Assembly: GCA_030550515.1 (NCBI GenBank)
Contig: JAUQPE010000011.1
Location: forward strand, 1 to 64,000
DNA: 64,000 nucleotides
Source of the DNA: Thermotogota bacterium
Lineage (GTDB): Bacteria > Thermotogota > Thermotogae > Thermotogales > Thermotogaceae
Direction of reading: 5' to 3'
Shown here piece after piece: positions 1 through 64,000 of the stretch. How positions within the stretch are numbered: position 1 is the first letter of the stretch; each line of letters starts with the position of its first letter. The translations under genes and the position numbers were made by a program. The notes beneath the pieces were generated by a model. That model made no database searches, was not told where the DNA came from, and was given only the letters and a program-made list of their open reading frames with translations.

Positions 1-34
1 ACCTTCAGCTTGTTCGTTGGGAGTGATCCGATGA
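1..34 (+). CDS. 3' end of an upstream gene cut by the left edge
   Basis: Only about ten codons are visible, in the frame beginning at base 2, ending at a TGA at 32-34. That stop overlaps the ATG of the next pseudopilin gene as ATGA, the coupling used by most operons in this window, which is the main reason to believe in it. By position it could be another pilin-like gene, but the tail is too short to identify. Low certainty. Confidence 0.35.
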   Translation, partial: PSACSLGVIR

Positions 35-333
35 GGGGTTCCATCCTGATGGAGACGCTTTTTGCTCTGGCCATAACGCTCTTCGTGCTGGCCTTCTCCA
101 TGTGGGCTGTCACGAGATCTTTCGAGGGTATCGCGCGCTCGAAGAGGATGTTGGTTGATCTGTTGAGGGAGCGAGAAGTCTTGGAGAGGGTGTTCGCCGG
201 GGACGCCAGCGCGCGGGCGAGCTCGGTGAGGATGGAGAGGAAGCTCCGCCTGGGGGATGGTGCGGAGATCGATGTGGTCATCTACAAGAGCTCGGACGCG
301 GGGAAACTCTTCGTTTTTGAGTTCAAAAAGTGA
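31..333 (+). CDS. type IV pilin-like / minor pseudopilin, very short leader
   Basis: Small prepilin-like protein of 100 aa. The ATG at 31 follows GGGAGTGAT (20-28) and yields a three-residue leader, MRG, then SILME. This fits the prepilin peptidase rule of cleavage after Gly with Glu at +5. A hydrophobic helix of about 20 residues follows (roughly residues 8-28), then a short basic and polar globular part. Such proteins are processed by PilD and incorporated into type IV pili, type II secretion pseudopili or competence pseudopili; which one cannot be told here. It overlaps the next pseudopilin gene. A longer open frame to base 10 (TTG) exists but lacks a good ribosome site. The fold call is firm, the machine is not. 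Confidence 0.7.
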   Translation: MRGSILMETLFALAITLFVLAFSMWAVTRSFEGIARSKRMLVDLLREREVLERVFAGDASARASSVRMERKLRLGDGAEIDVVIYKSSDAGKLFVFEFKK

Positions 334-793
334 TGGTTTCACGATCGTTGAGGCGCTCAGCGGGATGGTCATCGTTTTCGCCCTGCTTTCCATCTCCGTC
401 GCGATCTTTTTGACGCTTGCGGCGCGTCTCCACAATCTCGAGAAGACCTACGCAAGGCTTGAAGAACTCTCCAAGATCGCCCAGTACCTGCAGGACACCT
501 TGCCTTTGGTGAAGGAAGTTGTCCTCTCCAATTCTGTTCTCTCGGGTTACGACGAGGCGCTCTTCGTCGAAAACGGCGTCCTCTACTCCCAAAAGGGACA
601 AAGAAAGACCGCCCTGGGAAGGGTGAGACGCGTCCAATTCGAAAGGCACACGGTCAACTCGCGCGTGCTCGTCAAGGTCTCGTTGGAGAGCGACGGAGCG
701 AGGTTGGAAACGTCCGTGCTTCTCTTGAACGCCCGTCCCGAGCCCTCCGACCCATCCGAGGGACCAGCCCCCGTTTTGCTCCTCAAGCGTTGA
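317..793 (+). CDS. minor pseudopilin (prepilin-type N-terminus)
   Basis: Protein of about 158 aa with a class III signal: leader MSSKSDG, then FTIVE with Glu at +5, followed by a hydrophobic helix through about residue 30. The rest is a soluble pilin-like domain with an amphipathic stretch (LEKTYARLEELSK) and a proline-rich C-terminus. The start is uncertain: TTG at 317 gives a natural leader and overlaps the previous gene by 17 bases, with a weak GGGGAA at 300-305. An ATG at 257 would place the pilin signal internally, so it was rejected. It is the last pilin-like gene before gatA, and a new promoter element begins after it. Confidence 0.65.
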   Translation: MSSKSDGFTIVEALSGMVIVFALLSISVAIFLTLAARLHNLEKTYARLEELSKIAQYLQDTLPLVKEVVLSNSVLSGYDEALFVENGVLYSQKGQRKTALGRVRRVQFERHTVNSRVLVKVSLESDGARLETSVLLLNARPEPSDPSEGPAPVLLLKR

Positions 794-801
794 AATTCTT
801 C

Positions 802-810
802 TGATATAAT
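802..810 (+). promoter_or_regulatory. extended -10 element upstream of gatA
   Basis: TGATATAAT matches the extended -10 consensus (TG-N-TATAAT) exactly. No convincing -35 lies 16-18 bases upstream, which is acceptable for an extended -10. The start codon at 832 follows about 21 bases later, leaving room for the AAGGGGGTGG ribosome site at 817-825. Confidence 0.5.
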
Positions 811-831
811 CGTCACAAGGGGGTGGTCTCT

Positions 832-2250
832 TTGGACTTTCGAAGGCTCACCGTGGAGGACTGCCTCAGGCTCCCGCGGGAGGAGAGGGAAAAGCTCGTT
901 TCCCTGTCGCTCGAGACGATAGAGAGGCTCGATCCGAAGATCAAGGCCTTCATCAGCGTGAACGGGAACGTGAGCTTTCGTAGGGAAGGGGAATTCTGGG
1001 GCGTTCCCATCTCCATAAAGGACAACATACTGACGCTGGGCATGAGGACCACCTGCGCCTCCAAGATTTTGGAGAACTACGAATCCGTCTTCGACGCCAC
1101 CGTGGTGAAGAAACTGAAGGAAAAGGGCTTTGCGATCGTTGGAAAGGTGAACCTGGACGAGTTCGCGATGGGGTCCAGCACGGAAAGGTCCGCCTTCTTC
1201 GTGACGAGAAATCCCTGGGACCTCGAGAGGGTGCCGGGTGGGAGTAGCGGGGGATCGGCCGCGTCCGTCGCGGCCGGCATGGTGGTCGCGTCTCTTGGAA
1301 GCGACACGGGGGGATCGGTCAGACAGCCCGCCGCCTTCTGCGGGGTGGTTGGCTTCAAACCCACCTACGGACTCGTCTCCAGGTACGGCTTGGTCGCGTT
1401 CGCGAGCTCCCTGGACCAGATAGGTCCGATCACCAAGACGGTGAGGGACGCGGCGATCCTGATGAGCGTGATCGCCGGAAGGGACCCCAACGACGCCACC
1501 ACCGTGGAAAGGAAAGTGGACTTCCTCTCGGGGATAGAGGACGGCGTTTCCGGCATGAGGTTCGCCGTGCCGGAAGAGATCTACGAGCACGAGCTCGAAA
1601 AGGGCGTCGCGGAGGCCTTCGAGGAGTCTTTGAGGCTCTTGGAGAGGCTTGGGGCCAGGGTTGAGCGCGTGAGGCTACCCCATCTGAAGTACTCCGTCGC
1701 CACTTACTACATCATCGCCCCAGCCGAGGCGAGCTCCAACCTCGCGCGTTACGACGGCGTCAAGTACGGGCTGAGGCTGAAGGGGACAGGGCTCAGGGAG
1801 ACCTACATGAAGACTCGAAACGTCGGTTTTGGAGAGGAAGTGACCAGGAGGATAATGATCGGAACCTTCACGCTCAGCGCCGCTTACTACGAGGCCTACT
1901 TCAACAAAGCCCAGAGGGTGAGAAAGAAGATCGCTAGCGAGTTGAACGACGTGCTCTCCGAGTACGACGCGATCCTCACCCCCACGAGCCCCGTAACCGC
2001 CTTCAAGATAGGGGAGATAAAGGATCCCCTCACTTACTACCTCATGGACATATTCACGATTCCGGCGAACCTCGCGGGGCTTCCCGCCATAAGCGTTCCC
2101 TTTGGATTCTCGAACGGCCTGCCGGTGGGTGTTCAGATCATGGGTAGGAGGTTCGAAGACGGGAAGGTCCTCAGGATCGCGCGCGCCATCGAAAAGCACT
2201 CGCCGTACAACGAGGATGGCAGGTTCCCACTCCCGGAGGTGGAAGCATGA
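832..2250 (+). CDS. gatA: aspartyl/glutamyl-tRNA amidotransferase subunit A
   Basis: Amidase subunit of GatCAB, which releases ammonia from glutamine so that misacylated Glu-tRNA(Gln) or Asp-tRNA(Asn) can be converted to the correct aminoacyl-tRNA. The protein is 472 aa, normal for the family. The amidase-signature Ser-cisSer-Lys triad is visible: the lysine in SIKDN, the GGSSGGSAA loop, and the nucleophile region [11 protein letters not shown]. The TTG at 832 sits about 7 bases after AAGGGGGTGG; a GTG at 823 overlaps that site and is less likely. It shares ATGA with gatB, so the two are translationally coupled. No gatC is present here; in this order gatC is expected elsewhere on the chromosome. 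Confidence 0.97.
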
Positions 2251-3695
2251 GGTACAGGTGCGTGATAGGTCTCGAGATACACGTGCAGCTTTCGACGAAG
2301 ACCAAGGCCTTTTGTTCTTGTCCCGCGGACGTCTTCGACCTTCCACCCAACACCGCGATTTGTCCGGTCTGCACGGGACAGCCTGGGGCGCTTCCCGTTC
2401 CGAGCGAGGAGATGATCAGGTACGCGGTGAAAGCCGCGCTCGCCTTGAACTGCAGGATAAACCTGTACTCCAGGTTCGACAGGAAGAACTACTTCTACCC
2501 CGACCTCCCGAAGGGTTACCAGATCAGCCAGTACTTCTACCCTATCGCGACAGGTGGTTATCTGGAGATCGACGGGGATGAGGGCAGGAAGAAGGTCAGG
2601 ATCAGGAGGCTTCACATAGAGGAAGACGCTGGAAAGTTGATGCACGAGGGCGATTCGATCACGAAGGCAACCTACACCCTCGTGGACATGAACAGGTGTG
2701 GCGTTCCCCTGATCGAGATCGTCACGGAGCCAGACATCTCGTCGCCAAGGGAAGCGCGGGTCTTCATGGAAAAGCTGAGGTCTATCGTGAGGTACATCGG
2801 CGTGAGCAGCGGCGACATGGAAAAGGGTGCCCTGAGGTGCGACGCGAACATCTCCGTGGTCGACACGCAGACGGGAAGGCAGAGCAACAGGGTCGAGGTG
2901 AAGAACATCAACTCGTTCAAGTTCGTGGAGAGGGCGTTGGAGTACGAGTTCAACAGGATCGTTGAGGCGCTCGAGAGGGGAGAGGACGTGGAGAGGGAGA
3001 CCAGGGGTTGGGACATGTCGACCAAGACCACGGTTTCGATGAGGGGGAAGGAGGAGGAGAGCGATTACAGGTACTTCCCAGAACCCGATATACCACCGAT
3101 CGTCCTCACCGAAGAGTACGTGGAGAACGTGAAGAAAGAGATACCAGAGCTTCCCGACGAGAAGGCGCTCAGGTTCGTGAGGGAATACGGCCTACCAGAA
3201 TACGACGCGAGAGTGCTCACAGCCAGCAGGGAGCTTGCGGACTTCTACGAAGAGTGCGTGAGGGCTGTGGGGAGACCCAAAGAACTCAGCAATTGGATCA
3301 TGACGGAGGTTCTGAGGGAGCTGAACGAGAGAAACTTGGAGATAACGCAGACAAAGCTCACCCCCCAGCACTTCGCGGACCTGTTCAAGCTCATGGACGA
3401 AGGCAAGATCTCCATAAAGATCGCGAAGGACATCTTCCCGGAAGTCTTCGAGACGGGGAAGATGCCTTCCCAGATCGTGCGGGAGAAGGGGCTGGAGCAG
3501 ATCAGCGACGAAAAGTTGATAGAGGAGATCGTGCGGAAGGCGATGGCGGAGAATCCCGACGCGGTGCAGCAGTACAGGGACGGCAAGAAGAAGGTGATGG
3601 GATTCTTCGTCGGCTACGTGATGAGGGAGACCAAAGGAAAGGCCAATCCGGAACTCGTGAACAAAATAGCGCAGAAACTCTTGGAGGGTGATTGA
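2247..3695 (+). CDS. gatB: aspartyl/glutamyl-tRNA amidotransferase subunit B
   Basis: tRNA-binding kinase subunit of GatCAB; it phosphorylates the misacylated aminoacyl-tRNA and receives ammonia from GatA. At 482 aa it has the usual length. The N-terminal catalytic cradle shows the IGLEIHVQL opening, the CSCP...CPVC zinc-type cysteines near residues 22-43 and the GYQISQY segment. A helical and tail domain ending in [15 protein letters not shown] contacts the tRNA. It overlaps gatA by four bases and is followed at once by the ribosome site of the next gene, so the transcript probably continues to the terminator near 4480. Confidence 0.97.
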
Positions 3696-3696
3696 C

Positions 3697-4431
3697 ATGA
3701 GAAAGTTTCTCCTGCTGGTTTTCTCCCTCACAGTTGCGATCTCGGGGCTTTCGAACACGTTCAACTGGATGTCCGATGGGTACCACGTGAGGATCGGCGA
3801 TAGAGTCTTCGTGGAGGCCTTCCACGGAAACTGGGGAGTGGGAGTGGAATTTTCGAAAAGCGGTGAGATCAGGCAGAGAATAGGGATCCTCCAGCTCAAA
3901 GTGGCCGAAGGTCAAGTGAGGCCCAGCGTTTCGGTGGGAAACGGCGTGCACGTTGGCTTCCAATTGGAGTACAGGGACATCGTTCCCTTCCCTGGCAGCT
4001 TCCGATACACTTTCATGGCGGGACCCAAGGGCGGTTACGTGGTGAGCGAGCACAAGTACAACGCGAAACTCGCGGGATTTGGATTGAGTTTCGACAACTT
4101 CGCTTACCTTTCGAACGACAAGGTGGTCTTTTGGGATGGAGCGGTGGCGTACTCTGGTCTCAACGTGGGTTACAAGCTCACCTCGGACGCGGGACTGATC
4201 GGTTTTACGAACGAGGAGAGCAGGTACTTCCTCGGGATCGGCCTGGTGAGGGGAAAGCTCGGCGGTGGGATAGGGGTGAATTTCAAGGTGAACGAGGCGA
4301 ACGTGAAACTCCTCTTCGCCGCGACGGAAAGGGATCACACTTACGGTGCCTCCGTGGAATACCAGGGTGAAAAGGGAAGGTTTCGAATCGTCGCGAACAA
4401 GGAGAGTTTCTATATTTCACTGAGATTTTGA
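3697..4431 (+). CDS. exported protein of unknown function
   Basis: Protein of 244 aa with a clear Sec signal peptide (MRKFLLLVFSLTVAISGLS, likely cleaved after about residue 19) and no later membrane span. The mature part is rich in alternating polar and hydrophobic stretches with glycine and aromatics (GYVVSEHKY, GGGIGVNFKV, RFRIVANKESFYISLRF), ending in Phe. That looks like a beta-barrel or other all-beta periplasmic or outer-sheath protein, but this is inference from composition. The ATG at 3697 follows GGAGGGTG (3683-3690); a GTG at 3688 lies inside that site. It is last in the gatAB transcript and is followed by a terminator. No function recognised. Confidence 0.75.
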   Translation: MRKFLLLVFSLTVAISGLSNTFNWMSDGYHVRIGDRVFVEAFHGNWGVGVEFSKSGEIRQRIGILQLKVAEGQVRPSVSVGNGVHVGFQLEYRDIVPFPGSFRYTFMAGPKGGYVVSEHKYNAKLAGFGLSFDNFAYLSNDKVVFWDGAVAYSGLNVGYKLTSDAGLIGFTNEESRYFLGIGLVRGKLGGGIGVNFKVNEANVKLLFAATERDHTYGASVEYQGEKGRFRIVANKESFYISLRF

Positions 4432-4478
4432 GAGATTTGTGGAGAAAAAACTTCGTTTTTTGAAATAATCTGGAATAT

Positions 4479-4501
4479 CGGGGAGTTTTCCCCGTTTTTT
4501 T
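4479..4501 (+). terminator. intrinsic terminator after the gatAB transcript
   Basis: Perfect stem CGGGGA / TCCCCG (4479-4484 and 4489-4494) with a 4-base loop, followed by seven T residues (4495-4501). It separates the gatAB transcript from the promoter of the next gene. Confidence 0.85.
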
Positions 4502-4515
4502 GTGAAAATTGCGAC

Positions 4516-4545
4516 TTGGACTTTCGAAAGGCACTTGACTATAAT
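4516..4545 (+). promoter_or_regulatory. sigma-70-type promoter for the antitoxin-like/ABC ATPase pair
   Basis: TTGGAC (4516-4521), 18-base spacer, perfect TATAAT (4540-4545). Transcription should start near 4552, giving a leader of only about 15 bases before the GTG at 4567, and almost starting at the AAGGAG ribosome site. It follows the upstream terminator directly, so the two genes downstream form their own unit. Confidence 0.75.
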
Positions 4546-4566
4546 TATGGTCAAGGAGTGGGGAGA

Positions 4567-4830
4567 GTGGATCTGAAGAAGGTCGAGTTCTACAGCCTCG
4601 CGGACGCCAAGGCGAGGTTTTCCAAAGTGGTGGATGAAGCCAGGACGAAGGACGTCGTGGTCACCAGAAACGGAATGCCCGTGGTTGTGATCGTGGACTA
4701 CGAGAAGTACAAGAGGTTGGTCGAGTTCCTGGAAGAGATCCTCGACGCTTACCTTCTGGACATAGGCAACGTGGAGAGCTATCTGAGGCTCAAAGAGTAC
4801 TTCGAGTACGACAGTTCACAGGAGGTGTGA
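4567..4830 (+). CDS. Phd/YefM-family antitoxin-like DNA-binding protein
   Basis: Protein of 87 aa. The N-terminal half fits the Phd/YefM fold: [19 protein letters not shown], then [22 protein letters not shown], which is the usual DNA-binding and dimer core. The C-terminal helix ([22 protein letters not shown]) is where family members bind a toxin. The GTG at 4567 follows AAGGAG (4553-4558). The next gene is a sugar ABC ATPase four bases downstream, not a RelE/Doc/YoeB toxin, and no small toxin-like frame is near. In this family the protein normally binds its own promoter, so autoregulation of this two-gene unit is plausible but inferred. Confidence 0.75.
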
Positions 4831-4834
4831 GAGG

Positions 4835-5938
<1,104 letters not shown>

Positions 5939-5941
5939 TTC

Positions 5942-5969
5942 GAGGGGGACGTCCCCCTCACTTTTTTTT
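5942..5969 (+). terminator. strong terminator between convergent genes
   Basis: Perfect palindrome GAGGGGGACGTCCCCCTC (5942-5959) followed by AC and eight T residues (5962-5969). The T run is on the plus strand, so it terminates the ABC ATPase transcript. The minus-strand gene ends inside it: its stop is at 5958-5960 and its last lysine codons are the same T run. Confidence 0.88.
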
Positions 5970-7955
5970 CACGATGAATTCCACCACGTCCCCGTCCTGA
6001 AGTTCTTCCGTGAACCTGGCCTTTTTACCGTTCCTCAATATCTCGTAGTCCTTCAAACCGTCCACTTCGACGTCCTTCAGCAGGTCCAAGATCATCGGTT
6101 TGAATTCCTGAAGCTCAAAGCGGTTCTCGCCCGTCTCCTTCAGTTTCATCAGAGGGAACTTTCTCTGGACGCCGTTGAACGAGACGGTGATGGTCGGGAT
6201 GTCCAGGGCTTCCTCCACGCTCTTTCTCTTGACCTCGACGGCTACGATCTCCTCCCCAAGTTTGACTCGGTCTTCGTCGAAAAGCTTCGCCTCTCCCCTG
6301 AAGAACTCGTATTCCACCAACCTCACCGTCTTCGTTTCGCCGTTCACCACCACCTTTCCCGTTCCACTTTTCAACTTTTCCTTCAGTTCCTTCACGCTCA
6401 TCTCTTCTCGAAAGCTCAAAACGTCCCCATCTTCCACGAGTTCTTCGGGAAACGCTTCCTTTTCGTTTTTGGTGATGGTTGGGTATACCTCTTCCTTCTC
6501 GCCGTCCGGGAAGGTCACGCGGATGGGTACCACCAAATCTTTGACCTTCAGCTGTTCCTGATGGTCTTGAACGATCACCTCTATCCGGTCACCGTGTTTC
6601 ACGTGCGCGTGAAAGTCCGCAGGTTCTCCGTTCACCAAGACGTCCACCCTACCCCGCGCCCGAGTTGACACAACGGGTCTTCCGTTCACCTCGACAACCA
6701 AGACGTCCTTTTTGAAAAGGTTGGAGAACTTGTAACCCGCCTGGATCAACGCTTGCATCACGGTGTACCTACCGTTCGTTCCCATCATTCTCACGGGAAT
6801 TCCGTTCACGTGAAGTTGGGAGAACACCGAACCACTGCTCTGCAGCGCCGAGTAGGCGATACCAACAGGTGTGACGAACTCGCTTCCCTTCACCCTACCC
6901 GTCGGGTCTTCCACAACGCCGGTGCTTTCGACGGTCTTCAGCGACACCCTCTCCGCTGGCAAACCCAGTTTTTCCGCGAGTTTCTCTGAAAAACCCGGTA
7001 CCTTTGCCCCTCCACCGACTATCAAAACAGCCGATGGGGCCGAGCCGTTGAGCTCCAGGATCTGCCTTGCGATCTCTCCAGTCACGAGGTCCAAGGTCGA
7101 CTCCACAGCTGACCTCACCTGATCGGCGTCCAGTTCGACGAGCTTGTCCAGGATGTTTTTCACCGTGAGTCTCCCAGTTTCGAACACGGTTCTCTTCACC
7201 CGCTCGGCCGTGTTGAAGTCCAACAGGAAACTCCTTCCGATGGCTTCGGTGATTTCGTCGCCAGCGAGAGGGATCATGCTGTAGGCGACCACGGCGCCAT
7301 CGCGCGAGATCGCTATGTCGCTCGTTCCCGCTCCAACGTCGACGAGCGCCACGTTGAGGTACCTGAGATCCTCTGGCACGGCCACGTTCATCGCTGCGAT
7401 GGGCTCCAGCGTCATGAACACGGGGGTGAGCCCTACAAGTTCCAGAACCTTGAACAAAGCTTCCACCACTTGAACGGGCAGGAAGGCGGAGACGACCCTC
7501 ACGTAGGCCCTTCCTCCCCTATGTCCTTCCAGCCTTTTCACCCAAAAACCGTCCAGATTGTACTCCACGACAGAGTAGCCGACGCAAAAATAGTCCTCTT
7601 CCATCTTCTTCTGCGCTTCGTTTACGGCTTCCATTTCCAACCTTGCCACGTCTTCCTTGGTGATCCTGACAAGTTTGGAGAGGTCCCTTTCCGCCTCGGC
7701 GAAGATCGTTTTCAAGTACCTGCCGGCGAGGGCAACGGCGACCTCTCTGAGGTTGGTTTCGTTCCTCTCTTCCAAGGTTTTCTTCAACGTCGCCACCGAT
7801 CTTGCCACTTCTTCCACGTCGTGAACCTGACCGTCGAACATCGCCCTGGTCTCGTGTTCTACGGTTTCAACGTCCACAACTCTCAGAAGAGACCCCTCTC
7901 TCGCCGCGATGATCCCCGCGATCTTCCTCGTGCCGACGTCGAGGGCGAAGATCAT
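5958..7955 (-). CDS. FtsA/PilM-like actin-fold ATPase with C-terminal beta-grasp-like repeats
   Basis: Protein of 665 aa. The first 370 residues have the FtsA/PilM actin fold: phosphate-1 loop ALDVGTRKIAG (4-14), the SHS2-type insertion around 80-165, phosphate-2 loop LVDVGAGTSDIAI (204-216) and adenosine loop LIVGGGAKVPG (311-321). FtsA is normally about 420 aa. Here some 290 residues follow, with at least four similar modules ending in KHGDRIEVI (453-461), EDGDVLSF (508-515), KLGEEIVAV (565-573) and QDGDVVEF (653-660), several preceded by a VNG or RNG strand. This resembles ThiS/TGS-type beta-grasp folds. The ATG at 7955 follows GGAGGTGAA and overlaps the mutS2 stop. No FtsZ-binding tail or ftsZ neighbour is seen, so a role in division, pilus assembly or another membrane process is open. 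Confidence 0.8.
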   Translation of the reverse strand: MIFALDVGTRKIAGIIAAREGSLLRVVDVETVEHETRAMFDGQVHDVEEVARSVATLKKTLEERNETNLREVAVALAGRYLKTIFAEAERDLSKLVRITKEDVARLEMEAVNEAQKKMEEDYFCVGYSVVEYNLDGFWVKRLEGHRGGRAYVRVVSAFLPVQVVEALFKVLELVGLTPVFMTLEPIAAMNVAVPEDLRYLNVALVDVGAGTSDIAISRDGAVVAYSMIPLAGDEITEAIGRSFLLDFNTAERVKRTVFETGRLTVKNILDKLVELDADQVRSAVESTLDLVTGEIARQILELNGSAPSAVLIVGGGAKVPGFSEKLAEKLGLPAERVSLKTVESTGVVEDPTGRVKGSEFVTPVGIAYSALQSSGSVFSQLHVNGIPVRMMGTNGRYTVMQALIQAGYKFSNLFKKDVLVVEVNGRPVVSTRARGRVDVLVNGEPADFHAHVKHGDRIEVIVQDHQEQLKVKDLVVPIRVTFPDGEKEEVYPTITKNEKEAFPEELVEDGDVLSFREEMSVKELKEKLKSGTGKVVVNGETKTVRLVEYEFFRGEAKLFDEDRVKLGEEIVAVEVKRKSVEEALDIPTITVSFNGVQRKFPLMKLKETGENRFELQEFKPMILDLLKDVEVDGLKDYEILRNGKKARFTEELQDGDVVEFIVKKK

Positions 7956-10225
7956 GTCTTCACCTCCACCACCGTCACACCGGTCCCCCCTTCCGCTGGC
8001 ATTCCGAACCTGAAGTTCACAACTCGGGGGTCGCTCCTGAGGATTTCCCACACACCCGCCGCGAGCCTTCCCGTCCCCTTTCCGTGTATGATGTAACCCT
8101 TGCTCAAGCCGTTCATCACCAAATCGTCTAAGAACTTCTTGATCAAGGGCTCCGCCTCTTCGACCGTGAGACCCCTGATGTCGATCTCCGTCCTGAAAGA
8201 CGACACTATCTTCTGTTGCTCAACTTGCACTTCCTCTTGCTTCTCCACTTTTCTGAGGTCTCCCACTGGCACCTTCACCCTCAGAAAGCCAAAGTCCACG
8301 AGCGCCACGTTCTCCCTTATCTCCACCACCTTTCCAACGGACGTGCCACCCTCTATCCTCACCGGGTCTCCAACCCTTATCTCTTCGTCTGCGACTTTTT
8401 CTATCTTCACCTCTCTTATCTCCCTGCTCTCTTTCTCCAGCACTTTGGCGGTTTCCTTCATCTCTTCGATGCGAGCGCTCTTCATGGCGTGCAACGCATG
8501 ATCCAAGTCCTTCTTCACCTTCTTTATGTACTCGCTGAGCTCTTTGAGTTCCCTGTCAAACTCTTCGATCTTCATCTTTTTGAGTTTTTTGTAGTCTTCC
8601 TCGTACCTTTGCTTTAGAACGACGTACTCTTCCCTTTCCCTTTGAAGTTTCCTTCGCTCCTCCTCGAGAAGGGATATGCGTTCGTGGAGCGACCTTATCA
8701 GGTCTTCGAGCGCCATCTCTTCCTGGGAGAGTTTCAGACGGGCCTTTTCGATTATTTTCTTGTCCAGACCAAGCTTTTCCGCTATGTGGAAGGCGTGGGA
8801 ACCACCCGGCACTCCCACCAACAACCTGAAGGTGGGCGACAACGTCTCCGGGTCGAACTCCATGGAGGCGTTCAACAGTAGGGGATGGTTCATCGCCATC
8901 ACCTTGACGGGTGTTAGGTGCGTGGTGACGAAGATGGTGGAACCTTTTTCGATGAGTTCTTCGATGATGGCGATCGCCAAAGCGGCCCCTTCGACGGGAT
9001 CCGTCCCAGACCCCAACTCGTCGAGGATGACGAGCGAATCGTCGTCGGCCGATTCAACGATCTCCACGATCCTCCTCATGTGAGACGAAAAGGTGCTGAG
9101 GTTTTGCTCTATGCTCTGTTCCTCACCGACATCCACCAATATCTTCGAAAAGATCCTCAGTTCCGTGCCCTCGTCGGCCGGCACAGGGAAGCCGCTCATC
9201 ATCATGGCTGTGAAGAGTCCCACGGTCTTCACCGTCACGGTCTTTCCACCCATGTTCGGACCCGTTATGATCATGCCCTTCTTGGTCGACGAGAGTTCCA
9301 GGCTGACGGGTACGACTCTGTCCTTTGGGATGAGGGGGTGTCTGGCGTTCACAAGCTTTATCTTGGAAGAGGGTTTCACGACGATCGCCGAACACTCTTT
9401 TGCGAACCTCGCTCGGGCGTACAGGGAATCGAAGTGCGAGATGGCCTCCAGGGAATTTTCCAGGCATTTCAGATTCTTGAGCAAGATGTTCGTGAGTTCT
9501 CTGAGGATCCTGTTCACTTCTATCCTTTCTTCTTCTTCGAGTAACCTCATCCTGTTGTTCAACTCCACGAACTCTTCCGGTTCCATGAACACGGTGGCGC
9601 CGGAGGAGGACAAGTGGTGAACGATGCCACGGACGGATCCCTTCAGGGAGGCCTTCACGGGGAACAGGTACCTTCCATCCCTCAAGACGTACATCTGTTC
9701 CTGAAGTACCGAGGCGTTTTTCCTCACAAAATCATCGGCTTTTCTCTTCAACTCTTGGGAGAGCTCTCTCTTGTTCTTCCTTATTTCTCTGAGCTTCGGG
9801 CTCGCCCCGTCCGAGATCTCCCCCTTCTCGTCCACGCACCTTTTCACCTCTTCGACGAACTCCTCCAAGACGCACAGGCGCGCAACCAACGCTTTCAACT
9901 CCTCAAACTCCCTCTTCTCCACGTCCTTTTTGAGTTCTCGACATCCTTCGAAGAAGTCCGCCACCCTACGCAACTCCGTGGGTTCCAAGACTTTCCCATC
10001 TCTCACCTTTTCGAACTCCGCCGTGACGTCGTTTAAACCCTTGATCGGAGGTTCACCGTACTTGAGGAGGTATCGAACGGTGTCGTCGAGGAGGGCAAGC
10101 TCTCTCCAAGGATTGGGAGTGGGTTTGAGCGAATCGAGATGCCTTCTCCCAAGTGGAGAAAAAGCGTACTTTTTCACGAGCTCGACCACCTGTGGGAAGT
10201 CGAGGAGCTCCAGATAACTCTTCAA
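7952..10225 (-). CDS. mutS2: MutS2 ATPase/endonuclease
   Basis: MutS2, 757 aa, a MutS-family clamp without the mismatch-recognition domain; members suppress recombination or rescue collided ribosomes, depending on species. The ATPase shows Walker A GPNMGGKTVTVKT, the VDVGEEQSI segment, Walker B LVILDELGSGTDP and the VTTHL switch. A long charged coiled coil follows (about 510-620). The C-terminal Smr domain has IDIRGLTVEEA and the HGKGTG motif with a following L/R segment, typical of the nuclease domain. Start is TTG at 10225 with GAGGTGAT about 5 bases upstream. It overlaps the FtsA-like gene (ATGA), so the two are coupled. A -10 element lies at 10267-10272. Confidence 0.95.
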   Translation of the reverse strand: MKSYLELLDFPQVVELVKKYAFSPLGRRHLDSLKPTPNPWRELALLDDTVRYLLKYGEPPIKGLNDVTAEFEKVRDGKVLEPTELRRVADFFEGCRELKKDVEKREFEELKALVARLCVLEEFVEEVKRCVDEKGEISDGASPKLREIRKNKRELSQELKRKADDFVRKNASVLQEQMYVLRDGRYLFPVKASLKGSVRGIVHHLSSSGATVFMEPEEFVELNNRMRLLEEEERIEVNRILRELTNILLKNLKCLENSLEAISHFDSLYARARFAKECSAIVVKPSSKIKLVNARHPLIPKDRVVPVSLELSSTKKGMIITGPNMGGKTVTVKTVGLFTAMMMSGFPVPADEGTELRIFSKILVDVGEEQSIEQNLSTFSSHMRRIVEIVESADDDSLVILDELGSGTDPVEGAALAIAIIEELIEKGSTIFVTTHLTPVKVMAMNHPLLLNASMEFDPETLSPTFRLLVGVPGGSHAFHIAEKLGLDKKIIEKARLKLSQEEMALEDLIRSLHERISLLEEERRKLQREREEYVVLKQRYEEDYKKLKKMKIEEFDRELKELSEYIKKVKKDLDHALHAMKSARIEEMKETAKVLEKESREIREVKIEKVADEEIRVGDPVRIEGGTSVGKVVEIRENVALVDFGFLRVKVPVGDLRKVEKQEEVQVEQQKIVSSFRTEIDIRGLTVEEAEPLIKKFLDDLVMNGLSKGYIIHGKGTGRLAAGVWEILRSDPRVVNFRFGMPAEGGTGVTVVEVKT

Positions 10226-10667
10226 AACCGATCACCTCAAGGAACGAAAGAAATCATCCCGCAGAAATTATAACACCGCGGGGTGACCGAATTTTTCGCG
10301 ATTTTCTCACACACATCTACGCCGCGGGGACACATCCCCTGACGCTAAGCTCACCGTTCGACTCGATGTCCAAAGTAAAAGAAAGCTAATCGGAATTGGC
10401 CGACGCGAAAAACAATTCGCTGAAACACACGTCGTCGCAAAACGACTCGTTTTGAGGCGAACAAGTTTGCGAGAGAACTCGCTGCGGGCAAACCGAGCAC
10501 GTATCGCGTCGAGAACGAAAAGGTCCGCAGACAGGTTAAGCAAAGGTCATCTGCGAGTTTGCGAAACAAGATAGTCTGCAACGCGTCCTGCCTGCGGGCA
10601 CGAAGCATTAGGTATATTAGGAATCATCAACGTTGCGATCAAAAAACCTGTCGAAGACCGTTGTCTG
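10226..10667. other. 442-bp intergenic region, hairpin- and repeat-rich, no credible gene
   Basis: Between mutS2 and the end of uraA. It holds the mutS2 -10, a GGGGA-CACA-TCCCC hairpin (10326-10339), and from about 10390 to 10605 a string of short hairpins: CAAAACG/CGTTTTG (10438-10454), GCGAG/CTCGC (10469-10482), CGCAGA/TCTGCG (10526-10555) and TGCC/GGCA (10589-10600). Direct repeats are GTTTGCGA (10465, 10557) and CTGCGGGCA (10482, 10592). Open frames of 78-85 codons cross it on the minus strand, but their translations are Arg/Ser/Phe-rich, lack ribosome sites and overlap each other. It may be a structured RNA, a dispersed repeat or a decayed gene. Not matched to RNase P RNA, tmRNA or a riboswitch I know. 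Confidence 0.5.
10267..10272 (-). promoter_or_regulatory. -10 element for mutS2
   Basis: Minus-strand TATAAT about 42 bases upstream of the TTG start. No good -35 hexamer was found at 16-18 bases, so only the -10 is claimed. Confidence 0.4.
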
Positions 10668-11930
10668 TCAACCAGCCGGATGCTCCCCTTTCGGGTTGAG
10701 CGAGCCCTCCTCCTTCAAGGGGAGAGTGGTTGCCTCCTTTTCTGGGATCAGGAAGTTGGCGAGGATCCCGACTATAGCCGCAAGACTGATACCCTTGAAT
10801 TCGACCCTACCCAAGTTGAGCACAGCCCCTCCGATGCCGAGTGTGAGCATCAGGGAAGCGATCACGAGACTTTTGGGTTTAGAGAGGTCAACCCTTGCGT
10901 TCACCATAGTCCGCACACCTATCGAAGCGATCATGCCGAAGAGGATGAGGCTCACGCCGCCCATCACGGCTTCGGGGATGGTCCTGAGTACCGCTCCGAA
11001 TTTCGCGATGAAGGCGGAAAGAATCGCAACGAGAGCCGCTCCCCTCAGAACCGAAGGATCGTAGACCCTGGTCAACGCGAGCACACCCGTGTTCTCGCTG
11101 TAAGTGGTGTTGGCAGGTCCTCCAAGAAGACCCGCAAGCGAGGTGGCAAGTCCATCGCCCAAGAGGGTCCTGTGGAGCCCGGGGTTCTCGAAGAAGTTCC
11201 TTCCCACCACGGCGCCGTTGGTCGTGATGTCGCCGAGGTGTTCCATAAAGGTTGCGAGCGTGACGGGAACCATGACGAAGATCGCGCCGTAGTCGAATTT
11301 TGGAAGCATGATCTTCGGCACGCTGAAGGTGGGAGTTTCAGCGATCAAGGCCGTGTTCACTTTTCCGGTTGCCAAGGCCACCAGGTACCCCACCACCACA
11401 CCCGTTATCACCGGTATCATGCTGAAGAATCCCTTGGTCATCGTGGCCACCACTACCACCGTCACGATCACAACCAGCGCCAACAACCAATCTTTGGATG
11501 CCATGTTTATGGCCACGGGGCTGAGCGTGAGACCTATCACCACGATCATCGACCCTGTCACGATGGGTGGGAAGAGCTTTTGAACCTTCTCGGGACCGAT
11601 GATTTTCACGATCAAAGCGTACAACGCGTAGAACAATCCAGCCACGACTATTCCTCCTGTTGCGTAGGCGAGGTCTCCGTACTTTTCCTTGACGAGGAGA
11701 ATAGGGGCGATGAAGGCAAAGCTGGATCCCAAGAACACGGGCACGATGCCTCCCGTGATGAAGTGAAACAGCAGGGTACCAAGCCCCGCGGTGAGGAGTG
11801 CCACAAGTGGATCCAATCCCGTGAGCAGTGGAACCAGCACGGTTGCACCGAACATGGCTATGAAGTGTTGCAACGACAGGACCAGCCACTTCCATCCAGT
11901 CACCTTGGTTGTCACACCTTCCAGCCGCAC
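10668..11930 (-). CDS. uraA: uracil permease, NCS2 family
   Basis: Nucleobase:cation symporter of 420 aa, about 12-14 membrane segments, which imports uracil (or possibly xanthine) across the inner membrane. The N-terminus (LQHFIAMFGATVLVPLLTG), the FMEHLGDI segment in the middle (Glu is a substrate ligand in UraA) and GGPANTTYSENTG, the NCS2 signature, all fit. An open frame runs 54 codons further upstream through a terminator hairpin. The real start is GTG at 11930, placed seven bases after GGGAGGAGGT. Only 34 bases separate this start from the T tract of the upstream hairpin, so expression must come from read-through or a promoter inside the upstream gene. Confidence 0.92.
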   Translation of the reverse strand: MRLEGVTTKVTGWKWLVLSLQHFIAMFGATVLVPLLTGLDPLVALLTAGLGTLLFHFITGGIVPVFLGSSFAFIAPILLVKEKYGDLAYATGGIVVAGLFYALYALIVKIIGPEKVQKLFPPIVTGSMIVVIGLTLSPVAINMASKDWLLALVVIVTVVVVATMTKGFFSMIPVITGVVVGYLVALATGKVNTALIAETPTFSVPKIMLPKFDYGAIFVMVPVTLATFMEHLGDITTNGAVVGRNFFENPGLHRTLLGDGLATSLAGLLGGPANTTYSENTGVLALTRVYDPSVLRGAALVAILSAFIAKFGAVLRTIPEAVMGGVSLILFGMIASIGVRTMVNARVDLSKPKSLVIASLMLTLGIGGAVLNLGRVEFKGISLAAIVGILANFLIPEKEATTLPLKEEGSLNPKGEHPAG

Positions 11931-11956
11931 CTCAAACACCTCCTCCCTCGACGTCC

Positions 11957-11984
11957 AAAAAAAAGGGCTCTTTTGAAAGAGCCC
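11957..11984 (-). terminator. terminator or attenuator between the TagA-type gene and uraA
   Basis: On the minus strand GGGCTCTTT / AAAGAGCCC (11965-11984) is followed by eight T residues (11964 to 11957). It starts at the stop codon of the glycosyltransferase gene and ends only 26 bases before the uraA start at 11930, so it can control how much transcript enters uraA. Confidence 0.85.
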
Positions 11985-12709
11985 TAGTTTTTCTTTTTCA
12001 ATTTTTCTCTGAAAACGTGGAAAACGAATTTTGCTATCTGGATCGGGACCCTTCGCTTGTTGAGTGGGGACTGGAAAAACCTGTAGAGCCACTCAAGGTT
12101 CATCGCTTGAATCCACTTCGGGGCCCTTCTCTTCTTTCCGGAGATGACGTCTATCGATCCTCCGACCCCCATGGCGAGGACCACTTCGAGGCGAGGGAAG
12201 TTTTTGTGGATCCAAAGTTCTTGTTTTGGTACCCCCATTCCCACGAAGAGGAGATGGGGCCTTTTCTCGTTGATGTCCCTCACCACTTCCTCTTCGTCTT
12301 GGAAGTAACCGTTGTGAAAGCCGACAACGTTCACTCCTTGGTTTTTCAAATTCCCTGTGGCTGTCCTCACGTTTTCCTCTTTGGCACCGAGCAGGTACAC
12401 TTTCCATCCTTTCTCCTTCGAAAGCTCACAAAGATGCGTCATGATCTCTATTCCCGGGAACCTTTCCGTCGAAAGACCTCTCAAGAACTTCAGTGCCCAC
12501 ACCACACCCGCTCCATCTGGTACCACAACGTCTGCCTCGTTGATGACGTTCCTGTACTCTTCGTTCTCTATGGCGGCGAGCAGGATGGAAGCGTTCATCG
12601 TCACCACGAACGTCTTTTCACCCCGCTCTAGCCTCTTCTCGAGGATCCGACAGAATTCTTCTCTGGTACCACAGAAGAGTTTGGTTTCAAAGAGTGTCGT
12701 CTCCTTCAA
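11984..12709 (-). CDS. WecG/TagA/CpsF-family glycosyltransferase
   Basis: GT26-family transferase of 241 aa, which adds an N-acetylmannosamine or related amino sugar to a lipid-linked acceptor in teichoic-acid-like or capsule synthesis. Family features: TMNASIL with the catalytic-type Asp region EADVVVPDGAGVVWA, then LLGAKEENV, LLFVGMGVPKQELWI and GVGGSIDVISGKKRRAPKWI. The start is TTG at 12709 with GGAGGT seven bases upstream. A longer open frame runs through the tRNA-Leu and is spurious. Sugar and acceptor specificity cannot be read. The only related envelope gene in the window is a distant nucleotide-sugar dehydrogenase at 56.4 kb. Confidence 0.9.
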   Translation of the reverse strand: MKETTLFETKLFCGTREEFCRILEKRLERGEKTFVVTMNASILLAAIENEEYRNVINEADVVVPDGAGVVWALKFLRGLSTERFPGIEIMTHLCELSKEKGWKVYLLGAKEENVRTATGNLKNQGVNVVGFHNGYFQDEEEVVRDINEKRPHLLFVGMGVPKQELWIHKNFPRLEVVLAMGVGGSIDVISGKKRRAPKWIQAMNLEWLYRFFQSPLNKRRVPIQIAKFVFHVFREKLKKKN

Positions 12710-12722
12710 ACTCCTTACCTCC

Positions 12723-12748
12723 AAAAAAAAGCGGAGGGAAACCTCCGC
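12723..12748 (-). terminator. terminator downstream of tRNA-Leu
   Basis: Minus-strand stem GCGGAGG / CCTCCGC (12731-12748) with a 4-base loop, then eight T residues (12730 to 12723). It lies five bases after the tRNA CCA end. The ribosome site of the glycosyltransferase gene begins right after its T tract. Confidence 0.88.
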
Positions 12749-12752
12749 CTCC

Positions 12753-12839
12753 TGGTGCCGAGGGCGGGACTTGAACCCGCACGGGGCAAACCCCACATGA
12801 TCCTGAGTCATGCGCGTCTGCCAGTTCCGCCACCTCGGC
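12753..12839 (-). tRNA. tRNA-Leu (CAG)
   Basis: Full 87-base class II cloverleaf: acceptor GCCGAGG pairs with CCTCGGC, anticodon loop CTCAGGA gives anticodon CAG, a variable arm is present, and the T arm is GCGGG-TTCAAGT-CCCGC. The CCA end is encoded (12753-12755 on the plus strand). It reads CUG leucine codons. Confidence 0.97.
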
Positions 12840-12852
12840 GTTCCTGTGTGAT

Positions 12853-12881
12853 AGTTTAACACCCGTCCACGGTCAAGTCAA
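12853..12881 (-). promoter_or_regulatory. promoter for tRNA-Leu
   Basis: TTGACT (12876-12881, read on the minus strand), 17-base spacer, TAAACT (12853-12858). The tRNA 5' end at 12839 is 14 bases downstream of the -10. TTGACT is a near-consensus -35. Confidence 0.75.
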
Positions 12882-12907
12882 GCTTCGGTGCCGCGTGTGG
12901 GAGTTTC

Positions 12908-13378
12908 TCAGGCGAGATTTTTCAGAACATCCTCTATCTCACCGTAGTCTGGTTCTCTCCGAGGATCCTCCGATACCCAACCGTACACCACCCTTCCATC
13001 TCGGTCGATCACGTACACGGCGCGCTTGCAGACCACGTAACCTGGTACGCCGAGGAAGTCTTCATGGACGCCCCCGTACAGTTTGGCTACCTTCGCGCCG
13101 AAATCGGAAAGGAGCTCGAAGTTTATGCGGTTTTTCTCCGCGAAAGCCCTGTTCGCAAAAGGACTGTCGACGCTCACCCCTAGCACAACCGCTTCGAATC
13201 TATTAAACTTGGTTATGGAGTCCCTGAACGTGCACAACTCTTTCTCGCAAACGCTCGTGAAAGCTCCAGGGTAAAAAACGAGTACCACGTTTTTTCCCTT
13301 GAAATCCGACAACTTCGTCCTCTCCAACTTCGTGTTCACAAGTTCGAAATCCGGTGCAACTTCACCCGTTCTCAGCAC
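12908..13378 (-). CDS. peroxiredoxin, Bcp/AhpE-like
   Basis: Thiol peroxidase of 156 aa that reduces hydrogen peroxide or organic peroxides. The thioredoxin fold shows APDFEL near the start and the active site YPGAFTSVCEKELC with peroxidatic Cys44. Cys49, four residues on, matches the second Cys of Bcp-type atypical 2-Cys enzymes; the conserved Pro and Thr of the pocket are present. GVSVDSPF and PGYVVCKRAVYVIDRDG follow as expected. GTG at 13378 follows GAGGGGGTGAA; an in-frame ATG at 13408 lacks a ribosome site. Divergent from the Mut7-C gene. In an anaerobe this is a likely oxygen-defence gene (inference). Confidence 0.92.
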   Translation of the reverse strand: MLRTGEVAPDFELVNTKLERTKLSDFKGKNVVLVFYPGAFTSVCEKELCTFRDSITKFNRFEAVVLGVSVDSPFANRAFAEKNRINFELLSDFGAKVAKLYGGVHEDFLGVPGYVVCKRAVYVIDRDGRVVYGWVSEDPRREPDYGEIEDVLKNLA

Positions 13379-13446
13379 AGTTTCACCCCCTCGTCTTGAT
13401 TTTAACATGTGAAACGAGTTTTAGTTTTAAAAAAAGGGGTGTCCGC

Positions 13447-14193
13447 GTGACGTACGAGAAAACGGCTCTTTTCAGGTTCTTCGGCAGGCTCAAGGATTTC
13501 TTGAAAAAGAACCATGGTTTAGTCGTGCACACCTTTTGTGGCTTCCAAACGGTGAAGGACAGGATAGAAGCCATCGGGGTGCCGCACGTCGAGGTGAGTC
13601 TCATCACCTTGAGAGGAGAGCCTGTTGGTTTCGATTACTTGGTGAAAGACGGCGACCACTTTTTTGTTTACCCGGAGTTCGAGAACGTTGAGGTCCCGGA
13701 AGAATGGCTTGTGACACCGAGGTACAGGGGAGAGCCCAGGTTCGTGCTGGACGTACACCTTGGGAAACTCGCAAAACTTTTGAGGATCTTGGGATTCGAC
13801 GCTTTCTTTGGAGAGGAAGATGACGAAAAGCTGTGCGCACATGCCGTTCGAAGGAACGCCATCTTACTTTCGAGGGACACGGGCCTTTTGAAGAGGAAAG
13901 AGTTGGTTTTCGGTTACTACGTTAGAAGTACCGATCCGCGAGAGCAACTTTTGGAAGTGGTGAACAGGTACGATCTGAAGAAATGGATGAAGCCGTTCAC
14001 ACGCTGCGTGGAGTGCAACGTGGAATTCGTGGACGTTGAAAAAGAGAAGGTGAAGGACCGCGTGCCACCCAGGGTGTTCAGCTTGTTCGACGAGTACGTT
14101 GAGTGCCCAAGCTGCGGGAGGGTGTACTGGAAAGGTACGCATTACGAACACATGTTGGAGTTCATCGAGAGAACGATTTTAAATAAAAAATAA
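13447..14193 (+). CDS. Mut7-C RNase-domain protein with ubiquitin-like N-terminus
   Basis: Protein of 248 aa. Residues 1-80 form a beta-grasp Mut7-C ubiquitin-like domain (LVVHTFCGFQTVKDRIEAIG, then LVKDGDHFFVYP). From about residue 95 comes the Mut7-C PIN-like domain: FVLDVHLGKLAKLLRILGFDAFF with its acidic residue, NAILLSRDTGLLKRK, then a zinc ribbon CVEC...CPSC. The family is proposed to be an RNase; its cellular role in bacteria is not settled. GTG at 13447 follows AGGGGTGT; upstream in-frame codons cover the peroxiredoxin promoter region and were excluded. Monocistronic: an AT-rich gap of 80 bases follows. Confidence 0.87.
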   Translation: MTYEKTALFRFFGRLKDFLKKNHGLVVHTFCGFQTVKDRIEAIGVPHVEVSLITLRGEPVGFDYLVKDGDHFFVYPEFENVEVPEEWLVTPRYRGEPRFVLDVHLGKLAKLLRILGFDAFFGEEDDEKLCAHAVRRNAILLSRDTGLLKRKELVFGYYVRSTDPREQLLEVVNRYDLKKWMKPFTRCVECNVEFVDVEKEKVKDRVPPRVFSLFDEYVECPSCGRVYWKGTHYEHMLEFIERTILNKK

Positions 14194-14273
14194 CACGAAA
14201 TTAACAGAAAATACAATAAATTCATTTTTACCAACACTAAAATAGATAAAACTGACTAAAAAGGAGATTTTTC

Positions 14274-14987
14274 ATGAAAATCTTTCAAATCGTGATATTT
14301 TTCACCATGTTTTTCTCTTTGTTGGCGACAAGTTGTGAAAGAAAGGCAGAAATCCCGATCCCGCTCCCCAAGGTCCCTGGGGTGGAAGTTCCTCCTGTCG
14401 GCTTTAAGGTTGTGAAACCGACTGGAACGGAAGCGTTCTTTGAGGATTTCGAATCCTACGGGATGGGAGAGGTCGCTCCGCTTGGTCCCTGGAAGTTTTT
14501 GGGGAAACCTCCTCACGTCGAGGAAGGGGTGCAACCTAACAGGATGATAGGAAAGATACTCAAAGTCGAATCTCCAGACCAAGTTTTGTACTTGACCGAG
14601 GCGTGGAGAGATTTGGTGCTCGAACTGAACGCGAAGATAATCCACGTTGGGTATTCGGCTTTGAAAGTGTTCTTCAGACTTTCGGAAGACGGGAAAAGGG
14701 GTTATTATGTAAGTGTGCCCGGAGGTCGCGTCTCTCTGTGGAAGTTCGCGGGGGCCACCCAGGTTGAGATCGCCAAGAGTGCCGATTTCGACGTGGGAGG
14801 AGATTGGTTTTACTTGAGGATAGAAGCTGTGGGAGATCAAATCAGGGTCTACCACAACGGCAGGAAAGTGATCGATGTTCGAGATCCAGATCCCTCGTTG
14901 ATGGTACCGGGTGGGATTGGGTTGTCCAGCGATTACTGGGACAACTATTACGACAACGTGAGAGTGGAGGTGATTCCAGTTGGTTGA
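14274..14987 (+). CDS. lipoprotein with LamG/DUF1080-like beta-sandwich, copy 1
   Basis: Exported protein of 237 aa. Residues 1-21 are a lipoprotein signal (IVIFFTMFFSLLATSC) with the lipidated Cys at about 21. After a proline-rich linker a jelly-roll-like domain begins: FFEDFESYGMGEV, GPWKF, VLELNAKI, LKVFFRLSEDGKRGYYVSV, DWFYLRIEAVGDQIRVYHNGRKVIDVRD, ending GGIGLSSDYWDNYYDNVRVE. This pattern is typical of concanavalin/LamG or DUF1080 carbohydrate-associated domains. ATG at 14274 follows AAGGAGAT. The next gene is a clear paralogue whose start overlaps this stop. Likely surface-anchored sugar or polymer binding; no catalytic residues were identified. Confidence 0.8.
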   Translation: MKIFQIVIFFTMFFSLLATSCERKAEIPIPLPKVPGVEVPPVGFKVVKPTGTEAFFEDFESYGMGEVAPLGPWKFLGKPPHVEEGVQPNRMIGKILKVESPDQVLYLTEAWRDLVLELNAKIIHVGYSALKVFFRLSEDGKRGYYVSVPGGRVSLWKFAGATQVEIAKSADFDVGGDWFYLRIEAVGDQIRVYHNGRKVIDVRDPDPSLMVPGGIGLSSDYWDNYYDNVRVEVIPVG

Positions 14988-15672
14988 AGGTTTGGCGAAG
15001 CGCTTTCTTTGGTTGCCTATCTTGGTTGGGTTTTTCATCTTGTTTTCCGCTTCGAGTTGCGAAATGAAGGTATCGCTGAGCCCACAACTTGGACCAAGGG
15101 TCGTTTCTCCAGCGGGAACGGAAGATGTATTCGAGGATTTCGAGGCTTACGGCGTTGGACAGGTTCTTCCCTCCGGGGGATGGAGTGTTTTCGGTGGTTT
15201 ACCCACAGTGGAAGAAGGGATTCAAGCTGACGGATTGATCGGGAAGTACCTCCGCGTGGATTCTGGGCAAGGAATCCGCAGGATCGGTTATTGGAGGGAC
15301 TTCATCTTGGAGATGAACGTGAAGAGGTCCGCCCCGTGGTCCGTTCTGAAGGTGTTCTTCCAGCTTTCCGATGACGCAGAAGAGGGTTACTACCTTGTCG
15401 GTGGCGCGCAGGACACGGGGTTTTCCCTGTACAAGTTCAGCAAGGGTGAGAGAAGGGACGTTCTACTTGGAAGGAAAGAGCGGTTCGATCCAGGTGGCGA
15501 CTGGTTCTACCTCGGGATAGAGGTGAGTGGAGGAGAGATCAAGGTTCGCGTGAACGATGAGGAAATACTGACCGTGAAAGACGAGTCACCGCTTTCCCCT
15601 GGAGGTTTCGCGATCGCGAGTGAGTTCGACGCGATTTTCTGTGATAACATAAGAATCGAGAGGAGACGTTGA
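14980..15672 (+). CDS. lipoprotein with LamG/DUF1080-like beta-sandwich, copy 2
   Basis: Protein of 230 aa, paralogue of the gene before it. Signal WLPILVGFFILFSASSC with a good lipobox (SASSC). The shared core includes PAGTEDVFEDFEAYGVGQV (compare PTGTEAFFEDFESYGMGEV in copy 1), VEEGIQ, LKVFFQLSDDAEEGYY and GGDWFYLGIEVSGGEIKVRVND. Start is TTG at 14980, four bases after GGAGGTGATT, giving an 8-base overlap with copy 1. The two diverge in the linker and the sugar-facing strands, so they may bind different ligands. icd follows 21 bases later and has its own ribosome site; whether it is cotranscribed is unknown. Confidence 0.8.
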   Translation: MVEGLAKRFLWLPILVGFFILFSASSCEMKVSLSPQLGPRVVSPAGTEDVFEDFEAYGVGQVLPSGGWSVFGGLPTVEEGIQADGLIGKYLRVDSGQGIRRIGYWRDFILEMNVKRSAPWSVLKVFFQLSDDAEEGYYLVGGAQDTGFSLYKFSKGERRDVLLGRKERFDPGGDWFYLGIEVSGGEIKVRVNDEEILTVKDESPLSPGGFAIASEFDAIFCDNIRIERRR

Positions 15673-15693
15673 CGAAGAGGAGGTAGGGTTGAA

Positions 15694-16920
15694 GTGAAGA
15701 TAAAGGTCAAGAACCCCATCGTCGAGCTCGACGGCGACGAAATGGCGAGAGTCATGTGGCACATGATAAAAGAACAGCTCATCTTACCTTACCTCGACAT
15801 CCCCCTTGTCTATTTCGATCTTGGGATAAAGTCCAGAGACGAAACGGACGACCAGATCACCATCGAGGCGGCGAAAGCGATCAAAAAGTATGGGGTTGGT
15901 GTGAAGTGCGCAACCATCACACCCGATGCGGAAAGAGTCAAAGAGTACAACTTGAAAAAGGCGTGGAAGAGTCCAAACGCGACGATAAGGGCCTACCTGG
16001 ACGGCACGGTCTTCAGAAAGCCCATCATCGTGAGGAACGTACCTCCCCTCGTCAGGAGGTGGAAAAAGCCAATTATAATAGGAAGGCACGCCTACGGTGA
16101 CATCTACAACGCCGTCGAGTACAGGCTGGACGAACCCGCCGAAGTGGAACTGATCGTGAGGAATTCGAAAAACGAAAGGTTGCTCGTTCACAAGTTCGAA
16201 GGAAAAGGTGTGATCCTGGCGATGCACAACCTCGAGTCTTCCATCAGAAGCTTCGCCAGAGCCTGCATAAATTACGCTCTTTCCGAAAAGGTCGATCTGT
16301 GGTTTTCCGCCAAAGACACCATCTCCAAGGTGTACCACGGCTACTTCAAAGAGATTTTCCAGGAAGAAGTGGAGAAGAGAAAGGAAGAGTTGGAAAGGGC
16401 GGGTGTTCGTTACCAATACTTGCTTATCGACGATGCGGCTGCCCAGATAATGAAGAGCGAGGGCGGTATCCTGTGGGCTTGTATGAACTACGAAGGCGAC
16501 ATCATGTCGGATCTCGTGGCCGCAGGGTTTGGGAGCCTCGGCCTCATGACGTCGGTTCTGGTTTCACCTGACGGTGTGTACGAATACGAGGCGGCCCACG
16601 GCACGGTGAGGAGGCACTATTACGAGTACCTGAAGGGCAACAGAACGTCGACGAACCCAACGGCTTCGATCTTCGCTTGGACGGGAGCTTTGAAAAAGAG
16701 AGGGGAACTCGACGGGACGGAAGAGGTCTGCAAGTTCGCTGAAAAGCTGGAAAGGGCCGTTTTAAACACCATAGAGTCAGGGGTGATCACCAAGGACCTT
16801 CAACCCTTCACCGATCCACCCGTCGAGAGGTTTGTTTACCTCGACGAATTCATCCTCGAGGTGAGGAAAAACCTCGAAAAGTTGTTGGGTGAGGAGTTTG
16901 GAGGGGAGGGGAGCGCATGA
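15694..16920 (+). CDS. icd: isocitrate dehydrogenase (NADP type, subfamily II)
   Basis: Oxidative decarboxylation of isocitrate to 2-oxoglutarate. 408 aa, resembling the homodimeric eukaryote-like IDH found in Thermotoga rather than the E. coli type: [13 protein letters not shown] near the start, the substrate loop [29 protein letters not shown], metal ligands in [12 protein letters not shown] and [14 protein letters not shown], and the nucleotide loop [14 protein letters not shown] at 15694 follows GAGGAGGT. It overlaps the next gene (ATGA), heading an operon with two membrane proteins and an arginase-fold protein. The NADP preference is a family expectation, not shown here. Confidence 0.95.
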
Positions 16921-17294
16921 CGCAGTTGAGAAGATCGAAGAAAAACCGCATAATTGCGGGCGTCTGCGGAGGATTGGCGGAATATTTTAACGTGGATCCA
17001 ACTATCGTGAGGTTGATCTGGGTTCTCGTGTCGCTACTTTGGGGAGCAGGAATCGCACTCTACCTCATAGCGTGGATCATAACACCGGAGGAGGAAGGAG
17101 AGCCGGTCACGGTGAAGCCAGAGATCAAGGAAAAAGCTAAGACCCTCGTGGGAGGTTTACTCATCATACTTGGAATACTGTTTCTGGTCTCACTCGTCGT
17201 ACCGAAGATATTCACGATGTTGTGGAAGCTCCTGGCGGCATCCGTGCTGATACTAGCGGGTCTTATCTTCCTCCTCAGGAGGAGTGAAAAGTGA
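16917..17294 (+). CDS. PspC-domain membrane protein
   Basis: Protein of 125 aa. Residues 1-60 are a standard PspC domain: [30 protein letters not shown]-type sequence followed by a membrane helix ([21 protein letters not shown]) and TPEEE. Two further hydrophobic helices follow ([31 protein letters not shown]). PspC proteins sense or respond to envelope stress in several bacteria; no PspA or PspB gene is nearby. Coupled by 4-base overlaps to icd and to the next membrane gene. Confidence 0.9.
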
Positions 17295-18097
17295 GAAGAG
17301 TCATCGGGGCTTTCTTTCTGGTGATCGGATTCTTGGTTTTCCTGTACCTTTTTGGGATACCCGTCTCCGGTGTTTTCTACAGAATACTTGAGAACTTTCT
17401 GATCCTTTGGCCTTTAGTGCTCGTCGTGGTGGGTTTTTACCTCCTCTTCCTTGGTCTCAGGAAGAGGTACTTCTACTGGTTTTCCATCGTAACCCTGTTG
17501 GTCTTCTTCGCGTTGGTGTTCTTTTGGCCGAAGAGTGAACAAAAGGCGACAAAGTTTCGTTTCAACGGGATTGAGGAGATGGAGGTAAGAGGTGGTCATT
17601 TCGTGGTGAACTTATCGGAGACCGGTGAAAAGGTCTTTGAAGTGTTGATCGGGGAAGGGGTTGTCCTCGAATGGAACGGTAGGAAGTTGACGGTTTTGTG
17701 CGAGGACACCAGGAAACTTTCGGAAGCCTTTCTGCCAAAGGAGGTGACGGTTTCCATCCCCAAAGGCGAGGACCTCTCGCTCACCCTGAAAGAGGGGGTT
17801 TTCACGGTGAAAGGAAACTTCACCTCCAATCCCATAAGACACGTGGAACAGGAAAACAGTGTGACGAGCTTTGTGTTGAGTTTCACCGAGGAGGTTCCAC
17901 CGATGTACTTTTTTTCGAAGAATTGCCTTACGGGACTCTTTTTCAATCTGCCAAAGGGTACCAGCTATCACCTGACGGAACGCCTCTCGTTGGTGTGGCC
18001 TTTCCGTGACAAAGATCTGATAAATTCGGGTCAAACACCTAACCTGTTCATGAAGTTTGAAAACAGTGTCGGGGTAGTTTTTCTGAGCACGCAGTGA
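17291..18097 (+). CDS. membrane protein with LiaF/DUF5668-like N-terminus
   Basis: Protein of 268 aa. Three or four short hydrophobic helices occupy residues 4-75 (GAFFLVIGFLVFLYLFGI, FLILWPLVLVVVGFYLLFLG, FSIVTLLVFFALVFFW), a layout shared with LiaI/LiaF and DUF5668 proteins that often accompany PspC. The rest is a soluble, beta-rich domain with hydrophobic-polar alternation; LiaF proteins carry such a domain, but the match is not strong. Start GTG at 17291 overlaps the pspC stop. Probably acts with the PspC protein in envelope stress sensing (inference from pairing). Confidence 0.7.
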   Translation: MRRVIGAFFLVIGFLVFLYLFGIPVSGVFYRILENFLILWPLVLVVVGFYLLFLGLRKRYFYWFSIVTLLVFFALVFFWPKSEQKATKFRFNGIEEMEVRGGHFVVNLSETGEKVFEVLIGEGVVLEWNGRKLTVLCEDTRKLSEAFLPKEVTVSIPKGEDLSLTLKEGVFTVKGNFTSNPIRHVEQENSVTSFVLSFTEEVPPMYFFSKNCLTGLFFNLPKGTSYHLTERLSLVWPFRDKDLINSGQTPNLFMKFENSVGVVFLSTQ

Positions 18098-18117
18098 AGG
18101 AAAGAGGGGTGTCCAGT

Positions 18118-18837
18118 GTGACACCCTTCAAAGTGTTGGTTTTGGACGTCGATGGCGTCTATCGCGTTCAATCTTCACTCCTTCCTCATGTTGATTTCTT
18201 CCTCGACCTCAGAGATTTCCGTGGGATCAGATACATGTGTTCCCCGGAAAAGTTGAAGGATCTTCTGAAAATCCTCCCAAACTTTGGAAGGACCATCGCT
18301 TTCTTGGGAGGTGGTGAATGCCACCACCTGTCTCTCCTGTTTCTGAAGCGCCAAACGGTACCTTTCACCCTGGTTGTCCTGGACAGTCATTTCGATTTCA
18401 GGGAAGAAACCGACACCATCAGGTGCGATGGTTGGCTAACCCACGTCCTCTCGTTGAAAAAGGTCAAAAAAGTGATAGTTATTGGGTGTAGAGAATACGT
18501 GGGGAAGCGTCCTCGCTTCTTCTTCGTGAACCCATCTTTCGAAGCATTTCGAAAGCTCGTAAAGGGAGAATGGATCTACGTCAGCGTGGACAAGGACATT
18601 CTCAAGGATAACCCAACAAAGTGGGAAGGAGGAAGCTGGAGCTTCGAAGAAATCGTTAACGTGCTGAAAAGCCTTCCAAAAAGAAGAACACTGGGTGTCG
18701 ACGTTTGTGGAGAGCCGGTTCCTTACGACCTCATCAAGTTGAAGGAGAGCGAACGACTGAACCTTGCAATATTGGAAATCTTCCTTTCACCCCCTCACCT
18801 TTCAAGTCGAGCCCTTCAAGTGATCACCTCACGTTAA
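18118..18837 (+). CDS. small divergent arginase/agmatinase-fold protein
   Basis: About 239 aa, against roughly 300 for typical ureohydrolases. The binuclear-metal ligands of the arginase fold appear intact: His in GGGECHHLSL, Asp-His-Asp in VVLDSHFDF (family DAHxD), Asp-x-Asp in VSVDKDIL, and a Glu in LGVDVCGEP. The segments between are unlike arginase, agmatinase or formiminoglutamase, so substrate is unknown. The start is uncertain: GTG at 18118 follows AGAGGGGTG; GTG at 18109 or at 18094 (overlapping the upstream stop) are alternatives. It is last in the icd-pspC operon and its 3' end overlaps mgtE by 9 bases tail to tail. Confidence 0.7.
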   Translation: MTPFKVLVLDVDGVYRVQSSLLPHVDFFLDLRDFRGIRYMCSPEKLKDLLKILPNFGRTIAFLGGGECHHLSLLFLKRQTVPFTLVVLDSHFDFREETDTIRCDGWLTHVLSLKKVKKVIVIGCREYVGKRPRFFFVNPSFEAFRKLVKGEWIYVSVDKDILKDNPTKWEGGSWSFEEIVNVLKSLPKRRTLGVDVCGEPVPYDLIKLKESERLNLAILEIFLSPPHLSSRALQVITSR

Positions 18838-20169
18838 GAAGCTGTGCACAACCCAGAAATACACCATAATCCCGGATACGTCCACTATCGTCGTCAAGAG
18901 GGGTCCCGCCATGAATGCTGGGTCTACTCTGAAGACGGACGCCAAGAACGGAAGTATTGCACCCATCAGATTCGAGTAGATGACGACCAAAAACAAGGCC
19001 GTCGCAACCGCGAAGTTTAAGGTGACGTTGGTGGACACGAGAAACGCCCTGATGTAAAGTACCGCTGCGAGTGCTAAACCAAGAACACTCCCGATCAGGA
19101 ATTCCCTGATCAAAACTTTCCACCAATCTTTCCTCTTTATCTCGTTCAAAGCCATTCCTCTGATGACGAGGGCGGCAATCTGAGAACCGGTGTTACCGCC
19201 GGAATCTATCATCGCCGGAATGAAAGCTGCGACCAAGGGTATGGCTGCCAGGAAGTGTTCGTATTTCGCAATGATGTTCCCGCTCAGGCTCCCTGCCAAG
19301 AGAAGCGCTATGAGCCAGGGAAGTCTATTCAGGAGAAACCTCCAAAATGGCGTGTGGAAGTAAGAAGTGTAGACCGCGCTCATGGATGCCATCTTCTGTA
19401 TGTCTTCCGTCGCTTCCTCTTCGATGACGTCCACTATGTCGTCTATGGTGATGACACCGATCAACCTTTCTTCGCTGTCGACCACTGGCAACATGAGCAG
19501 GTCGTATCTTTTCATCAATTCTGCCGCTACTTCTTGATCGTCCGTGGCGTGAACGAAAACCGGCTCTCTCTTCATGATCTCCGAGACCTTTTGGTGAGGT
19601 TCCGCTGTGATGAGATCCTTTAGCTCAACGATGCCCACCAATTTCCTGCTGCGGCTTATCACCATGAGCGAGTAGATGTTCTTCTTCCCTTTGCCTTCCT
19701 TCCTCACGATCTCTAAGGCTTTTTCTACTGTCAGATCCTCGTAGAGCTCCACGTAATCGGTTGTTACAAGCCTTCCGGCGGAGTTTTTCGGGTAATTCAG
19801 TATGCTCAAAACTTGCTCTCTTTCCTGGGGTGTGAGGAACGAGAGGAGACGTTTCACCACGTTGGCGGGCATCTCTTCCAAGAGTTCCACTTTGTCGTCC
19901 GGATCCATCGAAGAGAAGATATCCCTGAGTCTTTCCTCACGAAAGAGGTTGATCAACTCTATCTGATCGTCCGGTTCCAACTCGCTGAAGACCTCGGCAG
20001 CCTTGTCCTTCGGGAGGAGTCTGAAGACTACGACTTTGAGGTCCGAGGGGAGTTTCTCTATCATGTCCTTCACGTCGGCGGGTTCCTGCTGTTCGAGTAT
20101 CCTCTTTAAAGTCTTGAAATCGCCCTTTTCGATCAGTTGCTGGATGTCGATCTCCACCCTGATCTTCAT
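18829..20169 (-). CDS. mgtE: magnesium transporter/channel MgtE
   Basis: Magnesium channel of 446 aa. Residues 1-130 form the superhelical N domain (LPSDLKVVVFRLLPKDKAAEVF, LEEMPANVVKRLLSFL), 135-255 are two CBS domains (YSLMVISRSRKLVGIVELKDL, LPVVDSEERLIGVITIDDI) and five membrane helices follow. The pore signatures are visible: PAMIDSGGNTGSQ, and DPAFMAGPLLTTIVDVSG with the Asp that lines the ion path in MgtE structures. In this family the cytosolic domains close the gate at high magnesium. The 209-base gap to the divergent gene shows no M-box riboswitch but does hold a nested palindrome. Confidence 0.96.
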   Translation of the reverse strand: MKIRVEIDIQQLIEKGDFKTLKRILEQQEPADVKDMIEKLPSDLKVVVFRLLPKDKAAEVFSELEPDDQIELINLFREERLRDIFSSMDPDDKVELLEEMPANVVKRLLSFLTPQEREQVLSILNYPKNSAGRLVTTDYVELYEDLTVEKALEIVRKEGKGKKNIYSLMVISRSRKLVGIVELKDLITAEPHQKVSEIMKREPVFVHATDDQEVAAELMKRYDLLMLPVVDSEERLIGVITIDDIVDVIEEEATEDIQKMASMSAVYTSYFHTPFWRFLLNRLPWLIALLLAGSLSGNIIAKYEHFLAAIPLVAAFIPAMIDSGGNTGSQIAALVIRGMALNEIKRKDWWKVLIREFLIGSVLGLALAAVLYIRAFLVSTNVTLNFAVATALFLVVIYSNLMGAILPFLASVFRVDPAFMAGPLLTTIVDVSGIMVYFWVVHSFLT

Positions 20170-20272
20170 TCTCTTTACCTCCTTATTCTGATTTTTTAAG
20201 GAGGAAGATTGTTACTTTCCACTTCTTTTCACCTCCTGATCGAAGGAATTCGCGCAAAAAGATTCTAACATC

Positions 20273-20315
20273 AAAGAAGTTAATCCATCGAGAAAAAGTC
20301 TCGTAAAACTTCTTT
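20273..20315. repeat. nested inverted repeat in the mgtE/hydrolase divergent spacer
   Basis: Outer arms AAAGAAGTT (20273-20281) and AACTTCTTT (20307-20315) are a perfect 9-bp inverted repeat; inner arms CGAGA (20289-20293) and TCTCG (20299-20303) add a second stem. As RNA it would be a two-tier hairpin in the mgtE leader; as DNA it could be an operator for one or both divergent genes. It ends five bases before the -35 of the plus-strand promoter. Confidence 0.55.
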
Positions 20316-20319
20316 GCTG

Positions 20320-20349
20320 TTGAGTGTCTGTTTTTTGAACGTGTATAAT
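20320..20349 (+). promoter_or_regulatory. promoter for the UPF0173 hydrolase gene
   Basis: TTGAGT (20320-20325), 18-base spacer, TATAAT (20344-20349). The start codon at 20379 is about 24 bases downstream of the expected transcription start. Confidence 0.65.
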
Positions 20350-20378
20350 TATCTTGCATGGGGGAAGGAGGTGATAAA

Positions 20379-21059
20379 TTGAGAGTGAGATTTCTTGGAC
20401 ACGCAACTGTCTTGATAGAGGCGAGGGAAAACGTCCTCATCGATCCGTTCATAAGAGGTAACCCTGTCTGTCCGATGCGTTTAGAAGACCTTCCCAAGAT
20501 CGATTACATCCTGGTCACCCACGGGCATGGCGATCACTTGGGGGACACGGTGGAGGTGGCGAAGAAGTTCGACTCAACCGTAGTCTGTAACTACGAAATC
20601 TCGGTTTACCTCAAAAAGCAGGGCGTCAAAACACACCCCATGCACGTTGGCGGTAGCTACACCTTCAGCTTTGGGAAGCTGAAGATGACACCGGCGCTCC
20701 ACGGTTCGAGCATACTCGAAGGGGACAACCTGCTTTACGCCGGGAATCCCTGTGGTTTTCTTCTGACGATGGAAAACAAAAAGCTCTATCACGCTGGCGA
20801 CACGGGTCTCACGAAGGACATGGAATTACTCGGGGACGAAGGAGTTGATATCGCCTTTTTGCCGATAGGAGGGAATTTCGTCATGGACGTCGAAGACGCT
20901 CTGAAAGCCGTAGATTTCATAAAACCAGGTTTGGTAGTCCCCATGCACTACGGGACGTGGGAGCTCATATTTGCCGACGTGGAATACTTCAAGAAGGAAG
21001 TGGAGAGGAGAGGTGTGAAGTGCGTGATACTGAAACCGGGAGAAACTCTTGAAGTCTAG
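20379..21059 (+). CDS. metallo-beta-lactamase-fold hydrolase, UPF0173 family
   Basis: Protein of 226 aa with the metal-binding motifs of the fold: [11 protein letters not shown] (HxHxDH type), then His in PALHGSS, Asp in [12 protein letters not shown] and His in VPMHYGTW. It begins [14 protein letters not shown], as UPF0173 members do. Substrate is unknown for the family. Start is TTG at 20379 behind AAGGAGGTGAT; the ATG at 20358 precedes that site and is rejected. The diguanylate cyclase gene begins 14 bases after the stop and is probably cotranscribed. Confidence 0.92.
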
Positions 21060-21073
21060 AGGTGAAGAATCGA

Positions 21074-22537
21074 ATGACAGCCTTTTTGATCTTGGTTTTG
21101 TCGCTCTTCACCTTTTTTTTGATCTCTCGTTTTCGAAGCCTGAAAAGAACATACAAGGAATACCAGGAAAAACAAGATTTGATCCTGGAAAAACTCGCCA
21201 AGTTGGATCCAAGGGTTCCAGAGAAAGAGTTCTTCCAAGAGCTCCTCGACACCGCTTTGGCTCTAATCCCGGAAGCGGACAAAGGTAGCATCTCGCGGAT
21301 TACGGAGAACGGGAAATGGGTGTTCGCCGCGGTGAGAGGATACTCGTCCGACCTGTTCAGGGTGGAGTTCCCACAAGAGTACATGTTTCGAGCCGGAAGA
21401 GAACCTGTGGAGGTGGATTTCAAATCCTTCAACTACAGGATCATGCCGCCGGAGACGCAGGACTTCTTCGACTCGATCCTGATCAACTACAAAAAGAGCC
21501 TGGTCATGGGTCTCTTTTCAGGGGAACGGTACCTAGGGAACATCTCCTTGGATAGCCCCCGCGATAGGTTCTCTGAGACTTCCAAAAAAATCATGAAGGC
21601 GATAGGAGCGATCGCAAGTTTTTACCTCCATATGAAGGAGATAATAGGTGAAGAGAGGATGAACAGGAGAATTCTCTCCACGATTTTAACCCTCCTTCTG
21701 TTGCTCAGGAAGAACATCCCACCGGACCAGTTTCTCACGGAGTCGCTCGAAAAGCTTCTCGAAGTCGGCACGAACACGAAAGGTGGGGCGATCCTGGTGA
21801 AAGAAGGGGAAGACCTCAAAACGTTGGTGTCTATAAACGTGAAGGAAATCCCAAAGTTCGTGGTTTTCGACGAGGAGGAGATAAGGGTGTTCGAGAGGGA
21901 AGGGGAGAGTTGGTTGGTGTCCAAAATTCCTTTGTTCGAGAGGGAAGGAAGCGTCTACATACTGCTCAACCTGGAGGGCAAACCTTCCGATTTCCTTTAC
22001 GGTGTCATGCAGACCTTCATCGCGCTTTCCTCTCTCTACATGAGAGAGTACGCCCTTCACAAGAAGTACGAGGAGCTCGCGTTCAGGGATCCTCTGACTG
22101 GAGCGTACACCAGGCACTACTTCAACGAGTGGATCCTGAACCATCTCGCTTACTTGAGAAGGAGTGGAAAGAAATCCACACTGGTGATCTTCGATGTGGA
22201 CAACCTCAAACAGATAAACGACACCTACGGCCACCTGGTGGGGGATGAGGTTCTCAAGGACTTCGTTTCCACTTTGAAAAAGACGGTGCGCGAAACCGAT
22301 TTGATCTTCAGGTACGGTGGGGACGAGTTCTTGCTCGTTTTGATCGATGCCCAGAAGAAAAACGCCGAACAGGTGCTGCAGAGGTTCCAGGAGAACTTGG
22401 AGAGGTTACCTTATCCCTTCAAAGTCACTTTTTCGGCTGGTTTTGAAGAAATCGATGGATTTGAACCTATAGAGATAATTCTCTCCAAGTCCGACGAGAA
22501 GTTGTACATGGACAAATTGAAGAAGAGAGGGATGTGA
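21074..22537 (+). CDS. membrane-anchored diguanylate cyclase (GAF-like + GGDEF)
   Basis: Protein of 487 aa. One N-terminal membrane helix (AFLILVLSLFTFFLIS), a short coiled coil, two GAF-like regions (about 45-190 and 200-325), then a GGDEF domain from about 330 (RDPLTGAYTRHYF...YGGDEFLLV). The catalytic GGDEF is intact, and RETD lies exactly five residues before it, matching the RxxD inhibitory site for cyclic di-GMP. It therefore should make c-di-GMP with product inhibition. The ATG at 21074 follows TAGAGGTGA; GTG at 21062 is an alternative start inside that site. hemW follows 7 bases later. The signal sensed is unknown. Confidence 0.9.
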   Translation: MTAFLILVLSLFTFFLISRFRSLKRTYKEYQEKQDLILEKLAKLDPRVPEKEFFQELLDTALALIPEADKGSISRITENGKWVFAAVRGYSSDLFRVEFPQEYMFRAGREPVEVDFKSFNYRIMPPETQDFFDSILINYKKSLVMGLFSGERYLGNISLDSPRDRFSETSKKIMKAIGAIASFYLHMKEIIGEERMNRRILSTILTLLLLLRKNIPPDQFLTESLEKLLEVGTNTKGGAILVKEGEDLKTLVSINVKEIPKFVVFDEEEIRVFEREGESWLVSKIPLFEREGSVYILLNLEGKPSDFLYGVMQTFIALSSLYMREYALHKKYEELAFRDPLTGAYTRHYFNEWILNHLAYLRRSGKKSTLVIFDVDNLKQINDTYGHLVGDEVLKDFVSTLKKTVRETDLIFRYGGDEFLLVLIDAQKKNAEQVLQRFQENLERLPYPFKVTFSAGFEEIDGFEPIEIILSKSDEKLYMDKLKKRGM

Positions 22538-22544
22538 GAGATTT

Positions 22545-23672
22545 TTGAGGGACATATCCGTGTACGTCCACGTCCCCTTTTGCGTCTCCAAGTGTCTCTA
22601 CTGCGATTTTTACTCGGTGGTTTCGGGAGATTTCGAGACGTACTTCTCGTATCTGGAGAGAGAGTTGGAGTTGTACCACGATGTCTTGGCCGATTCGAAA
22701 GTGGTCACCCTCTACTTTGGAGGGGGAACGCCCTCGCTCGTTCCCACCCTCTTTTTGGAGAAGGTTGTGAGGAAGTTGCAAACGCTGGCGGTTGGGTTTG
22801 ATCCGATAGAGATCACAATCGAACTCAATCCAGAAACGGTGACACGTGAGAAACTGAGAGAATACAAACTTTTAGGTGTGAACAGGGTAAGTCTCGGCGT
22901 TCAGGCCGTGGACGACGAGGTGTTGAAAGGAGTGGGGCGCATCTACGATCGAAGGACGTTGGAAAAAAGCGCTGCTTGTGCTTTGGAGTTGTTCGAGAAC
23001 GTGAACTTCGATTTCATCCTGGGACTTCCCAACGAAACGGACGAGACGGTTGAGAAAGATACGCTGTTTTTGGATAGGTATCCCCCGAAACATGTGTCGC
23101 TCTACCTTCTCGAAGTGGACGAAAAGGCTCCGCTCTTCAAGCGTCTAGAGAGCGGGAATCTGAGTCTTCCCAGCGCAGAGGAAGTGGAAGAGAGACACAG
23201 CAGATTTGTGATTTTTTTGAGGGAGAAGGGATACGTGAGGTACGAAATCTCGAATTTCGCCGTGGAAGGTTGGGAATCTCTACACAACCTCAGGTACTGG
23301 AGGAACGAGGACTACTTGGGGTTTGGTCCCTCAGCCGGCGGGCACGTGGGACGGGTAAGGTACGTGAACGTCTCGGACTTGAAGACTTATTATGCCCTCC
23401 TGGATGCCGGAAGAAAGCCGTACGAACACTTTCACGAGAACGCGGAGAGGGAAGAGGAGCTGGAAACTGTTTTCATGGGGTTGAGGACTAAAGAGGGGGT
23501 CCCTCTCGAAAAGTTGAAGTCCATCGGCGGGATTGTGGAGAAAATTCTTCAGGAGTTTCAGTGTTGCTTGAAGGTGAAAAATGGTAAAATTTTTTTGAAC
23601 GAAAGGGGTATGGACTTGTCCAGGTTCATCTTCGAAAGGCTGGTAGAACTGCTCGAGGAGGATGAGAGATGA
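22545..23672 (+). CDS. hemW: radical SAM protein HemW (coproporphyrinogen oxidase-like)
   Basis: 375 aa. The radical SAM cluster motif CVSKCLYC (Cys13, 17 and 20) directly follows the YVHVPF opening typical of HemN/HemW. LYFGGGTPSLVP and the ELNPETVT...GVNRVSLGVQ series are also typical. It lacks the extra N-terminal residues of true HemN, so HemW is preferred; HemW proteins are linked to heme trafficking, and heme biosynthesis genes are not seen here. Start TTG at 22545 has only a weak ribosome site (GAGAG), possibly relying on coupling to the cyclase gene upstream. It overlaps the next gene by 4 bases. Confidence 0.9.
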   Translation: MRDISVYVHVPFCVSKCLYCDFYSVVSGDFETYFSYLERELELYHDVLADSKVVTLYFGGGTPSLVPTLFLEKVVRKLQTLAVGFDPIEITIELNPETVTREKLREYKLLGVNRVSLGVQAVDDEVLKGVGRIYDRRTLEKSAACALELFENVNFDFILGLPNETDETVEKDTLFLDRYPPKHVSLYLLEVDEKAPLFKRLESGNLSLPSAEEVEERHSRFVIFLREKGYVRYEISNFAVEGWESLHNLRYWRNEDYLGFGPSAGGHVGRVRYVNVSDLKTYYALLDAGRKPYEHFHENAEREEELETVFMGLRTKEGVPLEKLKSIGGIVEKILQEFQCCLKVKNGKIFLNERGMDLSRFIFERLVELLEEDER

Positions 23673-24250
23673 CGCACATCATACACAAAGGGTTGGAGTT
23701 TTTCCTGAAGCCGAAGAAGGTGAGCTTGAACTTGAACCTGAAGATCGGCAGCGCCAAAATGTCCCCCGAAGACGTACAGAAATTGGTGGAAAAAGTTCCC
23801 GTCTTCATGATGAGTTACTACGACGACAAGGCTTTCATGGAGAGAGAGCTGGAGATATCTTCCGCCGACTTTCCAAATGGAACCATCTTCTTTTCTTACT
23901 ACGAACCCCTGCCCGCTGAGTTGAACTGGGATTTGGACAAAAAACTCATCGTGGGGCTCTCAAAGTACTACCACTTCTACGACCTCATATCCTCGATGAA
24001 CGAACTGATCGACGAGGCTGGGAGCCTTTCCTTCAGTTTGGGCATCTACGAGGAGTGGTTGAACAGGGTGCTCGTGAAGATCCCAGAAGAGGACACGGAA
24101 ACGCTGCGAGGAATGCTATCGAGGTTCTCCCTGGTTTACACCACGAAGATATTCGGCAGGATGTTCAAGGGTAACGCAGAAGAACTCAAAAGGAGAGCTC
24201 ACGAGCTTGCCTACAAGTTCTACGAGATTTCTTCAGTCGGATCAGATTAG
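23669..24250 (+). CDS. conserved-looking protein of unknown function
   Basis: Protein of 193 aa with no signal peptide or membrane helix. The N-terminus has a strand-like KKVSLNLNLKIGSAKMSPEDVQKLVEKV; the C-terminal half is helical and charged (ELIDEAGSLSFSLGIYEEWLNRVLVKI, EELKRRAHELAYKFYEI). It is aromatic-rich (SYYDDK, FSYYEP, KYYHFYDL). I recognise no family. It starts within the hemW stop (ATGA) and its last nine bases overlap the convergent GNAT gene. The clean operon position and good coding character make it real. Confidence 0.7.
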   Translation: MTHIIHKGLEFFLKPKKVSLNLNLKIGSAKMSPEDVQKLVEKVPVFMMSYYDDKAFMERELEISSADFPNGTIFFSYYEPLPAELNWDLDKKLIVGLSKYYHFYDLISSMNELIDEAGSLSFSLGIYEEWLNRVLVKIPEEDTETLRGMLSRFSLVYTTKIFGRMFKGNAEELKRRAHELAYKFYEISSVGSD

Positions 24251-25087
24251 TCTCAATTCCATCTCGTGCTGTGTGAGGATTCTCTTGAATCCCAACCCCT
24301 CTAAGACCTTGGACAGGGGATCGTCCTCAGGGACAGCTGTACACGTCACGACGTTCTTCCCGCTTTTTTCTTGAATGTAGTCGACGCATTCGCCAACGAA
24401 GAATTCGAGGTCTCCTTCCACGGTAAAGGCGTCAACGATGAAGGAGCTCTGAGGGGTTTCGCCCCAGACCAGGATCCCTTCCCCTCTCCTCCACACCCCT
24501 CTCTCCATCCTGTACCTCTTGTCGGAAAGGTAAAGGGTTAAGCTGTCCCTTTGCCAATTGGGTTTTCTTCCCCTCGACATCTTCACCTCCAAAGAGTACA
24601 TGTAGACTCTCTTCTCGTCCGTTTCGGAGAATCTCACCAATCCGGCGGCTTCCAACCTCTCTTCCAGGATGTAACTGTACAAGTCCCTGACCTTTTTGAA
24701 ACCGTTCCTCTCGTAGAACTTCACAGCTCGCTGATCCATCGAGACGACTTCGAGTATCACGCGGTGTATTCCTTTCCACTTCAAATGTTCCAGGGCATGC
24801 CTCAGTATCGCGTCCGAAAGCCCCGTTCCCCTCTCCTCACGCACCACTCCCATCGAGTCTATCCTGCCGATGCCTTTTCTCGTACAGAGGATCACAAAAC
24901 CAACGGGTCTTTCCCCTTTGTAGAAGACAAAGGAATCCTCCAAAGAGATGGAGTTCTCTCTGATGTCCAAGCTGAAGTTGTACACATCCCAGTTGACAGG
25001 GACAGCATAGTCCTGAAAGATCTCGTTCACAAGCCTCACGAGCGTTATCAGGGAAACCTCCGATGCCTTTTTTACCTCCACGTTCAC
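24242..25087 (-). CDS. GNAT acetyltransferase, two-domain
   Basis: Protein of 281 aa. The first 150 residues are a GNAT domain: RPVGFVILCTRKGIGRIDSMGVVREERGTGLSDAIL, with the acetyl-CoA loop changed from the usual Q/RxxGxG/A to EERGTG, then VSMDQRAVKFYERNGFKKVRDLYSY. The second half (about 165-281) looks like a decayed or diverged GNAT-like domain ending DPLSKVLEGLGFKRILTQHEMELRL. Substrate unknown. Start GTG at 25087 overlaps the fliS stop, so it is the last gene of the smc transcript. Tail-to-tail overlap of 9 bases with the plus-strand gene. Confidence 0.85.
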   Translation of the reverse strand: MNVEVKKASEVSLITLVRLVNEIFQDYAVPVNWDVYNFSLDIRENSISLEDSFVFYKGERPVGFVILCTRKGIGRIDSMGVVREERGTGLSDAILRHALEHLKWKGIHRVILEVVSMDQRAVKFYERNGFKKVRDLYSYILEERLEAAGLVRFSETDEKRVYMYSLEVKMSRGRKPNWQRDSLTLYLSDKRYRMERGVWRRGEGILVWGETPQSSFIVDAFTVEGDLEFFVGECVDYIQEKSGKNVVTCTAVPEDDPLSKVLEGLGFKRILTQHEMELRLI

Positions 25088-25494
25088 CCCAAGAGGTTCA
25101 ACCCCCCTTGCTGTCCTTCCGGTTTAGGGGCTGCGGCTTTCTTCGTCGCTTCTTTCCAAGTTTCGAGTAAATCGGAAAGCATCCCTCTCACTTCCAAGAG
25201 TTTGGCCTTATCCTTCTTAAGGACTGCTTCCACAAGTTCCCTGTACATGTAAGTGTAGAGCGCTCTGAGGTTTTTCGCGATCTCTCCTCCTTTTTCCATG
25301 TCCAAAGAAAGGTTCAATTCGGTGATGATGTCCTGGGCTTTCCCCACCTTCTCGCTGAACTGAACGTAGTTTCCCTCCTCCAAAAGTTTCTCCGACTCGT
25401 TCAGGTGCTCTATCGCTTTCTCGTAGAGCAGCTGCACGATCTTTGCGGGGCTGGCAGTCTTCACCATGTTCTCCAAGTAAGGGTTTTCCTTCAT
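25084..25494 (-). CDS. fliS: flagellar export chaperone FliS
   Basis: 136 aa, the FliS size. It matches the helical bundle that caps flagellin in the cytosol: NPYLENMVKTASPAKIVQLLYEKAIEHL at the start, KAQDIITELNLSLDMEKGGEIAKNLRALYTYM in the middle. Start ATG at 25494 follows a GGGGGCGAGGA site. Its operon partners are an unknown protein upstream and the GNAT gene downstream; no flagellin or fliD gene is in the window. Confidence 0.93.
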   Translation of the reverse strand: MKENPYLENMVKTASPAKIVQLLYEKAIEHLNESEKLLEEGNYVQFSEKVGKAQDIITELNLSLDMEKGGEIAKNLRALYTYMYRELVEAVLKKDKAKLLEVRGMLSDLLETWKEATKKAAAPKPEGQQGGLNLLG

Positions 25495-25510
25495 TCCTCG
25501 CCCCCTCCTC

Positions 25511-26110
25511 TCACGAGTAAGTCTCCCTCAAAAGTTCACGGGCCTTCGTGAAGAAGTCTTCGTAGTAGCCGAAGACGGTGGGGAGCTTCTCGTCCACCAA
25601 GTCCGCTACTTTAATCAAGTCTCTCGCTTGCAGGACCTCCACGAATTCGTTCAAGATCGACACCAATTCTTCTTCCTTGACTTTCAAGCCAAGCTCCTCC
25701 GAAGTGATACCGGTTATCCTCACGGTGTTCATCCTCACGTTCTCGATCGCGTTCAAACCCTCGGCCAGATCGTGGATGGTCTTGTAACTCTCCGGCGTTC
25801 CTTTCACTATCACGTCCGCCACACTCGAGAGCAAAGCCTTCGCCTTTGATATGTAGTTCAAGACCTCTTCGATGGTTTCCATGAGGAACGCCTTCAGAGA
25901 TTCGAAGGTGATCTCCACGACCAGATCTTCTCTCAACTCTATTTCCTTCGCTTCATCGAGTCTCGACAAGGGGACTTCCACTCCGTTCACCACGATCCTC
26001 TTCACGACTTGGTTCTGACGTTCTTTCCTGAGGTCGTTCAAGAGGTCTCCCAGAGTTTTGAACCTGCCTGAGTCTATCTTTCTCTCCTCACCGTTCACGA
26101 CCAGAGTCAT
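25511..26110 (-). CDS. unknown protein next to fliS, beta-grasp-like N-terminus and helical C-terminus
   Basis: Protein of 199 aa. Residues 1-70 look like a ThiS/MoaD-type beta-grasp (TLVVNGEERKI, a helix with LGDLLNDLRKER, then IVVNGVEVPLSRLDEAKEIEL). Residues 75-199 are all helical (FLMETIEEVLNYISKAKALLSSVADVI, LVSILNEFVEVLQARDLIKVADLVDEKLPT). It lies between the Nudix gene (4-base overlap) and fliS (16-base gap), so a flagellar or chaperone-partner role is suggested by position only. Start ATG at 26110 follows AAAGGAGTGAT. The open frame extends another 94 codons upstream inside the Nudix gene; that part is a shadow. Confidence 0.75.
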   Translation of the reverse strand: MTLVVNGEERKIDSGRFKTLGDLLNDLRKERQNQVVKRIVVNGVEVPLSRLDEAKEIELREDLVVEITFESLKAFLMETIEEVLNYISKAKALLSSVADVIVKGTPESYKTIHDLAEGLNAIENVRMNTVRITGITSEELGLKVKEEELVSILNEFVEVLQARDLIKVADLVDEKLPTVFGYYEDFFTKARELLRETYS

Positions 26111-26646
26111 CCTATCACTCCTTTCAAGAGAAAGTACCTGGCTAAGGCGCAGATCGTCTTCGCGTCCTCTATGGCACCTTCCCTCAACATTTTCAACGCC
26201 TCTCCTTCCGGTATCCTCTTCACCAGCACGAACTCGTCGAAATCTGTGCTCTGCTCGTCTTTCAACAAGTCGAGGGCGAGGAATAAGTGAATCACCTCTG
26301 TGGAGAAGCCAGGGGTCGTGTAAACCTTTCCCAGGGATACGAGACGTCCCGCCACGTATCCCGTTTCCTCTTTCAACTCTCTCTTTGCACACTCTTCGGG
26401 AGATTCTCCTGGATCGAGTTTTCCAGCTGGGAGTTCGAGAAGCACTCTTTCTATCGGATACCTGTACTGTTCCACGAAAACGATCTCTCCATCGATCAAT
26501 GGAAGGATCAAAACGGCTCCAGGGTGATCGACCACCTCTCTGGTCGATTCCATCCCGCTCGGTAACTTCACCCTGTCCACGCGAACCTTTAAGAGCTTCC
26601 CTTCGAACACTCTTTCGCTTGTCAATCTTTCTTCTCTAAGATCCAA
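26107..26646 (-). CDS. Nudix hydrolase, ADP-ribose pyrophosphatase type
   Basis: 179 aa. The full Nudix box is present: GKLDPGESPEECAKRELKEETGY, matching Gx5Ex7REUxEExGU, with the upstream VLLELPAG and downstream KVYTTPGFSTEVIHLFLA segments that mark the ADP-ribose pyrophosphatase group. It would hydrolyse ADP-ribose to AMP and ribose 5-phosphate. It lies three bases after smc on the same strand and overlaps the next gene (ATGA). Confidence 0.9.
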   Translation of the reverse strand: MDLREERLTSERVFEGKLLKVRVDRVKLPSGMESTREVVDHPGAVLILPLIDGEIVFVEQYRYPIERVLLELPAGKLDPGESPEECAKRELKEETGYVAGRLVSLGKVYTTPGFSTEVIHLFLALDLLKDEQSTDFDEFVLVKRIPEGEALKMLREGAIEDAKTICALARYFLLKGVIG

Positions 26647-26649
26647 GTT

Positions 26650-29600
26650 CTACACCTCCAACATTTTCTCCACTTCGACTGGTACGACGGCGGAAACACC
26701 GTTCACCATCGTGATCCCGTGCAGCACGTCAGCAACTTCCATAACGATCTTGTTGTGTGTGATCACGATGAACTGTGTCTTCTTGGAGTATTCCCTGAGA
26801 AGTTTCTTGAACCTCTCGGCGTTGTAGTCATCAAGAGGGGCGTCCACCTCGTCCAACACGTAGAAAGGGCTTGGTTTTATCTCCATCAAAGCGAAGACAA
26901 GCGCTATCCCTACGAGGGCCTTCTCACCACCCGACAAGAGGCTGAGTTTCTGATCCTTCCTGCCAGGTTTTCTCACGGATATCTCAAAACCCGCGTCGAG
27001 TATGCTTTTTCCTTCGGAGAGCATCCTCAGCCTTCCCTCTCCCCCGAAGAAGAGGAGGGTTATCATCCTGTTGAAACTCTCGTTGACTTTCTGATAGACG
27101 TCGAGGAGGGCGTTCTCAGCTTCTCTATCCGTCCTTTCTATGATCTCTTCGAGCTTTCTCTTCGCTTCCTCCAGATCCTCTTTTTGTTTCATCAAAGTGT
27201 CATATTCTTCCCTCAGTTTGTTGTATTCTTCTATCGCCGAGAGATCCACGGGTCCGAGGTACTTTATCTTGTTCTCCAGGTCTTGAATCTCGCTGTAGAT
27301 CGTTTCAAGCTCACTCTCCGAAAGTTCTTGGACTTCTTCTTCGTCATGAGAGAAAGAGGAAATCACGTTCGATATCTTCATCTGGGTCTCTTGGAGGGAA
27401 AGGTCCAACTGGTGCAGGTAATCCCTCAACCTTTCCCTTTCCTCCTTCAACTCGTTGATCTGTCTCTCCAGTTCTTGGAGCTGCCTCATTTTATCCTCTT
27501 TACCGCTGTGGTGTAGCTTCATCGCTTCAAAAACCTCGTCCATCTCCTTTCTGAGGGCTTCCAATTCGCTTTCGTGTTTTCGAATGACTTGTCTTTGTTT
27601 CTCCAAATCTTCCTCGAGTTTTGAGATTTCCGCTCTCAAATGTTCAACTTCCTTCGCGATGTTTTCGAGACTTCGAACCAGATCTTTCATCTCTTTCTCG
27701 TACCTTTGCTTCGTTTCCAGCAAGCTGCCGACCTCCGCTTTCAAGTTGAAGTATTCCTCGTTGAGTTTTTCAATGTTTTCTTTCTCCTTCCTCAGTTCTT
27801 CGGTCTGTTCAGAAAATTCTTTCAAGATCTTCTCACGTTGTGTCTTTATTTCTTCGAGTTCTTCAAAGATCTTCTCCCTTCTGGCACGATACCCTTCCTC
27901 TTTCGCTTGGTATTCTGAAAAGAGCTGTTCCATGCTCTCCATCTCGTTTTGGATTCGCTCCATGTCCTTCAAAATATCAGCCACGATCGTTCTCAACGAA
28001 GAGGACTTTGCGGTTGTCTCGAATAACTCTTTTTCCACAAGCCTTTCGTGGTTTCGGAGTTCTTCAACCTCGCGGTTCTTATCGCCTATCATCTTCTCCA
28101 AATCTTCTAGACGCCCTTCCAGAGCGTTCAACTCCTCTTCCAGGTGTTTCAGCTTGATCCTCTTCTCGAAGACGTTCTCATCCGTCTCGAGGCTTCCACC
28201 GGTGATGGCACCCCTTCCGCTCACCAGTTGACCATCTAAGGTGGCTATTCTTATGTTCATCTTGTACTTCTTCTTCAACTCGATCGCGTCGTCCAGGGTT
28301 TCCACCACCACGGCGTTCCCGAAGAGAAAACCCGGTATCGACGCGTACCTGTCCTCCACCTTCACCAGGTCCACCGCATACCCAACAAATCCCCTCTCCT
28401 TCTCCACTCCCTCCACCCTTTTGAAAGATCCATCTATGAGATCCAAAGGCAGTAGGGTAACCCTTCCCAACGCGTTTTGCTTCAAAAATTCCACAATCCT
28501 TTTCGCCGTTTCGACGTTTTCGACCACGACGTTTTGGGCGCTACCTCCAAGGAGCACGCTGATCGCGAGAGAGTAGTCCTCGTCAACTTCCAAGAGATTT
28601 GCGACCACGTCCACCAAACCAGGGAAAGACTCCTTCTCTTTGAAGATTTCCCTCACCGCTCTCGAGAAATCCCGATATTCCCTCAGATTCTTTTCCAAGA
28701 TCTCTCTCTCGAAGAAGAGTTCTTTCAACCTCTTCTTGTTTTCCTCCAGTTCCAACACGTGCTCTCTCAACTTCGTTTCCTCTTCTTCCAATCTGGCGCG
28801 AATAGCCCTCAACTCTTCGGCAAGGAGTCTTTCTTTTCCGTCGAGCGCTTCCATCCTCTTTGAGATCTCCTGGAACTCCAACTTCTTGCCTTCTAACTCT
28901 TTTCTCTTCAAAGAGATCTGATTTTCCGTCATCTTCTTCCTCTTCGCCAAGTCCTCCAAATTCTCATCTATCCTGAAAAGTTCGTTCTCAAGCTTCAGCT
29001 GGTTCTTCTCGAGTGTCGAGATCGTTTCCTGAAGCTCCAGATACTTCCTCTCTTTCTCGTTGAACTTGGAGAGGATCTCCCGTTTTCTCTGCTCCAAGAT
29101 TTCTAGCTCTTTTTCTTTTTGAGAGAGTTCACCCACGATCCCTTTGAATATGTAATCCATCTCTTCCAAGCGCTTCGAGAGTTCCTCCCTCTTCCGCTCC
29201 AGGTTCACCAGCTTGGTTGAGAGCTCCACGTACTTGTTCTCGCTTTCGTTCAAGCGGGACAAGTAAAGGTTCTTCATCTCCAAAAGATCGTTTTGGCGCT
29301 TCTTGTAGTCCTCCAGCAACCTGGTGAAGTTCTCTATTTCCCTGTCAACCTCGCTGAACTCCTGCCTGAGCGCCTGCCAGCGTGTCTCGAGTGTCACGAG
29401 CTCCTTCTGAATCTGTCTGATCTTCGTGTTCGTCGCTTCTTCCTCTTCCTGAAGCAATTTGAGTTTTCTCCTCTCTCTCTTCAAGATGTTCCCGTAGTAA
29501 ACCTTCTTCAAGACCTCCAGTCTCGAGGAGTATTCCCTGTACCTCTCCGCCCTCTTTGCTTTCAAATACAGCGACTTCAACGTCTGTTCTTTTTCGAACA

Positions 29601-30162
29601 GGATGTCTTTCAGCCTTTCGAGGTTGACGGTGGTGTGTTCCAACCGCAACACGGTTTCACGCTTTTTCTCTCTGTATATGGAGATTTCGGCAGCTTCTTC
29701 GAGCAGGAGCCTCAACTCCTCTGGGGACGCGTTCACAATTCTGTCGATCTGCCCTTGGCTGACAATCGAGTAGAAGTCCACGCCAAGACCAGTTCCGGCG
29801 AATTTGTCCTTTATGTCCTTGAGCCTCGCTGGAACTCCGTTTAGGTAGTAGTAGTTCTCGCCCGTTCTCTTCAGCTCGCGTGCCACGCGCGCCTCGCCGG
29901 CGTCGTCTTCGAAGACCAGCTCCACGTAGGCGGAGCCCGCCGGTGGGAGGTTTTCTGAGCCGGAGAAGAGCACGTCGAACTTCTCGCTGGCTCTGAGTTC
30001 TTTCTTGGATTGTTCTCCGAAGACCCACCTGATGGCGTCTATGAGGTTGGACTTCCCACTCCCGTTTGGTCCGACGATCGCCGTGATCCGATCGGAGAAA
30101 TTCAAAATGGAGGGCCTCCCAAAGGATTTGAAGCCTTTCAGATAAATTGATTTCAACTTCAA
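26650..30162 (-). CDS. smc: chromosome segregation protein SMC
   Basis: Condensin-like ATPase of 1170 aa. Walker A GPNGSGKSNLIDAIRW near residue 32; a long coiled coil to about 500; the hinge around 505-660 with SVLLGGSAQNVVV, GYAVDLVKV and GRGAITGGSLE; a second coiled coil; then signature LSLLSGGEKALVGIALVFA and Walker B YVLDEVDAPLDDYNAERF. The start is TTG at 30162 (KLKSIYLKGFKSFG follows), seven bases after GAGGAGGGG and matching the 1170-aa T. maritima protein as I recall it; the frame extends six codons further. Partners ScpA/ScpB are not here. It is first in an operon with a Nudix hydrolase and fliS. Confidence 0.97.
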   Translation of the reverse strand: MKLKSIYLKGFKSFGRPSILNFSDRITAIVGPNGSGKSNLIDAIRWVFGEQSKKELRASEKFDVLFSGSENLPPAGSAYVELVFEDDAGEARVARELKRTGENYYYLNGVPARLKDIKDKFAGTGLGVDFYSIVSQGQIDRIVNASPEELRLLLEEAAEISIYREKKRETVLRLEHTTVNLERLKDILFEKEQTLKSLYLKAKRAERYREYSSRLEVLKKVYYGNILKRERRKLKLLQEEEEATNTKIRQIQKELVTLETRWQALRQEFSEVDREIENFTRLLEDYKKRQNDLLEMKNLYLSRLNESENKYVELSTKLVNLERKREELSKRLEEMDYIFKGIVGELSQKEKELEILEQRKREILSKFNEKERKYLELQETISTLEKNQLKLENELFRIDENLEDLAKRKKMTENQISLKRKELEGKKLEFQEISKRMEALDGKERLLAEELRAIRARLEEEETKLREHVLELEENKKRLKELFFEREILEKNLREYRDFSRAVREIFKEKESFPGLVDVVANLLEVDEDYSLAISVLLGGSAQNVVVENVETAKRIVEFLKQNALGRVTLLPLDLIDGSFKRVEGVEKERGFVGYAVDLVKVEDRYASIPGFLFGNAVVVETLDDAIELKKKYKMNIRIATLDGQLVSGRGAITGGSLETDENVFEKRIKLKHLEEELNALEGRLEDLEKMIGDKNREVEELRNHERLVEKELFETTAKSSSLRTIVADILKDMERIQNEMESMEQLFSEYQAKEEGYRARREKIFEELEEIKTQREKILKEFSEQTEELRKEKENIEKLNEEYFNLKAEVGSLLETKQRYEKEMKDLVRSLENIAKEVEHLRAEISKLEEDLEKQRQVIRKHESELEALRKEMDEVFEAMKLHHSGKEDKMRQLQELERQINELKEERERLRDYLHQLDLSLQETQMKISNVISSFSHDEEEVQELSESELETIYSEIQDLENKIKYLGPVDLSAIEEYNKLREEYDTLMKQKEDLEEAKRKLEEIIERTDREAENALLDVYQKVNESFNRMITLLFFGGEGRLRMLSEGKSILDAGFEISVRKPGRKDQKLSLLSGGEKALVGIALVFALMEIKPSPFYVLDEVDAPLDDYNAERFKKLLREYSKKTQFIVITHNKIVMEVADVLHGITMVNGVSAVVPVEVEKMLEV

Positions 30163-30183
30163 CAAAAATCCCCTCCTCACGAG

Positions 30184-30216
30184 TTAGATTTTATCATCGC
30201 AAGGTGCTAAAATCGA
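30184..30216. promoter_or_regulatory. overlapping divergent promoters for smc and the aldo/keto reductase
   Basis: Plus strand: TTAGAT (30184-30189), 18-base spacer, TAAAAT (30208-30213). Minus strand: TCGATT (30211-30216), 17-base spacer, TAAAAT (30188-30193). Each -10 overlaps the other promoter's -35, through the inverted repeat GATTTTA (30187-30193) / TAAAATC (30208-30214). The -35 elements are weak and the call rests on the two -10 boxes and spacing. Confidence 0.5.
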
Positions 30217-30233
30217 TACCAGGAGGTGAAAGC

Positions 30234-31373
30234 ATGGGACACAGAAACTTCGGAAAAACTGGCGTTAAAACTTCTTTGCTCGGATTTGGTGCGATGAGAC
30301 TTCCGGTGTTGGACAACGACAGCGGAAAGATAGATGAGGAGAAGGCAATTCACATGTTGAGGTATGCCATAGACAACGGGGTCAACTACGTCGACACCGC
30401 GTATCCATACCATAGGGGAAACAGCGAGGTGGTGGTGGGGAAGGCGTTGAAAAATGGTTACAGGGAGAAAGTGTTTCTGGCCACAAAATCTCCCGTGTGG
30501 CTCATAGAGAAGCACGAGGACTTTGAAAGGTATTTCTTCGAACAGCTCAAGAGACTCGACACGGACCGTGTGGACATGTACCTCCTCCACGCTTTGAACG
30601 AGAAGCGTTGGGAGAAGTTGAAAGAGTTGAGGGCGTTCGATTTCCTGGAAAAGATGAAGGTGGCGGGGAGGGTCAGATTCGTGGGATTTTCTTTCCATGA
30701 CAAATACGTAGTTTTCAAGAGAATCGTCGATGAATACGATGGTTGGGACTTCTGCCAAATACAGCTCAACTACATGGATACCAACTACCAAGCTGGCCTG
30801 AGGGGTCTCAAGTACGCTGCCTCGAAAGGGCTCGGCGTGGTGATCATGGAGCCGCTGAAAGGAGGCAAACTCGCGAGGCTTCCGGAACGCGCTTTAAGCG
30901 TGTTTCGAAAGGTGAGACGCGAATGGCCTGCCGTTGAATGGGCGTTCAGGTGGTTGGCGAGCCATCCGGAAGTTTCCGTCATCCTCAGCGGGATGAGCAC
31001 GTTGGAACAGGTGAGAGAGAACATCGAAATCTTCAGCAGGATCTCCTCGACACCTCTCGCGCGTGAAGAGTTTGACGCCGTGGATGAAGTGAAGAAAATC
31101 CTGGAGAGCGCCATCGTCATCAACTGTACCGAGTGTGGGTACTGCATGCCTTGTCCAAGCGGGGTGGACATCCCTGGAAATTTCAGACTATACAACGAGA
31201 TGAAGATGTTCGAGGATGTCGAGGGCGCCAAAGGCATATACAGGTGGTTCGAGAACGAGAAGATGTCGGCGTCCTACTGTACCGCTTGTGGAACGTGTCT
31301 GAGTAAGTGTCCTCAGAGGCTCGAGATTCCGAGTTTGTTGGAGATGATTCGTGCGGAGATGGCGAGGCTGTGA
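30234..31373 (+). CDS. aldo/keto reductase with C-terminal 4Fe-4S ferredoxin domain
   Basis: Protein of 379 aa. The AKR barrel shows GFGAMRLP, YVDTAYPYHRGNSE with the catalytic-type Asp and Tyr, LATKSPVWL with the Lys, and MYLLHALN with His. From about residue 290, VINCTECGYCMPCPSGVDIP and SYCTACGTCLSKCPQRLEIP provide two clustered cysteine sets for iron-sulfur clusters. This fusion class couples NAD(P)H or ferredoxin to carbonyl reduction; its substrate is unknown. ATG at 30234 follows AGGAGGTGA (30221-30229). Its stop overlaps the next gene's ATG by one base. Confidence 0.93.
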   Translation: MGHRNFGKTGVKTSLLGFGAMRLPVLDNDSGKIDEEKAIHMLRYAIDNGVNYVDTAYPYHRGNSEVVVGKALKNGYREKVFLATKSPVWLIEKHEDFERYFFEQLKRLDTDRVDMYLLHALNEKRWEKLKELRAFDFLEKMKVAGRVRFVGFSFHDKYVVFKRIVDEYDGWDFCQIQLNYMDTNYQAGLRGLKYAASKGLGVVIMEPLKGGKLARLPERALSVFRKVRREWPAVEWAFRWLASHPEVSVILSGMSTLEQVRENIEIFSRISSTPLAREEFDAVDEVKKILESAIVINCTECGYCMPCPSGVDIPGNFRLYNEMKMFEDVEGAKGIYRWFENEKMSASYCTACGTCLSKCPQRLEIPSLLEMIRAEMARL

Positions 31374-33298
31374 TGAGATCGTGGAAGGTTTGGACCGTTT
31401 GGTTTCTCTGCTTGGTAGTTTTGACTGTCTGGACCCATAGGGTGGGGTTCTTCCTCAACTTCGACTGGTTTCGTTCCGCACCCAACCTTATCCTTTTTGT
31501 GGCTTCCGTACTCCTGTGCCTTCTGTTTCTAGAGTTGAACCTGAGGCGTGGAGTCATCGGAAGCTTTTTGTTGGCCACTGGTGCTTGGCAACACCTTTTG
31601 AGTTCCTTCATACTCTTTCCCAAGGATTACTACTTCCTCATGTTTGTCCTCTCTTCAGCGGGACTGGGGCTTTTGCTTTTGGACGTTGTGAGGCTGGTCC
31701 CCTTGATTAGAAGGCAAGTTCTCATGTTCAAGGGTTTCTTCGAGGAAAGTAACGAACTGGTTGTGTTTTACGATTTCGACGGCAAGATCGTGGACGTGAA
31801 TTCCAAAGTTGCCGAATTTTTAGGTTACCATCCGCGCGAATTGGTCGGCAAGAGTGTGGAAGAGATCCTCCATCCGGACGACATCCCCTCGTTCTTTCAA
31901 CTCCTCAATCTCATGAAGAACGGCTTGAAGGATCATGTCTTGACGGAGAGGACGTTCGTGAAGAAGAGCGGAGAAAGGGTCATCTTCGAGTCGCGCGTGT
32001 CCGTCGTGAAGGACAAAAAAGCCTACTTCGTGCAAGAGATATCCACCCCGATTCGAGAAAAGATCAAGTACGAAGAGGACCTGTCGAGGGAAAGGAAAAG
32101 GTTTCAGGTCTACTTCAACAACACACCCGTTGTGAGTCTCATCCTGAACGGAGAAGGTGTTGTGGAAGACGCGAACAAGTTTGGTTGTGACTTTCTAAAG
32201 GTGAAATACCAGGAGATCCTTGGGAAGAGCATCTTTGAGTACATAGGTTCCAAGACCTTTTACGAAGGTTTCGAAAGGGCCAAGACCACGCTCTCAAGCT
32301 TCGAATTTGAGGACGTGATTTTTTTGCCAAGCGACGCGAAGGTGATGAGGTGGCAGATAGTACCCTTGGAAGATGGAGAAACCAAGTTTTTGGTTGTTGG
32401 TGTGGACGTATCGAAGGAGAGGGAGCTGGTCGGCGAACTCGAAAGGGACAAGAAGTTTTACAGCGTACTTTTGAAAACCACCTCAACGCTTCTCTCGATC
32501 GGCTGGAACGAGTTCACCATGGAAGAAACCGTGAAAGAGTTTGCGAAGCTGTTTGAGGCGACGAGCTATCAGTATTTTGAGGGGGAAAACTGCCAAAAGA
32601 AGTGCGAAGAGGAAGGATACTCGTTGAGCTCGAAAGAAATATACTTCTTCGAAGACAAGGCGGTGGTTCCTCTCGAGCACGAAGGGAAACTCTTCGCCGT
32701 CTTCTGTTTGGAAGGTCCAAGGGTCTCTCACGAGGCGCTCAAAGAGATGCTCCAAGTCCTGAAGAACCAGCTGGAGTTGATCTACTGGAAGCTGAAGAGC
32801 GAAGAGAAGATAGTGTGGCTCGCCGAACATGATCACATCACCGGTGTCTACAACCGTCAGTTCTTCGAGAGAGAGTTGGCGTACCTTCTGTCGCTTTACA
32901 GGAGGCATAACCGCGTCCTTTCAGTTGTCTTCATAGACTTAGACGATTTCAAGATCATAAACGACACCATGGGGCACGTTTTTGGTGACAGGGTTTTGAG
33001 GATTTTCGCGGAAAGTTTGAAGGAATCGCTCAGAAAGACTGACATCTTGGCAAGGATCGGGGGAGACGAGTTCGGGATAATATTGCCCGAGACGGACAGG
33101 ACTGGAGCCGAAACGCTGTTGGAAAGACTCGAGAAGAAGTTCAGGAAGGAACCAGTGAGCGTCCAACACACCTTGTTGAGGCTGAGTTTCAGTTATGGGG
33201 TCAGTGCTTTCCCCACCGATGGAGAAACGGTGGAAGACCTCCTCAAAACAGCTGACGAAAGAATGTACGAGAACAAATTCTCCAAGAAAGGCTTGTAG
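31373..33298 (+). CDS. membrane diguanylate cyclase (PAS-PAS-GGDEF)
   Basis: 641 aa. The N-terminal 120 residues carry about four hydrophobic helices ([56 protein letters not shown]). Two PAS domains follow ([25 protein letters not shown] near 130, and [22 protein letters not shown] near 255), a linker, then GGDEF from about 480 ([22 protein letters not shown]). RKTD lies five residues before GGDEF, so the RxxD product-inhibition site is present. The ATG at 31373 overlaps the reductase stop (TGATG). A second c-di-GMP source in the same window; the sensed ligand is unknown. Confidence 0.93.
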
Positions 33299-33311
33299 GG
33301 GGTGTCCAGAG

Positions 33312-33794
33312 GTGGAAGCAAAGAGGTACAAAGTGTTGATGGGGAAAAAGAAAAGGATCGCTCTCATAGCGCACGACAGGAAGAAGAGAGATCTCCTTGA
33401 GTGGGTGAGTTTCAACCTCGGAACGCTCTCCCAACACGAGCTCTACGCGACCGGTACCACCGGTGCGTTGCTACAAGAAAAGCTTGGGATCAAGGTGCAT
33501 AGGTTGAAGAGCGGGCCGCTCGGTGGAGATCAACAGATAGGAGCGATGATCGCTGAAGGAAAGATCGACGTACTCATCTTCTTCTGGGATCCGCTGGAAC
33601 CGCAAGCTCACGACGTGGACGTGAAGGCGTTGATAAGGATAGCGACGGTCTACAACATACCAACCGCCATCACGCGATCGACAGCTGATTTTCTCATATC
33701 TTCTCCTTTGATGAACGATCTGTACGAGAAGATACAGGTGGATTACGAGGAGGACTTGGAAAGGAGGATCAGAAAGGTGGTGGAAGAAGGTTAG
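33312..33794 (+). CDS. mgsA: methylglyoxal synthase
   Basis: Converts dihydroxyacetone phosphate to methylglyoxal. About 160 aa. Core motifs [40 protein letters not shown] (with the phosphate and catalytic Asp region), [18 protein letters not shown] and [20 protein letters not shown] are essentially the T. maritima enzyme. The start is uncertain: GTG at 33312 follows TAGGGGGTGTC with a 5-base gap; ATG at 33339 would remove nine residues. It ends overlapping the convergent zinc-ribbon gene by four bases. Confidence 0.93.
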
Positions 33795-33994
33795 GAGCAA
33801 CCGCTGCAACCGCCGCAGCTGCCGCTGCAACCGTTCGCTCCTCCAGAGTTTGAGATGAAGGAAAACTTCCTGTAAAGCCTCTCTTTCTCGACCTCGCCAC
33901 ATTTGGGACAGCGTACCCTCTCCGTCTCGCTGTGTGGGACAAAGACCGAATAAATTTCACCACACTTCTTGCATTTGAACGTGTACGTCGGCAT
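33791..33994 (-). CDS. FmdB-family zinc-ribbon regulatory protein
   Basis: 67 aa. [18 protein letters not shown] with CxxC, then VRCPKCG with the second CxxC make a single zinc ribbon, as in the FmdB/putative regulatory protein family. The C-terminus is a cysteine-glycine tail ([12 protein letters not shown]) seen in several members. ATG at 33994 follows GGGAGGTCGA; an earlier in-frame ATG (34015) lacks a site. Function is not established. Convergent with mgsA, 4-base overlap. Confidence 0.88.
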
Positions 33995-34042
33995 TCGATC
34001 GACCTCCCGGATCATATTTTACACGAGGAGTGTTAAAAAGCC

Positions 34043-35068
34043 TTGTACAGGGAATCCGTGAGGGGTTTTCTCATCTTTTTAGTGATCACATCGCACGCGA
34101 TTTTGCTGGGGCTGGATGATTTGACTTTCTGGATACCCTTTCTACGTCTCGCCAGCCCCAGTGTCTTTCTGATGGTCTACATGTTCGGGTACTCGCAGGG
34201 CAAAAAGGGGGAGAGGAAACCCAAGATCGTTGCTCTAAAGGCTTTGAGGTTCTTTGTCTTCTACTCTTTCTGGGCTTCTGTCTCTTTCGTGATCTACTGC
34301 TTTCTCGGTGATGAGTACCAGTTACCGTACATCGGAAGGCAAGTCATGAACCTTGATAAAATGAGCCTGCCTCTGAGGTACAGTGTGACGATCTTCACCT
34401 TCTCCGGTTCTTGGCAGTACTACTTCGTCTTCGTGATAATCCTGCTCTTGCTCTTTTCGTGTTTGGTGAAAAGGCCAGAAAGATGGTTCAAAATAACTGC
34501 TACCGTAACGCTTGCCAAATCCAGCTTGGTGAGCTTGTGGTTTCTCCTCTCGGATGGTTTTCCTTCACCCCTGCTGGGCGTACTGATGACGTACTTCAAT
34601 CCTGCGTACTGGATGGTGCCATTTTTCCTCGGTTGGAAGCACGCCTTAAGTGGTGGGGTACGAAGAAAGCCTGGTATGAAAGAGTTTCTCCTGTATTTCG
34701 CTTTCTTTTTCTTGGGGCTGCTGGAGTTCTACAATTCCTACGCGAAGTTTGGCCGTTTGGTGGGAGTGGATCAGTTCTCTTTGAGTAGCGTGCTTTTGGC
34801 TTTCTCGTGCGTGAGGTTTCTTCCAACACTCGAGCGACTACTGAATTCGAAGTTCTTGGCAAAGTTAGGTCGCTTCTCTTTCTTGGTCTTCATGGTGCAT
34901 TTGCCCTTTCAGTGGATGGTCTATGTCTACTTGAGGGAGTTGACGGGATTGAACAGATACTTCGGAGTCGCCGTTATGGTAGCGTTCACCCTCCTTTTCG
35001 TCGAGGCTGTATTGAAAGTTTCAAGATTTTTACCGAGACCGCTCAGAAAGGCGATCTTGGGGGCGTGA
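34043..35068 (+). CDS. multi-pass membrane acyltransferase-3-like protein
   Basis: 341 aa with about ten hydrophobic helices and a basic C-terminus (LRKAILGA). The opening YRESVRGFLIFLVITSHAI with His in the first helix, and LRLASPSVFLMVYMFGYSQGKK, fit the acyltransferase-3 (AT3) family that O-acylates envelope glycans. LGRFSFLVFMVHLPFQWMVYVYL near the end is a typical AT3 late helix with His. Start TTG at 34043 follows GAGGAGTG about 10 bases upstream. Substrate unknown; it stands alone before the tRNA-Asn promoter. Confidence 0.7.
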   Translation: MYRESVRGFLIFLVITSHAILLGLDDLTFWIPFLRLASPSVFLMVYMFGYSQGKKGERKPKIVALKALRFFVFYSFWASVSFVIYCFLGDEYQLPYIGRQVMNLDKMSLPLRYSVTIFTFSGSWQYYFVFVIILLLLFSCLVKRPERWFKITATVTLAKSSLVSLWFLLSDGFPSPLLGVLMTYFNPAYWMVPFFLGWKHALSGGVRRKPGMKEFLLYFAFFFLGLLEFYNSYAKFGRLVGVDQFSLSSVLLAFSCVRFLPTLERLLNSKFLAKLGRFSFLVFMVHLPFQWMVYVYLRELTGLNRYFGVAVMVAFTLLFVEAVLKVSRFLPRPLRKAILGA

Positions 35069-35077
35069 ATTACCCAC

Positions 35078-35106
35078 TTGAAACCCGAAAGGGTGTGTAG
35101 TAAAAT
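35078..35106 (+). promoter_or_regulatory. promoter for tRNA-Asn
   Basis: TTGAAA (35078-35083), 17-base spacer, TAAAAT (35101-35106); the tRNA begins 15 bases after the -10. Confidence 0.7.
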
Positions 35107-35120
35107 TATCAACAGCAGGT

Positions 35121-35196
35121 TCCGGCGTAGCTCAATCGGCAGAGCGCCTGGCTGTTAACCAGGTGGTTGCAGGTTCGAGTCCTGCCGCCGGAGCCA
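35121..35196 (+). tRNA. tRNA-Asn (GUU)
   Basis: 76 bases: acceptor TCCGGCG pairs with CGCCGGA, anticodon arm CCTGG-CTGTTAA-CCAGG gives GTT, T arm GCAGG-TTCGAGT-CCTGC, encoded CCA at 35194-35196. It reads AAU and AAC. Confidence 0.97.
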
Positions 35197-35199
35197 GTG

Positions 35200-35231
35200 G
35201 AGGACCCAACTTTGGGGTCCTCTTCTTTTTT
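35200..35231 (+). terminator. terminator of tRNA-Asn
   Basis: Perfect 8-bp stem GAGGACCC / GGGTCCTC (35200-35207 and 35215-35222) with a 7-base loop, then TTC and six T residues through 35231. Its T run merges into the tandem repeat that follows. Confidence 0.9.
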
Positions 35232-35265
35232 GTTGATTTTTCAATCTTTTGTTGATTTTTCAATC
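35228..35265 (+). repeat. perfect tandem duplication of 19 bases
   Basis: Two identical copies of TTTTGTTGATTTTTCAATC, at 35228-35246 and 35247-35265. Each contains TTGATT; the one in the second copy (35252-35257) serves as the -35 of the next promoter. The small inverted repeat TTGA/TCAA lies within each copy. Confidence 0.85.
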
Positions 35266-35280
35266 TTGAACGTTTAGAAT
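35252..35280 (+). promoter_or_regulatory. promoter for the DUF2238/MFS gene pair
   Basis: TTGATT (35252-35257), 17-base spacer, TAGAAT (35275-35280), about 42 bases before the ATG at 35322. Confidence 0.65.
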
Positions 35281-35321
35281 ATATCTCTGAGCGTTGCTCA
35301 AGGGTCGAAGGAGGAACCACC

Positions 35322-35915
35322 ATGAAACAACCCACATCGGTAGCAAAAAGCGTGAAACTGCTGACGGTGGAAATGTTGACTTTTTCACTCCTTAGCGTAC
35401 CTGTCTTTTTTTCGATTTTGAAGTCTAAGATCGTCGAATTTGTCGGTTACGCGATCTTCCTCCTGGGAGGGTTTTCCCCACACCTGTACGAGAAGATCGT
35501 TCGTCAAAAACTCGATGTGAAAGTCAAATTTGGGCTCTCCTCCACTGTGGTGCTTCACTCCTTCTTCGGACAGTTCCTGGATTTTTACGAGTACTTTCCG
35601 GGGTGGGACAAACTCCTTCACTTTTACGGTTCTTTCGTGATAACGATCTTCTTTTTTGAAACATTGCGTCAAAGTTCGAAGTTCTGGAACGCAAAAAACA
35701 TACCTGATGCTCTCTTCATGGCTTTCCTGTTAGGTGCGTTTGCGGGTCTAGTCTGGGAGATCGCCGAATACGTGACTGACAAGATTTTCCCGTACATCGG
35801 CGCTCAGAGGGGGCTGGATGACACCATGATGGATTTCGTCTTCAACGTGCTCGGGTGCTATTCGGCGGCGCAAGCAATCAAATACAGCTTGCGTCAGCGT
35901 GATGTTCGGCGATGA
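35322..35915 (+). CDS. DUF2238/YjdF-like integral membrane protein
   Basis: 197 aa with five or six membrane helices. The family pattern is clear: YFPGWDKLLHFYGSFVI, then LGAFAGLVWEIAEYVTDKIF, then QRGLDDTMMDFVFNVLGC. These conserved Asp, His and Glu residues lie at membrane edges in the DUF2238 (YjdF) family, whose function is not known to me. ATG at 35322 follows GAAGGAGGA. It overlaps the transporter gene (ATGA). Confidence 0.8.
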   Translation: MKQPTSVAKSVKLLTVEMLTFSLLSVPVFFSILKSKIVEFVGYAIFLLGGFSPHLYEKIVRQKLDVKVKFGLSSTVVLHSFFGQFLDFYEYFPGWDKLLHFYGSFVITIFFFETLRQSSKFWNAKNIPDALFMAFLLGAFAGLVWEIAEYVTDKIFPYIGAQRGLDDTMMDFVFNVLGCYSAAQAIKYSLRQRDVRR

Positions 35916-37210
35916 AGAAGACCTACCTCTTTTTTACGGTTGAAGGTTTCTTCTCTCTCTTCTACATCTGGTTGGTGCAAGGGCCGATATTCACGGGGCT
36001 CTCCCTGAGCTTCAGGCTCGACGAGTTCCTCCTGAGTGTCGCCACGGCGATACCAACCATCATGCAGGTCTTTCAGATGTTTGCCTCCTTCTTCGTCCTC
36101 AAGTTTAAAAAGAGAAAGCTCCTCGTCAACGTTTTCAACGCACTCAGCAGGTACATTTACTGTCTTTTGCTCTTCTTCTTACTCTTCGACAAACGAGATC
36201 CCATCGTGTTTCTCGCGATTTTGTCAATTTCTCAGGTGTTCGCCGCCCTAGCCGGTAGCACTTGGATCTCGTGGATGAGGGATCTGATACCGGAGGAAGA
36301 AAGGGGGAAAGCCTTCGGTACAAGGAACATCTTCCTTTCCCTCGGAAACGCACTCATAATCTACCTCTACTCTTTTTTGGTGGACAACTTTTCGATTGGG
36401 TTCGAGCTGGTTCTGATCGTGTCGGCTGTGGCGTCGTTGTTCTCCATCCTGTCGATGAACTTCATGCCGGATGTCCCCGTGAAGACGACAGGATCAGGTG
36501 TGCCTCTTCGGGTGGTTTTCAAAGATAGGAACTTCACGAGGTACGTTTTGTTCAACTTTTATTGGAGCATGAGCGTCATGTTTTCCAGCGCTTTCTACCA
36601 CTACCACCTCATCAAAGACATCGGTGTGAGCTACACTTACATAGCCTACATGACGATCTTGAACAGCGTTGTGGCTATGTTCACCTACAGGTTATGGGGA
36701 AAGCTCTCGGACAAGGTGGGGCACAAAACGGTGGCGGAGACGGCTATATTCGTGGTTTCTTCCCTTTCCATCGCTTGGTTCTTCATGAACACGGCCACCT
36801 ATAAGTATCTCATGTTGGTGGATTCCTTCGTCTCCGCCCTCGGGTGGTCGGCGTTGAACCTGACCCTCACGGTACTTCCGATGGAGATCGCTTTCGATTC
36901 GGATCCGATATTCTTCGGTCTGAACGCCGCCTTTGGTAGCTTGGGTGGTATTCTGGGGTCCGTCCTAGGAGGTGGTGTGGCAAAGGTTTTGTCCGGCGTG
37001 CATCTCAACTTCTACGGATTCGAGGTCTTTGGCCTTCAGTTCCTGTTCGTTTTGGCGGGGCTTTTCAGGATGTCTTCGATAATATGGCTCAGAAAGGTGA
37101 AGACGAAGAAATACGTTCCCGTCAAGGATTTCGTGTTGAACACGTTTCTCGTACCCTTGAGGAAAAGCCTCACAAAGCACCTTTTGTTCATAAGCCACAA
37201 GCTCAAGTGA
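35912..37210 (+). CDS. major facilitator superfamily transporter
   Basis: 432 aa with about 12 hydrophobic helices. The loop after helix 4 reads WMRDLIPEEERGKAFGTRNIF and the mid-loop KLSDKVGHKTVAE matches the MFS loop 2-3 pattern (GxxxDRxGxK variants). It begins directly with a helix (LFFTVEGFFSLFYIWLV) and ends in a basic cytosolic tail. Substrate cannot be read. It is coupled to the DUF2238 gene, which may act with it. Confidence 0.85.
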   Translation: MKKTYLFFTVEGFFSLFYIWLVQGPIFTGLSLSFRLDEFLLSVATAIPTIMQVFQMFASFFVLKFKKRKLLVNVFNALSRYIYCLLLFFLLFDKRDPIVFLAILSISQVFAALAGSTWISWMRDLIPEEERGKAFGTRNIFLSLGNALIIYLYSFLVDNFSIGFELVLIVSAVASLFSILSMNFMPDVPVKTTGSGVPLRVVFKDRNFTRYVLFNFYWSMSVMFSSAFYHYHLIKDIGVSYTYIAYMTILNSVVAMFTYRLWGKLSDKVGHKTVAETAIFVVSSLSIAWFFMNTATYKYLMLVDSFVSALGWSALNLTLTVLPMEIAFDSDPIFFGLNAAFGSLGGILGSVLGGGVAKVLSGVHLNFYGFEVFGLQFLFVLAGLFRMSSIIWLRKVKTKKYVPVKDFVLNTFLVPLRKSLTKHLLFISHKLK

Positions 37211-37226
37211 TGGAGGTGACGGTTTG

Positions 37227-37421
37227 ATGGAAAATCCCACGATAGAGCAACTCTTGAAGAGGTACGTGGAGATAAGGGAAACTCTGAAGGAACTCAAGGA
37301 GGAGAAAAAGGAGATAGAGGAGATACTCAAGGAGTACGCCAGAAGGACGGGGATAAAGGAGTTCAGTGTGGACGGGAAAGTGATTTACTTGGAAGAGAAG
37401 TTGAGTTTGAAAATCAAATAA
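37227..37421 (+). CDS. small coiled-coil protein
   Basis: 64 aa. Residues 1-45 are one charged helix with coiled-coil heptads (LLKRYVEIRETLKELKEEKKEIEEILKEY), then GIKEFSVDGKVIYLEEKLSLKIK, a short beta hairpin. Start ATG at 37227 follows TGGAGGTGA (37211-37219) by seven bases, so it is a real gene despite its size. No family recognised. It is 13 bases after the MFS stop and converges with the Rrf2 gene, two bases apart. Confidence 0.75.
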   Translation: MENPTIEQLLKRYVEIRETLKELKEEKKEIEEILKEYARRTGIKEFSVDGKVIYLEEKLSLKIK

Positions 37422-37423
37422 TT

Positions 37424-37846
37424 TCAAACGCACTTTTTCCTCGTGAACTTTTCTTGTTCTTCCAGCATGTCGGCAAGTGTGATGGAATCGAGAGTTTTTT
37501 CGATGCTTTCCTCTACTCTTTTCCAAAGGTTTCTAATCACGCAGTCAAGTTCCTCGGGACAGTCCGGAAACTCGTAGAAGACTCTCGACTTCCTGTCCAG
37601 AAGGAAGACGATCTCGGAAACTCTGATCTCCCCGGGAGGCTTGGAAAGAGCGTAGCCTCCCTGCCTTCCTCTCTGCGTTTTCACGATCCCAGCCCTCTTC
37701 AAGATGTTCAGTATTTTCTCTGCGAACTCCCTCGGGACAGACCTTTTGACGCCTTCCAAGATCTCCGACATCGACAGGTAACGATCGCAGTTTTTGGCCA
37801 GCACCAGGACTATCCTCAAGGCGTATTCGCTCCTCATCGTGAACAC
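37424..37846 (-). CDS. Rrf2-family transcriptional regulator
   Basis: 140 aa winged-helix regulator. RSEYALRIVLVLAKN, LSMSEILEGVKRSVPREFAEKILNILKRAGIVKTQRGRQGGYALSKPPGEIRVSEIVFLL is the standard Rrf2 DNA-binding part. The cluster-ligand region has FPDCPEELDCVIRNLW, two Cys five residues apart with Trp where IscR has the third Cys; another Cys is the penultimate residue. It may bind an iron-sulfur cluster, but that is not certain. GTG at 37846 follows GGAGGGATTGAC. It is the last gene of the ftsY operon, after the lipoprotein with a 1-base gap. Confidence 0.9.
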   Translation of the reverse strand: MFTMRSEYALRIVLVLAKNCDRYLSMSEILEGVKRSVPREFAEKILNILKRAGIVKTQRGRQGGYALSKPPGEIRVSEIVFLLDRKSRVFYEFPDCPEELDCVIRNLWKRVEESIEKTLDSITLADMLEEQEKFTRKKCV

Positions 37847-37847
37847 G

Positions 37848-39578
37848 TCAATCCCTCCACACGAAAACCCTCGATACGATCTTCCTGTTGTACAGGGCTT
37901 CCCGTATACTTCCAAGGTACACGTCTATCTTCCTACCTTTGATAACCCCTCCGATGTCCTCCACAACGAACACCCCACCGTACGGGGATTCCTTAAGTTC
38001 TGGGATGTAGATGATGGACCCCAACGGAAATATCGTCGTGTCCGCTGCCGCCGTCTTCCACTCTTCCGGTATCTTCCCAGATTTCGTGAGCCTGAACGAG
38101 GGATGCTCCGGTAGCTTCCCATCTTCCCATTCCGTGTAGAAAGTGATTTCAAAGAGCCCCATGTTCGAGAAGAACAGGAGCATGGGATCTTTGGGCTCTC
38201 CTTCGACGTACAACTCGAAAACGACGTTTTCACCACCGTAACCTATCGTGTCCCCAGCCTTCAACCACTGTCCCTCTTTTACCGCGACGATCGTGAGGTT
38301 CCTGTACACGGTCTCGACGCTGTTACCGTGGTAGACCACCACCGTGTTCTTGTCCACACGCTTCACGCGTCCAGGCAAGGCAACCAGAATTTTCTTTCCA
38401 GACCCTCTGAGGTTCACACCGGAAGAGAAGGTCCCATCCGACTTGAAACCAAAGCTCGATACCACCAAGTTCGGATCGGGCTTTCCTCCTATCGGGAACA
38501 CGGGAGAAAGGTTGGGAACGGGGACCTTTATGATTTGCCCCGTTACCAACCTCCTGGGATCTGCTATGCCGTTCAGTTTCGCGATTCGATCCGCGCCGTT
38601 CGGTCCCAGTCCGAACGCTTCGCTTATGCTGGCCAGCGTATCCCCCCTTTCGATCCTTATGAACACGTAACCCTCTTCTACTCCAAGTATTCTGGATGTC
38701 TCGTAACTCCTCACAAGTCTTCTGAACTCATCCAAGTATTTCCTCAACTGTTCTACGTAGAGCTGAGGGTCAGGCACGTTCAACGTTGTGGGAACAGGTG
38801 CTTGAGCGGAAGTAGCTTGTTGTACGTTCATCGAAGATCTCAGCGCTGACTGCTCGCGCTCCACCTTTTCGAGTCTTCCCTCAAGAATCTTGATTTTCTC
38901 TTCCAAGTTGGCGGTTTTTCTCTCCAATTCAGCGGAAGCGGGGCTCGTCTCTTGAGGAGTCGTTCCACCCCAAGAAGTGAGTACACGGAGGGACAACGTC
39001 GAGAGTAGCTTTTCCGCGTCCACCATACGCTTTTCCAGGTCTTCGATCCTCGTACTCCTTCTCTCCAAATTGAAGATGCGGTTCTCCATGTCCACAAGTA
39101 TGTACCTCAAATCGTTGCTCAGCTCTGTCGTGTTCTTTCCATTACCTGTGGGAGAATAAAGAGAGAGTATCTCCACCTTTTTCTCGAGCTCTCTCACCCT
39201 GTTCTTCATTTCCTCAAGCTCCGTCGTGATGGAAGTCATCCTTTCAAGAGAAGAGACGTTCAAAACAAGTGAGTTGTACTTCCCCACAAGCTCGGAGATG
39301 TCAGCCGATAAGGTTTCGCGAACTTTTGAGAGGTTCTGGTCCAGGTATGCCACTTCTTCTTTCAGGTTTTCGTAACCTTTTCGAACGCTTTCAAAATCTT
39401 TGACGTTTCTTTCGACATCCGCAATTCTCCTCTCGAGGGAGGAAATCTGTCTGTTCAACTCTCTCAGCTGACGCTCGACTGAAGAGAGTCTATCTTCGAG
39501 TTCTTTCGGAACACAACCGCTGAAAAGCATCAAAAGAAGAACAAACGTGACCATCAAGATTCCCTTAACTCCTGCCAT
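37848..39578 (-). CDS. lipoprotein: coiled coil, LysM, degenerate LytM, 3D domain
   Basis: 576 aa. Signal KGILMVTFVLLLMLFSGC with Cys22 as likely lipidation site. Residues 25-250 are coiled coil. LysM lies at about 303-353 (FIRIERGDTLASISEAFGLG, GQIIKVPVP). At 370-470 the fold resembles M23/LytM (ILVALPGRVKRV, VVVYHGNSVETVYRNLTIVAVKEGQWLKAGDTIGYGG) but the zinc ligands are missing: HpGxD is SSGVNL, and LHFE is VFEL. Residues 475-575 match a 3D domain, with its three Asp: AAD513, VED541 and KID552 in GGVIKGRKIDVY. Start uncertain: ATG at 39578 gives a charged n-region but a cramped SD; ATG at 39554 is the alternative. Likely binds or cuts peptidoglycan. Confidence 0.8.
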   Translation of the reverse strand: MAGVKGILMVTFVLLLMLFSGCVPKELEDRLSSVERQLRELNRQISSLERRIADVERNVKDFESVRKGYENLKEEVAYLDQNLSKVRETLSADISELVGKYNSLVLNVSSLERMTSITTELEEMKNRVRELEKKVEILSLYSPTGNGKNTTELSNDLRYILVDMENRIFNLERRSTRIEDLEKRMVDAEKLLSTLSLRVLTSWGGTTPQETSPASAELERKTANLEEKIKILEGRLEKVEREQSALRSSMNVQQATSAQAPVPTTLNVPDPQLYVEQLRKYLDEFRRLVRSYETSRILGVEEGYVFIRIERGDTLASISEAFGLGPNGADRIAKLNGIADPRRLVTGQIIKVPVPNLSPVFPIGGKPDPNLVVSSFGFKSDGTFSSGVNLRGSGKKILVALPGRVKRVDKNTVVVYHGNSVETVYRNLTIVAVKEGQWLKAGDTIGYGGENVVFELYVEGEPKDPMLLFFSNMGLFEITFYTEWEDGKLPEHPSFRLTKSGKIPEEWKTAAADTTIFPLGSIIYIPELKESPYGGVFVVEDIGGVIKGRKIDVYLGSIREALYNRKIVSRVFVWRD

Positions 39579-40207
39579 CTCTCCCGCCCCACTTTCGAAT
39601 AGATGGAAGAATCACCGTGTTTCCTAATGAGCAATTCGTACCATTTGGCCGCCTCTTTCTTCTTGCCGAGCATCTGATTCAAAACACCAAGGTAGAAGAG
39701 TATCATGGGTTCTTCCTTGTCGTCGTAATAGCTGTACCTGTAGAATTCCTCAAAGAAGCGAAGAGATTCTTCCATGGCCCATCTCTCTCTTTCGCGCATC
39801 CCCAATTCCCTGAAAAGCCACGCAATCCTCAGATAAGATACCGCTGTCTTCTTCTTGTCACCGAGGGCTTCGTACACGAGGGCGCAAATTGTGTGGCGTT
39901 TCACGCTCTCGATGTGGTCCTCCCTTTCTTCGAGCTTCAACTTCTCTCTCAAATTCTTCAAAACCTCTTCGACTTTTGTTCTCTTCTCCTGAGACAGCTT
40001 GATCTTTTCGAAGTCATCCTCGAGGGTGGAAAAGTAACAACTTGGACAGCTCACAACCGAGTAAAGGAGTGGGTTCACTGCCTCGTAGTTTGGTTTCAAA
40101 TCCGGATCCCTCGATCTCACCCTCACGGCGTCGTAGAACACCATCTTCTTCCTGAAAACCACACCGCAGAACGGACAAGTGAACTCCTTTTCCCAAAAAC
40201 TCTTCAT
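39554..40207 (-). CDS. DUF2225-family protein
   Basis: 217 aa. Typical DUF2225 layout: FTCPFCGVVFRKK with CxxC, SCPSCYFSTLEDDF with another CxxC, then a TPR-like helical region (TICALVYEALGDKKKTAVSYLRIAWLFRELG, MILFYLGVLNQMLGKKKEAAKWYELL). The four cysteines would bind zinc. Function of the family is unknown to me. Coupled to ftsY by ATGA and to the lipoprotein gene, whose start lies inside it. Confidence 0.87.
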   Translation of the reverse strand: MKSFWEKEFTCPFCGVVFRKKMVFYDAVRVRSRDPDLKPNYEAVNPLLYSVVSCPSCYFSTLEDDFEKIKLSQEKRTKVEEVLKNLREKLKLEEREDHIESVKRHTICALVYEALGDKKKTAVSYLRIAWLFRELGMRERERWAMEESLRFFEEFYRYSYYDDKEEPMILFYLGVLNQMLGKKKEAAKWYELLIRKHGDSSIYSKVGRERWQELRES

Positions 40208-41088
40208 TCGGAAAGGAGCACCTCCACAAACGCCCGAGGATCGAAAGGCCGCAAGTCGTCTTCTCCTTCACCAACTCCCACAAACTTTATCGGTATTCCC
40301 AGTTCCTTTGCGATCGCAAGCGTTATGCCTCCTTTCGCCGTGCCATCGAGTTTTGTGAGCACGATCCCGGTCACGTCGACGGCTTCCTTGAAGATCTTCG
40401 CTTGGACCAGACCGTTCTGTCCCGTGGTCGCGTCTATGACGAGCAGAGTCTCGTGTGGAGCGTCCACAACCCTCTTCTTCACGACGCGGTGTATTTTCCT
40501 CAATTCCTCTATCAAGTTCTTCTTCGTGTGGAGTCTACCCGCGGTGTCGATGATGACGACATCTTTTCCCTTCGCCACAGCGTGTGAGACGGCATCGAAG
40601 GCCACCGCGCCCGGATCGGCCCCCTCGCCGTGGGCGATCACCGTGGCGCCTATCCTCTCCCCCCAGATCTTCAGCTGTTCTATGGCGGCTGCCCTGAAAG
40701 TGTCCGCAGCTGTCAAGACGACGCTCTTGCCCTGGTCTATGAAGAACTTTCCGAGCTTCCCGCAAGACGTCGTTTTGCCGGTGCCGTTTACCCCAACCAC
40801 CAATATCACAAATGGTGGTTCATCCGGTATTTTCAACGATGTATCTAAATTAAGTATTTCTAACAAAATTTCTTTCAAGTTCTCAAACGGATCGCCATCT
40901 CTTTCTTTCAGCTTTTGCAATATATACTCAGTTGTGGCCACCCCAACATCCGCCTGGATGAGCAGCTCTTCTAGCCTTTCAAGTGTTTCTTTATCGATAC
41001 TCTTTTCCTTCAACAGAGAGACAACATTTTTAAAAAACGCGTTTTTCGTCTTTTCGAGGCCTCTTTTGAGGAAATCCAAAAGTCCCAC
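40204..41088 (-). CDS. ftsY: signal recognition particle receptor FtsY
   Basis: 294 aa GTPase that docks SRP-ribosome complexes at the membrane. An NG domain only, without the long acidic A domain: GVNGTGKTTSCGKLG (G1), DTFRAAAIEQL, DTAGRLHTKKNL (G3), LTKLDGTAKGG (G4) and GVGEGEDDLRPFDP (G5 closing loop). Start GTG at 41088 after GGGAGGTAATGA is preferred over ATG at 41094 because it gives the length and MGLLDF opening of the T. maritima protein as I recall it. First gene of an operon with DUF2225, the 3D lipoprotein and Rrf2. Confidence 0.97.
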   Translation of the reverse strand: MGLLDFLKRGLEKTKNAFFKNVVSLLKEKSIDKETLERLEELLIQADVGVATTEYILQKLKERDGDPFENLKEILLEILNLDTSLKIPDEPPFVILVVGVNGTGKTTSCGKLGKFFIDQGKSVVLTAADTFRAAAIEQLKIWGERIGATVIAHGEGADPGAVAFDAVSHAVAKGKDVVIIDTAGRLHTKKNLIEELRKIHRVVKKRVVDAPHETLLVIDATTGQNGLVQAKIFKEAVDVTGIVLTKLDGTAKGGITLAIAKELGIPIKFVGVGEGEDDLRPFDPRAFVEVLLSE

Positions 41089-41122
41089 ACTCATTACCTC
41101 CCGACTTTTCGAATCTAGATAA

Positions 41123-41150
41123 AGGATACCACAGTTTTTGAACCTCCCAA
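41123..41150 (-). promoter_or_regulatory. promoter for the ftsY operon
   Basis: Minus strand TTGGGA (41145-41150), 16-base spacer, TATCCT (41123-41128), 35 bases before the GTG of ftsY. The -35 overlaps the small palindrome CCCAATTTGGG (41146-41156). Moderate. Confidence 0.45.
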
Positions 41151-41202
41151 TTTGGGTGGTGGTCTAAAAAAACGGAAAACGTGGACGGGGAGGGTGCGCG
41201 AT

Positions 41203-42588
41203 ATGAAGAAATTGATAGCTTCGATTGCCGTGATAATCGCAGTGACAAGTTCGCTGGTTTTCTCGAAACTGAACCCAGACTACGAGAGCCCCATCGTCAA
41301 GGTAGTTGAAGCGTGTGCACCAGCCGTTGTGAAGATAGATGTCGCAAAGACGGTGCGTTCTCCCTTGTGGGACCCTTACTTTGAAGAGTTTTTCAGAAGG
41401 TGGTTTGGTGAGTTGCCACGTGGTTTCGAAAGGGAGGTCTCCAGCCTCGGTTCTGGTTTCATATTCGATCCGGAAGGTTACGTGCTCACCAACTACCATG
41501 TGGTGGGAAGAGCGAACAAGATAACCGTCACCATGATAGACGGGACGACGTTCGACGCGGAGTACGTTGGAGGGGACGAGGAACTCGACATCGCCGTGAT
41601 CAAGATAAAATCTCCGAACAGGAAACTTCCTTACCTGGAACTAGGAGACTCCGACAAAGTGAAGATAGGAGAATGGGTGATCGCCATAGGTAATCCCCTC
41701 GGTTTTCAGCACACGGTGACGGTCGGGGTGCTCAGCGCGAAAGACAGAAAGGTACCGAAACCCAGTGGAAGCGGTTACTACATCGGCTTGCTTCAGACGG
41801 ATGCCGCGATAAACCCAGGTAACAGCGGAGGACCCCTTTTGAACATCCACGGCGAAGTGATAGGTATCAACACGCTGATCGTGAACCCTCAGGAAGCGGT
41901 GAACCTTGGTTTTGCGATTCCCATAAACACCGTGAAGAAGTTCCTGGACACAATCCTCAGGGAGAGAAGGGTTATCAGGGCTTACCTCGGTGTCAGAGTG
42001 ATGACCTTGACCAGTGACGCCGCAAAAGCGCTGGGCTTAACATCCACGAGCGGAGCCCTCGTGACGGAAATTCAAAAGGGATCCCCCGCTGAAAAAGCTG
42101 GTTTGAAAGAAGGTGACGTGATCCTGAAGATAGGAAGGTACGATGTCAGAAGCAGCGACGAACTCGTGTCCATCATACGTACTTACAAACCGGGCGATAA
42201 GGTGAAGATAGTTGTCGAAAGGAAAGGGAAGACACTCGAACTGGAAGTGGTTCTCGGTTCTTTGGAAGAAACGGGGAGCAAAACGGTCTCCGAGACTTCT
42301 AGCTTCCTCGGCATAGTGGTCTCCGAGATCACGCCGGCGGACAGAGAAACCTACTCCATACCTCAAAGAGTATCTGGCGTCATCGTGAGGGAAAGTTCCG
42401 GAAGGTATGGAATCCAAAAGGGAGACGTCATAGTGGCCGTCTACGTCAACGGTAGAAGGTACGACGTCACGTCCCTTGAGGATTGGAAGAAAGTGACTTC
42501 CGGGTTGAAGAACGGCGACTACGTGGCACTCTACGTGTACAGAGGAGGCAGTTGGATCTTCGTAAGCTTCGTGTACCAAAACAGGTGA
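41203..42588 (+). CDS. htrA: periplasmic serine protease HtrA/DegP
   Basis: 461 aa. A signal peptide or anchor (LIASIAVIIAVTSSLVF), then a chymotrypsin-like domain with triad His99 (TNYHVV), Asp129 (EELDIAV) and Ser208 (NPGNSGGP), and two PDZ domains: YLGVRVMTLTSDAAKALG... at about 265-350 and a second at about 370-455 starting FLGIVVSEITPA. It degrades misfolded proteins outside the inner membrane. ATG at 41203 follows GGGGAGGGTG (41187-41196). T. maritima HtrA is nearly the same length as I recall it. Monocistronic: a terminator follows. Confidence 0.95.
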   Translation: MKKLIASIAVIIAVTSSLVFSKLNPDYESPIVKVVEACAPAVVKIDVAKTVRSPLWDPYFEEFFRRWFGELPRGFEREVSSLGSGFIFDPEGYVLTNYHVVGRANKITVTMIDGTTFDAEYVGGDEELDIAVIKIKSPNRKLPYLELGDSDKVKIGEWVIAIGNPLGFQHTVTVGVLSAKDRKVPKPSGSGYYIGLLQTDAAINPGNSGGPLLNIHGEVIGINTLIVNPQEAVNLGFAIPINTVKKFLDTILRERRVIRAYLGVRVMTLTSDAAKALGLTSTSGALVTEIQKGSPAEKAGLKEGDVILKIGRYDVRSSDELVSIIRTYKPGDKVKIVVERKGKTLELEVVLGSLEETGSKTVSETSSFLGIVVSEITPADRETYSIPQRVSGVIVRESSGRYGIQKGDVIVAVYVNGRRYDVTSLEDWKKVTSGLKNGDYVALYVYRGGSWIFVSFVYQNR

Positions 42589-42639
42589 GAGAAAGAGAGA
42601 CCTCCCCTCGATAGTCAATAGAGCCCCCTAGTATGCTTT

Positions 42640-42663
42640 TCCCCCCGTCCAGGGGGGATTTTT
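42640..42663 (+). terminator. terminator after htrA
   Basis: TCCCCCC / GGGGGGA (42640-42646 and 42652-42658) with a 5-base loop, then five T residues (42659-42663). It separates htrA from lnt. Confidence 0.85.
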
Positions 42664-42720
42664 CTTGTCGCCGGCTCGTCAGGTTTGATTTATGATAATC
42701 TACGAGCGAGGTGAGACACG

Positions 42721-44178
42721 TTGGACTTTTTGTTCTGTCTGCTTTCTGGTTTCTTGACAGCCCTCTCCATGCCGGGCTTTGTGGCAGATTTGTTCGTTTG
42801 GTTCTCTCTCGTTCCCCTCCTGTCTGTCATGAAGAGGGGCAGACCCTTCAGAAACGCTGTTTTGACTTTCCTTTACTTTTACACCCACACGCTGATCACC
42901 TACTTTTGGGTCCTTCCCGTCCTCACGGAGAACCTTCCCGCGGTGTTTGGCAGGTTTCCCCCGTGGGTCGGTGTGGTCACTTACCTGCTCATGGGTGGGA
43001 TCGTTTCTTTTCCGTTCCTTGGGTTTGGTTTCATGATGGGCTTTGCACCGGAAAACGCCATTCTCAAGACCTTGTACACCGCCTCCTCGTACACGATCTT
43101 CGAATACCTGAGGGGAGTAGGTGAGCTTGGGTTCACCGGTGGAAGACTCTCGGATGCTCTCTTCAACAGGGTTGGATTGATACAGATCTGTTCGATAACC
43201 GGCACGCTGGGCTTGGTGTTCCTCGTCGTGGTGGTGAACGCGTTGATCGCTGAATTCTTCAGGAGAAAGAGATTTTCAGCGATCGTTGTGGTTCTCTGTA
43301 CCGTGTACGTCGTCGACTCACTCGTCGCAAGATTCCTACCTTTGCCCACTTCAACCGCTCACACCAAACTCCTAGTCGTTCAGCAGAACGTCCCATCCTC
43401 CGTCATGTACCCAGTTCCCTCGGAGAAGATGCTGAAGATACTGAAAGAAATGGTTCCGGAAGATAACAAAACGCTTGTGGTCACCCCCGAGGCGTTCTTC
43501 TTGGAGGACGTGAGATACACGCGCGTTGGAGAAAAACTGTTGGAAATGTCGAGGGAAATGCCCATGCTCATCGCGTTTCCAGCCGAGGGAAAGAACGCCG
43601 TTTTCCTCGTAAAGGATGGAAATTTCGATCTCGTGTACTCAAAGGTGAAACTCTTTCCCTTCGTGGAAAAGCTTCCTTACCCCACGATTTTCGGGGTTTT
43701 CTCGTTCCTGAGAGGGCTCGAATACTATGAACCAGGGGAGAAGTTTTCCGTCATAAACTTGGAAGGACTACCACCCTTCTCCGTTCAGATATGTTTCGAG
43801 AGCTACTTTCCGGAGGTTTCGCGCGCGTTCGTGAGAAACGGTAGTGAACTTTTGATCGTCGTCACGAACGATGGGTGGTTTCACCACAGGGTCGCCCTTC
43901 TGAACCACTTCGTCCAGTGCGTGTTCAGAGCCGTGGAAAACAGGAGGCTTTTTGTGCAAGTTGCCAACACCGGGATCACCGGGGTCGTCGACGAGTACGG
44001 TAGAATCTTGAGAGTGATCCCCCCCGGAAGATGGGCGGACACCTTCGAAGTCAAAGGTGTCAGGGTGAGAACGTTTTACTCAAAATACGGTGATTACGTC
44101 GTCTACATAGCTGTCTTCGTGCCGCTCTTCTGTCTCGTTACGGGGAAAAAGAGAAGGAAAGGGGTAGAAGGAAGATGA
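42721..44178 (+). CDS. lnt: apolipoprotein N-acyltransferase
   Basis: 485 aa membrane enzyme that adds the third acyl chain to lipoprotein N-terminal cysteine. About six N-terminal helices, then a nitrilase-type domain: Glu257 in VVTPEAFF, Lys308 in YSKVKLFPFVEKLP and Cys358 in SVQICFESYFPE, the E-K-C triad, with the second conserved Glu (316). The periplasmic part ends VANTGITGVVDEYGR. TTG at 42721 follows GAGGTGAGACACG. It serves the lipoproteins of this window (about 14.3-15.7 and 37.8 kb). ATGA overlap with queA. Confidence 0.95.
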   Translation: MDFLFCLLSGFLTALSMPGFVADLFVWFSLVPLLSVMKRGRPFRNAVLTFLYFYTHTLITYFWVLPVLTENLPAVFGRFPPWVGVVTYLLMGGIVSFPFLGFGFMMGFAPENAILKTLYTASSYTIFEYLRGVGELGFTGGRLSDALFNRVGLIQICSITGTLGLVFLVVVVNALIAEFFRRKRFSAIVVVLCTVYVVDSLVARFLPLPTSTAHTKLLVVQQNVPSSVMYPVPSEKMLKILKEMVPEDNKTLVVTPEAFFLEDVRYTRVGEKLLEMSREMPMLIAFPAEGKNAVFLVKDGNFDLVYSKVKLFPFVEKLPYPTIFGVFSFLRGLEYYEPGEKFSVINLEGLPPFSVQICFESYFPEVSRAFVRNGSELLIVVTNDGWFHHRVALLNHFVQCVFRAVENRRLFVQVANTGITGVVDEYGRILRVIPPGRWADTFEVKGVRVRTFYSKYGDYVVYIAVFVPLFCLVTGKKRRKGVEGR

Positions 44179-45179
44179 AGATCTCGGAGTTCGATTACGA
44201 ACTTCCAACTGAACTCATCGCCCAGGAGCCGGTGGAGCCAAGAGACGCCTGTAGACTCATGGTTTTGGACAGAACCATGCGCTCGATAGAACACAGGATC
44301 TTCAGGGACATCGTGGAATACGTGGAACCAGGAGACTTGCTCGTTCTCAACGTCTCAAAGGTGATACCGGCCAGGCTGATCGCCAAGAAAGAAACTGGGG
44401 CTACCGTAGAGATACTGCTTCTAGAGAGAGTAAGAGAGGGCGTTTGGAAGTGTCTCGTGAGGCCAGGGCAGAGAGTGAAAGATGGAACGAGGCTTTCCGT
44501 GGGTGATCTGAAAGCTGTGTGTTTGGGTAGGGAAGAGGGTGGCATCAGGATCCTCGAGTTCTCCACCGCAGAAGACAACGAGATCCTCAGGAGAGGTAGA
44601 GCGCCCCTTCCTCCTTACGTCAAGAAAGAAGTCCCCCTCGAGAAGTATCAAACGGTTTACGCAAAAGAGGAGGGATCGGTCGCCGCCCCAACAGCGGGCC
44701 TTCATTTCACTCCAGAACTTTTGTCTCGTTTGAAAGAAAAAGGCGTGGAATTCGCAGAAGTTGTGCTGCACGTTGGTATAGGAACCTTCAGGCCCGTGAA
44801 GGTTGAAGAGGTGGAAAAGCACAAGATGCACGAAGAGTATTACAGAGTGCCGGAGGAAACGGTTGAAAAGATAGAGGAAACCAAAAAACGTGGCAGGCGC
44901 GTGATCGCCGTTGGCACCACCGTGGTGCGAACCCTGGAGACGATCGCCAGATTACCGAAACGGAAGAGCTACGTCGGGAAAACGGACCTGTTCATATATC
45001 CCCCTTTTGAGTTCAAGATGGTGGACGCGCTCATCACCAACTTCCACCTTCCACGCTCTACTTTACTCATGTTGGTCTGCGCCTTTGCGGGGAAAGATTT
45101 CGTAATGGAAGCTTACAAGGAAGCGGTGAGACAGAAGTATCGCTTTTTCTCTTTTGGAGACGCGATGCTCATTCTGTAA
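44175..45179 (+). CDS. queA: S-adenosylmethionine:tRNA ribosyltransferase-isomerase
   Basis: 334 aa. Transfers and isomerises the ribosyl group of SAM onto 7-aminomethyl-7-deazaguanine in tRNA, making epoxyqueuosine. Core motifs: FDYELPTELIAQEPVEPRD at the start, LLVLNVSKVIPARL, ATVEILLLER, APTAGLHFTPELL, GIGTFRPVK and DALITNFHLPRSTLLMLV. Normal length for the family. It overlaps lnt by four bases, so lnt and queA form one unit. No tgt or queuosine biosynthesis gene is adjacent. Confidence 0.96.
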   Translation: MKISEFDYELPTELIAQEPVEPRDACRLMVLDRTMRSIEHRIFRDIVEYVEPGDLLVLNVSKVIPARLIAKKETGATVEILLLERVREGVWKCLVRPGQRVKDGTRLSVGDLKAVCLGREEGGIRILEFSTAEDNEILRRGRAPLPPYVKKEVPLEKYQTVYAKEEGSVAAPTAGLHFTPELLSRLKEKGVEFAEVVLHVGIGTFRPVKVEEVEKHKMHEEYYRVPEETVEKIEETKKRGRRVIAVGTTVVRTLETIARLPKRKSYVGKTDLFIYPPFEFKMVDALITNFHLPRSTLLMLVCAFAGKDFVMEAYKEAVRQKYRFFSFGDAMLIL

Positions 45180-45241
45180 TCTTTTAGAAACTTCCCATTG
45201 ATCTTAATTGAAAGGTTTCGAATCCGAAATTGGGTATCGAG

Positions 45242-45247
45242 TATAAT
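45242..45247 (+). promoter_or_regulatory. -10 element for ruvC-polC
   Basis: Perfect TATAAT, 12 bases before the TTG of ruvC. No acceptable -35 at 16-18 bases, so activity is uncertain. Confidence 0.4.
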
Positions 45248-45259
45248 GGAGGTTGGACC

Positions 45260-45757
45260 TTGAGGATAATTGGTGTCGATCCAGGGTACGGTATCGTCGG
45301 TGTGGGTATAGTTGAGAGGAAAGGTAACAGGATACTTTACGTTCACCATTGCGCCATAGAAACCTCGGAAGAGTTGGAGAGAGGAGAAAGGCTCGAACGG
45401 ATATACGAAGAGTTCTCGAGAATCCTCGACGATTTCTCCCCCGAAGAGTGTGCCATGGAGAGGCTGTTTTTTGTCAAGAACATCACCACGGCCATCGGTG
45501 TGGGGGAAGCCCGCGGTGTGATCCTTTTGGCGCTTCACAGAAGGGGGATTCCAGTTTTCGAGTACAACCCGAACGAGGTAAAGCTTGCGGTAACGGGTTA
45601 CGGTAGAGCTCAAAAGGCGCAGGTGCAGGAGAACATGAGGAGGCTTTTGGGATTGAGTGAAATTCCTAGGCCAGACGACGCCGCCGATGCGTTGGCGATA
45701 GCTTGGTGTCACGCCGTGCAGAGTAGGTTGAGGGGGATCACGGGTGAAAAAGTTTGA
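45260..45757 (+). CDS. ruvC: Holliday junction resolvase RuvC
   Basis: 165 aa. The RNase-H fold shows the first acidic residue in RIIGVDPGYGIVGVG (Asp7), the Glu in ECAMERLFFVKN, YNPNEVKLAVTGYGRAQKAQVQ, and the C-terminal acidic pair in RPDDAADALAIAWCHA. Start TTG at 45260 follows TGGAGGTTGG; the frame extends ten codons upstream over the -10 element, which was rejected. It overlaps polC by 14 bases. Confidence 0.95.
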   Translation: MRIIGVDPGYGIVGVGIVERKGNRILYVHHCAIETSEELERGERLERIYEEFSRILDDFSPEECAMERLFFVKNITTAIGVGEARGVILLALHRRGIPVFEYNPNEVKLAVTGYGRAQKAQVQENMRRLLGLSEIPRPDDAADALAIAWCHAVQSRLRGITGEKV

Positions 45758-48700
45758 AGGTCTGAGCTGGAAAGGAGTGTTCGTGAAGGAACTGATGATC
45801 TTGGAAGATTTGGGTAAGATAGAACTCCTCGTGGAGGAACGCAACGGAGACCTCGAGGAGTTGAAAAGACTCTTGGAGCGCGAAACGAAGTTTCGCGTCC
45901 TCATCAAGTGTGAGGGAAAACCGTTCGATAGTTTGAAAGAGGAAATTCTCAACCTCCTGAACGGTAGTGTTCCTTACGTCAAGGATGTGGTTTTCGAAGG
46001 TAACAGGTTGGTTCTCAAAGTCCTCGGTGAATTCGCCAAAGATAGGATCCTCTCGAAACTCAGGTTGGTGAAGAACGAATTGATGGATATGTTGAACGGC
46101 AAAGTGGAAATCTTGGTTCAGGTGGAAGAACCTCCCAAGGATTTCATCGAGAAAATTCAAAATCCGAGGATGGAAACAAGCAGCGAAGAAGACGAGAAAG
46201 GTGAGGAAGGGCAGAGCGATGACCAAAACCACGTCTTCGGCCAAAAGCCAAGGAGGATCGTTTTCACACCGTCCAAACTCTTCGAGTTCAACAAGAAGGT
46301 CTCCGTGAAAGGTAAGGTCTTCAAGTTAGAGGCGAAAGAAAACAAGAAAAACCAGCTTTTGATCTACTTGACCGACGGGGAAGATTCCATCTTGTGCAGG
46401 GCCTTCGAAGGAATAGACGAGATATCCTCCAAGGTTTCCGTGGGGGATGTAGTTATCGTAACGGGAGAAGTGGTGAACGAGGGTGGAGAACCCGTGGTGT
46501 ACGTCAAGGGTATCACGAAAGTGGAGGACGGGAGGAGAAAAGACAACGCCCCCGTGAAAAGGGTTGAGCTACACGCACACTCGAAGTTCAGTGATCTTGA
46601 TGCGATCATGGACATAAACGATTACGTGAAAAGGGCAAAGGATTGGGGCTTTGCGGCCATCGCGCTCACGGACCACGGAAACGTTCAGGGAATCCCATAT
46701 TTCTATGAAGCAGCCAAGGAAGCTGGTATCAAGCCTATTTTCGGTATAGAGGCTTACCTTGTGAGCGATGTCGAACCCGCTTTGAAGAACTACAAAGGTG
46801 ATGGTACGTTCGAAGACACCACTTTCGTGGTTCTCGACTTCGAAACCACCGGGTTGGATCCCTTGCAAGACGAGATCATAGAGATCGGGGCGGTGAAGAT
46901 AAAGGGTAAGGAAGTGGTAGAGGAATACCACTCCCTGATAAAGCCTTCGGGAGACATCAGTAAAAAGAGCTCCGAAATCACAGGGATCACGATCGACATG
47001 CTCGAGAGTGAAAGGAGTATTGAGGAAGTTCTACCAGAGTTCTTAGAGTTCTTGGAAGACGCAGTCATAGTCGCACACAACGCGAACTTCGATTACCGAT
47101 TCTTGAGGCTTTGGATAGGAAAGGTCTTGGGAAAGGATTGGTCCAGACCTTACATAGACACTCTCGCGCTCGCAAAGGCTCTGCTGAAGATGAAGAACTA
47201 CTCACTCGAAGCCATCGTGAAGAAACTGGAACTTGGTCCTTTCAAGCACCATCGGGCACTGGACGATGCTCGTGTTACCGCGAAGGTGTTCATCAAGTTC
47301 GTGGACATGTTGGAAAAGCTCGGCGTGAAAAAGCTCGTGGACCTGGAAAAACTGAAAGAAGCTGTGGACATAAGGAACCAGAAACCCTACCACTGCACAA
47401 TTTTGGTACAGAACAAGACTGGCTTGAAGAACCTGTACAAGTTGATCTCCAAGTCCTACGTGGATTACTTCTACGGGGTCCCAAGGATTCCAAAGAGTGA
47501 ACTCATAGAAAACAGAGAAGGTTTGTTAGTTGGAAGCGCTTGCATCTCCGGGGAGCTGGTGAGGGCTGCGTTGGAGGGTGCCAGCGACACCGAACTGGAG
47601 GAGTTGATGAAGTTCTACGACTATGTGGAGGTCATGCCACTGGACGTTTTCGATGAGGAGTCGGAGGAAGGTATCTCCAGGGACAAGGTGAGAGAGATCT
47701 ACAGGAAACTTTACAACATAGCCAAAAAGCTCAACAAGCCTGTTGTGATGACGGGAGACGTTCACTTCCTAGATCCAGAGGATGCGAAGGGAAGAGCAGC
47801 TCTTTTGGCACCCCAGGAGAGAGATTTCGAAAAGCAGCCCGCCCTCTTCTTCAGAAACACCGAGGAAATGTTGGAAAAGGCGTGGGAAATATTCGAGGAT
47901 GAAAAAGTATGCGAAGAGGTTGTGATCGAAAATCCCAACAAGATAGCGTCTTCCATTGACTTCATCCATCCGATAGAGAAGAAGCTCCACCCCCCGTCGA
48001 TAGAGAACGCGGACGAAATCGTTCGAAGTATCACTATGGAGAAGGCAAGGGAAGTGTACGGAGACCCCTTGCCCGAGATCGTCAAAGCGAGGATAGAGAA
48101 AGAGCTGAACGCGATAATAAACCACGGCTACTCGGTTCTGTTCCTGATAGCGAGGGCACTGGTTCAGAAGTCTTTGGAAGACGGCTACGTGGTCGGATCG
48201 AGAGGGTCGGTGGGATCTTCGTTGGTCGCGCACCTGTTAGGCATAACCGAAGTGAACCCGCTGCCTCCGCACTACAGGTGTCCAAGTTGCAAGTATTTCG
48301 AAGTGGTCTCCGATGAGCGTTATGGAGCCGGATATGACCTTCCCGATAAAAACTGTCCCATCTGTGGAACTGTGTTGAAGAAAGACGGGCACGACATACC
48401 GTTTGAGACTTTCATGGGATTTGAAGGTGACAAAGTGCCGGACATAGACCTGAACTTCTCTGGGGAGTACCAAGATCGAGCCCACAGGTTTGTGGAGGAA
48501 CTCTTCGGGAAAGATCACGTCTACAGGGCGGGTACCATAAACACCATCGCAGAGAAGAGTGCAGTAGGTTTTGTCAAGAGTTACGAGGAGAAAACCGGTA
48601 AGAAGCTGAGGCGTGCGGAGATGGAAAGGTTGGCGCTCATGATCACCGGGGTGAAGAGAACCACCGGTCAGCACCCTGGTGGTCTCATGATCGTTCCCAA

Positions 48701-49856
48701 GGACAAAGAAGTGCACGATTTCACGCCCATCCAGTACCCCGCTAACGACAAGGAAGCGGGTGTCTTCACAACACATTTCGCGTACGAAACAATCCACGAC
48801 GACCTCGTAAAAATAGACGCGCTCGGTCATGACGATCCCACTTTCATAAAGATGCTGAAAGATCTCACGGGAATAGACCCGATGACAGTTCCAATGGATG
48901 ATCCCGATACCCTTGCGATCTTCAACTCCACAAGGCCACTCGGGGTGGATCCCGTGGAGCTCGGCAGCGACGTGGGTACTTACGGGATACCGGAGTTCGG
49001 CACGGAGTTCGTCAGGGGTATGCTCGTGGAGACCCGCCCCAAGACCTTCGCTGAATTGGTGAGGATATCAGGTTTGTCACATGGAACGGACGTTTGGCTC
49101 AACAACGCGAGGGATTGGATAAACCTCGGCTACGCCACTCTCTCCGAGGTCATCTCCTGTAGGGACGACATCATGAATTTCCTCATACATAAGGGGATGG
49201 AGCCATCTCTTGCTTTCAAGATCATGGAGAACGTGAGAAAGGGGAAGGGCGTAACCGAGGAAATGGAGAGAGAGATGAGAAAACTGAGAGTTCCCGATTG
49301 GTTCGTGGAGTCTTGCAAGAGGATAAAATATCTCTTTCCAAAGGCCCACGCGGTGGCGTACGTGAGCATGGCCTTCAGAATCGCCTACTTTAAGGTTCAC
49401 TACCCATTGCAGTTCTACGCGGCTTACTTCACGATAAAGGGAGACCAGTTCGATCCAGAACTCGTTTTGAAAGGAAAAGAAGCCATCAAGAGGAGACTGC
49501 AAGAGCTGAGAAACATGCCGAACAAGGATGTGCAGGACAAGAACGAAGAAAGCGTCCTGGAAGTTGCCCTCGAGATGATGCTCAGGGGATTCACGTTCCT
49601 ACCACCGGACATCTTCAAATCCGATGCGAGACGTTTCCTCATAGAAGGAAACGCTCTGAGGATACCCTTCAACAAACTTCCAGGACTTGGAGACAACGTG
49701 GCGGAGTCCATAGTCAAGGCCAGGGAAGAGAAGATGTTCACGTCTATCGAAGATCTCATGAAGAGGACGAAGGTGAACAAGAACCACGTGGAAGTGATGA
49801 AAAAGCTGGGAGTCCTGAGAGGACTGCCGGAAACGGAGCAGTTCACCCTCTTCTAA
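45744..49856 (+). CDS. polC: DNA polymerase III alpha subunit, PolC type
   Basis: 1370 aa replicative polymerase. OB domain near 180-260 (VSVKGKVFKLEAKENKK). PHP domain begins VELHAHSKFSDLDA (about 274) and is split by a DEDDh proofreading exonuclease: VVLDFETTGLDPLQDEIIEIGAV (Asp, Glu), AHNANFDYRFL and HHRALDDARVTAKVF. PHP resumes with VGSACISGELV and VVMTGDVHFL. A zinc-binding knuckle follows (CPSCKYF, NCPICG), then the palm with VPDIDLNFSGEYQ and fingers TTGQHPGGLMIVPK. PolC is the Gram-positive form, also carried by Thermotogales. GTG at 45744 follows GAGGGGGAT. Confidence 0.96.
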   Translation: MKKFEGLSWKGVFVKELMILEDLGKIELLVEERNGDLEELKRLLERETKFRVLIKCEGKPFDSLKEEILNLLNGSVPYVKDVVFEGNRLVLKVLGEFAKDRILSKLRLVKNELMDMLNGKVEILVQVEEPPKDFIEKIQNPRMETSSEEDEKGEEGQSDDQNHVFGQKPRRIVFTPSKLFEFNKKVSVKGKVFKLEAKENKKNQLLIYLTDGEDSILCRAFEGIDEISSKVSVGDVVIVTGEVVNEGGEPVVYVKGITKVEDGRRKDNAPVKRVELHAHSKFSDLDAIMDINDYVKRAKDWGFAAIALTDHGNVQGIPYFYEAAKEAGIKPIFGIEAYLVSDVEPALKNYKGDGTFEDTTFVVLDFETTGLDPLQDEIIEIGAVKIKGKEVVEEYHSLIKPSGDISKKSSEITGITIDMLESERSIEEVLPEFLEFLEDAVIVAHNANFDYRFLRLWIGKVLGKDWSRPYIDTLALAKALLKMKNYSLEAIVKKLELGPFKHHRALDDARVTAKVFIKFVDMLEKLGVKKLVDLEKLKEAVDIRNQKPYHCTILVQNKTGLKNLYKLISKSYVDYFYGVPRIPKSELIENREGLLVGSACISGELVRAALEGASDTELEELMKFYDYVEVMPLDVFDEESEEGISRDKVREIYRKLYNIAKKLNKPVVMTGDVHFLDPEDAKGRAALLAPQERDFEKQPALFFRNTEEMLEKAWEIFEDEKVCEEVVIENPNKIASSIDFIHPIEKKLHPPSIENADEIVRSITMEKAREVYGDPLPEIVKARIEKELNAIINHGYSVLFLIARALVQKSLEDGYVVGSRGSVGSSLVAHLLGITEVNPLPPHYRCPSCKYFEVVSDERYGAGYDLPDKNCPICGTVLKKDGHDIPFETFMGFEGDKVPDIDLNFSGEYQDRAHRFVEELFGKDHVYRAGTINTIAEKSAVGFVKSYEEKTGKKLRRAEMERLALMITGVKRTTGQHPGGLMIVPKDKEVHDFTPIQYPANDKEAGVFTTHFAYETIHDDLVKIDALGHDDPTFIKMLKDLTGIDPMTVPMDDPDTLAIFNSTRPLGVDPVELGSDVGTYGIPEFGTEFVRGMLVETRPKTFAELVRISGLSHGTDVWLNNARDWINLGYATLSEVISCRDDIMNFLIHKGMEPSLAFKIMENVRKGKGVTEEMEREMRKLRVPDWFVESCKRIKYLFPKAHAVAYVSMAFRIAYFKVHYPLQFYAAYFTIKGDQFDPELVLKGKEAIKRRLQELRNMPNKDVQDKNEESVLEVALEMMLRGFTFLPPDIFKSDARRFLIEGNALRIPFNKLPGLGDNVAESIVKAREEKMFTSIEDLMKRTKVNKNHVEVMKKLGVLRGLPETEQFTLF

Positions 49857-50398
49857 TCGAGCAACAGCGCCATGACCAACACGTCTTCGTACCTGCCGTC
49901 TTCGAGTCGAACAGCCCTCCTTTTCAGCCCCTCTTCTACAAATCCCATCTTCTTGTAGAGGTTTATCGCCCTCTCGTTGCTCTTGAAAACCTCAAGTTGT
50001 ATCCTCTCGAAACCCTCCCTTTTGGCCCATTCGATCATCGCCTTCATCATGGCTGTTCCTATGCCGATTCCCCAGTACTTTTTTTTCACACTTATGCTCA
50101 TCTCGCCTGCGTGAGAAGTTCGTTTTCGCGTGAAGCCCCTGAGAGAAAGGATCGATACGATCTCTCCCCTCAATTCGCCAACTATCATGAGATCCCGTGG
50201 GTTCTCGCGGAACATCTTTATCAGTTTCTTCTCAGTCGATACATCAAAGACTTCGTCTGGTGCCGTGATGTTGAAGACGGTTTCCGCCGTAACTGTCTTC
50301 ATGTATTCGACTACCCTCTTTGCATCGGAAACATCGACTTCTCTTATCAAAAGAGTCTCGCCGTTCTTCAGGACGACCATCCTCGGGTGGAACTTCAT
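49853..50398 (-). CDS. GNAT acetyltransferase, RimI/YjgM-like
   Basis: 181 aa. LIREVDVSDAKRVVEYMKTV opens the domain; AGEMSISVKKKYWGIGIGTAMMKAMIEWAKREGF holds the acetyl-CoA loop (YWGIGIG), then LEVFKSNERAINLYKKMGFVEEGLKRRAVRLEDGRYEDVLVMALLL completes it. Proteins of this kind acetylate small molecules or protein N-termini; target unknown. ATG at 50398 follows CAAAGGAGTTGG; the frame runs 44 codons further inside proC as a shadow. It overlaps proC (ATGA), and polC tail to tail by four bases. Confidence 0.9.
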   Translation of the reverse strand: MKFHPRMVVLKNGETLLIREVDVSDAKRVVEYMKTVTAETVFNITAPDEVFDVSTEKKLIKMFRENPRDLMIVGELRGEIVSILSLRGFTRKRTSHAGEMSISVKKKYWGIGIGTAMMKAMIEWAKREGFERIQLEVFKSNERAINLYKKMGFVEEGLKRRAVRLEDGRYEDVLVMALLLD

Positions 50399-51168
50399 CT
50401 TTCCAACTCCTTTGCCTTCAAGTACGACGCGTAGAGGGCATCGATCAAGCTTCCTCTCGCACCCGATCTCTCCAGTACCGCCAGCCCTTCTATCGTGGTC
50501 CCAGCAGGCGAAGTGATCCTGTGCTTCCAAACCGCTGGGTGTTCTCCCGTCCCTTTCAACAGCGCTATCGAACCTTCAAAAACCCCACACACAATCTCCC
50601 TGGCCTTTTCGAAGGGGATTCCCATTCTCACGCAAGCATCCAGAAATGCTTCCACCAACACGAAGACAAAGGCGGGACCGCTCCCAATCGTGGCGGTTGC
50701 CGCCGGAAAGAGCCTTTCGTCTATCTCCACGATCTCTCCAAAGATCGAAAGGACTGTCAAGATCCGTTCTTTTTCGGCCTCCGAAAGTCCCTGAAAGCTC
50801 GCCGCTGCGATCCCTCTCCCCACCTTCAACGCAAGGTTTGGCATCAGACGTACCAACTTTTCCACTCCGGTGATCTCTCTCATCTTGTTCGTGCTCAAAC
50901 CCGCCACCACCGACACGAGGACCCCCTTGAATCCTCTCAGACCGTTGAGCACTTCCACCACATCTTGCGGTTTCACAGCGACGATGACCACGTCAGCCTT
51001 CTCTTTCAGCTCTTCAACGGTCGCTTCTGAAACGTTTGGGCTGTTGAGAAACGTGGAAAGTTTCTTTCTGTCTTTTTCCACCACAAAAAGGAGGAGAGTG
51101 GGGTTTTCCACCAGCTTTTCCAAAATCGCACTACCCATGTTGCCAACACCGACGACACCAACCTTCAT
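50395..51168 (-). CDS. proC: pyrroline-5-carboxylate reductase
   Basis: 257 aa, the last step of proline synthesis (NAD(P)H-dependent). KVGVVGVGNMGSAIL is the Rossmann loop; VVIVAVKPQDVVEVL, LVRLMPNLALKVGRGIAA and the signature ATIGSGPAFVFVLVEAFLDACVRMGIP follow, then ITSPAGTTIEGLAVLE. ATG at 51168 follows GGGAGGGAAAAAG. It leads a two-gene unit with the GNAT gene. Confidence 0.95.
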   Translation of the reverse strand: MKVGVVGVGNMGSAILEKLVENPTLLLFVVEKDRKKLSTFLNSPNVSEATVEELKEKADVVIVAVKPQDVVEVLNGLRGFKGVLVSVVAGLSTNKMREITGVEKLVRLMPNLALKVGRGIAAASFQGLSEAEKERILTVLSIFGEIVEIDERLFPAATATIGSGPAFVFVLVEAFLDACVRMGIPFEKAREIVCGVFEGSIALLKGTGEHPAVWKHRITSPAGTTIEGLAVLERSGARGSLIDALYASYLKAKELER

Positions 51169-51263
51169 CTTTTTCCCTCCCGCACAGTTTTCAAATCATA
51201 TGATACAAAAAAATACTTGAAATTTCACGACAATCGTGCTATGGAATTGAGAGGATAGACCAC

Positions 51264-51291
51264 TTGCGCCTTTCTTTCATCGTGGTATAAT
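51264..51291 (+). promoter_or_regulatory. promoter for tRNA-Thr and probably tilS-ftsH
   Basis: TTGCGC (51264-51269), 16-base spacer, perfect TATAAT (51286-51291), 49 bases upstream of the tRNA. No terminator follows the tRNA, so this is also the likely promoter for tilS. Confidence 0.65.
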
Positions 51292-51340
51292 CGAAGTTGA
51301 CCGGCACTCACCCAACACGTCTTTTGGTTCACAACGGGAG

Positions 51341-51415
51341 GCCAGCGTAGCTCAACGGTAGAGCGGCGCATTCGTAATGCGCAGGCTGTGGGTTCGAGTC
51401 CCACCGCTGGCTCCA
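51341..51415 (+). tRNA. tRNA-Thr (CGU)
   Basis: 75 bases: acceptor GCCAGCG pairs with CGCTGGC, anticodon arm GCGCA-TTCGTAA-TGCGC gives CGT, T arm GTGGG-TTCGAGT-CCCAC, encoded CCA (51413-51415). It reads ACG codons. Confidence 0.97.
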
Positions 51416-51432
51416 TTTTTTCATTCAGTGAG

Positions 51433-52740
51433 GTGCAAAGCATCATCAGAGAGTTCGAGGAACGCTTCCTGGGGTTCGTGCGGAACGAGGAACTATTCAG
51501 CGAGGGGGATATCGTCCTCGCAGCGGTCTCCGGCGGAGTGGATTCCACTACTCTCCTGTTCCTGTTGAAGAAGTTCTCACCCATCCTAGGTATCTCTCCA
51601 ATCGCCGCTCACCTGGATCACAAAATCAGGTCAAATTCGTGGAAAGATAGGATCTTCGTCGAAGAGTTCTGCGAGAGATTGGGAGTCCCCGTGCAGGTTT
51701 CGGAAGTAGACGTACCGAGTCTTTGGAAGGGATCGGGCAAGACTCTCGAGGAAGTGGCAAGAGAAGTGAGGTACAACTTTTTGAAAGAAACGGCAAAAAG
51801 TGTGGGAGCTACCAAGATAGCCTTGGCCCACCACAGCGACGACCTCTTGGAGACTGTCATCCACCGATTGGTGAGAGGAACGGGTCCTTTGGGTCTTGCC
51901 TGCATGAGACCAAAATTCGGTGCCTTCGTGAGGCCTCTCCTACCTTTCAAGAGAGAAGAGATCGAAGAGTATGCGAAGATCATGGGTATTCCCCACGTTG
52001 TCGATGAGACGAATTACGACCTCCGCATCACCAGGAACTTCATCAGACACAAGATCGTCCCCCTCCTGAAGGAGTTGAACCCAGAGGTGGAAAATGCCGT
52101 CTACAGGCTGGTGAACATTTCTGTCATGATGCGAGATTTTGTAGAAGAATTCGTGGATGAATTCATAAAGAAGAAAGTTGAAGCACAAACGGAAATGTAC
52201 GTCTTCGAGAAACCAGAAAACGACTTTCTCCTTTTGGAAGTGGTGAGGAAACTTCTCGAACAAAAGTACGGAAGGGTCCCGGAGTACGAGAAGATGGAAT
52301 CGGTCCTGAGGAACTCAAAGCGGGTCAGTTTCAGAACCAATCTTTGGTCTTCCGTCTACGTTGAAAAATCGTACGACTACGTGGCGGTTGGGGAGACCGT
52401 TTTTCGAGGAAGATACAGGCTACCTGTGGAAAGGGAAGTGATGGAAGTTTTTGGGTTTAAAATAAGAATAAGTTGCGAAAAAGGAAAAGGCGAGAGAGTG
52501 TGGATCAGGAACAGAAAGCCGGGTGATAGAATAGTAGTGAGCGGGAAGCTCGAAAAAGTGAAAGATCTGCTCATAGCGCATCGAGTACCGACTTTTTACA
52601 GGGACAGGTTACCCCTCTTGGTGGACGAAGAGGACAACGTCTTGTGGATACCAGGTGTGTGTGTTTCGGATTCGTTGAAGGAGCGTCGAATCGAGGTGGA
52701 GCTCTTGAAAGCCCCAAAGGGATTCTTGAAAGGAGGTTGA
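51433..52740 (+). CDS. tilS: tRNA(Ile)-lysidine synthetase
   Basis: 435 aa. Converts the wobble C of the AUA-reading tRNA-Ile to lysidine. The PP-loop SGGVDSTTLLFLL is present, with AAHLDHKIR, ALAHHSDDLLETV and the C-terminal substrate domain (RNRKPGDRIVVSG). GTG at 51433 is preferred; an open frame starting inside the tRNA at 51388 is impossible as a separate start on a processed transcript. The site (CAGTGAG) is weak. It lies 17 bases after tRNA-Thr with no terminator between. ftsH follows four bases later. Confidence 0.94.
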   Translation: MQSIIREFEERFLGFVRNEELFSEGDIVLAAVSGGVDSTTLLFLLKKFSPILGISPIAAHLDHKIRSNSWKDRIFVEEFCERLGVPVQVSEVDVPSLWKGSGKTLEEVAREVRYNFLKETAKSVGATKIALAHHSDDLLETVIHRLVRGTGPLGLACMRPKFGAFVRPLLPFKREEIEEYAKIMGIPHVVDETNYDLRITRNFIRHKIVPLLKELNPEVENAVYRLVNISVMMRDFVEEFVDEFIKKKVEAQTEMYVFEKPENDFLLLEVVRKLLEQKYGRVPEYEKMESVLRNSKRVSFRTNLWSSVYVEKSYDYVAVGETVFRGRYRLPVEREVMEVFGFKIRISCEKGKGERVWIRNRKPGDRIVVSGKLEKVKDLLIAHRVPTFYRDRLPLLVDEEDNVLWIPGVCVSDSLKERRIEVELLKAPKGFLKGG

Positions 52741-52744
52741 AGTT

Positions 52745-54577
52745 TTGAACGGGAAACCGAGTGTTTGGAACCTCATCTTCACGATACTCATAATCGTGGC
52801 ACTGTTTTGGTTGGCGAGGTTTTTTTACATGGAGAGTTCGCCTGTTTCGAAGATGAGTTACACGAGCTTCGTACAGATGCTCGAAGGTGATAGGACTATA
52901 GTATCAGAGGTTGTGATCAGGGACGACGGTGTTTTGAAGGTTTACACCAAAGATGGTAGGACTTACGAAGTGAACGCCCCATGGGTCATAAACGACCCTC
53001 AGTTCGTCAACCAGATGGTCGCCAAGGGAATAAAGGTGACAGGAGAAAAGAGCGGGGGAAATTCTTTTTGGATAAACGTTTTGGGAACGTTGATACCGAC
53101 GGTGTTGTTCATCGTGGTTTGGATTTTCATAATGAGGGCGCTCTCCGGGAGAAACAACCAAGCTTTCACTTTCACGAAGAGCAGGGCCACGATCTATAAG
53201 CCTGGGGCCCGGAGAGTAACGTTTCAAGACGTCGGTGGGGCAGACGAGGCGATAGAAGAACTCAGAGAAGTGGTAGAATTCTTGAAGAATCCAGCCAAGT
53301 TCAACAAGATAGGTGCGAGGATGCCGAAGGGGATCTTGCTCGTTGGACCACCGGGCACGGGTAAAACACTCTTGGCGAGGGCGGTGGCGGGAGAAGCGAA
53401 CGTACCGTTTTTCCATATCAGCGGTTCGGACTTTGTGGAGCTGTTCGTCGGAGTGGGAGCGGCGAGGGTTCGAGACCTGTTCGCGCAGGCTAAAGCCCAC
53501 GCTCCTTGCATCGTCTTCATAGACGAAATCGACGCAGTGGGAAGACACAGGGGAGCGGGTCTCGGAGGAGGCCACGACGAGAGGGAACAGACGCTGAACC
53601 AACTGCTCGTCGAGATGGACGGTTTCGATTCGAAGGAAGGAATAATAGTAATGGCGGCAACGAACAGGCCGGACATTCTGGACCCTGCGCTCCTCAGGCC
53701 TGGCAGGTTCGACAAGAAGATCGTCGTCGATCCACCAGACCTGAAGGGACGAAGGAAGATCTTGGAGATACACACCAGGAACAAACCGTTGGTAGAAGAT
53801 GTGGACCTCGACATAATCGCCAAGAGGACCCCCGGCTTTGTGGGTGCCGACTTGGAAAACTTGGTGAACGAAGCGGCGCTCTTGGCTGCTCGCGACGGTA
53901 GAGATAGGATCACGATGAGAGACTTCGAAGAAGCGATCGATAGAGTGATAGCTGGTCCTGCAAGAAAGTCCAGATTGATAAGCCCGAAAGAGAAAAGGAT
54001 CATAGCTTACCATGAGGCGGGACACGCGATAGTATCCTCGATACTACCGAACGGAGAGCAAGTGCACAGGATCTCCATCATTCCCAGGGGGTACAAGGCG
54101 TTGGGCTACACGCTTCATCTGCCTCAGGAAGACAAGTACCTCGTCACGAAGAGTGAACTCATGGACAAACTGACCGCCTTGCTCGGCGGAAGAGCGGCGG
54201 AAGAAGTGGTCTTTGGGGATGTGACGAGTGGCGCCGCCAACGACATCGAGCGTGCTACCGAGATTGCGAGAACGATGGTTTGTCAGTTGGGGATGAGTGA
54301 CGAGCTTGGTCCACTCGCGTGGGGTAAGGAGGAACAAGAAGTGTTCCTCGGAAAAGAGATCACACGGCTCAGGAATTACAGCGAAGAAGTCGCCAGCAAG
54401 ATAGACGAGGAAGTCAAAAAGATCGTGACGGAGTGTTACGAGCGTGCCAAAGAGATCATCAGGAAGTACAGAAGACAGTTGGACAACATCGTCGAGATCC
54501 TGCTGGAAAAGGAAACGATAGAAGGTGAGGAACTGAGGAAGATCATATCTGAAGAGTTCGAAAAGGTGGTGGAATGA
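52745..54577 (+). CDS. ftsH: ATP-dependent zinc metalloprotease FtsH
   Basis: 610 aa membrane AAA protease for quality control of membrane and short-lived proteins. Helices at about 10-27 and 110-130 flank the small periplasmic loop. [34 protein letters not shown] (Walker B), [20 protein letters not shown] (sensor 1 and Arg finger region). Zinc site HEAGHAIV and the third ligand near [19 protein letters not shown]. Length equals the T. maritima protein as I recall it. Start TTG at 52745, eight bases after GGAGG. Cotranscribed with tilS and coupled to the thioesterase gene by ATGA. Confidence 0.97.
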
Positions 54578-54999
54578 TGAATTTCGAATATCTTGAGGGG
54601 AAAAGGCTCACTTTGGATGTGGCCTTGGATGAAAGTATGGTTTGGAACGAAGATCCCAGGATGCTGGACCTACACCTCGTGGCCACGTCCGCGTTGCTTG
54701 GGGTGGTTCATAGAGTTTCTTACGAGCTGTTGAACAGGTACCTGCCCGAGGGATACACGGCCGTTGTGGTGGAGAGCAACGTGAGACACGTGAAAGCCAT
54801 ACCTACCGGCACTCGAGTTGCGGTTGGAGTGAGAGTGGTGGGTGTGGTTGGGAACAGGGTGAAGTTCAGGGGAATAGTGATGAGCGGTGACGAGAAGATA
54901 ATGGAAGCAGAATTCGTAAGGGCGATCGTTTCCAGGAACTACCTCAGGAGGGTGACCATTGAGAAAGCCGAGAAGGTCCAGAGATTTTTTGGAGTATGA
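54574..54999 (+). CDS. hotdog-fold thioesterase, FlK-like
   Basis: 141 aa. [84 protein letters not shown] follows the fluoroacetyl-CoA thioesterase-like hotdog pattern (substrate helix, [10 protein letters not shown] strand, EAEFVRAIV end). It should hydrolyse an acyl-CoA; substrate unknown. Start ATG overlaps the ftsH stop. The radical SAM gene starts inside its 3' end. Confidence 0.85.
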
Positions 55000-56431
55000 A
55001 AAGGTCCTCTCCTTCAAGGAAAAGGAACTGATCCTGGAGGAATTGAACACAACCCAGGGCGACGTGAAGGTCGCCCTCATTTTTCCCAAAAATTACGAGC
55101 TCGCCTCTTCTAGTCTTGCGTTCTCTTACGTGCAAAGGCTTCTCTCTTCCCATCCGAGGATAAGGTGTGAGAGGTTCTTCTTCGACGAGACCTTCTCGAA
55201 GTTCTACTCCCTCGAATCTCAGACTCCCCTCGACGAGTTCAGGATCTGGGCCTTCTCTGTGAGTGTGGAAGAGGATTTCTTCAACGTTCTGGAGATTCTG
55301 AAGAGGAGAGGTGTCCCACTCTTCCAGAACGAGAGGGAAAGCTACCATCCGATTGTGGTCGTTGGAGGGGCGCTCACCTACACGAACGCGTCCGTTTTCC
55401 TGCCGATCGCCGACGCGATCTACCACGGTGAGCTTGAAGAGTTCCTCGAGGATTTCCAAGAGGCCCTCTTGGAAGAAGAAAGGAACGCCTTGCTGGAGAA
55501 AATGAGTCGCATTCCCGCGGTCTCCTGTCCATCTTTTGGAAAGTCTTTCGAGAAATTTGGATGGGTGAAGGATTTGAGCGTTCACAAGCCTTACTCTCAC
55601 TTTGTGAGCGGATTTGGCGTTTTCTCTGGCAAACTGTTGGTGGAAATCGGGAGGGGATGTATCAGGCGCTGCAATTTCTGCGTGTTTGGAAGAAGGTTCA
55701 AGCCCGCGAGGTTTCTGAGGTTAGAAATTCTAAAAGAGGTGTACGAGAAGGTCGCGTACAGGGAATGGGGGTTGATCAGCGCCACGATAACGGATTACCC
55801 TTGGCTCGAGGAATTGATAGAATTTCTAGAGGAGGAAAACCTACGTATCTCCGTTTCCTCGATGAGGCTTGACGGTTTGAAACCGGAACTTTTGAAGGTA
55901 CTCAAGAAATCCGGTCAGCAGTCTTTCACGATCGCCCCGGAGGCTGGAACACAACGAATCAGAGACGTGTTGGGAAAGGATATAACCGACGAGCAAATCG
56001 AGAAGGCGTTAAAAATGGGAAGGGAAAGCGGTTTCGAGAGGGTGAAGATGTACTTCATCTACGGAATCGAAGAGGAAACAGAGGAAGATCTCGCCGGCGT
56101 GAAAGAGATCGTTGAGATCGCGAAGAGGATGGGATACGTTGAGGTTCACCTCAGCTTGAATCCGCTCATCCCGAAACCGGGGACAGGTTTTGAGAACAGG
56201 GAGATGCTCCCGTTCGAGGAACTCAAGAGAAGGGAGAGTTTTCTGAGAGAAATTCTGAGGATGAAAGGTGTGAGAGTGGATTTCGAAAGTCTCAGAGATT
56301 CGGTGATCCAATACACCATCTCCAGGTGCAACGAGGAACAGGCAAGGAAATGGGTGAGGATCTTCGACAAAGAAGGCAAAGAAGGGCTCAGGAAGAGGGT
56401 GTTCGAAGAAGGGAGGAAGGTGTCGTGCTGA
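54959..56431 (+). CDS. radical SAM protein with B12-binding-like N-terminus
   Basis: 490 aa. Residues 30-190 look like a cobalamin-binding or Rossmann-type domain ([46 protein letters not shown]). The radical SAM core begins with [17 protein letters not shown], the CxxxCxxC cluster motif, followed by [39 protein letters not shown] and [15 protein letters not shown]. Reaction unknown. The B12 His (DxHxxG) is not visible, so cobalamin may not bind. TTG at 54959 has a good site (GGAGGGTGACCA) and lies inside the thioesterase gene. Its 3' end overlaps the dehydrogenase. Confidence 0.88.
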
Positions 56432-57729
56432 AAGAAAAGCTATTGAAGAGAGAAGCGGTTGTCGGTGTGATAGGGATGGGATACGTTGGACTTCCCCTTG
56501 CGGTGGAAAAGGCAAAGGCTGGCTACACCGTGATAGGATTCGACGTCCAGCAGGAGCGTGTAGACATGATAAACAGGGGTGTGAACTACATAGGTGACGT
56601 GGTGGACGAGGACCTCGAGCGTCTCGCGAAAGAGGGAAAACTCCGCGCCACAACGGATTTTTCGAAATTGAGAGAATGTGATGTTGCGGCCATATGTGTT
56701 CCCACGCCACTTGGGAAGTACAGAGAGCCGGATCTTTCGCACGTGATCAACGCCGCAAAGGAGGTGGCAAAGTACCTTCACAGAGAGATGCTCGTGGTTC
56801 TCGAGAGTACCACGTACCCGGGCACGACGGAAGAAGTCATCCTACCCATGTTGGAATCCACTGGTTTGAAAGTCGGAGAAGATTTCTACCTTGCCTTCAG
56901 CCCAGAAAGGGTGGATCCAGGGAACAAGCTTTACAAGACCAAGAACACCCCAAAGGTGGTAGGTGGGGTCACTCCGAGGTGCACCGAGCTCGCAAAGATC
57001 TTGTACGAAAACGTGCTCGAAGCACCCGTTCATGTGGTGTCTTCCCCCAAGGTTGCAGAGTTTGCAAAGATATTGGAGAACACCTTCAGGCTTGTGAACA
57101 TCTCTTTGGTAAACGAGCTGTGCATCCTGGCCAAAAAGATGAACGTGAACATCTGGGAGGTTATAGACGCAGCCGCCACCAAACCTTTCGGTTTCATGCC
57201 CTTCTATCCTGGGCCGGGTGCGGGGGGGCACTGTATACCCATAGATCCTTTCTATCTGGCGTACAAAGCCAAAGAGTACGACGTTACCCTGAGAATGGTG
57301 GAGATAGCCGGTGAAATAAACGTCCACATGCCGGAGTACGTGGTAAGCAGACTCCAAGACATCCTCAACGAACGAGGGAAGGCCTTGAAAAACTCAAAAG
57401 TTTTGCTTTTGGGTGTAACCTACAAAGGTGACGTGAACGACATCAGGGAATCTCCCGCTTTGAAGGTCTTGGACATCCTGGAAGAGAAGGGCGCCATCGT
57501 GCTCTACTACGACCCTTACGTGGAAAGCTTCGAGAGAAACGGGAAGGTCTACCGCCGAGAACCTCTCACAAAGGAACTCCTGGAGAGCGTCGACGCCGTC
57601 ATGATTACGGCTGCACACAAGAGGGATATGGACTACGAGTTCGTGGTGAGGCACTCGCCTTTCGTGTTCGACACCAAGAACGTGACGAAAAACGTGAAAG
57701 AAAACAGGGAGAAGATCATCTTGCTCTAA
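56425..57729 (+). CDS. nucleotide-sugar dehydrogenase (UDP-GlcNAc/ManNAc type)
   Basis: 434 aa. Two-step NAD-dependent oxidation of a UDP-sugar C6 to the uronate. VGVIGMGYVGLPLAVEKAKAGYTVIGFDV is the Rossmann loop; STTYPGTTEE, SPERVDPGN and ENTFRLVNISLVNEL follow; the catalytic Cys is in GPGAGGHCIPIDPFY; the C-terminal half has LLGVTYKGDVNDIRESPALKVL. It belongs to the WecC/WbpA/TviB group rather than UDP-glucose dehydrogenase. Start GTG at 56425 after GGGAGGAAGGTG; upstream in-frame codons lie in the radical SAM gene. It overlaps the convergent rhomboid gene by 14 bases. Confidence 0.93.
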   Translation: MLKEKLLKREAVVGVIGMGYVGLPLAVEKAKAGYTVIGFDVQQERVDMINRGVNYIGDVVDEDLERLAKEGKLRATTDFSKLRECDVAAICVPTPLGKYREPDLSHVINAAKEVAKYLHREMLVVLESTTYPGTTEEVILPMLESTGLKVGEDFYLAFSPERVDPGNKLYKTKNTPKVVGGVTPRCTELAKILYENVLEAPVHVVSSPKVAEFAKILENTFRLVNISLVNELCILAKKMNVNIWEVIDAAATKPFGFMPFYPGPGAGGHCIPIDPFYLAYKAKEYDVTLRMVEIAGEINVHMPEYVVSRLQDILNERGKALKNSKVLLLGVTYKGDVNDIRESPALKVLDILEEKGAIVLYYDPYVESFERNGKVYRREPLTKELLESVDAVMITAAHKRDMDYEFVVRHSPFVFDTKNVTKNVKENREKIILL

Positions 57730-58423
57730 GGCTTCTGATGGCGTCGTCTATCTGAGGGATCTGTCTCAAGAGGAAGACGTACGAGAGAACGACGAAGACC
57801 AACAAGATCATCGAAATCGTTCTCCAAAGATTTTGCCTGCGCCACTGCAAGGGCTTGGCGATGTAACCCATCACCATCCCCATCAAGAATCCCCCAAGAT
57901 GGGCGGCGTTGTTTATGTTCGTCCCCGGTAGGAATCCGTAGACAATGTTGATGAGTACTATCGGAAGAAGCGACAGTCCCGTTACCGGTCTCAAAAAGAA
58001 AGGAGTATCTCTCTTGAACCCCGCCACGAACAACATTCCTATGAGCCCGAAGATGGCCCCACTCGCTCCGACGGAGATGGAGTGATAGTAAAAAAAGTGT
58101 GTTGCAAGGTTCCCGGCGATACCGCTCGCAAGATAACTCACGAAGAACTTTTCGGGGCCGTAGAAACTCTCCACGATGCTTCCAAAGTAGTAAAGGGCGT
58201 AAGAATTGAACAGCACGTGGAAGATTCCGCCGTGGACGAAGAGGGCGGTGATGAGTCGGAACCAATCACCCTCGCTCACACGGGGACCGTACTGTGCGCC
58301 GTACCTCAGAAAGAGCAACATTTGGATCAGATCGCCTCGGGTTGTGAACACGTTCGAGATCAACATCATGATGAACACAAAAAAGTTGAAGAAGAGGATC
58401 AAATAAACGGCCCTTAACCTCAT
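57716..58423 (-). CDS. rhomboid-family intramembrane serine protease
   Basis: 235 aa with six or seven helices. The catalytic Ser121 is in VGASGAIFGLIGML and His175 in NNAAHLGGFLMG, the rhomboid Ser-His dyad; FHVLFNSYALYYFG supplies the HxxxN-type motif in helix 2. It cleaves membrane proteins within or near the bilayer; substrates unknown. ATG at 58423 follows GAAGGAGATCTGAT-type sequence. The EamA gene ends one base upstream of the start, so both are in one transcript. Confidence 0.92.
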   Translation of the reverse strand: MRLRAVYLILFFNFFVFIMMLISNVFTTRGDLIQMLLFLRYGAQYGPRVSEGDWFRLITALFVHGGIFHVLFNSYALYYFGSIVESFYGPEKFFVSYLASGIAGNLATHFFYYHSISVGASGAIFGLIGMLFVAGFKRDTPFFLRPVTGLSLLPIVLINIVYGFLPGTNINNAAHLGGFLMGMVMGYIAKPLQWRRQNLWRTISMILLVFVVLSYVFLLRQIPQIDDAIRSLRAR

Positions 58424-58424
58424 A

Positions 58425-59306
58425 TCAGATCTCCTTCCTTCTCAACAATTTACCCGTTTTAGAAACCTGAAAACCACCGTATAACTCTCCCCTTCTGAAA
58501 ACGAGCAATCCAGAAGTCGCCAAAAAGACACCGAGCAAGAGCACGGGAGAAGGGAAAGACCTCTTCAAAACGTGCTCAGAAATCGCTGTCACCACGGGAA
58601 TGAAGTATATCATGTTCGTGGTCTTCTCACCACCGATCCTTTCTATCGCTTTATTCCAGAGAAAGTAAGAGATACCTGAACAGACGATACCCAAGTAAGA
58701 AAGTGGAAACAAGAGCTCAAAAGAGAATTGGATACTCGGAGCACTCTTGAGGAAAAAAGGGAAAAAGAAAAGGGCTCCCCAAAACATGATGGCCACGTTT
58801 TCCGGAACGCCCACTTTTCCGAGTTTTTCGATGCGGTGAGTGTACAACACCCAGGAAACCGCCGCCCCGAACGCCAAGAAGTCTCCGATTGGATTCAGCC
58901 TCAGCACGAACCTTCCGTTCAAAACGACCAAGGCCACACCGGCAAAGGCGAGCAACGACCCGACGTACATCCAAGTATTCACCTTCTTCTTTCGAAAGAG
59001 GTGAGAAGACATGAGGTGTAGGATGGGAGCCGAGGAAACGATTATAGCCGCGTTGGTTGGTGCGGTGTGAACCAGCGCCGAGTTCTCGAAGGCGAAGTAC
59101 CCAAAGACCCCCCAAAGGCTTGCGAGGAAGACGCGAGGATTTTTCATTCTCAACTTTCCTCGTGAGAACGGTAGGAGAAACAAGAAAGCGAGAGAAAACC
59201 TCAGAAAGGCGGCGGAAAACGGATCGATGATTTGGACTACTTTCTTCGTGGCGATGAAGGAGACACCCCAAAAGAAAACAACCAACCATGCGCCAACCTG
59301 GTCCAA
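58425..59306 (-). CDS. EamA/DMT-family membrane transporter
   Basis: 293 aa with about ten helices in two EamA repeats: AWLVVFFWGVSFIATKKVV at the start, and DFLAFGAAVSWVLYTHRIEKLG at the start of the second repeat. The C-terminal VVTAISEHVLKRSFPSPVLLLGVFLATSGLLVF is typical. It probably exports small metabolites; substrate unknown. Start TTG at 59306 after AAGGAGAGATAGGG. It sits three bases downstream of the pyrophosphatase gene. Confidence 0.87.
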   Translation of the reverse strand: MDQVGAWLVVFFWGVSFIATKKVVQIIDPFSAAFLRFSLAFLFLLPFSRGKLRMKNPRVFLASLWGVFGYFAFENSALVHTAPTNAAIIVSSAPILHLMSSHLFRKKKVNTWMYVGSLLAFAGVALVVLNGRFVLRLNPIGDFLAFGAAVSWVLYTHRIEKLGKVGVPENVAIMFWGALFFFPFFLKSAPSIQFSFELLFPLSYLGIVCSGISYFLWNKAIERIGGEKTTNMIYFIPVVTAISEHVLKRSFPSPVLLLGVFLATSGLLVFRRGELYGGFQVSKTGKLLRRKEI

Positions 59307-59309
59307 ACC

Positions 59310-60947
59310 CTATCTCTCCTTCCTCAGAGATTCACCGATCTTGGGTACGAAATCCTTCTTTCTCGAAAGCACGCCCTTGAGTCTGTAAAAGCCGTTCTCA
59401 GGAGATACCCCGAAGGCCTCCTCGAGCACTTCCCTTCCTCCTTCCGTCAGAACGAGACTCTCCTCTTCCACGGGGTTGGTGAAGAGCACGAAGGCCATAT
59501 CGGTTCCGAGTTTGTTGCGCAGCTTTTTCAGAGCTTCTACGAACTCCTCCTTCCTTTTGCGCAGGTCTTCGTAATCCGAGGTGGTCACTTGTGAGATGAG
59601 GAACGTGATCCCTCCTATGTCGAACACCTTCGAATCGCTCTGGACGATTTCGAACGGATCCGCGTCAGGTGGAATCCTGGTTGCCTCGAGGAGCATCTTC
59701 TTTGCGAATTCTTCCAGATCCACTCCCGCCACCTTCGAGAGGTGCAACGCCGTCTCTATGTCCTTCTGAGTTGTGGTGGAGGACTTAAAAAAGAACGTGT
59801 CGGACACGATACCTGAAAGCAGGAGCCCCGCGATCTCTTTTTCGATTTTCAACTTGTCCCTCATGAAAAAGTTGGCAACGATGGTTGAGGTACTTCCGAC
59901 GGGTTCGTTGTAGAAGAAGACGGGCTTCAAGGTGGAAAAACCACCTATCCTATGGTGATCCACGATCTCGAGGATTTCGGCCTCCGTGATACCGTCGAGG
60001 GCTTGCGTGACCTCGTTGTGATCGACAAGTATCACTTTCTTCCTCGGATTCTTCATCAAATCCGTTCTCGTGATCACACTCACCAGTTTCCCCTCTTCGT
60101 TAACCACGTAAACGGCCCTCAGCTTTGAGGTGAAGACCAGTTCCCTTATGTCTTCAATCAACGCTTTTTTCGTCACCGTGTAAAAGTTCTTCGTGATCAC
60201 GGCGGAAGCCGGCAAGACAAGGTTCATCAGTTTTGCGACACCGAAGGCGTCGTATTCCACCCTGAAAATAGCGGCCCTTTTCTCTCTAGCCGTTTCTATC
60301 ACCCTCTGCGAGACAGGTGCCTTGTTGGTCACTATCACCAACTTGGCGCCACACTCCAATAAGGCCACCTGGGCCGGTTCGTCGTCCCCAACCACCACCA
60401 CATCTCCCAACTTTACCTTTCCGAGCAAAACGTGCAGTGCGTCTATCGCGATGTGAACAACTCCAGAAATCAACTTATCTTGAAGAAAGTTGCACACAAC
60501 CTCTGCGTTGAGGATTCTGGAAAGCTCTTCAACGCTGACTGGATGGACCTTCAATGGTTCTATCTTGAGATTTCTCACGAAAAATCGCGCCAACATGTTT
60601 TCGGAAACAACGCCAACGATCTTGCCGTTTTCGACTACTGGGACGTTCTTTATATCTTTTTCTTCCATTATCTTCACGATGTCGTAGACGGTTGTGTCTG
60701 GGCTGACAAAGACGGGTTCCTTCAAAGGTATGTCCTCCACGGTTGGCTTCAACGTCTCCAAAAAAGAGGGAGGAGGGACTTTGAAGTACTCGAGGACGAA
60801 AATGGTTTCCCTTTTCAGTTCACCCGCCCTGATGGGTAAGTATTCGCATTCCGGATCCAGGACGCTTTTGTAGTGAGCGTAGCTTATGGCCGAGCATACA
60901 CTGTCGGTATCAGGGTTCAGGTGTCCTACAACGTAAACTCTTTCCAT
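59310..60947 (-). CDS. family II inorganic pyrophosphatase with CBS and DRTGG domains
   Basis: 545 aa, compared with about 310 for plain family II enzymes. N-terminal VYVVGHLNPDTDSVCSAISYA holds metal ligands (HxxxDxD). The catalytic DHH part is interrupted by two CBS regions (VFVSPDTTVYDIVKIMEEKDIKNVPVV and LVFTSKLRAVYVVNEEGKLVSVITRTDL) with a DRTGG domain between (about 125-245), then VILVDHNEV and EIVDHHRIGGFSTL. It hydrolyses pyrophosphate using manganese; adenine nucleotides regulate such CBS enzymes. ATG at 60947 follows GGAGGAGATGATTG. Head of a minus-strand unit with EamA and rhomboid. Confidence 0.93.
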   Translation of the reverse strand: MERVYVVGHLNPDTDSVCSAISYAHYKSVLDPECEYLPIRAGELKRETIFVLEYFKVPPPSFLETLKPTVEDIPLKEPVFVSPDTTVYDIVKIMEEKDIKNVPVVENGKIVGVVSENMLARFFVRNLKIEPLKVHPVSVEELSRILNAEVVCNFLQDKLISGVVHIAIDALHVLLGKVKLGDVVVVGDDEPAQVALLECGAKLVIVTNKAPVSQRVIETAREKRAAIFRVEYDAFGVAKLMNLVLPASAVITKNFYTVTKKALIEDIRELVFTSKLRAVYVVNEEGKLVSVITRTDLMKNPRKKVILVDHNEVTQALDGITEAEILEIVDHHRIGGFSTLKPVFFYNEPVGSTSTIVANFFMRDKLKIEKEIAGLLLSGIVSDTFFFKSSTTTQKDIETALHLSKVAGVDLEEFAKKMLLEATRIPPDADPFEIVQSDSKVFDIGGITFLISQVTTSDYEDLRKRKEEFVEALKKLRNKLGTDMAFVLFTNPVEEESLVLTEGGREVLEEAFGVSPENGFYRLKGVLSRKKDFVPKIGESLRKER

Positions 60948-60984
60948 CAATCATCTCCTCCTTGTTCTCAATTTTAACATCCAT

Positions 60985-60993
60985 TGCTATAAT
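60985..60993 (+). promoter_or_regulatory. extended -10 element for mreB
   Basis: TGCTATAAT (60985-60993) is a TG-N-TATAAT extended -10. The mreB start at 61029 is 36 bases downstream, leaving room for GAGAGGTGAT (61013-61022). Confidence 0.55.
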
Positions 60994-61028
60994 GTTAGGA
61001 GAGATCTTTGTCGAGAGGTGATCGACGA

Positions 61029-62039
61029 GTGCTGAGGAAAGACATAGGGATAGACCTGGGAACCGCCAACACTTTGGTTTACGTCAAAGGAAAAGGCATC
61101 GTCGTTAACGAGCCATCCGTCATTGCGATAGATGCCGACACGGGAGAGATACTCAAGGTCGGTATGGAAGCAAAGAAAATGCTAGGGAAAACCCCTTCAA
61201 ACATCAAAGCAATTCGTCCTTTAAAAGATGGTGTGATTGCCGATTACACGATCGCTCTGATCATGCTCAAGTACTTCATATCTAGGGCATGCGAAGGTTT
61301 CAACCTCTTCAAACCGCGTGTGGTGATAGGTGTTCCGATCGGTGTCACAGACGTGGAGAGAAGGGCGATACTCGAAGCGGGTTTGGAGGCTGGGGCCAAC
61401 AAGGTGTACTTGATAGATGAGCCGATGGCCGCGGCAATAGGATCAAACTTGGACGTAGAGGAGCCAACTGGAAACATGGTGGTGGACATAGGCGGTGGAA
61501 CAACCGAAGTGGCCGTTATCTCACTCGGAAGTATAGTCACGTGGGAATCGACCAGGGTGGCCGGTGACGAGATGGACGAAGCGATAATGCAGTACGTGAG
61601 AGAGATGTACAGGGTGGCCATAGGTGAAAGGACAGCCGAGAGGGTCAAGATAGAGATAGGAAACATATTTCCAAAGAAAGAGTTCGATGAACTTGAGACA
61701 ACGGTCTCTGGCATCGACCTTTCAACGGGACTTCCAAGGAAGCTCACCTTACGAGGTGGGGAGATCAGGGAAGCTTTGAGAGAAGTGGTGATGACTATCG
61801 TTGAGAGTGTGAAGAACACCCTTGAAAAGACTCCGCCGGAGTTGGTATCGGATATCATAGAGCGTGGCATCTTCTTGACGGGGGGAGGATCTCTACTTCG
61901 AGGGCTGGACTTGTTGTTGGAGAAAGAAACGGGGATCTCTGTCGTCAGAGCGGACGATCCGTTGTCTGCTGTAGCGAAAGGCGCGGGGATAGTCCTCGAA
62001 CGTATAAACATCTTGAAGAAACTGCAAGGTGTCGGTTGA
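61029..62039 (+). CDS. mreB: rod-shape protein MreB
   Basis: 336 aa actin homologue that organises cell-wall synthesis. [28 protein letters not shown] is the phosphate-1 loop, [17 protein letters not shown] the phosphate-2 loop, and [18 protein letters not shown] the adenosine loop. Start GTG at 61029 after GAGAGGTGAT gives 336 aa, as I recall for T. maritima MreB; the frame continues seven codons upstream. It is followed by mreC-like, mreD-like and PBP2 genes, all overlapping: the classic elongasome order. Confidence 0.97.
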
Positions 62040-62662
62040 TGAGGAGGGTGGTTTTCTTTTTTCTCTTCGCTTCTTTTTTTTTGGTGGAGAAGGCGTACCA
62101 CATTTCTTCCTTTGTGAGACCTGTCTTTGTCTCTTTGACTTCGCCGCTCAAATCAGTAAGGGTACTCGTTTTTGAACGCTTTTTCATGGTACGAGGTCAC
62201 ACAAGCCCTGGGGATGTGATCCTCGGAGGGAAAGAGATAGGAAATGTGTTCTTCGTGACAGGTGGTACACTCGAGAGGTTCTACATACTGGGCAAGGCGG
62301 AGAGAGGAGCCCTGGTGTTCGATCCTGATGGGAAGAGGTTCCTAGGGATAGTGGTAGAATCAGGGGACCTTTCCACGGTGAAGACCATCTTTTCCGATGA
62401 CATCTTTCTCTACGTGAAGCTGAGAGGAGACACCCAAGAGGTGGTGGCCACCTTGAGGGGAGGGAGGGTCCCCAAGGTTTCTGTTGTGGAGAACATCGAT
62501 GTGACGGGTTGGAAGGTGTTCCTGGAGGACAGCACTTGGAACAAAGCCTTGGAGGAATACCTCTACGTGGGTGATATCGTGAGGAAAGTGATCGATCATT
62601 ACCTTGTCGACGTGAAGAGGGACCTTCCAAAGAGGGTTATGGTGGTGAGGCGAAGTCCATGA
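62039..62662 (+). CDS. mreC: MreC-like cell-shape protein, short form
   Basis: 207 aa, against about 280-370 for most MreC. One N-terminal membrane helix (VVFFFLFASFFLVEKAY), then SSFVRPVFVSLTSPLKSVRVLVFERF, a short stretch where MreC normally has a long coiled coil, then a beta-rich periplasmic domain (VRGHTSPGDVILGGKEIGNVFFV, VVATLRGGRVPKVSVVENIDV). The identification rests mainly on position between mreB and mreD-like genes, plus topology. Start ATG at 62039 overlaps the mreB stop; TTG at 62036 is an alternative. Overlaps the next gene by four bases. Confidence 0.75.
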   Translation: MRRVVFFFLFASFFLVEKAYHISSFVRPVFVSLTSPLKSVRVLVFERFFMVRGHTSPGDVILGGKEIGNVFFVTGGTLERFYILGKAERGALVFDPDGKRFLGIVVESGDLSTVKTIFSDDIFLYVKLRGDTQEVVATLRGGRVPKVSVVENIDVTGWKVFLEDSTWNKALEEYLYVGDIVRKVIDHYLVDVKRDLPKRVMVVRRSP

Positions 62663-63018
62663 TCTACGTGTTTGGTTTTCTGAGCCTGTGGTGGGACGAG
62701 GTTTTCCAGGATGTATTTTCTTTTTTTCCGCTTTTCCTTGCCGTCTGTTTCTCGAGGGAGAACTTTTGGTTCGGTGCTTTGATCCTCGTGTTGAGGTTTT
62801 TGTCCGTGGGGCCGTCGAGTTTTTTTTACGTGGTGATCCTTTTGATCTACCTGTTGCTTTTCCAGGTAAGGGAGTTCCTCTCAAGCTACTTTCTTGCTGC
62901 TTTGATAGTCAGTCTTGCTTCCTCTGTCCTTCTTCTTCCAAACCTCACGAGTATAATACTCTCGATGATGGCAGCCTGTCTTTTCCTCTTCTCTGAAGGA
63001 AGGAAGAGAAGTACATGA
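62659..63018 (+). CDS. mreD: MreD-like membrane protein, short form
   Basis: 119 aa, compared with about 160 for MreD. Four or five hydrophobic helices (IYVFGFLSLWW, VFSFFPLFLAVCF, FYVVILLIYLLLFQV, YFLAALIVSLASSVLLL, LSMMAACLFLF). No motif stands out; the call is from position, size and membrane layout. Both ends overlap neighbours by four bases. Confidence 0.65.
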   Translation: MIYVFGFLSLWWDEVFQDVFSFFPLFLAVCFSRENFWFGALILVLRFLSVGPSSFFYVVILLIYLLLFQVREFLSSYFLAALIVSLASSVLLLPNLTSIILSMMAACLFLFSEGRKRST

Positions 63019-64000
63019 AGAACCGACTCGTGGTAATCCTCTTTGCCTTTTCCTTGTTCTTCGTGATTCCAAGGGCGTTCAAATTGCAAGTGCTGGAATG
63101 GCACAATCACCGTGTCTACGTTGAGAGTCTTCGAACGCGCCTCATCAACGTACCAGCACCGCGGGGTACGATCTTCTCCAGCGACATGGTCCCATTGGCA
63201 TGGGACAGGGAGGTGTACGTGCTCGATCCCTGGGAGAACAATATGGAGGTGATAGAGAAGAGCGGCGTTCTTTCAAAAGAAGAGATGAGGAAGCTCTTGA
63301 GCGGTGAAAAGGTTGTACTGGATAGGAACAGAGCGGAATTCTTGGAAAGGTTGGGGGTCAGGGTGACGGTAGATTACGAGAGAAACTACGCGGGTCTGGC
63401 ACCGCACGTGCTCGGTTACGTCAACATCGACAGAGAAGGAATGGGGGGGGTGGAGAGGTTCTACAACGACCACTTGAAAGGAAAAGAAGGCGTGAAGATG
63501 GTGTTCATAGAACCGACCGGTAAGGTGACCGCGGAGGTTTTGAAGGCACCTCCACAGACAGGGAGAGACCTCGTGCTCACCATAGATTCCAGGCTGCAGA
63601 GAAAGGCAGAGGAGATCTTGAAAACTGAGAAAAAGGCCGGCGTCATCATCCTGTCGAACATAAAGACAGGAGAGATCCTGGCGATGGCCTCCTACCCCGA
63701 CTTCAACCCCCAAGACTTTTCAAGGGGGTTCTCAAGAAGGGATTGGAACAGAATCAACAACGACCCTCGGTCTGTTCTCTTGAATCGAGCTATCTCTTCC
63801 ATCTACCTTCCAGGTTCATCCATCAAGGTCTTTTGGGCTTTGGTGGCTCTTCTGAGTGGGTACAATCCGAAGGAGATCAGGTACTGCAGCGGCGTCTTTC
63901 ACCTGAAGAACAGCAGGGGAGAAGTCGTGGCGACCTACAAGGACTGGGACATTGCGGGGCACGGCAGCGTCGATTTGAGAGAGGCCTTGAGGGTTTCTTG
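63015..64000 (+). CDS. mrdA: penicillin-binding protein 2 (transpeptidase), 5' part
   Basis: About 328 codons, open to the right edge. A single N-terminal helix (LVVILFAFSLFFVIPRAF), then the PBP2 pedestal domain (INVPAPRGTIFSSDMVPLAW, APHVLGYVNIDREGMGGVERFYNDHLKGKEG, GRDLVLTIDSRLQRKAEEIL), the start of the transpeptidase domain (ILSNIKTGEILAMASYPDFNP) and the active SxxK motif in YLPGSSIKV with the nucleophile Ser codon at 63816. SxN and KTG lie beyond the window. It cross-links peptidoglycan during elongation with MreB. ATG overlaps the mreD-like stop. Confidence 0.9.
   Translation, partial: MKNRLVVILFAFSLFFVIPRAFKLQVLEWHNHRVYVESLRTRLINVPAPRGTIFSSDMVPLAWDREVYVLDPWENNMEVIEKSGVLSKEEMRKLLSGEKVVLDRNRAEFLERLGVRVTVDYERNYAGLAPHVLGYVNIDREGMGGVERFYNDHLKGKEGVKMVFIEPTGKVTAEVLKAPPQTGRDLVLTIDSRLQRKAEEILKTEKKAGVIILSNIKTGEILAMASYPDFNPQDFSRGFSRRDWNRINNDPRSVLLNRAISSIYLPGSSIKVFWALVALLSGYNPKEIRYCSGVFHLKNSRGEVVATYKDWDIAGHGSVDLREALRVS

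Follow-up and report, generated by a model that had tools for sequence, protein, structure and literature searches.

An FtsA-like protein with a tail of tandem ubiquitin-like modules, widespread in Thermotogota and Firmicutes

A gene adjoining mutS2 in a 64,000-nucleotide stretch of a Thermotogota genome (GCA_030550515.1, contig JAUQPE010000011.1; hereafter the window) encodes a protein in which an actin-fold ATPase of the FtsA type is followed by a chain of ubiquitin-like modules. This architecture is close to certain, the folds of both halves having been established by structure prediction together with homology. The sequence-only reading had regarded it as a non-standard module; it is not unique to the source genome: the FtsA-like protein represents a family that is old and widespread in bacteria, above all in Thermotogota and Firmicutes. 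The family has no curated NCBIfam name, as the best models score below their cut-offs. Actin-fold ATPases and ubiquitin-like folds have both been studied intensively, yet a description of their fusion was not found, and searches of the open literature, in which queries with "ThiS" were weak as they match the word "this", yielded no paper on the family. A broad survey of beta-grasp proteins published in 2007 does not mention FtsA and leaves the high beta-grasp complexity of T. maritima unexplained; an FtsA-like protein of the type described here could contribute to that complexity.

The actin-fold half and the modular tail

The three nucleotide loops that had been recognized from the sequence are present at the positions listed in Table 1. 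Residues D6, G8, T9 and R10, D206, G208, A209, G210, T211 and D213, and G314 and G315 are invariant among 72 relatives, and the conserved loops suggest that the protein is an active ATPase. The N-terminal half, which includes an inserted 1C subdomain as in FtsA and PilM, matches the Pfam families FtsA with 52.3 bits and PilM_2 with 45.2 bits, both above the Pfam cut-offs. AlphaFold2 modeled the entire protein with a mean pLDDT of 91.5 from a 72-sequence alignment. In Foldseek comparisons of the N-terminal half, FtsA crystal structures (TM 0.80-0.85; TMt 0.85 for both 7q6f and 1e4g) outscored those of PilM, MreB, EutJ and DnaK. The fold, with a 1C/SHS2-type insertion in place of 1B, thus agrees with FtsA structures at TMt values of up to 0.85; the Pfam model SHS2_FTSA itself matches only two of the 72 members.

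Table 1. Positions in the window of the FtsA-like gene, its parts and the adjoining mutS2 gene
Feature	Position	Strand	Basis
FtsA-like ATPase with tandem ubiquitin-like modules	5958..7955	minus	ORF, ATG at 7955, 665 aa + stop
FtsA-type actin-fold ATPase core, residues 1-370	6846..7955	minus	Pfam FtsA, PilM_2; Foldseek FtsA structures
Phosphate-1 loop, residues 4-14, ALDVGTRKIAG	7914..7946	minus	sequence
Phosphate-2 loop, residues 203-216, ALVDVGAGTSDIAI	7308..7349	minus	sequence
Adenosine loop, residues 310-322, VLIVGGGAKVPGF	6990..7028	minus	sequence
Beta-grasp module 1, residues 377-464, extra hairpin	6564..6827	minus	best ThiS match, 398-461
Module 2, residues 467-517, abbreviated	6405..6557	minus	hhalign 97.6-98.3% probability; pLDDT >90
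Module 3, residues 516-578, abbreviated	6222..6410	minus	tail model + hhalign
Module 4, residues 578-664, terminal beta-grasp	5964..6224	minus	MoaD_arch 618-660; weak TGS 642-661
mutS2, directly upstream, same operon	7952..10225	minus	TIGR01069 820.6 bits (cut-off 400); Smr + MSSS domains
ATGA overlap, mutS2 stop / FtsA-like start	7952..7955	minus	4 nt

These comparisons bear on the proposal that the protein is a substrate-remodeling ASKHA ATPase, i.e., a chaperone or reactivase resembling Hsp70 or EutJ whose clients would be bound by the beta-grasp arm. Such a role would fit the observations that EutJ and DDR models give secondary matches and that Foldseek aligned the protein over a long stretch with DnaK, substrate domain included. 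Arguing against it are the far better matches to FtsA-type structures than to EutJ or DnaK and the gene neighborhoods, in which no reactivase or chaperone genes were seen. We consider a chaperone of this kind rather improbable.

The tail was predicted from the sequence to contain four beta-grasp domains, on account of the repeated endings KHGDRIEVI (453-461), EDGDVLSF (508-515), KLGEEIVAV (565-573) and QDGDVVEF (653-660), all of which occur exactly as quoted. When modeled alone (residues 372-665), the tail attained an AlphaFold pLDDT of 93.7, and its top Foldseek match in the PDB was linear tetra-ubiquitin (7yui, E 4.9e-8), with further top matches to other linear ubiquitin chains, the E. coli multi-ubiquitin-domain protein 9cd2 and ISG15. 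The global TM to these polyubiquitin-type structures is only about 0.2 and the identity about 10%. Most likely the TM is low because the modules are oriented differently to one another, so that the ubiquitin-likeness of the tail rests on the local fold and order of the modules and not on overall shape. The modules are homologous: in hhalign all six pairs aligned at 97.6-98.4% probability with scores of 55-67, far above the maximum of 17 reached by column-shuffled controls (20 runs per module pair), which excludes a chance resemblance of the repeats. The Pfam model ThiS (PF02597) matches the protein with 40.3 bits, the cut-off being 22.5. Direct matches of the ThiS/MoaD/TGS type fall in the first and last modules, the last being the most conserved across phyla after the first. 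The prediction of four domains is thus supported by AlphaFold, Foldseek and hhalign, with the qualification that the two inner modules are short, comprising 50-60 residues with a helix ahead of the first hairpin, and are best described as beta-grasp-like.

Members of the family contain two to six detectable modules, mostly four or five. Among the 72 relatives, beta-grasp models matched at E ≤0.01 in 54 cases for ThiS, 50 for Ub-Mut7C and 38 for TGS. Unlike ThiS, MoaD, TGS and Ub-Mut7C proteins, with which they share these profile matches, the modules are arranged in tandem, fused to an ATPase and without a C-terminal GG. A diglycine was found at the C-terminus of none of 89 family tails, which rules out a ubiquitin-type modifier or a sulfur carrier. 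Linear polyubiquitin, ISG15 and the bacterial multi-ubiquitin-domain proteins are the closest structures to the whole tail, which differs from them in sequence, in the geometry between modules and in lacking a conjugation tail. Most of the 89 tails stop within eight residues of the last strand motif, leaving no room for a membrane helix of the FtsA type. Three loci deviate from the usual pattern, through either variation or sequencing error: in L066 (G041, 4913-6259) the gene is seemingly split into frames of 455 and about 250 aa, and in L051 and L067 (G008 and G009), which belong to one genus, the protein has only 561 aa and fewer modules.

Relation to FtsA and PilM, and distribution of the family

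The protein resembles FtsA in its actin fold, 1C insertion and nucleotide loops, but it scores 108.2 bits with the FtsA model TIGR01174, below the cut-off of 175.85, and it has a modular tail of 290 residues in place of an anchor-like C-terminus. The absence of an adjacent ftsZ, noted in the sequence-only reading, holds, and the genome encodes elsewhere a separate canonical FtsA of 420 residues, with an anchor-like C-terminus (...REGLLWRIFKLFKELIE) and ftsZ directly after it. The score and the presence of a true FtsA-FtsZ pair exclude that the protein is FtsA itself. The genome also contains two MreB-like genes. PilM (TIGR01175/PF11104) matches the whole core in sequence and exceeds the Pfam cut-off, but the TIGR01175 score of 78 bits is too low (cut-off 133), PilM structures have no such tail, and the genome has no match to PilN (PF05137). 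PilM is therefore likewise excluded. In the window, two short ORFs within positions 10-793 have N-termini of prepilin-type appearance (FTIVEALSGMVIVFALLS and similar); PilN was not found in the genome.

The family relationship raises the possibility of a cytoskeletal or envelope scaffold, in which a second FtsA- or PilM-like filament would serve cell division, cell shape or the assembly of pili or flagella and would contact its partners through the beta-grasp arm instead of a membrane anchor. Besides the FtsA fold of the core, the location of the gene in flagellar or chemotaxis clusters in two other phyla and the FtsA content of the Firmicutes carriers speak for such a scaffold: FtsA matches over the cut-off were obtained in 17 of 24 carriers, the other seven having none, although one lies just below. 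However, the source genome has a dedicated FtsA-FtsZ pair and lacks PilN, the final beta-grasp strand closes the chain, with no C-terminal amphipathic membrane-targeting helix after it, and the main conserved neighbors are neither division nor pilus genes. A cytoskeletal role is conceivable, though on balance somewhat unlikely. The clusters in question (G148, L163/L198; G138, L196), whose genes were assigned by eye, include flagellar hook-filament genes and a gene for an HDOD protein in one phylum, and FlhF/FlhG-like and Che genes, with what is probably a FapA/DUF342-like gene directly upstream, in the other.

The extension was expected to recur in close relatives, and it does: the gene is found in 79 of 103 Thermotogota genomes, mostly at full length, which excludes a recent gene fusion or an assembly artefact. 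The Thermotogota that lack it are family f9, one genus of family f3 and a few others. A scan of named genomes revealed at least 587 relatives, and the top 80 among them belong to Thermotogota, Clostridia and Bacilli; 54 of 195 sampled Clostridia are carriers, and the gene also occurs in three further small phyla (G120, G138, G148). In a quick, preliminary tree the 62 Firmicutes rows all clustered together and the Thermotogota nearly so, a grouping that fits old vertical inheritance and does not support a recent transfer between the two.

Gene neighborhoods and a possible role in ribosome rescue

The overlap of the start codon with the mutS2 stop codon, seen in the sequence and listed in Table 1, reflects a conserved arrangement. 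In 28 of 32 Thermotogota genera mutS2 lies directly upstream, nearly always overlapping or separated by no more than 30 nt. The proposed linkage to mutS2 thus holds across Thermotogota, to which it is specific; in Firmicutes the same protein is encoded elsewhere. Among 71 Firmicutes loci, seven of which have too little upstream sequence to judge neighbors, neither mutS2 nor Smr nor rqcH was found within the flanks examined. The gene directly upstream in 17 clostridial loci is nth. In Bacilli the neighbors are genes that we take to be ytxJ, aroA and ccpA.

Two further arrangements resemble that with mutS2. In the Thermotogota family f11, rqcH (NFACT_N) is directly upstream of the FtsA-like gene, and a separate phylum has, in both of its genomes, a stand-alone Smr gene (PF01713; E-values of 8e-18 and 2.6e-19) located 1-5 nt upstream. 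The rqcH and Smr links were recognized post hoc in few lineages and are tentative. In B. subtilis, MutS2 (RqcU) uses its SMR and KOW domains to recognize collided ribosomes, and it both splits such ribosomes and feeds RqcH (PMC10897456). All three neighbors belong to, or resemble, factors of ribosome-collision rescue and thus constitute three different pointers to that process. The FtsA-like protein has no sequence relation to MutS2 or RqcH and is not among the factors of ribosome quality control in the literature examined. MutS2 and RqcH are both retained in Thermotogota that lack the FtsA-like gene, i.e., no co-loss was found, and hence the protein is at most an accessory component.

The same gene orders might instead indicate an accessory factor of DNA repair or recombination that acts with MutS2, endonuclease III or helicases. 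The mutS2 neighbor in Thermotogota, nth in the clostridial loci and a Snf2 helicase upstream at one f7 locus would all fit. Nevertheless, MutS2 has no mismatch-recognition domains and its target in B. subtilis is the ribosome (PMC10897456), the adjacency to rqcH offers no repair link, and nth may be an incidental neighbor; a repair function appears distinctly improbable. According to another scenario, the coupling to mutS2 is an inherited gene order devoid of functional meaning, and the protein is unrelated to any of its neighbors. That neighbors vary between phyla and that MutS2 persists after loss of the FtsA-like gene would be expected, but the near-zero or overlapping spacing has been kept in most of the 28 genera, and the links to rqcH and to the Smr gene are separate ones. 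We regard a meaningless gene order as unlikely.

In the model that we tentatively prefer, as one that may well prove incorrect, the protein is a cytosolic, ATP-switched scaffold with a ubiquitin-like docking arm that works with ribosome-rescue partners in at least two phyla, Thermotogota among them. The FtsA/PilM-superfamily ATPase would be cytosolic, having neither a recognizable membrane anchor nor a conjugatable tail. Binding or hydrolysis of ATP in the actin fold would most likely switch its conformation or oligomerization, and the tandem beta-grasp arm would provide a multivalent platform for the docking of proteins. In these phyla the partners would probably be RqcH and either MutS2 or a different protein with an SMR domain, such that the protein would serve as an accessory scaffold in the processing of stalled ribosomes or nascent chains. 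We infer the scaffold role from fold and architecture, and the role in ribosome rescue, which was recognized post hoc, solely from gene order. As a mechanism, a cytosolic scaffold that is switched by ATP and equipped with a multivalent beta-grasp arm is the most economical, and the leading hypothesis of function in Thermotogota is, tentatively, ribosome rescue. It may fail in Firmicutes, and the functional reading is kept tentative because the clostridial neighbor is often nth. A more specific version of the scaffold model envisages a ribosome-rescue factor in which an actin-family ATPase carries a built-in, non-conjugated chain resembling polyubiquitin; through this chain it would bring processing factors to ribosomes that SMR proteins have split or sensed, and would provide a fixed equivalent of the ubiquitin step of ribosome quality control in eukaryotes. 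The odds are clearly against this version. If the link to ribosome rescue is true, an ATPase scaffold would join a bacterial pathway of which the later steps are incompletely understood. Culturable relatives among Bacillus and Clostridium carry the gene, in which these proposals can be tested.

Other genes adjoin the operon in some lineages. An acpS-like (holo-ACP synthase) gene is directly downstream in 12 of 32 Thermotogota loci (among them L046, 3142-3507, and L063, 6173-6553), and in family f9, which lacks the FtsA-like gene, it directly follows mutS2. At the f7 locus (L049, 1867-5046), the Snf2-family helicase gene occupies the upstream position held elsewhere by mutS2, and a 1-phosphofructokinase-like gene lies downstream.
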